A stretch of 38,341 nucleotides of DNA. Origin: Planctomycetota bacterium (lineage in GTDB: Bacteria > Planctomycetota > Planctomycetia > Planctomycetales > Planctomycetaceae). The translations under genes were made by a program, and so were the position numbers. How positions within the stretch are numbered: position 1 is the stretch's first letter; each line of letters opens with the position of its first letter. The notes below the pieces were generated by a model that was given only the letters and a program-made list of their open reading frames with translations, was not told the DNA's origin and did not search any database. Positions 1 to 38,341 of the stretch are shown piece after piece. The stretch spans positions 108,433-146,773 of the forward strand of contig JAURQH010000048.1 in assembly GCA_030836185.1 (NCBI GenBank), read 5' to 3'.

Positions 1-79
1 AACGCCTTCTGATTTTGCCTCTCATTTTTCATAAGCAGTCCTTCATTCATTTTTTACTTTTGAAATATCGAATTAAATC

Positions 80-1057
80 ATGCTCAGTCGAGTTGCCGAA
101 TCGATTTATTGGATGTGCCGACAGGTGGAACGTGCTGAAAATGTGGCCCGTTACATTTCTGTGAATCTCAATCTGTCGCTCGATATGCCAGGAGAATCCG
201 TCCAACAGTGGAACCCTTTGGTGATCACAACAGGCGATGACGCCTTGTTCAAAAAGCTTTACGACGAACCCTCTCGTGAAAACGTGATTCGATTTTTGAC
301 GTTTGATCGCAAGAATCCGAATTCGATCTTTTCCTGTTTGTGGCATGCTCGTGAGAATGCTCGTTCCGTGCGTGAGATCATTTCGTCTGAAATGTGGGAA
401 CACATCAATCGCTTTTACCTGATGCTGAAAGAAAGCACTCTTAGTTCAGCCATGAACGATGCCTCTGACTTTCATGACGCCATTCGTTTGTCAGGGCAGC
501 AGTTTATGGGCGTCACCGACGCGACCATGACTCATGGCGAAGCTTGGCATTTCTGCCGTTTGGGCAGATCACTCGAAAGAGCGGATAAGACATCCCGAAT
601 TTTGGATGTCAAATATTTTATCCTGCTGCCAAGCCCGGAAGATGTCGGTTCTCCCTACGATGACATTCAATGGTCGGCATTACTACGATCCGCTTCGGCA
701 TTAGAGATGTACCGACAACGGTTCGGACGTATCACTCCGGCCCATGTCGTTGAATTCCTGATCCTTGACCGGGAATTTCCTCGTGACGTTCTTTACTGTT
801 TAACGAATGCGAATCAATCGTTGCATATGATTTCGGGTTGTGATTTAGGAAGCTTCGGGAACACCCCAGAACAACTTCTCGGGCAGCTTCAATCCGAGAT
901 GGCCTTTACGCGGCCAAAATCAATCATTGACGGCGGTCTCCATGAATTTGTCGATCATTTGCAAGATCGCCTGAACGATATCGGGGCAGGCATTCACAAT
1001 ACCTTCTTCGCATTACGTCCTATCGAGGAAAAAGCGGAAGAAGAGCTTGTTGTGTGA
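80..1057 (+). CDS. Alpha-E domain protein (DUF403)
   Basis: The 325-residue product has the typical alpha-E opening (MLSRVAESIYWMCRQVERAE) and is predicted to be all-helical. Further family signatures are visible: an RSVREIIS segment near residue 95 and GRSLERADKTSRILD near residues 165-180. The length is normal for the family. Members usually sit beside a circularly permuted ATP-grasp gene and a transglutaminase-like gene and are thought to help make or modify a small peptide; the biochemical role is not settled. If that partner exists here it lies upstream, outside the window, because only 79 bases precede this gene. The ATG at 80 is the only sensible start, but no good Shine-Dalgarno sequence precedes it. 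The family call is firm; the function is inferred from relatives. Confidence 0.9.
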   Translation: MLSRVAESIYWMCRQVERAENVARYISVNLNLSLDMPGESVQQWNPLVITTGDDALFKKLYDEPSRENVIRFLTFDRKNPNSIFSCLWHARENARSVREIISSEMWEHINRFYLMLKESTLSSAMNDASDFHDAIRLSGQQFMGVTDATMTHGEAWHFCRLGRSLERADKTSRILDVKYFILLPSPEDVGSPYDDIQWSALLRSASALEMYRQRFGRITPAHVVEFLILDREFPRDVLYCLTNANQSLHMISGCDLGSFGNTPEQLLGQLQSEMAFTRPKSIIDGGLHEFVDHLQDRLNDIGAGIHNTFFALRPIEEKAEEELVV

Positions 1058-1079
1058 ATCAGCGAAGGCTTCTTGATTC

Positions 1080-2073
1080 ATGAAGTTCAAGTCTCGATTA
1101 GCTTTGAAGGCGCGGCATCGGCATTCCCCTCTCCGCTGATCTGCCCGGTGAACTCCAACAAATTCGCGACTCCTTCAAATCGGTATAACCGGACTCTTCC
1201 GTCACGAAATCATCAGAGTCCACCCACTGACGACTGATCACCGATAAAGAAAGAAACCGCTTGTTCTCGTGGCCATTGGAGGGTGCGCGCTGCGGTTGGA
1301 TCACTCACGGAAGGGAAACGAAGATCGTGGCTCACTTGAATCCCGATCAAATATTCTGGATCAAAGATGCCTGTCGCCGTCTGTCGTCTTCGACTGGTTG
1401 GCCGATCATCTTCCGTACCCTGGAAGAGCTTCCTGCCGAATCTCCGCTCCCTCCTGGTGAATACCAACATCAGGAAGCAGGTCTCATTGGCGGTATGCTC
1501 TGCGTCGATTTGCCTGCCGAATATGTTGTACACGAAGATTGGCCCGCTGTGCGCCAGCTTGTCCATGCGCAGGCAGAATTTATCAATCGAGTGATCTCGC
1601 TGGAAGACTCCTGCAATCTCGCAGCCAGACGCCGGGAACAGATGGACGAATTTGTGAGCGTAATCGCAAATCGTGGCGGCCCCGAAGAGAATTTACCGCG
1701 ACTCATGGAACTGGCATGTGATGTTTCATGCTCTGAAGGGAGTGCCATTTTTCTGCTCTCCACAGAGAACCGAGAACTGAACCTCATTGGTCAGACATCG
1801 CGAGAAGAGATGTCTTTCATACTCCCACGACGCCCCTTGGGTGCAGATGCCCCGGATGTGCAAGCGAGTCGATTTCACAAACCCGCTATCAAACAGTCCG
1901 CCAACTCGCCAAACGTGCCCGTTCTCAAAAACGATACCAATCACGAGAAGCATTCGCCGACTTGCTCTGGGAAACCGCGATTTTTGCCGATGATCACGAT
2001 GATGATCGCAGCCTGTTAGTTTTGGAAGTGGCATCAAAAGAAGAGAACTTCGAGAGCACCTCAGACCGTCCGA
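1080..2073 (+). pseudogene. Decayed GAF-domain regulatory protein gene
   Basis: The longest intact piece is 1261-2019 (TTG start, 252 codons). It contains a helical stretch (FWIKDACRRLSSSTGWPI) and then a GAF-like segment (ENLPRLMELACDVSCSEGSA, IFLLSTENRELNLIGQTS). This layout resembles the N-terminal part of planctomycete GAF/PP2C-type regulators, but no phosphatase domain follows. Protein-like sequence also lies upstream: an ATG at 1080 opens a frame that shifts near 1130 to PLSADLPGELQQIRDSFKSV, which is then cut by TAA at 1186-1188 and TGA at 1228-1230. Downstream, convincing coding (AFADLLWETAIFADD, SLLVLEVASKEEN) continues in a different frame from about 1860, and that frame has no stop until 2195, inside the convergent nuclease gene. 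Several lesions in about 1 kb suggest a pseudogene. The 252-aa ORF could still be expressed as a truncated protein. The ends given are approximate. Confidence 0.5.
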
Positions 2074-2625
2074 TCATTGATCGAAAGGTTCATTCTCCCA
2101 AATCCCACGGCGATCCGCACGGGCAAGTTCCTCAGCCCGACGAAACTTTCGTTTCATACGATCCGAGAACGGATATCGTGTTTCCGCACGACTGAACCCT
2201 TGTCGAATCACTTCTTCGTTGATGAGAGTTTCCCCAAGATAGACGTAAGCCAGAGTTCGGTCGTATTGATCAAATCGCTCGATATCGAACTCCAAGCGGA
2301 CCGTTTCATCTTCAAGCTGGCGACGCAGCCAATCCTTGGATTCTTGCGACCATGCTTCGGCAGGTCGACCGTCTCGCTCCAATTCTGGCGCGTTGATTCC
2401 AATCAGCCTGACACGAGTTTGATCGGCTAACAACACTGTATCCCCATCAATCACACGCAGGACTCGGTAATCGGTATCAGTAACAGGAAGAGCAGGGGGC
2501 GATACCGGAGGAAACAACCAGCGACTGATGGCGATCACGAAGACAATCGCAAACAACACCAAATGACATTGCGGAGATCCCGCCAGCAATTGAAACTTTT
2601 CATTCGTGGAGAAGGGGCGAGACAT
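2074..2625 (-). CDS. Membrane-anchored thermonuclease (SNase) family protein
   Basis: This is a 183-residue SNase-fold (TNase) protein. A hydrophobic segment at about residues 20-40 (HLVLFAIVFVIAISRWLF) should act as an uncleaved membrane anchor and place the nuclease domain outside the cytoplasm. The family core is clear: VIDGDTVLL, then VRLIGINAPEL carrying the first catalytic Arg, then QYDRTLAYVYL with the second catalytic Arg, and a C-terminal helical RRAEELARADRRGIWE. Family members cut DNA or RNA in a calcium-dependent way, so nucleic-acid scavenging or turnover is likely, though some members have other roles. It begins 20 bases after the small CxxC gene on the same strand, so the two are probably cotranscribed. 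The 3' end runs into the decayed GAF gene on the opposite strand. Confidence 0.88.
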   Translation of the reverse strand: MSRPFSTNEKFQLLAGSPQCHLVLFAIVFVIAISRWLFPPVSPPALPVTDTDYRVLRVIDGDTVLLADQTRVRLIGINAPELERDGRPAEAWSQESKDWLRRQLEDETVRLEFDIERFDQYDRTLAYVYLGETLINEEVIRQGFSRAETRYPFSDRMKRKFRRAEELARADRRGIWENEPFDQ

Positions 2626-2645
2626 AAAACGGTCGATGCTCGGAA

Positions 2646-2945
2646 TTAGTTTTCACTAAAGTGCATCGGACTTCGGATCGACTTACCCAAGGGATCACGG
2701 CGAAAGCGTAACTGACACTCTCGACAAAGATCGAACTGCAACGTCCCAGTTCCGTTCACATCTTCTGGGGGCACAGGCAATCCTTCCCCTTGCATGATGG
2801 ATTGTGATACCGCGTGCAGATGATCAACATCCAAGTCAGCAGACGACAACTCATCGGGATTGAATGCCGGAAAGAGTTCGACATGCACCACATAGCGTTG
2901 ATCGTCGATCTGACAACCACAAAGATCGCACGAAAAGTGCTGCAT
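2646..2945 (-). CDS. Small CxxC protein, putative zinc ribbon
   Basis: This 99-residue protein has two CxxC pairs, C6/C9 (followed by C11) and C74/C77 (FDLCRECQLRF), separated by an acidic linker. That spacing suits a small zinc-ribbon or zinc-finger fold. I do not recognise the family; similar short proteins occur as hypothetical proteins in planctomycetes. There is no signal peptide or membrane segment, so it is probably cytoplasmic. It lies 20 bases upstream of the SNase gene on the same strand and is likely the first gene of that pair. Zinc binding is inferred from cysteine spacing only. Confidence 0.7.
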   Translation of the reverse strand: MQHFSCDLCGCQIDDQRYVVHVELFPAFNPDELSSADLDVDHLHAVSQSIMQGEGLPVPPEDVNGTGTLQFDLCRECQLRFRRDPLGKSIRSPMHFSEN

Positions 2946-3150
2946 CGCGATGACCCTAAATTAAATTGAATAACGAATCGAACAAAGAACGTCTGTGAAT
3001 TCATTAGAACAACTCCCCTTCGCTGGGGAAAGTTTCATCTGCCAAAGGGACTACAAATCACAAACTTTCAGTGCCACGATCAAGGCAAATGTGTGACCTC
3101 CTCAAGCCATGAACAATCAAGCGATGTCAAGCATTCTCAGGCAACATTTT

Positions 3151-3179
3151 GGCCTTTTCCAGAGGCTCTGAAAAGTGCC
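3151..3179. other. Imperfect hairpin upstream of the gyrA promoter
   Basis: GGCCTTTTC at 3151-3159 pairs with GAAAAGTGCC at 3170-3179, giving a nine-pair stem with one bulged T and a ten-base loop. It ends ten bases before the proposed -35 box of gyrA. There is no U-run, so it is a weak terminator candidate and could equally be a protein-binding site. Elsewhere in 2946-3188 I see only a short CCCC/GGGG hairpin near 3017-3032 and one copy of a 17-base dispersed repeat. Confidence 0.35.
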
Positions 3180-3188
3180 TCGCTTTGA

Positions 3189-3217
3189 TTGTTTCAGAGG
3201 CCGATTCCGGGTATAAT
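3189..3217 (+). promoter_or_regulatory. Probable sigma-70 promoter of gyrA
   Basis: TTGTTT at 3189-3194 is followed by a 17-base spacer and a perfect TATAAT at 3212-3217. This is the best promoter-like sequence in the 497-base gap before gyrA. Transcription would begin near 3224, giving a leader of about 220 bases. Only sequence similarity supports it. Confidence 0.6.
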
Positions 3218-3373
3218 CATGGCTTGAATAAGAAGGAGGCGAATTAGCCGAAAACTCAGTCGAAAAAAGAGTTTACGCCTTTTTGAATCATGCCTCGATG
3301 AGAACATATCACGATTTTCATCAAAGCATTATTTAAGCAAATTTTTCACGATCCATCCATCAGGATGCTGGCC

Positions 3374-3394
3374 TCGAAACGACGAGCGTTTCGA
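3374..3394 (+). promoter_or_regulatory. Perfect hairpin in the gyrA leader
   Basis: TCGAAACG (3374-3381) and CGTTTCGA (3387-3394) form a perfect eight-base-pair stem with a five-base loop. It lies inside the predicted gyrA leader, about 50 bases before the TTG start. The leader also holds an orphan Shine-Dalgarno-like AGAAGGAGG near 3231-3239 with no start codon at a suitable distance, and a tiny ATG-to-TGA frame at 3289. A regulatory role is possible but unproven. Confidence 0.45.
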
Positions 3395-3442
3395 ACGACA
3401 TCTTTGGATCGTTTTAGACCACACAATCTGGAGTGACTTACA

Positions 3443-6163
3443 TTGGCTGACGGAACAGACGACCAAGATCTTGCCATTCCCCGTAACGAGCGTATTCAGC
3501 CGCACGACATCCGCGAAGAGATGCAGACCAGCTATCTCACTTACGCGATGAGCGTCATCATCAGCCGTGCGCTGCCTGACGTCCGCGATGGATTGAAGCC
3601 TTCACAACGTCGTATTCTGGTCGCCATGAACGACTTGAATCTCGGCCCGGCCTCAGGCCGAAAAAAATGTGCAAAGATTGCCGGCGATACTAGCGGTAAT
3701 TACCACCCACACGGTGAAGGCTCGGTTTACCCAACGCTTGTCCGTATGGGACAAGACTGGACGATGCGACAAGTCTTGATCGACAAGCAGGGAAACTTCG
3801 GCTCCTTGGCGGGACTTCCTCCTGCGGCTATGAGATACACAGAAGCGAGACTTTCGTCGCTGGCACTGGAACTGCTGAGAGACATTGACCGCAACACAGT
3901 CGATTATGCTCCCACCTATGACCAAGAGAACCTGGAACCGGTCGTCTTGCCATCCCGCTTCCCCAACTTGTTGGTGAATGGCTCAAGCGGAATCGCTGTG
4001 GGTATGGCGACAAGCATTCCTCCGCACAACTTGAAAGAAGTTTGCTCGGCAGTCAACGTCTTGATCGACAACCCTAATGCGGGTGTCGATGAGATTCTCG
4101 CCGAGATGCCCGGCCCAGACTTTCCGACTGGAGGCACGATCTGCGGCCACATGGGAATTCGTCAAGCGTATTTGACGGGGCGATCCACAATCAGTCTGCG
4201 GGCAAAGACTCACTTCGAGAAAGAAAAAAACAGCGATGTCATCGTGGTGACCGAGATTCCGTTCATGGAAACTCGCGACCGTATCCGTGAAAAGCTCGAA
4301 CATCTGGTCCGCGACGAACGCGTCAAAGGAATCTCTCGCATCATCGACCTGACAGACCGGAACATTCCGACCTGGCAAGTCAAACTGCACATTGTTCTCA
4401 AAAAAGACGCTGACCCGGATGTCGTCCTGAATCAGCTTTATCAGTTTTCACCGCTGCAATCGACCGTCAGTATGATTCTGTTGGCGTTAGTCGGCAATCG
4501 CCCTCAAGTGATGTCGGTGAAGGATATGTTGCAAGAGTTCATCTTGCATCGCATCGACGTGATCCGACGACGTACGGAATATCTACTTTCCGAATCACGC
4601 AAACGTAAACATACGGTGGAAGGCTTGATGATTGCCCAGATCGACATCGATCAGGTGATTAAAACGATCCGCGATTCACCCAGTCGGAACGAAGCCAAAA
4701 TTCGACTTCAGGATATTCAGGTTCCTGCCGGGCTCATCGCGCGGGCTTTGGGGGATGCCGGTTTTCGCGTCTACCAGGAAGAGCAGGGCGAGAAAGAGAA
4801 CTACTCACTCTCGACCAATCAGGCCGAAGCCATCGTTTCGATGCAGCTTGGTTCATTGGCGAACCTCGAACGCGAAAAACTCTCGGACGAATTCGCCAAG
4901 CTGATCGAAGACATCAACGAATATGTCAGCATCCTGTCTGATGAAGACAACATTCGGGCCATGATCCGCGACGACATGGACGAGATCATCGCCAAGTATG
5001 GCGACAAGCGACGCACGGATATCTCGGATGAAGAACTGACACACGTTGATCGAGCCGACCTGATCACCGAAGAGCCGATGGTGGTGACACTGTCCAAACG
5101 GGGTTATATCAAGCGGACTCAACTCTCGGTTTATCAGGCTCAAAACCGTGGTGGCAAAGGCATCAAAGGGGCCAAGTCAGACGAAGAAGACGCCATCGAG
5201 CATCTGTTTGTCGCGAGCACTCACGATTACCTGTTGTTCTTCACCGACCGCGGGAAAGTTCATTGGCAGAAAGTTTACGACTTGCCTCTGCAAAACCGGA
5301 CGGCCAAAGGCCGCGCGGTGGTTAATATTCTGCAGGTTGATGAAGGGGCCAGTATCTACAACTGTCTGGCGGTTCGCGATTTCGACGAAGATCGTTATCT
5401 GATCATGGCCACCAAAAAGGGAATCGTCAAAAAGACATCACTTTCGGCGTACAGTCGCCCCATGAAGGGAGGCATCATCGCCATCAATCTGGATGACGAT
5501 GACGAGCTGATCGATGTTCGCATTGTGGCCGATGGGCAAGATGTGGTCATTGCCACCAGTACCGGCATGAGCATTCGGTTTGCCCATGACGATGCACGCC
5601 CCATGGGACGAAACACGCGCGGCGTCAAAGGGATTAAACTCGCCAAAGACGATTATGTCGTCGGGATGGTGACGACTCAGGATGATGGCACTCTGCTTTC
5701 TGTTTGCGAGAACGGATACGGCAAACGGACCTCGTTCGGAGTCATCGCCGATGAATCCGATGACGACGCGGATGAAGTCAGCAGCACCATGCGGTATCGA
5801 CGACAAAAGCGGGGCGGCAAGGGACTGCGAGACATCCGCACCACAGAACGAAACGGCAAAGTAGTCGATATTCTCTCAATCACCGAAGATGACGATATCC
5901 TGATGGTGACCTCCCAAGGAAAAATTCAACGAATTCACGGCAAAGACATTTCGGTCATTGGTCGTAACACGCAAGGCGTGCGACTGATCCGTCTCGGCGA
6001 TGGAGACACTCTCGCCGGCTGTGCGTCGATTCCGGGCGAGCTTTCAGGAGATGACGATGAGGATCTCGGCGGTCCTGCCGTTGCACCGGTCGAATCGGAT
6101 TCCGCCGAACCTTCCACCGATGTTGAAACTGATGACGAGGATGCCATTGGTGAAGAAGAGTGA
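3443..6163 (+). CDS. gyrA: DNA gyrase subunit A
   Basis: The 906-residue product is the breakage-reunion subunit of type IIA topoisomerase, which with GyrB introduces negative supercoils. The N-terminal core is clear ([20 protein letters not shown]), with the catalytic tyrosine at Y132 in [10 protein letters not shown]. The C-terminal beta-pinwheel carries a GyrA box variant at about residue 567 (QNRGGKG), which supports gyrase rather than topoisomerase IV, and RGGKG recurs later. A very acidic tail of about 35 residues ends the protein. The start is a TTG with GGAG nine bases upstream; no ATG fits. At the quinolone-binding turn the sequence is [10 protein letters not shown] (residues 88-97), so the positions of E. 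coli Ser83 and Asp87 are Gly93 and Pro97. No gyrB is in the window. The next gene, rfbB, follows after about 57 bases. Confidence 0.96.
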
Positions 6164-6220
6164 CCCACAAGTAGCAGTCACAACCCTTCTTTCCAGACTT
6201 CTGTGATCAAAGAGAGCCCC

Positions 6221-7246
6221 ATGAAAACTCTACTCGTCACCGGCGGTTGCGGATTTATCGGCTCCAACTTCATTCGGCTCGAACGCGAACTCGATGCCGA
6301 GTTGAAGATCATCAATGTTGATAAACTCACTTACGCCGGAAATCTTGAAAATCTCGCCGACCTGAAAGAGGATGGTTATTACCTCTTCGCCAAAGGGGAC
6401 ATCGGCGACGCGGCGTTCATCGCCAACCTCATTGCCGAGCATTCTCCCGATGCGGTCGTCAATTTTGCGGCCGAATCGCATGTCGACCGTTCGATTCTCG
6501 ATTCTGGTCCCTTTGTGCAAACCAATATCGTAGGGACTCAGGTACTCTTGGATGCCTGTCGAAAGGCGGAAATCTCCCGGTATCTTCAAGTTTCCACGGA
6601 TGAAGTTTACGGCAGTTTGGGTGCCGAGGGTTTGTTTACCGAAGAGACACCGCTGGCGCCGAATAGCCCTTATTCGTCCTCCAAAGCGGCAGCCGATTTG
6701 TTGGTGAGGTCGTATTTTCACACGTTTGATTTCCCCGCGATCATCACTCGCTGCTCAAACAATTATGGCCCCTATCAATTCCCGGAAAAGCTGATTCCTC
6801 TGTTTGTCTCGAACCTGCTAGCCGACAAAAAGATCCCCGTGTATGGAAAAGGGGAGAACGTACGGGACTGGATTCATGTGCTTGACCATTGTCGAGGGAT
6901 CGACGCGGCTTTGCGTCATGGCCAAGTGGGCGAAGTTTACAATTTTGGCGGAAACTGCGAACTCCAAAATATTGAACTGACAAAACTGCTGCTCCAAGCG
7001 CTCGATAAGCCCGAGTCGATGATCGAGCATGTCACCGACCGACCGGGGCACGACTTACGATACGCGATTGATTGTCGCAAGGCGAAGCAGGAACTCGATT
7101 GGGAACCGCAGGTTGATTTTGAAACAGGACTCGCTGAAACGATTAAATGGTATCAGGAGAACTCAGGCTGGGTGGAACGTGTCCGTTCTGGCGAGTATCG
7201 TGACTATTACCAACAACAATATGGCGACCGACTTTCCGAGTCATGA
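6221..7246 (+). CDS. rfbB: dTDP-glucose 4,6-dehydratase
   Basis: A short-chain dehydrogenase/epimerase-fold enzyme of 341 residues that converts dTDP-glucose to dTDP-4-keto-6-deoxyglucose, the entry step to dTDP-rhamnose and related sugars. The NAD-binding glycine motif is at the N-terminus (VTGGCGFIGSNF). Other markers are FAAESHVDRSI, the catalytic STDEVYG, the Tyr/Lys pair in YSSSKAAAD, and CSNNYGPYQFPEKLIPL, all typical of RmlB. I chose the ATG at 6221 over the in-frame GTG at 6203 because AAAGAGAG sits at a good distance before it and the protein then opens directly with the Rossmann strand. No other dTDP-sugar genes are next to it, so the pathway is split across the genome. Confidence 0.93.
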   Translation: MKTLLVTGGCGFIGSNFIRLERELDAELKIINVDKLTYAGNLENLADLKEDGYYLFAKGDIGDAAFIANLIAEHSPDAVVNFAAESHVDRSILDSGPFVQTNIVGTQVLLDACRKAEISRYLQVSTDEVYGSLGAEGLFTEETPLAPNSPYSSSKAAADLLVRSYFHTFDFPAIITRCSNNYGPYQFPEKLIPLFVSNLLADKKIPVYGKGENVRDWIHVLDHCRGIDAALRHGQVGEVYNFGGNCELQNIELTKLLLQALDKPESMIEHVTDRPGHDLRYAIDCRKAKQELDWEPQVDFETGLAETIKWYQENSGWVERVRSGEYRDYYQQQYGDRLSES

Positions 7247-7277
7247 TCGAAGTTAGCCTCTCAAGGAATAAAGACTG

Positions 7278-8403
7278 ATGGATAACGAAATTCGCGAACG
7301 CTGTTCGAAAATCATTGAGCGCATCACTCTCCTCAAGGACTCTCTTTGACTACGCTGGCAAAGAGGTACGAGTCTCTGAAATCAACGAGAAGATGTCGGC
7401 TCCCAATTTTTGGGACAACGCAGAAGCTGCGCAGGTCACCGTCAAACAGCTCCAGCAGATTAATGCAAGTTTGAAGCCACTCCAAAGTGTGGTCGAAGGC
7501 GCGAATGATATCGAAGTTCTGCTCGAATTCGCCGAAGAAGATCCCTCCTCGGCCAGTGAACTTGAGCAAACCTTGACTCGTCTGGAAACGGAACTGGAAG
7601 CGGTCGAACTGCAAGCGATGCTGTCCGAGCCGGAAGACGCCTCGAATGCGTATCTCACCGTTCAAGCGGGAGAAGGTGGCAGTGATTCTGCCGACTGGGC
7701 CGAAATGCTGCTGCGAATGTATATTCGTTGGGCCGAAAATCGCAAATACGAAATCGAACTGCTTGATCGGTCCGAAGGGGAAGAAGCCGGCATTCGGAAC
7801 GCCACCATCGTGATTCGCGGCGAAAATGTGTTTGGCTGGCTGAAAGGGGAGACCGGCAATCACCGTTTGGTTCGCATCAGCCCGTTCGATTCGGCCGGTC
7901 GCCGACACACTTCATTCGCGGCAGTCGATGTCTCTCCCGAACTCGATGACGACTTTGAAGTCGATATCAACTGGGATAAAGAAGTTCGCGTAGACACTTA
8001 TCGTGCCAGTGGAGCAGGCGGGCAACACGTCAACAAAACCGATTCCGCCATCCGTATGACGCACGAGCCGAGCGGTGTCGTGGTGCAATGTCAAAACGAA
8101 CGATCTCAGCATAAAAACCGCGCGACCGCCAAGAAAATGATGATCGCCCAACTCTACAAAATGGAGATGGAGAAACGGGACGCCGAGGTCGCCGCTAAAC
8201 ACGGCCAGAAGTCAAAGATCGGTTTTGGTGGTGAAACACTCAGGAATTACGTTTTGCATCCTGATCAATATGTGAAAGATGCACGCACCGGACTTCGCGG
8301 CAACCCGATGAATGTCCTCGACGGCGGAGAACTGGATAACTTCCTCGAAGCGTTTTTACGAGGCGCCATGGCCGACGACGAAGATGATGCCGAACAGAAT
8401 TAA
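7278..8403 (+). CDS. prfB: Peptide chain release factor 2, programmed +1 frameshift
   Basis: RF2 recognises UGA and UAA stop codons and releases the finished peptide. The gene is read in two frames. The ATG at 7278 opens a 23-codon frame ending CTT TGA (7344-7349). Slipping +1 on CTT gives GAC at 7348-7350 and continues to 8403, for a full product of about 374 residues. An internal Shine-Dalgarno-like AAGGA (7335-7339) lies four bases before the CTT, as in the well-known prfB recoding site. RF2 markers are present: the stop-reading SPF tripeptide (VRISPFDSAGRR) and the catalytic GGQ (SGAGGQHVNKTDSA). A prediction that starts at 7315 would give a false N-terminus. Expression should be autoregulated: low RF2 slows termination at the UGA and favours the shift. 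Confidence 0.95.
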
Positions 8404-8404
8404 T

Positions 8405-8511
8405 TGTGATAGCCCGTAGTGCGCAAGCACTCGGGATGTGATTGACTGATGTTGCACGTCGTATTTTACTTGTCTCCCCCCGGCTTGCTTGCGTAAGTCG
8501 GCGATATCACA
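8405..8511. repeat. REP/MITE-like imperfect inverted repeat with two hairpins
   Basis: The two ends of this 107-base stretch are imperfect inverted copies of each other: TGTGATA at 8405-8411 matches the reverse complement of TATCACA at 8505-8511, and similarity continues inward for about 30 bases. Each arm also folds on itself. The left arm (about 8412-8434) forms a nine-pair stem with a GCAA loop and one bulged T. The right arm (about 8480-8501) forms a nine-pair stem, with two G-T pairs, and a TTGC loop. It lies directly between prfB and the DUF1080 gene. A related hairpin is at 37950-37972. Confidence 0.6.
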
Positions 8512-8535
8512 CAACGCCCGTCACGAGGATAAACC

Positions 8536-9843
8536 ATGAAACAGTCGTTGACCATTTTCACACTTTTCCTGTTTCTCTTGCCCGGCTGCTATCGGGAAGA
8601 GGGCGGAACCTCAACAACATCATCGGGGACCAGCACACCCGCCGAAACAACCGAGACTCCCGCCAAAATAGAAACTTCAAAACAACCTGCCGTCAAACCA
8701 ATTCGTGTTGACGAACCGGAAACCGTCCCCGATCTACTGCCCGCCGAAGAATACACGGCTGGCTGGGTCCGACTGTTCGACGGCTACAGCCTGTTCGGTT
8801 GGGAGCAACAACACGCCGCCAAGTGGAATGTCTCAGCCGATGGCGTGCTGACTTCACCAGAAGACGCTGATCCTTCCATTCTGATGACAACCGTCCCGTG
8901 GACCGATTACGAACTACAATTGGACTACAAATTAGCAGACGGTGGAAACAGTGGCATCTTTCTGCGAACGTCTCCGTCACCCTCCAATCCGGCGGTCGAT
9001 TGCTATGAACTCAACCTGTGTGACACGCACGAAAAATTCAAAACTGGCAGCTTGGTTAGGCGAGCACAACCCATCGCCGAAGTTGCCGGGGACGGCGAAT
9101 GGCACACCTTGCGTGTCATCTGCGACGGCAACTGGATTCAAGCTTGGCTCGATGATGTCCATATGACTGATTTCCATGACGAATCGGAATCGCCTCTGCT
9201 CTCCGGTCGTATCGGACTGCAACAAAATGGCGGCACGGTCGAATTCAAAAACGTCAAACTCAAACCGCTCAGCACAAACGCGTTGTTTGCGGGGGAATCA
9301 CTCGATCAATGGAACGTCGTCCCCGGCTCCAAAAGCACATTCGAGATTGAAGAAGAAACCATCCACGTGGCCGATGGCCCCGGCTTTCTGGAAACCAAAG
9401 AAACCTTTGCCGACTTCGTATTGCAAGCCGACTACAACATCAACGGCGACGGCTTGAATTCGGGGATCTTCTTTCGGGCGGTGAAGGGGACTGAGGACGC
9501 TCCTTCTCACGGCTACGAATGTCAAGTGCATAATGCCTATGACAACGGCGACCCACGTCAACCGACCGACCACGGTTCGGGAGCGATCTTCCGTCGCGTC
9601 AAAGCCCGCCGAGTGGTCAGTCAAGATCGCGAATGGAACACGATCACCTTAAATGCGTCGGGCAACCATTTCGCCACCTGGGTCAACGGCTACCAAACCG
9701 CCGATTGGGTCGATACGCGCGACAATCATGAGAACCCAAGAAAAGGCCGCCGTGACAAAGCGGGACACATCAGTTTGCAAGGCCACGACCCGACGACCGA
9801 TTTGAATTATCGCGAGATCAAAATCGCCCCACATGCGGAGTGA
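8536..9843 (+). CDS. Lipoprotein with two DUF1080 (3-keto-disaccharide hydrolase) domains
   Basis: The 435-residue product starts with a lipoprotein signal peptide ending LLPGC (lipidated Cys18), then a Thr/Ser/Glu-rich linker. Two DUF1080 domains follow, at about residues 75-235 (opening WVRLFDGYSLFGWE, with GGNSGIFLRTS) and 250-432 (opening NALFAGESLDQWNV, with GLNSGIFFRAVKG). This is a LamG-like beta-sandwich fold common in planctomycetes and Bacteroidota; some members hydrolyse 3-keto-glycosides and others bind glycans. The duplication suggests one binding and one catalytic module, but I cannot tell which. The ATG at 8536 follows GAGGATAAACC, a good ribosome-binding site. It probably acts at the cell envelope in glycan use. 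Confidence 0.88.
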   Translation: MKQSLTIFTLFLFLLPGCYREEGGTSTTSSGTSTPAETTETPAKIETSKQPAVKPIRVDEPETVPDLLPAEEYTAGWVRLFDGYSLFGWEQQHAAKWNVSADGVLTSPEDADPSILMTTVPWTDYELQLDYKLADGGNSGIFLRTSPSPSNPAVDCYELNLCDTHEKFKTGSLVRRAQPIAEVAGDGEWHTLRVICDGNWIQAWLDDVHMTDFHDESESPLLSGRIGLQQNGGTVEFKNVKLKPLSTNALFAGESLDQWNVVPGSKSTFEIEEETIHVADGPGFLETKETFADFVLQADYNINGDGLNSGIFFRAVKGTEDAPSHGYECQVHNAYDNGDPRQPTDHGSGAIFRRVKARRVVSQDREWNTITLNASGNHFATWVNGYQTADWVDTRDNHENPRKGRRDKAGHISLQGHDPTTDLNYREIKIAPHAE

Positions 9844-9866
9844 TGAATGTCTAGAATTAAAATGTT

Positions 9867-10160
9867 TTGCAAGAGCAAGAAAAAAGAAAAGTGATTTACA
9901 AAATCACATATCCCAATGGCAAAATCTATATTGGGAAAGATCTGACTGATACTGCTACTTATTTTGGAAGTGTAAATTCAGAACTCATAAGATCAGATTT
10001 TTCTCAAGGTGAATTAGACGATTTCAGCGTTAGGAAGGAAGTGAGCTATTGGTCCCTTGATACAAATGAAATCAATAAGCTTGAATCAGAATTCATATTG
10101 AAGTTCGGTTCAAACAATCCTGAAATAGGCTATTATCGTTGGCCGAAACTGTCTCCATGA
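9867..10160 (+). CDS. GIY-YIG nuclease-like small protein
   Basis: The 97-residue frame begins with a GIY-YIG-like hairpin: KVIYKITYPNGKIYIGKD, followed by YFGS. In the middle a Glu-rich helix (NEINKLESEFILKFG) matches the position of the family's metal-binding glutamate, and a late Asn (NNPEIGYYRWP) is also in keeping. Such short stand-alone domains occur as orphans or as fragments of homing endonucleases. The frame is noticeably more AT-rich than its neighbours, which suggests acquisition. The start is uncertain: stops at 9852 and 9858 leave the TTG at 9867 or the GTG at 9891, and neither has a clear ribosome-binding site. It ends just before a repeat element. Confidence 0.6.
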   Translation: MQEQEKRKVIYKITYPNGKIYIGKDLTDTATYFGSVNSELIRSDFSQGELDDFSVRKEVSYWSLDTNEINKLESEFILKFGSNNPEIGYYRWPKLSP

Positions 10161-10168
10161 ACTGCAAT

Positions 10169-10417
10169 GGGGCGATCTGTAAAGCCGAAGCCCCCCGAAT
10201 ATTCTGGCCTCTTGTGCTAACGCACCCCGTTTGACGAGCTGTCGGTGCTACCCAATGTGTTTTCCTCTGCGTCGCCGCACCGAGCCGCCGAATGGTCCGT
10301 CCTGAAAGGGCGGGTCGCGAGGCGAAAAGATGACTCATCATGCGGTCCCGAACCGCCCCTGCCACAACCCTCATGTCATTCAACCATATGAGGGATCATC
10401 CTGTGACTTCGTCACCC
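10169..10417. repeat. Composite intergenic repeat, copy 1
   Basis: The left part (10169-10280) matches 37482-37620: a GGGGC/GCCCC hairpin (10169-10173 with 10190-10194), then CCCCGAATAT, TTGTGC, CCCGTTT, GAGCT and TTTTCCTCTGCG in the same order. The right part (10295-10417) matches 14808-14932: a CCGTCCT/AGGGCGG hairpin, GGGTCGCGA, CATCATGCGG in near form, and TATGACTTCGTCACCC in near form. So this copy joins two repeat types found separately elsewhere in the window. No gene is evident in 10161-10494. Confidence 0.6.
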
Positions 10418-10494
10418 GGGCTCTTGTGGTCGACTCCCCCCTGCAGAAGACCGAACTATCAGATCGCAAGTTGGTTGGCATTAATTGGTTGACA

Positions 10495-11754
10495 TTAAAT
10501 TGTCAGCAGAGGCAATTGCTGACCACCTCCAGCACGAATCTCCAAGTTAATGAGTTCCAAGAGTAAATTGAATGTCGATTTCGAATCCAGATCACAATCG
10601 AGAATATAAAACCAGTATCCCCGATGTTTGACCGCAATCGCTGCATCTTTTGGCTTGTGCTTGCTGCTCTGCACAACGAACAGACCTTCGGTCATCTGAG
10701 GCCAATGAAAATAGTTCCCTTCGACATCATAAGTGAGACGCACAATTCCGTCTTCAATATCTCTTTCGGGAACGATTACCGAATGAGAAAGATAAAACAT
10801 CATCTCTTTGATAGAACGAGTGCTCAGAAGAATCTCGTCTCTTTGATTCGGTAATCCCGTGCGTCTTTCACTGGGTGAACTGAACTGACCATTATCGATG
10901 TCTGTTTTGAGTTCGTAATAATCTAGCCCAGGCTCTAGCCCAAGAATCCTACAAATTTCAGCAACATCCTCAGAATTCTTTACGTTCTCCGCAAATCTCA
11001 AAACACGAACTTTGGATTCCACTTCATTTTTCCAGAGCGTCGCGGTCTGTGAAGTTTCATCTATGTGAAAACGGTAACCATCATTGGCGGCATTGATAAT
11101 GTCTTCGCCATTCACGCTGCCTAAAGGAACAAGGTCGCTAACCTGAATGGGCTCATGAGACACCTTGTCAACGCGAGTAACATCCAGCGAGTGATCTTGT
11201 AATTGGAGTTGGCGAAGTCGTTGGCAGAGGTATAAAAACTCTTCATAGTCCGGCTTGATTTGAGGGGTGGGCCCACCCGCATTGGTGGCATTATCGATAT
11301 CGTTGATATTTCGCACCGTCAACCGAAGAACACGATCAATTGCCCACCCTTTGGAACCCAATAAATCGAGTGTTTCTTCACTGATCGGAGTCAGCTTCCT
11401 TTGATTAAACTCTTTCCCTTGTTCAGGTCCGAAGACTAGGGTCGGCTTGGATTGCGCGCCAAAACCAAGATTGAGCCCACCTCCCAGTAATGAAGTGTCA
11501 TTCCATGCTCCCGAACCACCAATATTCGTATCGTACGAGAATTGACTCGTGATGCTCGCAACACGAAGAAACTCCTCTGATTCATGGTATTTCATCCGAA
11601 CCAGATTAAGTAAGAGTTCCTCACGCGTGGTTTGTTGCACTGCTCGATTGTAATTCAAACGGCTATTTTTCAGAGAATTCGGCCCAAGAACGCAACCAGC
11701 ATTTATCATCGAGATAAAACAGCAATAGAAAATGATTAACTGACGTAACCACAT
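10495..11754 (-). CDS. Probable lipoprotein, function unknown
   Basis: The 419-residue product begins with a hydrophobic segment ending in Cys21 (SMINAGC). This resembles a lipoprotein signal, although Asn at position -3 is unusual. Just after it comes a conserved-looking block (YNRAVQQTTREELLLNLVRM, then RVASITSQFSYD) that I associate with an uncharacterised lipoprotein family in Gram-negative bacteria. The rest alternates helical and beta-rich segments, with a C-terminal block containing GYWFYILDCDLDSKSTFNLL. I do not recognise a catalytic domain. It is transcribed alone, facing away from the acyltransferase, and is flanked on both sides by repeat-rich non-coding DNA, so it may belong to an accessory insertion. 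The ATG at 11754 is the natural start. Confidence 0.7.
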   Translation of the reverse strand: MWLRQLIIFYCCFISMINAGCVLGPNSLKNSRLNYNRAVQQTTREELLLNLVRMKYHESEEFLRVASITSQFSYDTNIGGSGAWNDTSLLGGGLNLGFGAQSKPTLVFGPEQGKEFNQRKLTPISEETLDLLGSKGWAIDRVLRLTVRNINDIDNATNAGGPTPQIKPDYEEFLYLCQRLRQLQLQDHSLDVTRVDKVSHEPIQVSDLVPLGSVNGEDIINAANDGYRFHIDETSQTATLWKNEVESKVRVLRFAENVKNSEDVAEICRILGLEPGLDYYELKTDIDNGQFSSPSERRTGLPNQRDEILLSTRSIKEMMFYLSHSVIVPERDIEDGIVRLTYDVEGNYFHWPQMTEGLFVVQSSKHKPKDAAIAVKHRGYWFYILDCDLDSKSTFNLLLELINLEIRAGGGQQLPLLTI

Positions 11755-12200
11755 GGCGCAACATCCCTAAGGTGTTCTCACACCCTAGGTATCGTCCATA
11801 CACCTTGCTGAACTTTGACGATTGTAGGGATTATACTGGCTTCTAACTCAAATCGACCTGACTGGGATTGACGTAAAATGTCTTCTGGACATGTCATCCA
11901 TCCTACTCTTGGACATCAGCCGAAAATTGTCAAATTGCGACTGAAGTCGGTTCAAAAAGGGTCAGCTCAATCTTCGACTGGAGCGAGAACCTGTCCTGAA
12001 ACGTCCGACTTAAGTGAACCTATTGGCCTGCTACCTGCATTGATGCCTACACCATCCCGCAACTAGTCAGATCAAGAGCGCGAGCAGAAAAGCTTCGACC
12101 CCATGACACGAGAATATCGGGCGAGTGGGAACAGCTAGTGCTGGCTTCATCGTTGAAATAGTGCTCTTCTGCGTTCTTGCGAACGTGGCTACACCAATTT

Positions 12201-12235
12201 GTTTTCCTCCGCGCCGCCGCGTCTCTGCGTGAGTA
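12201..12235. repeat. GC-rich 'CTCTGCG' intergenic repeat, copy 2
   Basis: GTTTTCCTCCGCGCCGCCGC followed by GTCTCTGCGTGAG. Near-identical sequences occur at about 10259-10280 (partial), 37590-37622 and 38111-38150. All copies are between genes and in the same orientation in this window. Confidence 0.6.
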
Positions 12236-12338
12236 AATTTTCTTCTGACAACAAGCCGCCATTCCTAAAGAACAGTTTTTTATCGCTCATGCCGATATGG
12301 AGTATCCGCCTACGTCAACGCTTTCACTTTCTCTTTTT

Positions 12339-12370
12339 TATCTGTGTCATCCGCGTGATCCGCGGTTCTC
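12339..12370. repeat. 'CATCCGCGTGAT' intergenic repeat
   Basis: TATCTGTGTCATCCGCGTGA followed by TCCGCGGTTC. A near copy, TATCTGCGACATCCGCGTGA then TGCGCGGTTC, lies at 37761-37790, and a weaker one around 37857-37885. It is found near the CTCTGCG-type repeat in both places. Confidence 0.55.
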
Positions 12371-12785
12371 GTTTTGATGGTCACAAGAAACACAAGAAAT
12401 CACAAAGAGCAGTTTCTCGTGCCATCTGAGTTCGTGTGCCATGGTTCGCCTGTTGTCGTGATTTCAAAGACAAGAACACTGATTGACCCTCATCTTCGCT
12501 CATCAGGATCGGCTCAGAGCATTCGTGTTGATGTGTGTTTTCTTTTTTTCACTTATCGGCGTTCAACTTGATTCGCTGCGTCTCCGCCCTTCTGCTCGAG
12601 TCTATGACTGTATCAATTCAAACCAATTGATGAATACTGTGTTCGCACCAGTCCGGTGTTGTAGTGATACGCAAAACTGGACAGAACGCAGATTTCTCTT
12701 GTGCAATATTTTCAAACGTACTATCTATTCCAGACTGAAATTCTGATTCTCCTAGTTTGAAACCTATAAGCTGGAAGTATTGCAG

Positions 12786-14729
12786 ATGAAGGCATGGAAA
12801 CACCGGCCTGAAATTGATGGTTTACGTGCGATCGCGATCTTGCTTGTCCTATTGTTTCATGCCGACTTGGGATTCAAGGGAGGATTTATCGGAGTCGATG
12901 TGTTTTTTGTGATTTCCAGATATCTGATTACTGGAATCATTCTCAACAAACAACGAGCTGGTCAATTTCGGATTAGTGAATTTTGGGAACGGCGTGTCCG
13001 TCGTATTCTCCCCGCATCGATATTCATGGTGACGGCAGTCTTGTGCTATGCCAGTTTCACGTTTATGCCTGATGATTTCTCAAAGCTGAGTGAAACCGCA
13101 CTGTATCATCAATGTTTATTGTCTAACGTCAACCTCTGGTTGACGTCGGGCTATTTTAATAATTTTGCGGAATCAAATCCGCTTTTACATACTTGGTCAC
13201 TAGCTGTCGAAGAACAATTTTATCTTTTTTATCCGTTTCTTTTAATGTGGCTGGGACGTTACCGAGAAACAGTGCGTTTACGTGTACTGACTGGGCTGTT
13301 TTTACTGTCATTGATCGGAAGCGAATATGCCGTTCACACCCAACCAGAAATGTCTTTTTTCCTGCTGCCCACACGCGCCTGGGAAATGTTGTTGGGCGGA
13401 ATTATTTGTTTTCTTCCTGTTTTGAATCGCGATCATTTTCGAGTCCGTGAGGTCGTAAGCACTGCGTCAGTATTAGGACTGATATTTTGCGGCTGGTATT
13501 ATCACGAAGAGCTACCTTTCCCCGGTGTGTCTGCTGCTCTTCCGTGTTTGCTCACAGCGGGATTTATCTGCTCAAACTTAAAAAATCAAACGTCGATTGG
13601 TCGAGTGATGAGCTCTAAACCATTTGTCTTCGTTGGACTGATTTCCTACTCGTTATATCTAGCGCATTGGCCAATTCTTGCATTTCTCAAATAGCAATAT
13701 GGAGATGAATTGCTATTGACGACCAAGCTCGCTGCCATTGTGGCCAGCTTACTATTGGCAATCATTTCCTGGCGTTGGATCGAGCAACCTTTCCGTCGCC
13801 GAGTGATTCTGCCGAAGCCGCGGCATGTCTTGCTGGCAACATTCGTCGCACCTGCGTTGCTGATCTCGATATCCGTTGTCATTAACAAAAATCACGGCTT
13901 TCCGAATCGATTACCAAAGGTGGCTAGAGATTATCTTGCAACCAAGACTTCTCGGACTGAGCGAAATTACATCTCTCGAATCAGTCCGGAGCAAATTCAA
14001 GCTGACGAAGTTCCTATTTGGGGTGATCCTGACGGAGAACACGAAATCATGGTTTGGGGAGACAGTCATGCATTGGCATTGATGCCTAGTTTTGATGCCG
14101 CTTGTCAGAAGCTCAAAATCAAGTGCTACCAAATTACTTATCCCGGAAACACTCCGCTCCTCGATTATGGTGTTGGTATGAAAAGGCATATTATCCATCG
14201 TTCAATTGAGCGCAATCAGGAGGCCTATGAATTTATTGTTCGGAATAAAATTCCTCTGGTGGTCATGGTGGCCTATTGGGGGAAGTCTTATCGAAGTCAT
14301 TCTTCAATTTTTGAGAAATCGGTCCGGGATACCGTTGACCAACTGGAGCAGGCTGGAGTTCAAGTTGTGATTGTCGAAGACAACGCCACTTTCAGATATC
14401 GGGTTCCTCAAAAGCTTGCGCGGCTCGCGTGGCTTGGTCAAGAGACCTCAGGAATCGGGATCTCTCTTGAAGAACATTACGAATACAATCGGGTTCCTCG
14501 AGAAGTCTTTCAATCACTTTCGAATAAAAACGTGCGAGTGTACGATCCGACTTCCTATTTTGCCGGTGATTCAAATCTCTGGTCCGCTGAGATTGACGGC
14601 GTAAGCATGATGCTGGATACGAATCATCTTTCCGAAGCAGGAGCGATGCGTCTCAAGCCTTTAATCGAGAGAGCTGTTTTGGAATCGTTGCCTCAAATCG
14701 CAATTGAGTCTGAGAAACAATTTCATTGA
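12786..14729 (+). pseudogene. Acyltransferase-3/SGNH (OafA-like) gene with in-frame amber codon
   Basis: Read through, this would be a 647-residue membrane O-acyltransferase: an AT3 domain of about ten helices (HRPEIDGLRAIAILLVLLFH; LLHTWSLAVEEQFYLFYPF) and then a periplasmic SGNH domain with GDSH (VWGDSHALAL) and the D-x-x-H pair (DTNHLSEAGA). Such proteins acetylate surface polysaccharides. A TAG at 13692-13694 breaks it between AFLK and QYGDELLL; both sides are in the same frame, so it is a point change, probably from a Tyr codon. A second oddity is FFVISRYLI, where the family has Gly at the Arg (codon 12918). The start is the ATG at 12786 with GGAAG nine bases upstream. It could be a pseudogene, two expressed halves (the second from about 13710) or a readthrough gene. 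It lies in a repeat-rich accessory tract. Confidence 0.8.
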
Positions 14730-14807
14730 TAGATACATCTAAGATTCATTTTACTCTTTAGAGATTCTCTTTTTATTCGCTTTTCGAATCGAGAATGACC
14801 CCCGGGT

Positions 14808-14932
14808 GGCCCGTCCTTGAAGGGCGGGTCGCGAAACGACAAGATGCTGACATCATGCGGGAGGAATCCAATGAGGGCCGTGACTCACCACATTGAACGG
14901 TCATGATGAGTCATCTTATGACTTCGTCACCC
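14808..14932. repeat. Composite intergenic repeat, right-half copy
   Basis: It matches 10295-10417 over its ends. It opens with a strong hairpin, CCCGTCCT (14810-14817) with AGGGCGGG (14821-14828), which allows a stem of eight pairs including one G-T. GGGTCGCGA, CATCATGCGG and TATGACTTCGTCACCC follow. It occupies most of the gap between the broken acyltransferase and the next gene, so it may also serve as a terminator-like structure for both. Confidence 0.6.
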
Positions 14933-14961
14933 ACCACCAACACTCCGATAAGTTCGATTCC

Positions 14962-15747
14962 TCAAATCTTCGCCGTACTCAGCGATTCGAGAATCAATGC
15001 CGAACTCAGATTCTTCGGAAGCAAGACGTCCACGCCGGCGGCTTCCGCGGCGGATTCTGCTAAGTCATGGACGATGTTTCGCAAGCCAATAATGCGGCAT
15101 CTGGTGTCACGCCGACGATAGATTTCCAATTGTCGGATGCGGTCCTTTTGCCAGGGATCACAATCCCAGAGGACGGCTTCTGGTTGTTGTTCGAGAGAAA
15201 CAATTTTCCCGCCGTAAGAAACGACCAATTCGGTCCAGAAGCTTCGCAAATCACGATCGGGACTAAAGAGCCCCACCGTCATTCCGCAGAGATCGTTATC
15301 CTCGGGAAGTTCGGCATCACGTAGAAATGTTTCTTCTAACGACGCGGTCATCGGTAAAGGTTCGCGATTTTCTCGCAAAACATCCAGTTCTTGTCGAAAA
15401 CGGATATCCAATCGTTCGCGGTGAACGCAGCACCCAGGAGGTAACCAGGGCCAATGTCGAATCGCCGAGTCGCTCCAACCATCCTGAATGATAATCCAAC
15501 GAGCCAACGGCAATTCATTCCAGATTTCGGCGAACTCATCCAGCGACCAGGCTTGTGTATAACCGGCGGAGAGTAGAACCAAGCGGGGAGGTTCGTCCAT
15601 GCTCACGCCGTCCCGAATGACTTCGGAGAGATCGGAATACACGACAAGCTCGGCGTTCGGAACATGCGCGAGAATCCAATCCTGTAAATCACGGCGAGCG
15701 TGAATATCGGAAGCCAAGAGCAGGATTTGAAGCGATTCTGTAGGCAT
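14962..15747 (-). CDS. Receiver-like (Rossmann-type) protein, function unknown
   Basis: With the ATG at 15747 the product is 261 residues, opening MPTESLQILLLASDIHARRD, which resembles the first strand and helix of a receiver or flavodoxin-like fold. A second alpha/beta unit follows (CGMTVGLFSPDRDLRSFWTE), so there may be two tandem domains. I see no clear phosphoacceptor Asp pocket, no DNA-binding helix and no membrane segment. The longer frame back to 15975 would overlap the divergent kinase-like gene and its added residues look non-coding, so I rejected it. The head-to-head arrangement with the kinase-like gene, starts only about 54 bases apart, suggests a shared promoter region and perhaps a shared pathway. 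I do not recognise the family. Confidence 0.7.
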   Translation of the reverse strand: MPTESLQILLLASDIHARRDLQDWILAHVPNAELVVYSDLSEVIRDGVSMDEPPRLVLLSAGYTQAWSLDEFAEIWNELPLARWIIIQDGWSDSAIRHWPWLPPGCCVHRERLDIRFRQELDVLRENREPLPMTASLEETFLRDAELPEDNDLCGMTVGLFSPDRDLRSFWTELVVSYGGKIVSLEQQPEAVLWDCDPWQKDRIRQLEIYRRRDTRCRIIGLRNIVHDLAESAAEAAGVDVLLPKNLSSALILESLSTAKI

Positions 15748-15801
15748 TTGTGAATTCCTGAGCAAAGTGGAAGCGTAATCGGAACCAATGACACGGGACA
15801 A

Positions 15802-18201
15802 GTGCAGTTTTTTTGGATTTCTGCTTTCCAGTTTTTCACTTTGCGCAAACCTCTTCATCTTGCTGAATATCGCCAGATCTGGGATAAATCTTGGCCTGAC
15901 ACGGATGTCCTTTTGGAGTTTCGCGACGTGCTGGAACCACTTTCTCCCCGAATGAAAGAACTGTTGCTGACACACGGCTTGTGTGCGGCTTCAGATCTGC
16001 GTCGCTGTCGGCGGAAGGTGAAGCGTTTAACCTCGGATCTTCCGGCGTTCGATTCGGTCTGGATTGATGCTTTGGTCAGTCAGAAATCACTGACTCCGTT
16101 TCAGGCAACATTGTTAGAATCTGAACACCCCGAACGAATCACGTCGGGAGAGTACATCCTGATTGATCGCCTCGGTGGCCGGAATCGCTCCGAAACATTT
16201 CTGGCACGAAACCGCAAACGAAAACGATTTTGTCTCAAGACACTCTCACTCCGTCCCGAACAAATGGCTCCGGCAGAGAAGCATCTCAAAGAGACTGTCC
16301 GCCAACTGGCAGAATGGCATCATCCGCATGTCGTAACTCCCAGAGAAGACATCAAGCAGCAAGAATCACTCGTGGTTGTCAGCCAATACGTTCCGGGACT
16401 GAGTCTGCGTGAGCTTTTGATTCGACGAGGTCGCTTCCCGGTCCCCGTGGTCATCGCCATTGCCAAGCAGGTTCTCAACGGCATGAAAGCACTCCAGAAA
16501 GAAGGGGTGTTCCACGGCGATTTGCGTTTAGAGAACGTGAAACTCTCTCCACGGGGAAGGGCGATGTTGGTGGAAACGGGGATCCAAAATGCCGTCACAC
16601 CACAACTCTCTTACGTCACCGATTTCTCCACCGAACAGTGTGAAGGAATCGCTCCCGAACGAGTCGCCACCGGAAACACTGTTGACGAACAGTCAGAACT
16701 CTACGCACTGGGCTGTCTGTTATGGCAGTTACTTGCGGGACGGCCAGCGATCAAGGAAGCCGATCCACTCGCCAAGTTAACCGCCCACCAACAGCGAGAC
16801 ATCCCCGATGTCCGGGAATGGGCTCCCGATGTTCCCGAGAGAATCGCACTTGCCGTCCAACAATTGACACAACGTAATCCTGAAAAACGCCCTGAATCAT
16901 TCATTGCCGCGGCCAAGTTATTCGGACGTTCTTCACTCAGTGATCGGAGCAAACTTCGCGAGTATCAGGCGTATTTCTTGTCTCAAGCGCCAGGATGGAC
17001 GATCAAAGAGCTTTCCACACAACGTAAAACGTGGCCTTGGGTTCTGGCAACGACTGCCAGTCTGCTCATGATTGCGATGGTGCTCCAGGATGAAGGTGCA
17101 CGCACAGAGCTATTATCGCTGGCAGATCGAGTCACACAAAAGACCGAAGAAATCTTCGCTGCTCCAGAACCGGTTGCCGAAGAAGAAACTACCGAATCAA
17201 AGTATCTGCAACTGCCGACACCCGATGCCGATGGGGTCATCCTAATCAAAAAATCAGGTGAATATGAGACCAAAGACCTGAACGTCGTAGGGCCATTAAA
17301 AATCATTGCCGACGATGGCATCACGGCCAAGTTGATCGTCAAAGAGTCTTGTGAGATTAGCTGTGAATCACTGACGTTGGAAAATCTCACCCTACAACAA
17401 GACTTTGAAACAAAGCGAGGAGCTTTGTTGGCGATTCAATCGCTCGATGTCGAAATTTCACATTGCCTATTCGACCTGCGAAATCACTCGGACCACGAAG
17501 CCAATCAACAATCCATCGAACTTTCTCAACTGATCGCGGTTGCCTGGAAATCGATTGACCCGGAAGACCGCAGTGGAGGACGTATGGGACTTCACAATTC
17601 TGTATTTCTCGGCGGAGGAACACAACTTTATCTGGGAACGTCGCCTTCCTATTGGAAGGTCGAAAACTGCCTGTCACTGGGTGCAAATGCCTTCGCACGA
17701 TTTAGAAGTTGGCCAGAACCCGAAAGGCCACTCACAGGCGAGTGGAACAACCTCAGTCTTCGCGGGACTGATTCGGCGTTAATTTTTGACCCTGTTAAAA
17801 CTGACTCACCCGTTGCCGGCGAAATACGTCTCACTGCGACTGGTTGTGTTTTCGACTTAACTGATCAGCGTGGTGCCTTGTTTCTCTTTAAGCAGGATCG
17901 CGTCCCGGAAGGACAGTTCTCGTATTTGTCTCTCATGGGCGAAGATTGCGTCGGATCAGAATCACTCATCGTCGCGGGACAGTGGAAATCTGAGAATGAA
18001 GTACTCCCGCTGGAAGCGAAACGATTGCAGATTGAAGGGCTGATTCTGGCTCCGATCCAGTTCAGGGGCAAATTGACATCGAATCCGACCGATTCTGAAG
18101 TACAAGAAGTCTCTGGACCGCGACTTTCCTCCGATTTTCCGGGGATCAATGCGAATTTGCTACCAACGATTACCGAAGGAATTCCGAAAAGCGTTCCTTG
18201 A
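15802..18201 (+). CDS. Membrane Ser/Thr kinase-like protein, probable pseudokinase, beta-helix-like outer domain
   Basis: The 799-residue product has a helical N-terminus, a kinase-like domain at about residues 115-390, one membrane helix at about 409-427 (TWPWVLATTASLLMIAMVL) and an outer part rich in short strands (LIVKESCEISCESLTLENLT), resembling a right-handed beta-helix. The ATP-site lysine is kept (FCLKTL, K146) and the catalytic loop reads HGDLRLENV (His238, Asp240), but the DFG motif is replaced by ETG (Glu258) and the glycine loop is poor (LGGRNRSET). APE is present in GIAPERV. Losing the metal-binding DFG aspartate usually marks a pseudokinase, so it may bind ligands or partners rather than phosphorylate. 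The start is uncertain; the ATG at 15802 gives the longest protein, and ATG 15952 is an alternative. pyrB follows after about 70 bases. Confidence 0.82.
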   Translation: MQFFWISAFQFFTLRKPLHLAEYRQIWDKSWPDTDVLLEFRDVLEPLSPRMKELLLTHGLCAASDLRRCRRKVKRLTSDLPAFDSVWIDALVSQKSLTPFQATLLESEHPERITSGEYILIDRLGGRNRSETFLARNRKRKRFCLKTLSLRPEQMAPAEKHLKETVRQLAEWHHPHVVTPREDIKQQESLVVVSQYVPGLSLRELLIRRGRFPVPVVIAIAKQVLNGMKALQKEGVFHGDLRLENVKLSPRGRAMLVETGIQNAVTPQLSYVTDFSTEQCEGIAPERVATGNTVDEQSELYALGCLLWQLLAGRPAIKEADPLAKLTAHQQRDIPDVREWAPDVPERIALAVQQLTQRNPEKRPESFIAAAKLFGRSSLSDRSKLREYQAYFLSQAPGWTIKELSTQRKTWPWVLATTASLLMIAMVLQDEGARTELLSLADRVTQKTEEIFAAPEPVAEEETTESKYLQLPTPDADGVILIKKSGEYETKDLNVVGPLKIIADDGITAKLIVKESCEISCESLTLENLTLQQDFETKRGALLAIQSLDVEISHCLFDLRNHSDHEANQQSIELSQLIAVAWKSIDPEDRSGGRMGLHNSVFLGGGTQLYLGTSPSYWKVENCLSLGANAFARFRSWPEPERPLTGEWNNLSLRGTDSALIFDPVKTDSPVAGEIRLTATGCVFDLTDQRGALFLFKQDRVPEGQFSYLSLMGEDCVGSESLIVAGQWKSENEVLPLEAKRLQIEGLILAPIQFRGKLTSNPTDSEVQEVSGPRLSSDFPGINANLLPTITEGIPKSVP

Positions 18202-18270
18202 TCGTTGATGCGAGTCGTGGGCATTGTTAAGCTTGGCCAGTTTGTTTTTTTACTGTCCACGGAAGAGACA

Positions 18271-19239
18271 ATGGCCACTGAGAGACCAAATCGCGTCTGG
18301 AACCGGAAACATATCCTCGGATTGGAAGAATTATCCGCGGAAGAAATTACTCAGATCCTCGACCAGGCTGCCGAGTTCAAACAACAAGCAAAAGAGGGAG
18401 TATTGAAGCTCAATTCCCTACGAGGGAAAGTCGTTGCCAACCTCTTTTTCGAGCCTTCGACCCGCACACGAACAAGCTTCGGTCTCGCTGCAAAACGCTT
18501 AAGTGCCGACACCGTCGATTTTTCTCCCTCGGGAAGCAGCCTTTCCAAAGGCGAGACGTTTATCGACACCGCCAAGAACATCGAAGCGATGGGAGTCGAC
18601 CAGGTTGTCGTTCGACACGCGACCCCCGGCGCACCGCACTTGTTGTCCAAACACCTGCAAGCATCGGTGCTCAACGCGGGTGACGGCACTCACGAACATC
18701 CCACCCAAGCCCTCCTCGACATTTTCACCATCCGAGAACAAAAAGGGACATTAGAGGGGCTCACGGTGACTTTAGTGGGCGACATTCTGCATAGTCGCGT
18801 GGCTCGTTCAAATATCTGGGGGCTCAAAAAACTGGGGGCTCGAGTCATCGTTTGCGGACCTTCGACACTTATCCCCCGCGACATCACACAACTCGGCGTC
18901 GAGATTTCCTACGATCTTGACGCCGTCCTACCGGAAACAGACTGCGTCAACTTACTCCGTGTCCAATTTGAACGCCAACGCTCGGCGTTCTTTCCTTCGA
19001 TTCGCGAGTATGCTCACTTATTCGGATTAAACACCGAACGCGCCTCACGCGGTAAAGAGGGAATGGTAGTACTGGCCCCCGGACCGATCAACCGAGGTGT
19101 CGAACTTTCGACCGAGGTGGCCGATGGTCCTCATTCAGTCGTTCTCGATCAAGTCACAAACGGATTGTTAGTTCGCATGTCGTGTCTGTATCTACTCAAT
19201 CAATATCAGGATCGACAAGCCGAAAGGGGAGACTCATGA
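18271..19239 (+). CDS. pyrB: Aspartate carbamoyltransferase catalytic subunit
   Basis: This 322-residue enzyme condenses carbamoyl phosphate with aspartate, the first committed step of pyrimidine synthesis. The carbamoyl-phosphate loop is intact ([18 protein letters not shown]), as are the second-site [12 protein letters not shown] and the late motifs GPINRGVE and [15 protein letters not shown] placed the start at the ATG at 18271, preceded by GGAAGAGA, instead of the in-frame ATG at 18205 whose extra 22 residues have no family match. The stop codon overlaps the next ATG as ATGA, so the dihydroorotase-like protein is translationally coupled. No regulatory subunit (pyrI) is present, as expected for the class of ATCase that pairs with a DHOase-like subunit. 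Confidence 0.95.
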
Positions 19240-20543
19240 CCAGCCTGTTGATTCGTGGTGGACGACTCATCGATCCCTCACAAAACCTGGACAGGACAGG
19301 GGATCTCTTAATCCGCGATGGAATCATTGCCGGTGCGGGAGATGTCGCCGGACATGTCGATGAAGTGATCGAGGCAGAAGAGTTGATCGTATCTCCCGGC
19401 CTGATCGACTTACACACCGCCTTACGGGATCCGGGTGACGAAGAAGACGAGACAACCTATACAGGCACCGCGGCTGCGTTAGCGGGAGGGTTCACCAGTA
19501 TTGCCTGTCTTCCTGACACCACTCCTGCCATTGATAACCGTGCGGCGGCCGAATTCGCAATCTTACAGGCCGCCCGCGCCAGAAACTGTCACGTCTATCC
19601 GTTGGGAGCCGTCACAAAAAGTCTCAAAGGCGAAGAACTCGCCGAGATGGGACAACTCGTTGACGGCGGAGCAGTCGGATTTTCAGACGGTAAGCATCCG
19701 TTACATAACTCCGAAATTATGAGACGTGCTCTCGAATACAGCCGAATGTTTGATCGTCCGATTTTCAATTTCCCCGAAGTCGAAGAATTGAGTCGCTCTG
19801 GAGTGATGCACGAAGGGTATTACTCAACACTGTTAGGATTGCGGGGGATGCCGGCGGCTGCGGAATCGATCATGGTTGGCCGAGACTTGGCATTGGCCGA
19901 AATGACGGACGGGAAACTACACATCACAACAATCACCGTCACAAATAGTGTCAAACAAATTCAGCAGGCCAAAGAAGCCGGAGTCAAAGTCACCTGTTCT
20001 GTCACTCCTCATCATCTCACGCTCGACGATTCGACGCTACAAAGTTTCGATGCCGCGTTCAAAGTCAATCCACCACTGCGTTCACGAGACCACATCGACT
20101 CCCTGATTCGCGGCTTGAAGGATGGCACAATTGATGCGATCAGTTCCGACCACCAACCGTATTCGATCGAGAAAAAACGAAATGAACTGGATCAGGCCCC
20201 ATTTGGCATCGCCGGTCTCGAAACAGTTCTTCCCATCTGCATACAGTCACTGATCGACCCCGGTCATCTTTCATGGTTACAATTGATCGACAAGCTCTCG
20301 ACAAGACCGGCCGCGATTTTGGGACTCTCCAAAGGAACCTTGAAAGAAAACTCAGCCGCCGACATCACGTTGATCGATCCTCATGCGGAGTGGACGATTG
20401 ATCCCGAACAGTTTTTCTCACGAGGACGAAACACTCCCTTTGAAGGATGGGCTGTGAAAGGGCAAGCACACACCGTCATTGTCGGTGGCCAAGTTCGCTA
20501 CTATCGAGGACAAATTCTGTCCCGCATGAATCCTGCTGTCTAA
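19236..20543 (+). CDS. pyrC: Dihydroorotase-like protein, probably inactive (PyrC'-type)
   Basis: The 435-residue product is clearly of the dihydroorotase fold ([15 protein letters not shown], then [47 protein letters not shown]). The metal site, however, is broken. In active class I enzymes the first strand reads DxHxHxRxPG; here the second His is Ala62. The His in the HAEDPEL-type motif is about Phe179 (NFPEVEEL), and the His of the HVST motif is about Thr232 (HITTITV). The late Asp (SSDHQP) remains. This matches the known catalytically dead PyrC' subunits that stabilise aspartate carbamoyltransferase, as described in Pseudomonas. The ATG at 19236 overlaps the pyrB stop by ATGA; the longer frame from 19182 overlaps pyrB and was rejected. 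An active dihydroorotase should exist elsewhere in the genome. Confidence 0.9.
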
Positions 20544-20597
20544 TTCCTTGCCGTGTATCCTGATGATGTGGAAAAGTAGAGAGGAGTGACGTGAATT

Positions 20598-21386
20598 ATG
20601 GCCACTCCTTATCTCATCATTGATGGCTACAACCTGATGCATGCCGCCGGCCTTGCTCGCCCCACTTATGGACAAGGTGATCTGGAACGCTGCCGTCATC
20701 GGTTACTCAGACTGCTGGTCAATTTTTTGACCGATGAAGAATGTGACCGGGCTAAAGTTGTGTTTGATGCCTGGGAAGCACCGGAAGGACTTCCCAACCG
20801 CATGAAATTTGAGGGATTGCAAGTTCGCTTTGCCGATCCTGGCCACGATGCCGATTCTCTCATCGAAGAACTTATTCTGGTTCATTCTGCACCACGCCAG
20901 ATCATTGTGGTTTCAGGTGACCGTCGCCTCCAAAAAGCCGCCCATCGTCGGCGGGCAAAATTTATTGGCAGCATCGCGTTTCTGGACGAGATCGTTCAAC
21001 GTCCCCCTCGCCGTGATCGAGACAACGACATTGCAGAGTCTCATCCCAAGTTCGAGGGTGGTTTGACATCAGGCGAACTCGAACACTGGATGGAACTATT
21101 CGGGGATGTCGAAAAATTTGCAGAGAGAGAACAGGACAAAATCGCTAAACGGGAATTTCAAGAGCAACAATCAGCATCGGAAGCTGAAACTCAAGCGGAA
21201 GCGGTCCCCAAAAGCAACGACAAAGATGAAGAGCAGGTTGACGAAGATGAATGGGCCGACCTTTATCAAGAACTCGGCTTACTCGGTGATGAATTGGCCA
21301 GCGAAATGATGAAGGATGAAACTCTGGATCGCTTACAATCCGAAATTGACCGAATGATTGAAGAAGAAGGAGGAGGCTTACCCTGA
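20598..21386 (+). CDS. NYN-domain (YacP-like) RNase family protein
   Basis: A 262-residue protein with an N-terminal NYN/PIN-like nuclease domain. It opens with LIIDGYNLMHA (Asp9), followed by a conserved DPGHDADSLIEE near residue 85 and VVSGDRRLQKAAHRR with Asp108, which together give the acidic metal pocket typical of the family. Relatives such as YacP/Rae1 cut mRNA on the ribosome in Bacillus. After about residue 170 comes a long, highly charged and partly helical tail (EQQSASEAETQAEAV, then DKDEEQVDEDEWADLYQEL) not found in minimal family members. The ATG at 20598 has GAGAGGAG about 13 bases upstream. It follows the dihydroorotase-like gene by 54 bases and may be cotranscribed. Function is inferred from the domain. 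Confidence 0.85.
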   Translation: MATPYLIIDGYNLMHAAGLARPTYGQGDLERCRHRLLRLLVNFLTDEECDRAKVVFDAWEAPEGLPNRMKFEGLQVRFADPGHDADSLIEELILVHSAPRQIIVVSGDRRLQKAAHRRRAKFIGSIAFLDEIVQRPPRRDRDNDIAESHPKFEGGLTSGELEHWMELFGDVEKFAEREQDKIAKREFQEQQSASEAETQAEAVPKSNDKDEEQVDEDEWADLYQELGLLGDELASEMMKDETLDRLQSEIDRMIEEEGGGLP

Positions 21387-21507
21387 ACACGCACAATTGT
21401 GGATTTTCTCCTCGAAAACCGGGAGAGATCTTCACAGAAATTGCGTCCGAAGGAGGAAAGAGAATGGGAGCCGAAATAAGAAAGCAATTCTCCGTTCGGA
21501 CAAATCA

Positions 21508-21536
21508 TTGACACGCCGTACAATCTGACGCACAAT
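21508..21536 (+). promoter_or_regulatory. Candidate sigma-70 promoter of the 21575 lipoprotein gene
   Basis: A perfect TTGACA at 21508-21513 is followed, after 17 bases, by CACAAT at 21531-21536, a four-of-six match to the -10 box. The start codon of the downstream lipoprotein gene is 39 bases further on. Confidence 0.5.
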
Positions 21537-21574
21537 CTGTCTAACCCCAGCCCTGAACTAAAGATGCACCACGC

Positions 21575-22381
21575 ATGAAATACTCTCAAAAATACCGCCA
21601 ACTACTCATCCCCAGCATTTGTGCTGTTCTGTTCATCACAGCAGGGTGCGGCAGCGAAGCCTACAACAATCGGCTCAATGCAACCAATCGACTTTTTCAG
21701 TACACCAACAAGCTGAAAGAGAATCTGGGTCCAGCCTGGAACCAGTCGGGTGTCGAGGTTCGCATGCCGGCTCAACTGGTTGAAGTCCCACCTCCTCCGA
21801 TGGTGAAAAATGAAGAGGGTGAATGGGTACAGGATGGTCTCGATGAACGAATCCCGGCTGAACTACCATCTCTCGAACTGCCCGGTTTGATTGGTGCCTG
21901 GAAAGGGATTGTGGAAGCGGATGTCTCGGGAGAATTCAAAGACTTGCCCGCCTACGCATTTGTGATGTCGAATGGTTATCTCTGGGCAGAAAACAACGCT
22001 GAAGAAGCGATGGAATATAGTAACATTATCGCTGAAAAAGTTGTCGATGGACTCACTCTTCCTCTGTATGACCCTAGCGACTGGAAACAAAAACAATATC
22101 CCGCCACTCCCGGATTTGTCCCACAACAAGGTGCTTCCGTGTGGGTCACACAAACCGATATCATTGTTGGTGAAAGCAAAGCTGAGATTTCATTACATCT
22201 CTTCGGAGCAGGGGACGTGACCGTTTATGTGCTGTTTATCTATCCCGAAACAATTGCAAGTTCGGAACGTTTTGCCGAACGAATTGACTTGGCATTGGAA
22301 ACTCTCAAAATTTCAGCAGACAAACCCGCAGCAGGAGCAGCTCCCGGCACAGCTCCCACGAAATCTGGTGGTGGATTTTAG
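21575..22381 (+). CDS. Lipoprotein, function unknown
   Basis: The 268-residue product has a signal peptide with a canonical lipobox (FITAGC, Cys25). The mature part is mixed and includes a Pro-rich patch (VEVPPPPMVKNEE), and it ends in an Ala/Pro/Gly-rich tail of about 20 residues. I see no catalytic motif and do not recognise the family; it resembles lineage-specific planctomycete lipoproteins. The candidate promoter just upstream suggests it starts its own transcript, perhaps including the amino-acid permease that begins 21 bases after its stop. It is probably anchored to a membrane, facing outward. Confidence 0.75.
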   Translation: MKYSQKYRQLLIPSICAVLFITAGCGSEAYNNRLNATNRLFQYTNKLKENLGPAWNQSGVEVRMPAQLVEVPPPPMVKNEEGEWVQDGLDERIPAELPSLELPGLIGAWKGIVEADVSGEFKDLPAYAFVMSNGYLWAENNAEEAMEYSNIIAEKVVDGLTLPLYDPSDWKQKQYPATPGFVPQQGASVWVTQTDIIVGESKAEISLHLFGAGDVTVYVLFIYPETIASSERFAERIDLALETLKISADKPAAGAAPGTAPTKSGGGF

Positions 22382-22402
22382 AGACCATTTGAGACGAGAA
22401 AG

Positions 22403-23866
22403 TTGAATGTGTCTCACGAGACAACATCACCAGACGCCCAAGACACTGTGAAGACAGATTCTCAGAGAGGGTTAATCCGAGTCCTTGGCCCCGGCATGGC
22501 CATGGCAATGGTTGTCGGCAATGTCATCGGCAACGGGATCTTCTCAAAACCGGGAGAAGCTGCCGCAGCCGCCGGAAATGTCAGTCTCGTCGCATGGGCC
22601 TGGATTGCTGGCGGGTTAGTGAGTCTCATCGGAGGACTCTGTTTCGCAGAGCTCGCGGTTGCCTATCCGCGGACGGGTGGCATTTATGTCTACCTCAAAG
22701 AAGCCTACGGTCGCAGTATCGCCTTTCTATTTGCGTGGAGTGAATTTGTCTTTGGCTGCCCGGCATCAATTGGTGTGTGCTGCATCATTCTGATGGCTCA
22801 AGTGAAAGCTATTTTCAACACCGACATCATGATGTGGGAAGAAATTGGCCTCTCGCTCATCGCAATTGCGATCATTGCGACACTCAATATTCGTGGCGTC
22901 ATCTGGGGAGGCCGGGTGCAAGGTTTCACCACGCTGCTGAAATGTCTGATGCTGATTCTGTTGGCGGCCTTACCATTTATTCTCACAGGACGAGGAGACA
23001 TCGGATTCGATACCGTCAATTTCGCCAGCACATTGAAGGTCGATAATCCTTCTCTTGCGGTTCGGTTTGCCGGTGCGTTACTTGCCGTCTCCTGGGCCTA
23101 CAACGGCTGGCATGCGGTTTGTCCCATTGCTGAAGAGATACGAAACCCCAGCCGAAATATTTTGATTGCCATGATGGGGGGCTTGGCGATTATTTTTCTG
23201 GTCTACGGTTTACTCAACCTCGCCTATCATGGCTCGATGACTCTGGACGAGATCAGTCAAGCAAACTACATGCTGCCACAGGTGATGATCGAGAAACTGT
23301 TAAATCCGGTGAGTACAAAGTTGGCTCAAGTCGGTTCGCTGGCAATCTCCATTTCCATTTCGTTGAGTATGATTGGCGGAATCAACGTCAACCTGATGAA
23401 TGGCCCACGGGTGGCACTTGCCACCGGACGTGACGAACCGGCCCTTGAACGACTCGGTATGACGAGTGAACGATTTCACACACCCAAATTCAGCATTATC
23501 TTTCAGGCCGTCATGTCGGGAGTCACATTGGCCGTCGTGGCATTGTATCTGGAACTCACTCATCAGCCGGGTTCGCTCAATCTCTTTTTCACGCTGACAA
23601 ATTACGTGGTCTATTCGGCCAGCATTTTCTTCATGCTCACCGTGGGGGCTGTCATCATTCTGAGAAAGAAAGCGGGTGACCGCGAACGTCCCTTCAAAAC
23701 GCCTCTTTACCCCTTCCTGCCAATCGCTTATCTAATTTTCAACGCGTGGTTCTTATATGCCGTCTTCGTGGGGCAGCCGATTCACGCGATGGTCAGCATC
23801 GCATTAAGCCTTATCGGTTGGCCAATCTGGTGGATGCTGCAACCCCGAGACCGACAGAAATCATAA
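22403..23866 (+). CDS. APC-superfamily amino acid permease
   Basis: The 487-residue product is a polytopic membrane protein with about twelve helices. Helix 1 carries the family signature (GNVIGNGIFSKPGEAAAAAG), helix 2 reads SLIGGLCFAELAVAYPRTGG, and helix 6 has SWAYNGWHAVCPIAEEIRNP, as in LAT/APC-type amino-acid exchangers or permeases. The C-terminal helices include NYVVYSASIFFMLTVGAVII. It likely moves amino acids across the cytoplasmic membrane; the substrate cannot be read from the sequence. The start is the TTG at 22403 or the GTG at 22409, with GAGAAAG just before. A gap of about 150 bases follows, so the next operon probably has its own promoter. Confidence 0.9.
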   Translation: MNVSHETTSPDAQDTVKTDSQRGLIRVLGPGMAMAMVVGNVIGNGIFSKPGEAAAAAGNVSLVAWAWIAGGLVSLIGGLCFAELAVAYPRTGGIYVYLKEAYGRSIAFLFAWSEFVFGCPASIGVCCIILMAQVKAIFNTDIMMWEEIGLSLIAIAIIATLNIRGVIWGGRVQGFTTLLKCLMLILLAALPFILTGRGDIGFDTVNFASTLKVDNPSLAVRFAGALLAVSWAYNGWHAVCPIAEEIRNPSRNILIAMMGGLAIIFLVYGLLNLAYHGSMTLDEISQANYMLPQVMIEKLLNPVSTKLAQVGSLAISISISLSMIGGINVNLMNGPRVALATGRDEPALERLGMTSERFHTPKFSIIFQAVMSGVTLAVVALYLELTHQPGSLNLFFTLTNYVVYSASIFFMLTVGAVIILRKKAGDRERPFKTPLYPFLPIAYLIFNAWFLYAVFVGQPIHAMVSIALSLIGWPIWWMLQPRDRQKS

Positions 23867-24015
23867 CTCTTCAACACAAACGATCAAAAATCACGAATCC
23901 ACTGACGCGGTGGCTTTGTGTCGATCCCTTCATTTTTCCGCAATGGGGATGCTCTTAACGACGATTCTTTCTAAAATGGTGATCTCTCAAGGAATGAGAT
24001 CGGACTCGCTTTCTA

Positions 24016-26439
24016 ATGACTTTTTTGAATGCCGCAATTCTGTTCGGCCTCGGACTGACCGCAATTCCGGTCATTCTGCATCTCTTATTGCGCAATCAGC
24101 CCAAGAAACTTCCGTTTCCGGCATTACGGCTGTTGATGCAAACCAAAAAATCCAATACACGACGACTCAAACTCAAACACTTATGGCTCCTACTACTCCG
24201 CATCTTACTCATTGCGTTGATCGTACTGGCATTGGCACGGCCAACATTACCGGCTGCAGATTACTCCCTCACCGGGGGGGATTACTTTCGATTGGGCCTC
24301 ATTCTGGTACTCGCCATCATTGCCGACCGTGTGATGGCGCGTCTTGGAAATCAAAAACCGTTATCCTCCTCAGTACTCCGATCACGACAAGCCACGTTTC
24401 GTAGCCTTATAGGAGTCACGTCATTTGTCTTGCTCCTTCTATTGTTCTTGTGGCCATACGGGTCTCGAATCACGGCACAGTGGAAAGATCCTCAATCACC
24501 CATTCAGGAAAATTTCCCGGTCTCTGCAGTTTTGTTATTTGATATTTCGCCAAGTATGGAATATCGGCAACAAAATCTCACCCGCTTGGATGCTTCGCGC
24601 GAAATGGCGGAACAGCTTCTTTCCCGATTGCCAAACGCCAGCCAGCTTTCTGTCACTCACAATGCCTCGAAAGACCCCGCAGTTTTCCTGAGCGATTCAA
24701 CGGCTGCTCGTAACCGCCTCGATCAATTGCAAATCAGTGAACTGACAGAAACACTCGACCGTCGAGTGAAAGCGGCCATCGACTTGCAAGTGAGGGATCG
24801 TGAACGAACCCTGGAAGAATTAGGAACCTCAGCCGACAGTGCAGGCAATGATCGTTTCATTCGTGAAATCTACATTTTCACAGACATGTCCGCGAACGAC
24901 TGGCGCCTGTCTGCTTCTCAATCCCTCCAAAAGCAGATGGAAGACAACCCGTGGTTGGCAGTTTACCTGATCGATGTCAGTTCGATCAGTTCTCGCAACA
25001 TGACATTGGCTCATCCGAAACTGTCTGCCGAAAAAGTGGCCTTCAATTCCACACTCGTCATACGCACCGAACTACTTTCGACAGAGATCAACAACGACCA
25101 TCAAACGGTGGAATTATTCGTTCTGGACGCAGCGGGAGAACTGGTCAAACAAGGGCGACAGGATATCTCGCTCTCTGAAGAGGGTGGGGCAGTGGTTGAG
25201 TTCCCGCTGAAGGCTCAACAGCCCGGATTTCTCAGCGGAGAATTACGACTCGTCTCCTCCGACCCACTCAACTTTGATAACGTCCGCTATTTCACAGTCG
25301 ATGTCACCGAACCCTCACGAGTTCTGGTTGTTTCCAACGATTTATCTCGGCGAGAATTGTTTTCAACCATGCTCAAAAAACTTCGGTACAAAGTTTCCGA
25401 ACAACCTCCCGCAGCACTCGATAACGTGGAACTACCGAATTTCGATATTATCTGCTTGTTGAGTGCCCAGGAAATCTCGACAACCGCCTGGTCTCGTTTG
25501 GAAAATTTTGTCGAGACAGGTGGCGGACTCTTCGTTTCTTTGGGCCAGAAAACCATTAAATCCAGCAGTTATCTCAATTCGGTGTCGGCAAAAAAATTGT
25601 TACCCGGCTTGCCGGCGGCTTTCCTGAAATTTACACCTCCCGAATTTCTGGATTTTAGTAGGAACGAACATCCTCTGGTCGAAAAAGCGGACGAATTGCT
25701 CGTACCGGATGGATTCGCGGGAGCCGAGATTCGTCGATGGTGGAAAGTTGATGTCGCAGAGGACGCGCGGACGATTTTGTCATACACGAAATCTGCTCAA
25801 ACGCCGGCTCTACTGGAACGCACCGTCGGACGTGGCCGAGTTCTGATGTTGACGACCTCAATTGAGCCGGGAGACTGGAACGACCTATTTTATTCAGGCC
25901 CCGCGTTTTTCATTCTCTCCGACCTGATGCTGCAGTCACTTCGCCCGCGAGACATGCTGTCACACAATTTACAAGTGGGTGCGTCTGCCGTTATTCCTCT
26001 AACTCGAAACCGTGAGTTCAACCAGTATTTGTTTCGCACTCCGGGACTCGAACAGACAGGCGGCAACATTGAACCCCGAGCCGAGCAATTACCGCTTGGC
26101 CAATTGGAGCAGGCTGGACATTATGATTTTCGTTCCAAACCGAACGGATACCGCACAGTCTTCTCTGCCAACATCACCGAGTCAGAATCGGATTTGACTC
26201 GTTTGACCGACGCCGACTTAACGGACCTCTTTGGAGAAGGGCGTTATGGCGTGGCCCGATCACTGGAACAACTTGAACCTGTGGTTCGTAGCCGTCGTTT
26301 AGGACAAGAAGTGGTTCCTCTGTTGGTGATGCTGGCCGCCATACTTTTTGCCTTGGAACAATTGGTTGCCAATCGTTTTTACGAGGATGACCTCTCCGCC
26401 TCTTCCCCCACTTCTCCACCCCTGAAAAAAGTGGCTTAA
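24016..26439 (+). CDS. BatA/VWA-type membrane protein
   Basis: The 807-residue product begins with the BatA N-terminal membrane domain (FLNAAILFGLGLTAIPVILH, then LKLKHLWLLLLRILLIALIV); two more helices follow within the first 150 residues. A von Willebrand factor A domain at about 170-330 carries the metal-binding DxSxS (LLFDISPSME) and a later FTDMSAND. A glutamine-amidotransferase-like region follows (NFDIICLLSAQEISTTAW; FVETGGGLFVSLGQK) and a final helix lies close to the C-terminus. Such proteins act with MoxR ATPases and DUF58 proteins in envelope stress or complex assembly, but those partner genes are not in the window. The next gene starts 19 bases later and has a similar layout. Confidence 0.85.
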   Translation: MTFLNAAILFGLGLTAIPVILHLLLRNQPKKLPFPALRLLMQTKKSNTRRLKLKHLWLLLLRILLIALIVLALARPTLPAADYSLTGGDYFRLGLILVLAIIADRVMARLGNQKPLSSSVLRSRQATFRSLIGVTSFVLLLLLFLWPYGSRITAQWKDPQSPIQENFPVSAVLLFDISPSMEYRQQNLTRLDASREMAEQLLSRLPNASQLSVTHNASKDPAVFLSDSTAARNRLDQLQISELTETLDRRVKAAIDLQVRDRERTLEELGTSADSAGNDRFIREIYIFTDMSANDWRLSASQSLQKQMEDNPWLAVYLIDVSSISSRNMTLAHPKLSAEKVAFNSTLVIRTELLSTEINNDHQTVELFVLDAAGELVKQGRQDISLSEEGGAVVEFPLKAQQPGFLSGELRLVSSDPLNFDNVRYFTVDVTEPSRVLVVSNDLSRRELFSTMLKKLRYKVSEQPPAALDNVELPNFDIICLLSAQEISTTAWSRLENFVETGGGLFVSLGQKTIKSSSYLNSVSAKKLLPGLPAAFLKFTPPEFLDFSRNEHPLVEKADELLVPDGFAGAEIRRWWKVDVAEDARTILSYTKSAQTPALLERTVGRGRVLMLTTSIEPGDWNDLFYSGPAFFILSDLMLQSLRPRDMLSHNLQVGASAVIPLTRNREFNQYLFRTPGLEQTGGNIEPRAEQLPLGQLEQAGHYDFRSKPNGYRTVFSANITESESDLTRLTDADLTDLFGEGRYGVARSLEQLEPVVRSRRLGQEVVPLLVMLAAILFALEQLVANRFYEDDLSASSPTSPPLKKVA

Positions 26440-26458
26440 AAGGAATCTCACTGCTGAC

Positions 26459-28732
26459 ATGAAGCTTGTATTCTCTCCCATCATGAGTTGGCCAGTGACG
26501 TTATTGATCGCCGCTGCGCTCGGATTGGTGATCTGGTGGAGTTATCGACCGAAGCTCAAACGCCTCTCGCCGTTGCGGAGTCGATTATTGTTAAGTCTGC
26601 GTGTTGCCTCCCTTCTGGTATTTTTGCTGATGATGTTACGCCCCTCTTTAGAATTCACGTCTAGTGAAACTGAGGGCATGACTCTGATCATTGCTGGCGA
26701 TTCGTCTCGCAGCATGGAAACTCCCGATGGGCTCGGTTCACAATCACGACGACAAGCATTACTCAACACATTGAATGAAAATCAGAAAACACTCGACGAA
26801 CTCTCTGAGAAAGTCACTATTCTCCGATACGATTTTGATGAAACACTGGTGGAACGAGACACGCTGGAACTGTTAACCATCGGAGAACAAACCGCGGTGG
26901 GAGCCAGCTTGGAAGAATTATTACAAGAGACAGGCAACGAACGCGTCGTGGGTGTGCTCCTAATGACAGACGGAGCACAGCGTGCATTTGCGCCTCTGAA
27001 TATCGACCCAAGAACAATCGCGCTGAGGTACGGTGAACAGCGAATCCCCATCCACCCTGTCCCCTTTGGAGGGACCGGACAAAGTGAGAACGCTCTGGAC
27101 TTGGTCGTCGAAGAACTGTTTGTCGATCCGATTGCGTTTGAAAAAACCACCATTCCGGTCACCATCCGCTTGCGAGCATTGGGGGCTGCCGGCCGAAAAG
27201 TCAGAGTCAAACTGTTGGTCGAAGATCGTCGCGCGCGGGCCCCCGGCGATGTGGGAACGATGGGGATCCCCTTGATCACGGGAGATGACCGCCCCGTGAA
27301 AGAAGTCACCATCAACTCGTCAAACGAAGTAAAAACAATCGACTTGAGCTTCACACCTCAAATGACCGGGGAGTTCAAGCTCCGTGTTGAAGCAGAACCT
27401 CTCTCCAAAGAAGTGAAGACCGTCAACAACACTCGGGAGACGATAATTACAGTCCAAAAGGGGGGAATTCGAGTTGCCTATTTACATTCGATTCCTCCAG
27501 AAGCCAAGTTTATCCTCAAAGTGGGAGGCACCGAACAGATCCAGATTGACTCCAACTTGATGTATCTGGGGGTATTACAAAACCGAAACCGCATTCCCGC
27601 TGACTGGTTCGAACCAAATCGGTTTGATGTTTACATGATCGGCGACATTCCCGCAGACTTGCTTACTGACAAACAAATGGCGGCTCTCGCGACACGTGTC
27701 TCGAAAGACGGAGCTGGCTTGATGATGTTGGGCGGTTTACGAAGTTTTGGTCCTGGAGGTTATGCAGGCACACCCTTGGAAAAACTATTGCCCGTCGTCA
27801 TGAAAGAAGCAGAAAAGTCAGACGGACGTGTTGCCCCCGATTTGCATTATTTCCAAGACATGAAAATGCGACCCACACCACGTGGACGATCTCATTACCT
27901 CATGCGACTTGATAACTCGAGAAACCCGGCAGAAATTTGGACGAAACTTCCTCCCCTCCAAAAAGCGAATAAACTCGAAGCACGCCACGCACTGGTCGAA
28001 GTGCTTGCGGAAAGTGAAAATCGTGCTCCACTGTTATTTGCCCATGAATTCGGACGAGCACGCGTGTTGGCTTTCGCCGGGGATACAACTTGGTTATGGC
28101 ATTTGAATGGTTTTCAACAAGAGCACACACGTTTTTGGCAACAGGTCATCTTATGGCTGTCACGCAAAGAATTCGACAGCGACTCTTCCGTCTGGGCGCG
28201 TGTCGATCCCCGAAACTTTCGCCAGGGGCAACGTGTTCCGATCACTTTTGGTGCTCGCAAAGATCGAGGAGAGCCATTGGCCGATGCCAAATTTCAGGTG
28301 ACGGTGAAAACTCCCGATGGCCAAGAGTTCTCACCCCCACTCCAAGGAATAGGGGGAGAACGCAGGCTCGAAGTCACTGACACCAACCAACCGGGTGACT
28401 ATTGGATCAAAGTTGAGGCGACGAGGGATGGACAGCCGGTCGGCCCCACCGCGTGGACACGTTTTCTGATCGATGCCGGTGATCCTGAACTCGACAACCC
28501 CGCAGCCGACTACCAATTGCTCGAAGAAATTGCCAAGTTGAGCGGTGGATCGATGATTCCTCCCGGCGATCTCGACGATTATTTGAAACAACTGCAAAAC
28601 GAACGATTACCAAATCTGGAATTAACCGAAATTCACAAAACCTCCTTGTGGGACAACAGTTACGTGATGATGATGTTTGTATTGTTCCTCTCTTCAGAAT
28701 GGTTCCTGCGCAAGAAGAGTGGCTTGGTTTAA
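26459..28732 (+). CDS. VWA/glutamine-amidotransferase-like membrane protein
   Basis: The 757-residue product has two N-terminal helices (VTLLIAAALGLVIWWSY; LRVASLLVFLLMMLRPSL) and then a VWA-like domain with a metal-site DSSRS and VGVLLMTDGAQRAF. An immunoglobulin-like region (VKEVTINSSNEVKTIDLSF) precedes a class I glutamine-amidotransferase-like fold (FDVYMIGDIPADLL; GLMMLGGLRSFGPGGYAG) that appears to lack the nucleophilic Cys, as usual for this family. A last helix (YVMMMFVLFLSSEWFLRKK) anchors the C-terminus. It is the second gene of the 24-32 kb membrane cluster and is partly paralogous in architecture to the first, which suggests a paired complex. Its exact role is unknown. Confidence 0.83.
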   Translation: MKLVFSPIMSWPVTLLIAAALGLVIWWSYRPKLKRLSPLRSRLLLSLRVASLLVFLLMMLRPSLEFTSSETEGMTLIIAGDSSRSMETPDGLGSQSRRQALLNTLNENQKTLDELSEKVTILRYDFDETLVERDTLELLTIGEQTAVGASLEELLQETGNERVVGVLLMTDGAQRAFAPLNIDPRTIALRYGEQRIPIHPVPFGGTGQSENALDLVVEELFVDPIAFEKTTIPVTIRLRALGAAGRKVRVKLLVEDRRARAPGDVGTMGIPLITGDDRPVKEVTINSSNEVKTIDLSFTPQMTGEFKLRVEAEPLSKEVKTVNNTRETIITVQKGGIRVAYLHSIPPEAKFILKVGGTEQIQIDSNLMYLGVLQNRNRIPADWFEPNRFDVYMIGDIPADLLTDKQMAALATRVSKDGAGLMMLGGLRSFGPGGYAGTPLEKLLPVVMKEAEKSDGRVAPDLHYFQDMKMRPTPRGRSHYLMRLDNSRNPAEIWTKLPPLQKANKLEARHALVEVLAESENRAPLLFAHEFGRARVLAFAGDTTWLWHLNGFQQEHTRFWQQVILWLSRKEFDSDSSVWARVDPRNFRQGQRVPITFGARKDRGEPLADAKFQVTVKTPDGQEFSPPLQGIGGERRLEVTDTNQPGDYWIKVEATRDGQPVGPTAWTRFLIDAGDPELDNPAADYQLLEEIAKLSGGSMIPPGDLDDYLKQLQNERLPNLELTEIHKTSLWDNSYVMMMFVLFLSSEWFLRKKSGLV

Positions 28733-28819
28733 CGGTTCGTTGGGAACTCTTGTCCTTTCCTTGGCGTCTTTGTCGATAGAATGAACATGATTCATTAAAC
28801 ATCGGAAATCTGGTATTTC

Positions 28820-31800
28820 ATGTCATCCACAGCACCCTCCAAATCTTCTTCCAAGTATGTCGAGTACGATGAATTCGTCGACTACCAGTTAGAAAAAACG
28901 CGCAGTGAGATTAAGTGGAACGATGTGCTCACCACAATGGCCGGCATTGCCGCACTCACTCTCGCCTACCTGTTTGTGTTCACGATGCTAGACCACTGGG
29001 TCATTGACGGGGGCTTCACACGTTTAACACGAGCCTTGCTTTTATTCTCATTGGTCATCGTCAGCGTCGGATGGGTGATCTGGAAAATTGTTATCCCCTG
29101 GTGGCGCAAAGTACATGCCTTGTTTGCCGCTCGTATGATTGAAGAACACGTTCCCGAATTGAAAAGTAATCTCCTCAATTTAATCGATCTCGAAGCAGCC
29201 GGACACAAACCAAATCCCTCGATTCTCAAAGCGATGGAAAAGCGATCAGCCGTCGAACTTTCAAAAGTCGATATGGAGAATGTGATTGATCGTCGGCAGC
29301 TCTTACGAATTTGTATCATTCTGCTCGGAGTCGTCGTTCTCTTTTGCCTGTATGCGTTGTTCAGCCCGAAACCAATTTCGTTTCTGCGACCTCTCACAAT
29401 CGCCAATGTCCCGGTCGCAACGCAGACGCGAATCGTGGAAGTCAAACCGGGTGATATCTCGGTTCTCGCACGCCGATCGTTGCCTGTAACGGTCACTCTG
29501 CGAGACAAAATACCGGATCGAGTCCTGTTCCATTACACGACGGACGACGAATCATTTGTGAACGAACAGTTGGAGATGCAACTCAATGAAGAGAAAGAGG
29601 GCGAGTATCTGTTGATGTTTGCAGGGGAGAACGGAGAAGGCATCGGCCAGAAAACAACCTATTATGTCACTGCCGGCGATGCCCGTTCTGAGACTTTCAC
29701 GATTGAAGTGCAACAAGTTCCCACGGCGACCATCGAGCGGATTGAATACCGATATCCAGATTATATGGAACTGGAGCCACGGTCACAGTTCATCGGAGCT
29801 ATTGATGCCTGGGAAGGAACTGAGGTTTTTCTGGACGCCCGCATCGGGAATGATGTTCCCGTAAAGTCGGCGGTTGTGCAGTTTGTTGATTCGGGTCAAA
29901 GCTCAACGGGATACGAAGAAGTTCCACTAACAGTGATTGATGGGAATCGCTTGCAAGGTTCTTGGAAACTGGAATTTCGCAATGACGGAACCTACGCGCG
30001 AGAGTATCGAATTTTGTGCAAATCGGAAGCGGGAGTCAGTGAAGATGATCCTCCCGCATATCCTATTCTTATCCGGCCCGACACAGCCCCCGAAGTAGGA
30101 TTCGTTGATCCCTCGGGAGACATCGAACGCCCTGCAAATGCAGTCGTTCCGTTAGTCTACAAAGCCAGAGATCCAGATTTTCAACTCCGGTATGTGACAC
30201 TTCGCGTGGAAAAAGATGGGGAAGAGTTGCAGAGCTATCAACTCTTCGAGGGACAACAGAAAGCGGTCGCGGATCGATTTCGCTGGGACCTGAATTCGTT
30301 GAGACTCCAGCCGGGAGATATCGTCAGCTTCGCACTGGAAGCTCGTGACAACAAGCAACCTTTTGGAAATCGTCGTTCCTCACAACCACTCAAACTGACC
30401 ATCACGGCTCCAGCCGAGCCAGAAGCCCTCGAAGAACAACTGCGCAAAGAGGAAGCCGAACAGGAACCGCAACTAAAAGACGAACAACAAGATGCCGCGG
30501 AACAGAACGGCGAAGAAGGTGGTGAAGAATCTGGCGACAATACCTCTGAAGAGGGGACAGAAGAGACAGAAGCCAATAACTCAAAAGATAACAAAAGTGG
30601 TCAGCCCAAAGGGGACCAACCGAACGACCAAAACTCAGACCCGCAGAACAAACAACCAGCCGACGAACCACAAGAAGGAGACAATCCGACTCCCGAGGGT
30701 CAACCAGAAGCAGAGCCATCTGATACTGACGGCATGAACGATGAATCTGAAATGCCAGAAACTCTCGAAGAAAACGGGAAACAGGACGGCGAACCGAACA
30801 CCTTGAAGAATGACGGCACCGACGATGCCGAGGCTCTCGAAAAAATCATCAAGGATCAAAAAGAGAAGGGGGACCAAGCATCGGGGTCTGGTGAGAGTGG
30901 CGAAGAACAAACCGGTGAAGAGGGTGGCTCAGGCGCAGAAATGCCCGACGACAAAGCCTCCTACGATCCGGCTCAACCCGGAACCGGAAACGGTGCCAAC
31001 AAAAAAACCGAGAAGCCGGACGATCCCAAGAATCCCGGCAACAAAGGAGATGCACCCGCGAATGATGGGACGGGTGAAGAAAGCGAAGGCTCTGGTGACG
31101 AGAAACGTCCCGGTGACCCTAATGCGAAAGGGACTGGGACTCCTGAAGAAAATGCCGACCCAAAAAACTCCACCAAAACTAACGACCCCGACAACATTAA
31201 ACGAAAAGACGGCACTGATCCGAGTACGGCTCCTTCCGAAGATCCTCAAAGTTCAGACAATCCCAAAAAAGAAAACACCGATCAACCTTCGGACCGACCT
31301 CCCAACGCAGGCGAAGAAAAGGGAAACCCGAACAGTCCCGGCGCAAAAACTCAACCAGATGGACCGGATCGACTCGATCCGGCTGATGGCGACCCAAAAG
31401 GACAACGCTCGAAAAAACCTGATTCGGGAGAGACCGGAAGTTCTCAACAAGCCTCTGATGGTCAAAAAGGCGGCACCGAAAAAGGAAACGGCGAAAGCAC
31501 AGATAAACCAGGTCACACAGAAGAGAATCCCGAAGGGAAACCGGGTGGCAAGCCGGGAGAACCGATGTCTGATCAAAAACAATCAGGTGAAGGGAAACCG
31601 GGAGGCGAGAAATCATCGGGCGGTGAAGGGAAAGGTGAATCTTCTGGAAAAGGGGCGGGCAGCGGAGAAGGGAAAGAAAATCCAAAAGGTGAACTGGAGG
31701 AAGGTTCTGCGGGAGGTTCAGGTAAACAACCCGGCACAAACGGTGGTGGAGCCGGTTCAAGTGAAGCAGGTTCAAGCAGTGGAACCTCAAGTCCAGGAAC

Positions 31801-32191
31801 GTCTGAAGAACAAAATCTCGATCACGCCAAACAAGCCGCCGATCTTGTATTGAAACGGCTGGAACAACAACTGGAACGGGGAGAAGTCAGCGACGAACTT
31901 CTCAAAGAACTCGGTTGGTCCGAAGGGCAGATGCGCGCGTTTGCAGACCGAATGCGACATCAACTCGCACAGAATCGAGAAGAACTAACGAGCGAAGAAC
32001 AAATACGACAACGTCAGTTCGAAGAGATGCTGAAAAACATGAACTTCCAACCCAAAGAGGAAACGTCACAAAGTAATAATTCTCAGCCCGGTCGGGCGAC
32101 TCGGAGTTTCGGCAGCCGAAACATTCCTGTCCCCATCGAATACCGAGATGCGTACGAATCATTCACACGTGAACTGGGTCGCAAGAAGTAG
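28820..32191 (+). CDS. Large DUF4175-like membrane protein with disordered Glu/Gly/Pro/Lys-rich region
   Basis: The 1123-residue product has three membrane helices in its first 180 residues (near 37-60, 70-92 and 158-178), then several beta-rich domains to about residue 530 (for example PTATIERIEYRYPDYME). A low-complexity region of about 450 residues follows, rich in Asp, Glu, Gly, Pro, Ser and Lys. The C-terminal 130 residues are helical and charged (QAADLVLKRLEQQLERGEVS). This layout resembles DUF4175-type proteins encoded with Bat/VWA genes. The disordered region could be an envelope-spanning or binding linker; that is a guess. It is the last gene of the cluster. The low-complexity DNA also produces long false frames on both strands. 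Confidence 0.83.
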   Translation: MSSTAPSKSSSKYVEYDEFVDYQLEKTRSEIKWNDVLTTMAGIAALTLAYLFVFTMLDHWVIDGGFTRLTRALLLFSLVIVSVGWVIWKIVIPWWRKVHALFAARMIEEHVPELKSNLLNLIDLEAAGHKPNPSILKAMEKRSAVELSKVDMENVIDRRQLLRICIILLGVVVLFCLYALFSPKPISFLRPLTIANVPVATQTRIVEVKPGDISVLARRSLPVTVTLRDKIPDRVLFHYTTDDESFVNEQLEMQLNEEKEGEYLLMFAGENGEGIGQKTTYYVTAGDARSETFTIEVQQVPTATIERIEYRYPDYMELEPRSQFIGAIDAWEGTEVFLDARIGNDVPVKSAVVQFVDSGQSSTGYEEVPLTVIDGNRLQGSWKLEFRNDGTYAREYRILCKSEAGVSEDDPPAYPILIRPDTAPEVGFVDPSGDIERPANAVVPLVYKARDPDFQLRYVTLRVEKDGEELQSYQLFEGQQKAVADRFRWDLNSLRLQPGDIVSFALEARDNKQPFGNRRSSQPLKLTITAPAEPEALEEQLRKEEAEQEPQLKDEQQDAAEQNGEEGGEESGDNTSEEGTEETEANNSKDNKSGQPKGDQPNDQNSDPQNKQPADEPQEGDNPTPEGQPEAEPSDTDGMNDESEMPETLEENGKQDGEPNTLKNDGTDDAEALEKIIKDQKEKGDQASGSGESGEEQTGEEGGSGAEMPDDKASYDPAQPGTGNGANKKTEKPDDPKNPGNKGDAPANDGTGEESEGSGDEKRPGDPNAKGTGTPEENADPKNSTKTNDPDNIKRKDGTDPSTAPSEDPQSSDNPKKENTDQPSDRPPNAGEEKGNPNSPGAKTQPDGPDRLDPADGDPKGQRSKKPDSGETGSSQQASDGQKGGTEKGNGESTDKPGHTEENPEGKPGGKPGEPMSDQKQSGEGKPGGEKSSGGEGKGESSGKGAGSGEGKENPKGELEEGSAGGSGKQPGTNGGGAGSSEAGSSSGTSSPGTSEEQNLDHAKQAADLVLKRLEQQLERGEVSDELLKELGWSEGQMRAFADRMRHQLAQNREELTSEEQIRQRQFEEMLKNMNFQPKEETSQSNNSQPGRATRSFGSRNIPVPIEYRDAYESFTRELGRKK

Positions 32192-32256
32192 TGACGCATC
32201 GAGACTCAGCAATGCCCCGTATTCTTTTGCTAGCCTGTCTCTCATTGACAGCCGAT

Positions 32257-33108
32257 CTACTCTCGTCCCGGTTTCGGCAACTCGTGAGCTTCGACGATCC
32301 GGCTGTAGAATTCCGGGCGACGGTCGGCGAGTCGATCAATTGAATGCTTGCCGGGGATACGTTCCACTCGTTTCTTGCGAGCTGCTGCCGGATCAATATC
32401 GGCATAGAGAATCGCTTCGTCACGATGATTGGCGACTGCTAAAGTTTCTCCGGCAACACCACAGATGCGACTTTGACCAATGAAATCATAACCTCGCTCA
32501 TGACCAACACGATTGACGGCAGCGTAATAGACACCATTCTCCATGGCGCGAGTGTTAATCGCATGCTCGGCAACATGCTCGGCTCCTGGCGGCCAATTCG
32601 TGGGAAGCGCAATTAAATCAGCACCTAACAAAGTCAGCTCGCGTGACGACTCTGGAAACGCAGAGTCGTAACAGATATTGAGCCCCACCTTGAGATCTTC
32701 CCCATCGACGACATCAAAGGGCCGATCTCCGAACGTCGAGAACTGATCGACGCCTAAAAATGGCAGATGCACCTTGCGATAGGCTCCCAACAAACCAGTC
32801 CCAGTCACCATCACCGCTGCGTTAAAAACACCGTTCTCTCCCTCTGGCTCCAACATCCCAAAAATAGCCATGCCACCAAAATCGGCACACGCATCAACCA
32901 TTGCCTGCACACTCGGCCCTGGAATTGGTTCCGCAAATTGACGGGCTTCTTCGAGAGAATCAAAACAGTAGCCCGTTAATGCGCACTCCGGGAAGACGGT
33001 CAGGTCTGCTCCCGCTGCACGTGTTTCTTTGAGCCGTGCGATCATCTTGTCGAGATTTTCGCTGACTCTTCCGATTTTCACATCCATTTGTACGCCGGCA
33101 ATTTTCAT
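32257..33108 (-). CDS. Carbon-nitrogen hydrolase (nitrilase superfamily)
   Basis: The 283-residue product has the complete Glu-Lys-Cys catalytic triad of the family: Glu41 in FPECALTGY, Lys112 in YRKVHLP and Cys146 in NICYDSAFPE. The length is normal for an amidase or N-carbamoylase-type member. Substrates could be omega-amides, N-carbamoyl amino acids or similar; the sequence does not decide. I placed the start at the ATG at 33108 (MKIAGVQMD), where the family fold begins, not at 33141. It converges with the large membrane protein gene at its 3' end and is divergent from the sulfatase gene, so it is probably transcribed alone. Confidence 0.9.
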   Translation of the reverse strand: MKIAGVQMDVKIGRVSENLDKMIARLKETRAAGADLTVFPECALTGYCFDSLEEARQFAEPIPGPSVQAMVDACADFGGMAIFGMLEPEGENGVFNAAVMVTGTGLLGAYRKVHLPFLGVDQFSTFGDRPFDVVDGEDLKVGLNICYDSAFPESSRELTLLGADLIALPTNWPPGAEHVAEHAINTRAMENGVYYAAVNRVGHERGYDFIGQSRICGVAGETLAVANHRDEAILYADIDPAAARKKRVERIPGKHSIDRLADRRPEFYSRIVEAHELPKPGRE

Positions 33109-33235
33109 CGATCTCTCACACATTCGTTTCAGGGCTTGCAATTGGGGCTTATCTCATTGAAAGATAGAGAAAGTACCAATCGGTCGGGTTCACCACACAC
33201 CAAAGAACTTTTGGCTTTCCCTGAAGGATACACAA

Positions 33236-34720
33236 ATGCGTTCCCATTTTCTGCTGGCTCTCCTGATTCTGGCCTCATCGGTCACATCAACACTCTCAGC
33301 GCAGGAGATTCTCAGACGACCCAACATTTTGTTCGCAATTTCCGATGACCAGTCATATCCACATGCGGGTGCTTATGGCGATCAAGGCGTTAAAACCCCT
33401 GCCTTTGATCGTATTGCCCTTGAAGGAGCACTGTTTCACACATGCTTGGCAGGTTCCCCCGGTTGCAGTCCCTCACGAGCCGCGTTACTCACCGGTCGCC
33501 ATACTTGGGAGATCGAACAAGCCGGTACACATGCCAGTTCATTTCCAAAAACGTATCAGGTCTACCCAGACATTCTGGAACAAGCGGGCTACTTTGTCGG
33601 CTATACCGGGAAAGGGTGGGGGCCGGGGAATTGGAAAATTAGCGGTCGAACCCGTAACCCGTGTGGTGAGAACTACAGCAAGATCACGGCAAAAACGCCT
33701 CCCGGTATTCGCTCGACCGACTACGCGGCCAACTTCGAAGCGTTCCTCAAAGATAAACCAGCCGATGAGCCGTTCTGCTTCTGGTACGGTGCTTCCGAAC
33801 CACATCGCAGTTACCAAAAAGGGATCGGACTCGAACATGGAAAAACACTGGAAGACGCAACAGTCCCGTCATTCTTGCCCGACACACCCGAAATTCGCAG
33901 CGACATCCTTGACTATTATTTTGAAATCGAATGGTTCGACAAACACTTGGCCCGAATTCTGAAAACACTCGAAGCGCGAGGAGAACTCGATAACACTTTG
34001 ATCATTGTTACGGCAGACAATGGTATGCCATTTCCGAGAGCGAAAGCCAATGGTTATGAATACGGCGTGCATGTTCCCTTGGCAATTCGGTATCCAAAAA
34101 ATGTTCCCGCAGGTGTTGACGTCAAACAACCGGTCGACTTTGTTGATTTAGCACCAACAATGCTCGAAGCGGCTGGCCTATTTCCAACCATCGCGATGAG
34201 TGGCGAAAGCCTGTTCCCATTGATGCAGGGAAAGTCAAAGAATATCGGCCCGGCATTTTCAGCACGGGAACGTCACTCCTCATCACGGCACAACAATATG
34301 ACATACCCCATCAGGAGCATGCGAACAGACGATTATCTCCTAATTTGGAATCCGCGACCAGAACGCTGGCCCGCCGGTCATCCCGCTCCTTTCAAGAACG
34401 ACCCCTTTGGCTATTACGACATCGACGCCTGCCCCGCAAAGACGTTCTTGTGGGAAAATCGCGACGACGCGAAGATCGGCCCCTATTTCCACCTCTCTGT
34501 TGATAAACGCCCGGAGTGGGAACTCTACAACCCCAAGAGCGACCCGGGCAATCTCCACAATCTGGCAGAGGATTCACAGTTCAAATCAAACTTGTCGATG
34601 CTCCAGAAAACGATGCTTGAGTACCTACAAAAGACGGCTGACCCGCGCGTCATCAACGGTGGAGACATCTACGAGGATTACATTCGGTACTCTTCAATTC
34701 GTAAATTTCCAGCGGAATAA
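33236..34720 (+). CDS. Secreted sulfatase (heparan N-sulfatase-like)
   Basis: The 494-residue product carries a cleavable signal peptide (FLLALLILASSVTSTLSAQE) and a complete sulfatase domain: PNILFAISDDQSYPHAGAYG with a metal-binding Asp pair, then the formylglycine site CSPSRAALLTGR with Cys77 as the residue to be oxidised, and later VTADNGMPFPRAK. The layout matches N-sulfoglucosamine sulfohydrolase-like members. It should remove sulfate from glycans at the cell surface or in the periplasm, a hallmark of marine planctomycetes. A formylglycine-generating or anSME maturase must be encoded elsewhere. The start has GAAGGA at a good distance. It appears to be a single-gene unit. Confidence 0.92.
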   Translation: MRSHFLLALLILASSVTSTLSAQEILRRPNILFAISDDQSYPHAGAYGDQGVKTPAFDRIALEGALFHTCLAGSPGCSPSRAALLTGRHTWEIEQAGTHASSFPKTYQVYPDILEQAGYFVGYTGKGWGPGNWKISGRTRNPCGENYSKITAKTPPGIRSTDYAANFEAFLKDKPADEPFCFWYGASEPHRSYQKGIGLEHGKTLEDATVPSFLPDTPEIRSDILDYYFEIEWFDKHLARILKTLEARGELDNTLIIVTADNGMPFPRAKANGYEYGVHVPLAIRYPKNVPAGVDVKQPVDFVDLAPTMLEAAGLFPTIAMSGESLFPLMQGKSKNIGPAFSARERHSSSRHNNMTYPIRSMRTDDYLLIWNPRPERWPAGHPAPFKNDPFGYYDIDACPAKTFLWENRDDAKIGPYFHLSVDKRPEWELYNPKSDPGNLHNLAEDSQFKSNLSMLQKTMLEYLQKTADPRVINGGDIYEDYIRYSSIRKFPAE

Positions 34721-34750
34721 CTCCAATCCTACATTCTCTCGGTTTCTTTG

Positions 34751-34780
34751 TTGACTTCAATTAACCATATGGTTACTTAT
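34751..34780 (+). promoter_or_regulatory. arsR-type promoter with a 14-bp palindromic operator
   Basis: TAACCATATGGTTA at 34762-34775 is a perfect 14-base palindrome. It lies between a TTGACT -35 box (34751-34756) and a weak -10 (TTACTTAT, 34773-34780). A bound dimer would cover the promoter. The ATG of the regulator is at 34788, only eight bases after the -10 and without a ribosome-binding site, which suggests a leaderless mRNA. Confidence 0.6.
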
Positions 34781-34787
34781 CGTCGAT

Positions 34788-35159
34788 ATGATTCATTCAC
34801 GCAAAATCGAACTTGATGAGACATTTTTTGCTCTCTCTGACCCCACTCGACGGGCAATTCTGGAGCGTTTAACCGACGGTCAAGCAACGGTCTCGGAGCT
34901 CTCCGAGCCGTTCAATGTCTCAGCTCCCGCAATTTCCAAGCATCTCCGGGTGCTGGAGAAAGCCGGGCTACTGGAACAGACAAAAGAAGGGCGAAGCCGT
35001 ATCTGCCGCTTGCAGGCAACACCACTGCAAGAAGTGAACGAATATGTGGCTCGTTATCGTAAGTTCTGGGACAAGCAACTCGACCAACTGACCGACTATC
35101 TGGAATCATTGGACAAGTCTGCTCCACAAAAACCATCCAAACAGGAACCGTCTTCATGA
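34788..35159 (+). CDS. ArsR-family winged-helix repressor
   Basis: A 123-residue winged-helix regulator (FFALSDPTRRAILERLTDGQ; FNVSAPAISKHLRVLEKAGL; the wing around EGRSRICRL). It has only one Cys and no CxC or His/Asp metal site, so metal sensing is unlikely. It belongs to the ArsR type found next to SRPBCC genes. The likely operator is the palindrome just upstream, so it probably represses its own operon. The stop codon overlaps the next ATG by ATGA, showing translational coupling. A Lys/Pro/Ser-rich C-terminal tail follows the DNA-binding domain. Confidence 0.9.
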   Translation: MIHSRKIELDETFFALSDPTRRAILERLTDGQATVSELSEPFNVSAPAISKHLRVLEKAGLLEQTKEGRSRICRLQATPLQEVNEYVARYRKFWDKQLDQLTDYLESLDKSAPQKPSKQEPSS

Positions 35160-35617
35160 TTCAACCAACTCCGGCTTCAGAATTCACTCTGGAACTTTCC
35201 CGCATCATCAAGACCGACCCGGCCACTATTTTCGCTGCTTGGACTAATCCCGAACAACTCACACAATGGCTCAAACCGACTCCCGAGTTCACTCATGGAG
35301 AGGTCGCTTGCGATGCTCGCGAAGGAGGGGAGTACGCCATCGAATTTGTCTCTCCCGAAGAAACCCATCATCTCGTCAAAGGAACCTACACACGGTTCGA
35401 TCCTCCTCGGGGACTGTCATTGACCTGGACCTGGCAAAACGGAAATCCCGATCATCAGGGAATAGACACGGTCGTACACATCGATCTCAAAGAAATCCCC
35501 GAGGGAACAGAACTGACACTGCGTCACGAAGGACACAAAGATGATGAGATGAAACAAAGTCATGGTCACGGCTGGGGTGGAGCCCTGGAACAGCTTGCGG
35601 CGTTCTACGAAATCTGA
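35156..35617 (+). CDS. SRPBCC (AHSA1-type) domain protein
   Basis: A 153-residue START/Bet v1-like fold. Signatures are IIKTDPATIFAAWTNPEQLT and WLKPTPEF at the start, ARFDPPRGL-like KGTYTRFDPPRGLSLTWTWQ in the middle, and the closing helix GHGWGGALEQLAAFYEI. Related proteins bind hydrophobic ligands in a deep pocket; the ligand is unknown. It overlaps the arsR gene by four bases and is the second gene of the cassette. The ArsR repressor may sense the same ligand, which is an inference from gene order. Confidence 0.9.
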   Translation: MIQPTPASEFTLELSRIIKTDPATIFAAWTNPEQLTQWLKPTPEFTHGEVACDAREGGEYAIEFVSPEETHHLVKGTYTRFDPPRGLSLTWTWQNGNPDHQGIDTVVHIDLKEIPEGTELTLRHEGHKDDEMKQSHGHGWGGALEQLAAFYEI

Positions 35618-35619
35618 TC

Positions 35620-35667
35620 ACTTCTATCCTTCAACTGCAACAAACTTCTATCCTTCAACTGCAACAA
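35620..35667. repeat. Perfect 24-bp tandem duplication
   Basis: The 24-base unit starting ACTTCTATCCTTCAACTGCA occurs twice without a gap, at 35620-35643 and 35644-35667. It lies between the SRPBCC stop and the DinB start, immediately before the ribosome-binding site AGGAG at about 35668-35672, and looks like a recent slippage or duplication. Confidence 0.85.
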
Positions 35668-35679
35668 CAGGAGAACACG

Positions 35680-36180
35680 ATGCAAGCTTGTGAGTTACTC
35701 ATCCGTAACGTAGAACTCGGGACCAAATTGATCAGACCACTTCTTGAAGACCTTCAAGATGCACCGCTGGAGCGTACCTTGTCTGATCGTGGAAACCATG
35801 CTCACTGGATGCTAGGACATATGCTCTTCAGCGAAGCTCAAATGTGCCGGAGTTTTGCGATGGGGCAAGACAATCCCTATACGGAATGGTCGAAGTTGTT
35901 CAAAGGTGGGACTGAGTCTGATACAGATGCTGCAGAATATCCACCTTACCCGGAACTATTGGGGCTTTTTTTATCAGAACGAGAAAACACGATCGCAATC
36001 CTGCAAGGCTTGACCGACGATGATCTGGGAACCCAACCCGCCATCATTTTACCTGGGTACGAAGACTTCTTCCCGAATAAAGCGGCTGTATTCATACTCA
36101 ACGCGAACCACCCATTTATGCACTACGGACAACTCGCCGACATCCGACGTCGACTTGGTCGTGACATTCTGATGGCTTAA
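35680..36180 (+). CDS. DinB-family protein
   Basis: A 166-residue four-helix-bundle protein of the DinB/YfiT type. The likely metal-binding histidines are visible: His47 in HWMLGHML, and His144 and His148 in NANHPFMHYGQLADIRRRLG. Some relatives are thiol-dependent transferases, many are uncharacterised. AGGAG lies close upstream of the ATG, directly after a 24-base tandem duplication. It is the third gene of the ArsR-SRPBCC-DinB-TfoX set. Confidence 0.88.
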   Translation: MQACELLIRNVELGTKLIRPLLEDLQDAPLERTLSDRGNHAHWMLGHMLFSEAQMCRSFAMGQDNPYTEWSKLFKGGTESDTDAAEYPPYPELLGLFLSERENTIAILQGLTDDDLGTQPAIILPGYEDFFPNKAAVFILNANHPFMHYGQLADIRRRLGRDILMA

Positions 36181-36184
36181 GAAC

Positions 36185-36529
36185 ATGCCAAACAAGAAAT
36201 CTCATCTGGGTGAAGAAACCGAAGACCGTGTTCGAACTCTCCTGAAACGCCGAAAAGAATTTGAGGAGAAGCGAATGTTTGGCGGTCTTGGTTTTTTTCT
36301 TCACGGCAACATGTGTTGCGGCGTCCACAAAGGGCGATTAATTTTAAGACTGGGTATTGATGTGGCCGTAGAAGCCCTCAAAAAGAAACATGTCAAGCCT
36401 TTCGATATTACCGGCCACCCGATGCGAGGCTGGGTGATGATGGAATGCCGGTTAATCGGCGGAGATGAGAATCTGAAAGAATGGGTTTTACTGGCGGTCG
36501 ATTTCTGCCGGTCTCTACCGCCCAAGTAA
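36185..36529 (+). CDS. TfoX N-terminal domain protein
   Basis: A 114-residue protein with the TfoX/Sxy N-terminal fold: KRMFGGLGFFLHGNMCCGVH, then KGRLILRLG and a C-terminal helix with the conserved EWVLLAVDFCRSL. It lacks the C-terminal DNA-binding-like domain of Sxy, so a competence role should not be assumed. Its ATG is four bases after the DinB stop, which points to one transcript. Single-domain TfoX proteins are often found with SRPBCC and DinB genes. Confidence 0.9.
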   Translation: MPNKKSHLGEETEDRVRTLLKRRKEFEEKRMFGGLGFFLHGNMCCGVHKGRLILRLGIDVAVEALKKKHVKPFDITGHPMRGWVMMECRLIGGDENLKEWVLLAVDFCRSLPPK

Positions 36530-36534
36530 ATGTT

Positions 36535-37323
36535 TTACTGAAAGAACGGAGCGTCTGTTCCAGCACCAAGCTCAACATGCTTCGTTTCTGGCTCCGGTGC
36601 GAGCACTCCCGCATCGAATGGAACCGCCTGGGCATCATCCAGTTCGACAGATTGTTCGAGTTCTGAAGGGTCGCTCGCTGTTTCCATAATCAACCCGACC
36701 TCTGATAACGCCAAATACCCCAGAAACATCACTGCGGCCCAGCAAAAAGCATTTGCGGGCACGCTATGGCCAAACCATTTCAGGGCGCTCCCCGCAGATT
36801 TCGCCAGTTTAATCCTGGCTCCCGTCCATTGAACACTATAAATTTCATCCAGCATAAGATGTGATAAGAAACCAATCCCCACGCCGCTGGCCATCAACAA
36901 TCGCACTTCGACGTTGTCATGCTTATAGAACAGAAACGTCGTCAGCGCGACGATGAATAATGCCGGCACACTATGATACATCCCTCGGTGGATACAAAGT
37001 TTTCCGAGTAGTACAGGACCGAAATTTCGTAATCCGATGTAAAAAAGAAGCACAATCAACAGCACACGTTCGGGATCGCCTCCCCACGTAATCAGGTGTT
37101 GCATCATAATGAGCGGAGCAACGACAGAGACCACTCCGAAGATCTCACGAACCGGTCGCCCCGTTTGAGAATCGATGTCTGGCAGCATGCCGGAAAACCA
37201 TGTCAGCAGAAACACAATTGTTCCCTGCACGGGAGTGAATCCAAACATCCACGTCGCCGTAGTCCCCCAAATAAGGCCCAACACGCCGCTGAATCCAATA
37301 TGTTCTTTGTAGCCTGCCATCAT
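36535..37323 (-). CDS. YdjM-like membrane metal-dependent hydrolase
   Basis: A 262-residue integral membrane protein with about five or six helices. The family signature is present: an early LPDIDSQTG, a middle HRGMYHSVPAL and a late HLMLDEIYSVQW, which supply His and Asp ligands for a metal. The last 45 residues are acidic and soluble (MEETASDP-like region through the C-terminus). The start is the ATG at 37323 or 37320, preceded by AAGGAAG. The substrate is unknown. It converges on the tfoX gene with only about five bases between the stops. Confidence 0.87.
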   Translation of the reverse strand: MMAGYKEHIGFSGVLGLIWGTTATWMFGFTPVQGTIVFLLTWFSGMLPDIDSQTGRPVREIFGVVSVVAPLIMMQHLITWGGDPERVLLIVLLFYIGLRNFGPVLLGKLCIHRGMYHSVPALFIVALTTFLFYKHDNVEVRLLMASGVGIGFLSHLMLDEIYSVQWTGARIKLAKSAGSALKWFGHSVPANAFCWAAVMFLGYLALSEVGLIMETASDPSELEQSVELDDAQAVPFDAGVLAPEPETKHVELGAGTDAPFFQ

Positions 37324-37481
37324 TCTTCCTTGAACTGTTCACGTGTTGACAAGTTGTAGAGGATCCAGGGGGTAAAGAGCAACCGAAGTTTTCTCACGGT
37401 ATAAGATGACTTTTGTGTAAAAACTCACCCGTTTTAGCCACTCTGCCGAGCGATATTTTGGTATTAAAGACTTCGTGTGGC

Positions 37482-37622
37482 GGGGGCGCTCTGTGAAACA
37501 GAAGCCCCCCGAATATCATCGCCTGTTGTGCCTTCGTTACCCCGTTTCATGAGCTATCGAGGATATCCATTTCGAACCGCGTCTTTGTTTTCCTCTGCGC
37601 CACCGCGCCACTGCGTGAGTCA
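37482..37622. repeat. Composite intergenic repeat, left-half copy
   Basis: It opens with a strong hairpin, GGGGGC (37482-37487) with GCCCCC (37504-37509), and an inner CTGT/ACAG pairing. CCCGAATAT, TTGTGC, CCCGTTT and GAGCT follow, in the same order as at 10169-10240, and then a CTCTGCG-type unit (37590-37622). Confidence 0.6.
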
Positions 37623-37949
37623 ATTTCTTTCATCTGGGGCCATGCTTACGTTTGGAAACTCAAAGTCTGCATGGCAATTCATACTTCAGTCTTCTTTCCA
37701 CACTTATGAGAGCCCCAGCCACACATCAGTGTTGGCCTAAGACAACACATCTTCTGATTTTATCTGCGACATCCGCGTGATGCGCGGTTCAATGTTTTAC
37801 GGACAATCACCGGGGGCATCCTTTTCACGGAGCGCCCGCCGCGACCCTGTTTTAATTTTATTCGTCTGATTCGAGTCATTCGTGGTGAGTTCTTTCTCAT
37901 CATTCCGGCTGATGAGTTTCATTGCAATTCGAATGACACTTGCCCCCAT

Positions 37950-37972
37950 CCCGACTGCTGGCGCAGATCGGG
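37950..37972. repeat. REP-like hairpin
   Basis: CCCGACTGC pairs with GCAGATCGGG around a TGGC loop, giving nine pairs and one bulged A. It resembles the hairpins in the inverted repeat at 8405-8511 in size, bulge and CCCG/CGGG base. Just after it, CATTGAAAG and CTTTCAGTG (37981-38003) form a second short hairpin. Confidence 0.5.
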
Positions 37973-38110
37973 CTATGACTCATTGAAAGACAAGCTTTCA
38001 GTGCCACTCGATTTCAGTGTGCCGATGCCTGTCTGCTTTTTGATTCATCAATTTAGAACACAAATGATCGCTCATCTACACAGATCAGGATCAGAGATTA
38101 TTAGCGAAGA

Positions 38111-38150
38111 TGACTTCTTTTTTCTCTGCGCCGCCGCGCCTCTGCGTGAT
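38111..38150. repeat. GC-rich 'CTCTGCG' intergenic repeat, copy 4
   Basis: TTTTTTCTCTGCGCCGCCGC followed by GCCTCTGCGTGA, nearly identical to 12201-12235 and 37590-37622. Confidence 0.6.
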
Positions 38151-38341
38151 TGATAGTCTTCCCCTGCCGAAGGAATGAAACGCTTTTACTTGCGCCCTTG
38201 GCCTGACTCCTCGCTGATCCCTCAGCGGCTTTGCGTCAAATGAATGATCGCTCAAAACTCGTCTTGCTTCATGCGCTCTACCAGAGTTAGCGTTCGTGGT
38301 TCGCCTGACGGCGAATTGATCTTTGGCAATTCGACTTACAC

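Follow-up and report, generated by a model that had tools for sequence, protein, structure and literature searches.

The dihydroorotase-like protein P0001, whose gene overlaps the end of pyrB, is very likely a pseudo-dihydroorotase, which serves as a structural subunit without catalytic function in an aspartate carbamoyltransferase (ATCase) of class A2. It is encoded in a stretch of 38,341 nucleotides (the window) that comes from a 5.16-Mb planctomycete draft genome (G000, 98% complete), and its gene is referred to here as pyrC'. The first-pass annotation had already read the protein as an inactive PyrC' subunit. We arrive at the same reading because P0001 has lost two of the three alpha-site zinc ligands and retained its predicted fold, keeps company with one kind of PyrB, is under purifying selection and is accompanied in its genome by a second gene with a complete site, all of which are documented below and would together point to an inactive scaffold. 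The repeated evolutionary outcome to which this protein belongs is more interesting than the single PyrC' case.

Table 1. Features of the pyrB-pyrC' locus, in positions of the window
Feature	Position	Strand	Basis
pyrB, aspartate carbamoyltransferase catalytic subunit, 322 aa	18271..19239	+	NCBIfam matches
pyrC' (P0001), dihydroorotase-like, without complete metal site, 435 aa	19236..20543	+	TIGR00857, model, 3d6n_A
ATGA overlap: pyrC' start ATG 19236-19238 / pyrB stop TGA 19237-19239	19236..19239	+	read directly
H60 codon (Aquifex His61, alpha-site ligand), kept	19413..19415	+	
A62 codon (Aquifex His63, alpha-site ligand), lost	19419..19421	+	
G152 codon (Aquifex Asp153, alpha-site ligand), lost	19689..19691	+	D151 = Aquifex Asp152, gapless
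F179 codon (Aquifex His180, beta site, dispensable in Aquifex), lost	19770..19772	+	
T232 codon (Aquifex His232, beta site, dispensable in Aquifex), lost	19929..19931	+	
D305 codon (Aquifex Asp305), kept in 49/49 family members	20148..20150	+	

P0001 is a full-length class I dihydroorotase homologue (382 bits against TIGR00857, pyrC_multi, with a cut-off of 279), and its closest named relatives, from records titled Planctomycetaceae bacterium, are 96 and 89% identical to it. The PyrB of the window matches PRK00856 with 390 bits (cut-off 263) and TIGR00670 with 309 (cut-off 237); compared with E. coli PyrB, it keeps S52, T53, R54, T55, K84, R105, H134, Q137, R167, R229 and Q231, and differs at S80 (L91) and L267 (G271), as do its relatives. 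A separate peculiarity concerns the HPGP motif, as the residue at the position of E. coli His265 is Ala in the window and in all 42 other pyrB rows of the family (APGP); 15 of 16 comparison rows and all seven proteobacterial rows have His. The ATGA overlap of the two genes, pointed out previously, was confirmed by direct reading.

The metal site was judged against the Aquifex dihydroorotase (DHO). In this enzyme, the zinc ligands are His61, His63 and Asp153, and Asp305 lies 2.7 A away; a second site, made up of His180 and His232, is empty. The H180A/H232A double mutant has an unchanged Km and a Vmax lower by about a fifth, and the protein without metal is inactive (PMC3880350). Aligned to it, P0001 carries H60, A62, G152, F179, T232 and D305 at the six metal-site positions, and thus four of the six residues are lost, including two of the three alpha-site ligands (His63 to A62 and Asp153 to G152). 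This bears out the earlier statement that most metal ligands are gone, and A62, F179 and T232, which it named, are exact to the position; it omitted the change of Asp153 to G152, and two of its three residues belong to the beta site. F179 and T232 were therefore rejected as proof of inactivity, and it is A62 and G152 that carry the argument, since the positions of the other two are dispensable in Aquifex. Whereas class A1 has an intact alpha site, the H60/A62/G152 combination of P0001 is that of a class A2 PyrC' with lost zinc ligands. Two further active-site residues are replaced (Aquifex Asn95 by D94 and His309 by Y309), both of them the same in 118 of 118 relatives, a set picked for an intact metal site. 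Among 80 named relatives, which are those kept of 159 found, the complete set (H,H,D,H,H,D) occurs in 77, and the three exceptions are L157 and two close relatives of the window. As for compensating residues, the sequence alignment of the window's family reveals no replacement histidine for the lost ligands, H286 being the remaining candidate; H154 was rejected, as it is N in one of three members of the genus, and so was H192, which is also His in 29 of the 118 intact-site relatives.

The same site loss runs through the whole family of the window. Our family survey covered 61 genomes, and the 49 loci read come from 47 of them and from G110 and G135. His63, Asp153 and His232 are lost in all 49 orthologues, and His61 is kept in 38, His180 in 30 and Asp305 in 49. 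Column 63 is occupied by A, S, G, T, K, W or F, column 232 by C, T, S, G, A or N, and column 309 by Y, H, L, F, W and others. The expectation that the window would provide a useful independent example of PyrC' in a planctomycete thus stands as to the case itself, which is by no means a single one: it is common to all 49 orthologues and recurs in other planctomycete lineages. When conservation was compared column by column, 53 columns were found conserved at 95% or above in the 118 intact relatives, the metal columns among them by the choice of this set, and 33 of these are still conserved in the 49 family members. The other 20 fall below 90% or switch residue, and ten of them are metal- or active-site columns (Aquifex 61, 63, 65, 95, 153, 154, 180, 232, 307 and 309); as judged from the alignment, decay in the family is heaviest at the active site. 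Another 51 columns reach 95% conservation within the family and in the 118 relatives are less conserved or hold a different residue. Aquifex 161, 265, 312 and 345 are among the positions that the family conserves.

If P0001 is inactive, another protein has to cyclise carbamoyl aspartate, and the second dihydroorotase implied by the first-pass annotation has a good candidate on contig 53 of G000 (C53, L002). This class I homologue has a complete metal site, with HIH, the YKAYMG lysine, HCED, CHYS and TDHAPHT, so that the separate dihydroorotase expected beside a class A2 PyrC' is present in the genome and, to judge by its residues, is probably active. No type II dihydroorotase match was found in G000; the genome does have a match for dihydroorotate dehydrogenase. 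A single second TIGR00857 match occurs in 46 of the 47 PyrC' genomes (27 of the 46 read as sequence, 19 by score only). Sorted by TIGR00857 score, these second enzymes fall into type A, to which the contig 53 protein belongs and which is found in 26 family genomes, and type B, found in 33, never both together; G017 and G054 have neither. Of 39 second enzymes read in family genomes, the first metal pair is HxH in 19 and QxH in 19, and one sequence is truncated at this point; all 39 retain the remaining histidines and the final Asp. Type B, which mostly has Gln at the first metal His, is the second enzyme in 27 of the 47 PyrC' genomes; it probably is an active enzyme, since one sequence (L115) is named by NCBIfam (PRK07575, 700 bits over 529) and type B is the sole TIGR00857 match in four genomes (G002, G016, G027 and G034). 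In the same manner, type A is the sole TIGR00857 match (E <= 1e-20) in seven genomes without PyrC' (G008, G032, G041, G046, G049, G057 and G058), which argues that this type performs the dihydroorotase reaction. It needs to be mentioned that the contig 53 protein scores 248 bits, below the TIGR00857 cut-off of 279, and does not reach the cut-off of any of the 24 further NCBIfam families listed for it. TIGR00857 thus accepts the probably inactive P0001 as a dihydroorotase and leaves the genome's likely real enzyme below its cut-off, and metabolic models may therefore assign the reaction to the wrong gene.

These data bear directly on the idea that P0001 is still an active dihydroorotase, either zinc-free or with some other metal site. 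There is a precedent for it in a Zur-regulated Pseudomonas PyrC paralogue that lacks the zinc residues and is reported to be active (PMC2770081). In addition, P0001 retains H60, R64 and D305, and H286 might serve as a ligand; the family has its own His there (46 of 49 members) where 115 of the 118 intact relatives have Asp. G017 likewise speaks against our preferred reading, since this genome (91% complete, 990 contigs) has PyrC' and no second dihydroorotase match. On the other hand, the catalytic columns 63, 232 and 309 are held to no new residue across the 49 members, and nearly every PyrC' genome contains the second match. We thus consider residual activity improbable, and P0001 probably neither binds catalytic zinc nor cyclises carbamoyl aspartate, a step that would fall to the contig 53 enzyme.

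The association of PyrC' with PyrB is the next line of evidence for a subunit. A complete PyrC' orthologue is present in 47 of the 61 family genomes and a window-type PyrB in 50 (E <= 1e-40), namely the same 47 and G036, where PyrC' is matched over residues 1-111 only, G007, where PyrC' is divergent, and G054 (80% complete), where PyrB is cut at a contig end and there is no PyrC'. The 11 family genomes without both proteins each have other ATCase-like matches in the TIGR00670 search: in six (G008, G032, G041, G046, G049 and G057) its cut-off is reached only when the partial matches within a single frame of 484-539 aa are taken together, and all of them but G008 also have a weak match to the PyrI end (24-30 bits, cut-off 149), four (G002, G016, G027 and G034) have a form below the cut-off in frames of 403-471 aa, and G058 has a partial match. 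PyrC' is therefore present with one type of PyrB and absent with it, and behaves as expected of a subunit. It may be added that the six long-frame genomes all have an A-type dihydroorotase by score, and the four genomes with the other form all have a B-type one. As to gene order, pyrB lies upstream of pyrC' on the same strand in 43 of the 49 loci, a linkage that in the window takes the form of the ATGA overlap; the two genes are about 105 kb apart in G028 and on separate contigs in G015, G026, G012 and G030, and no pyrB was found within the fetched locus of G135. Class B, which would involve PyrI, was looked for in G000 with TIGR00240 (E <= 0.001), without a match. PyrB-PyrC fusions, suspected from long open frames, were rejected, as pyrB and pyrC matches never lie in one ORF in the loci checked. 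Two PyrC-like proteins stand out by their divergence, L052, beside pyrB in G007, and L110 of G075; both form long branches, and their broken metal sites read HIGLAG and RRSHPD, respectively.

The structural side of the argument rests on an AlphaFold2 model of P0001 (pLDDT 93.8, pTM 0.93), built on an alignment of 39 rows, 35 of which have an intact metal site. Its first PDB match is 3d6n_A, the Aquifex DHO in complex with ATCase (TM 0.95/0.97, rmsd 1.3 A, 39% identity over 424 columns). The fold-defining motifs were said to be kept, and together with the TIGR00857 score the model agrees with this, as would be expected of a class A2 PyrC' that is a full-length class I homologue. On this basis, the following arrangement can be proposed. 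PyrB and PyrC' would be made together through the ATGA overlap, PyrC' dimers would probably link a pair of PyrB trimers, giving a dodecamer of six PyrB and six PyrC', and PyrC' would stabilise or activate PyrB, by analogy with Aquifex DHO and Pseudomonas pDHO. ATCase activity may require it.

It could also be assumed that PyrC' is a non-catalytic partner of PyrB whose role is mainly regulatory rather than structural, a nucleotide or carbamoyl aspartate being bound in the old pocket. The retention of the predicted fold would suit such a role, as would the invariance of D305, P308 and G324 across the 49 family members and the lack of a PyrI match in G000. Several pocket columns are, however, variable within the family, and nucleotide inhibition in P. 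aeruginosa has been ascribed to a loss of complex stability and not to allostery (PMC7053772). We consider a mainly regulatory PyrC' just as improbable as an active one, and a structural subunit remains the preferred reading.

The pyrC' gene is under purifying selection. Between G000 and G059, which share a genus, pyrC' has a dN/dS of 0.041 and pyrB one of 0.034, the latter value including about 11 codons ahead of the pyrB start; for G000 and G003, synonymous sites are near saturation. That pyrC' is a decaying pseudogene carried along by pyrB would be in keeping with the lost catalytic residues, but the frame is intact and under purifying selection, the gene is present in most of the family, and it is kept in G028 despite its distance from pyrB, which together make decay highly implausible. 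Least credible of all is an enzyme re-specialised for another substrate: the amidohydrolase fold does serve many reactions, but in the 49 members the old site shows no sign of a new set of catalytic residues, and the presence of PyrC' tracks one PyrB type.

Several known systems offer a comparison with the planctomycete structural subunit. One is the Pseudomonas class A2 enzyme, an ATCase with an inactive dihydroorotase homologue; in P. aeruginosa pDHO is required, the ATCase chain without it being monomeric and inactive (PMC7053772). Membership of this class would imply a PyrC' with no dihydroorotase activity, a dodecamer with PyrB near 500 kDa and a PyrB that is inactive alone. Other PyrC paralogues are also reported from the Pseudomonas genome (PMC2770081). 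Pseudomonas belongs to another phylum, and for the planctomycete the assembly and dependence are predictions; in our quick tree, its PyrC' is represented by the Acinetobacter L261, a very long branch. The class A1 DHO-ATC complex of Aquifex aeolicus provides the nearest solved fold, and its DHO is described as active only together with ATC (PMC3880350); unlike P0001, with its broken alpha site, it is an active, zinc-binding enzyme. Fungal CAD-like proteins keep an inactive DHO domain beside ATCase (PMC7053772), but in one fused multidomain protein, and pyrB and pyrC share no ORF in the loci checked here. An inactive PyrC' is thus a known kind of protein, and as far as the literature was searched it is new in Planctomycetota: no description of a pseudo-dihydroorotase PyrC' from this phylum was found among the matches listed, in open-licence PMC titles and abstract beginnings, which does not prove its absence. 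On our reading, the inactive PyrC' of the Pseudomonas type extends beyond the Proteobacteria to another phylum.

Loss of the site is found beyond the window's family as well. Of the 98 genomes in a class sample, 73 do not belong to the window's family; 67 of the 73 encode a PyrC of the same kind, and 36 of the 67 were read as sequence (L288-L321, L055 and L057). The site is intact (HHDHHD) in all 28 genomes read from families f3, f55, f56, f58, f59, f60 and f61 and degenerate in all eight from f2 and f57. All eight degenerate genomes have a second class I match (six read, G175 and G183 by score), and two of the 28 intact ones have a second TIGR00857 match, hydantoinase-like in G222 (read) and of 188 bits in G209 (by score only). 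Family f56 is unusual in its gene order, as in seven of eight loci (L295-L300, L319) an intact PyrC stands with no pyrB in the fetched locus, unlike in most class loci read. In G204 (f56, one contig, 99% complete), G247 and G250, no TIGR00857 dihydroorotase match was obtained at E <= 1e-15.

From a phylum sample of 118 genomes, 40 were taken for a comparison of site and second enzyme, two of them shared with the class count. As read, 29 have an intact and 10 a degenerate site, G143 being unread. A second dihydroorotase accompanies the degenerate site in nine of the 10, and is also present in G143; in G107 (90% complete, 7% contamination) the site is degenerate and the second match is only hydantoinase-like, which counts against our best reading. 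No type A or B enzyme was seen in any of the 29 intact genomes (E <= 1e-15), and a hydantoinase-like second match occurs in eight of them (L134, L270-L276). Twelve of a further 21 phylum loci (L094-L114) have HHDHHD and the rest are of other kinds; one of these loci, L099 (G164, family f32), has Asp153 changed to Asn in an otherwise intact PyrC (HHNHHD). All of the degenerate lineages read have a change at Asp153.

Does the degenerate site go together with a second enzyme once the genomes' kinship is considered? Four of five independent pairs agree with the link, one is a tie and none is against (p 0.125), and in a smaller set two of three pairs agree with one tie (p 0.5). A Fisher test over the 40 genomes gives p 1.3e-8, ignoring kinship and counting G143, whose pyrB-linked PyrC was taken as degenerate from its congener G162 both here and in the two-of-three-pair test. 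The link is thus consistent, and not significant once kinship is allowed for.

The number of losses was estimated from trees. In a carefully built tree of 69 rows, from which the metal-site columns were excluded, f2 falls together with f3, f60 and f61, all three intact (100/100), and away from the window's family f1. A clade uniting f1 and f2 is rejected with five f2 rows (p 5e-5) and not rejected with one (p 0.47), and a clade of f1 and f57 is rejected less firmly (p 0.030). The fewest-change count on this tree is two, which would mean one loss and one regain in f3/f60/f61; the tree is compatible both with this and with three losses, and regain of the full set seems far less likely. In a quick tree, the degenerate G107 is nested beside the intact G074 and G092 (99), and degenerate clades are formed by f37/f49/f52 (99) and f20/f50 (94). 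A joint tree of 97 rows needs six changes. Both the 69- and the 97-row trees were made without L110, the long-branched L052 (G007), all proteobacterial rows and most of the rows of other phyla, and the 97-row tree also without L006. As reconstructed from these sequences, and if a complete site was never regained, the ligands were lost at least twice in Planctomycetota, and probably about six times. We give even odds to a broader proposal, that the pyrB-linked dihydroorotase of Planctomycetota was made a scaffold some six times in a one-way ratchet, in which the site decays once a second enzyme is present, nearly always a stand-alone dihydroorotase, and the protein, being needed by PyrB, can go only when the entire ATCase is replaced. 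If this is true, several stages of decay are preserved in living lineages. The graded, repeated losses form a set for asking what keeps a dead enzyme in place and in which order a metal site decays.

Outside the phylum, eight proteins were chosen among the 1001 matching records of a plasmid collection: the seven proteobacterial pyrB-linked PyrC-like proteins (Azospirillum, Methylobacterium, Shinella, Sinorhizobium, Ruegeria, Sphingomonas and Acinetobacter) are all degenerate, and that of Monoglobus (Bacillota) is intact. A described protein of this kind is smc01361 (PyrX) of S. meliloti, whose gene is reported to adjoin pyrB, with an essential PyrC elsewhere; its disruption leads to pyrimidine auxotrophy, and PyrX was proposed to be inactive (PMC5929573). 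The pyrB-linked L265 of S. meliloti resembles P0001 in its degenerate site (RFGGES), but the alphaproteobacterial forms differ in that their six rows group together (SH-aLRT 91, not starred); descent of the window's family from such a form was rejected only marginally, as judged by a single clade of the two (p 0.048). A minor observation concerns annotation, as L265, despite its degenerate site, passes the NCBIfam equivalog PRK09059 'dihydroorotase' with 779 bits over 645, and this probable pseudoenzyme therefore bears the name of an enzyme.
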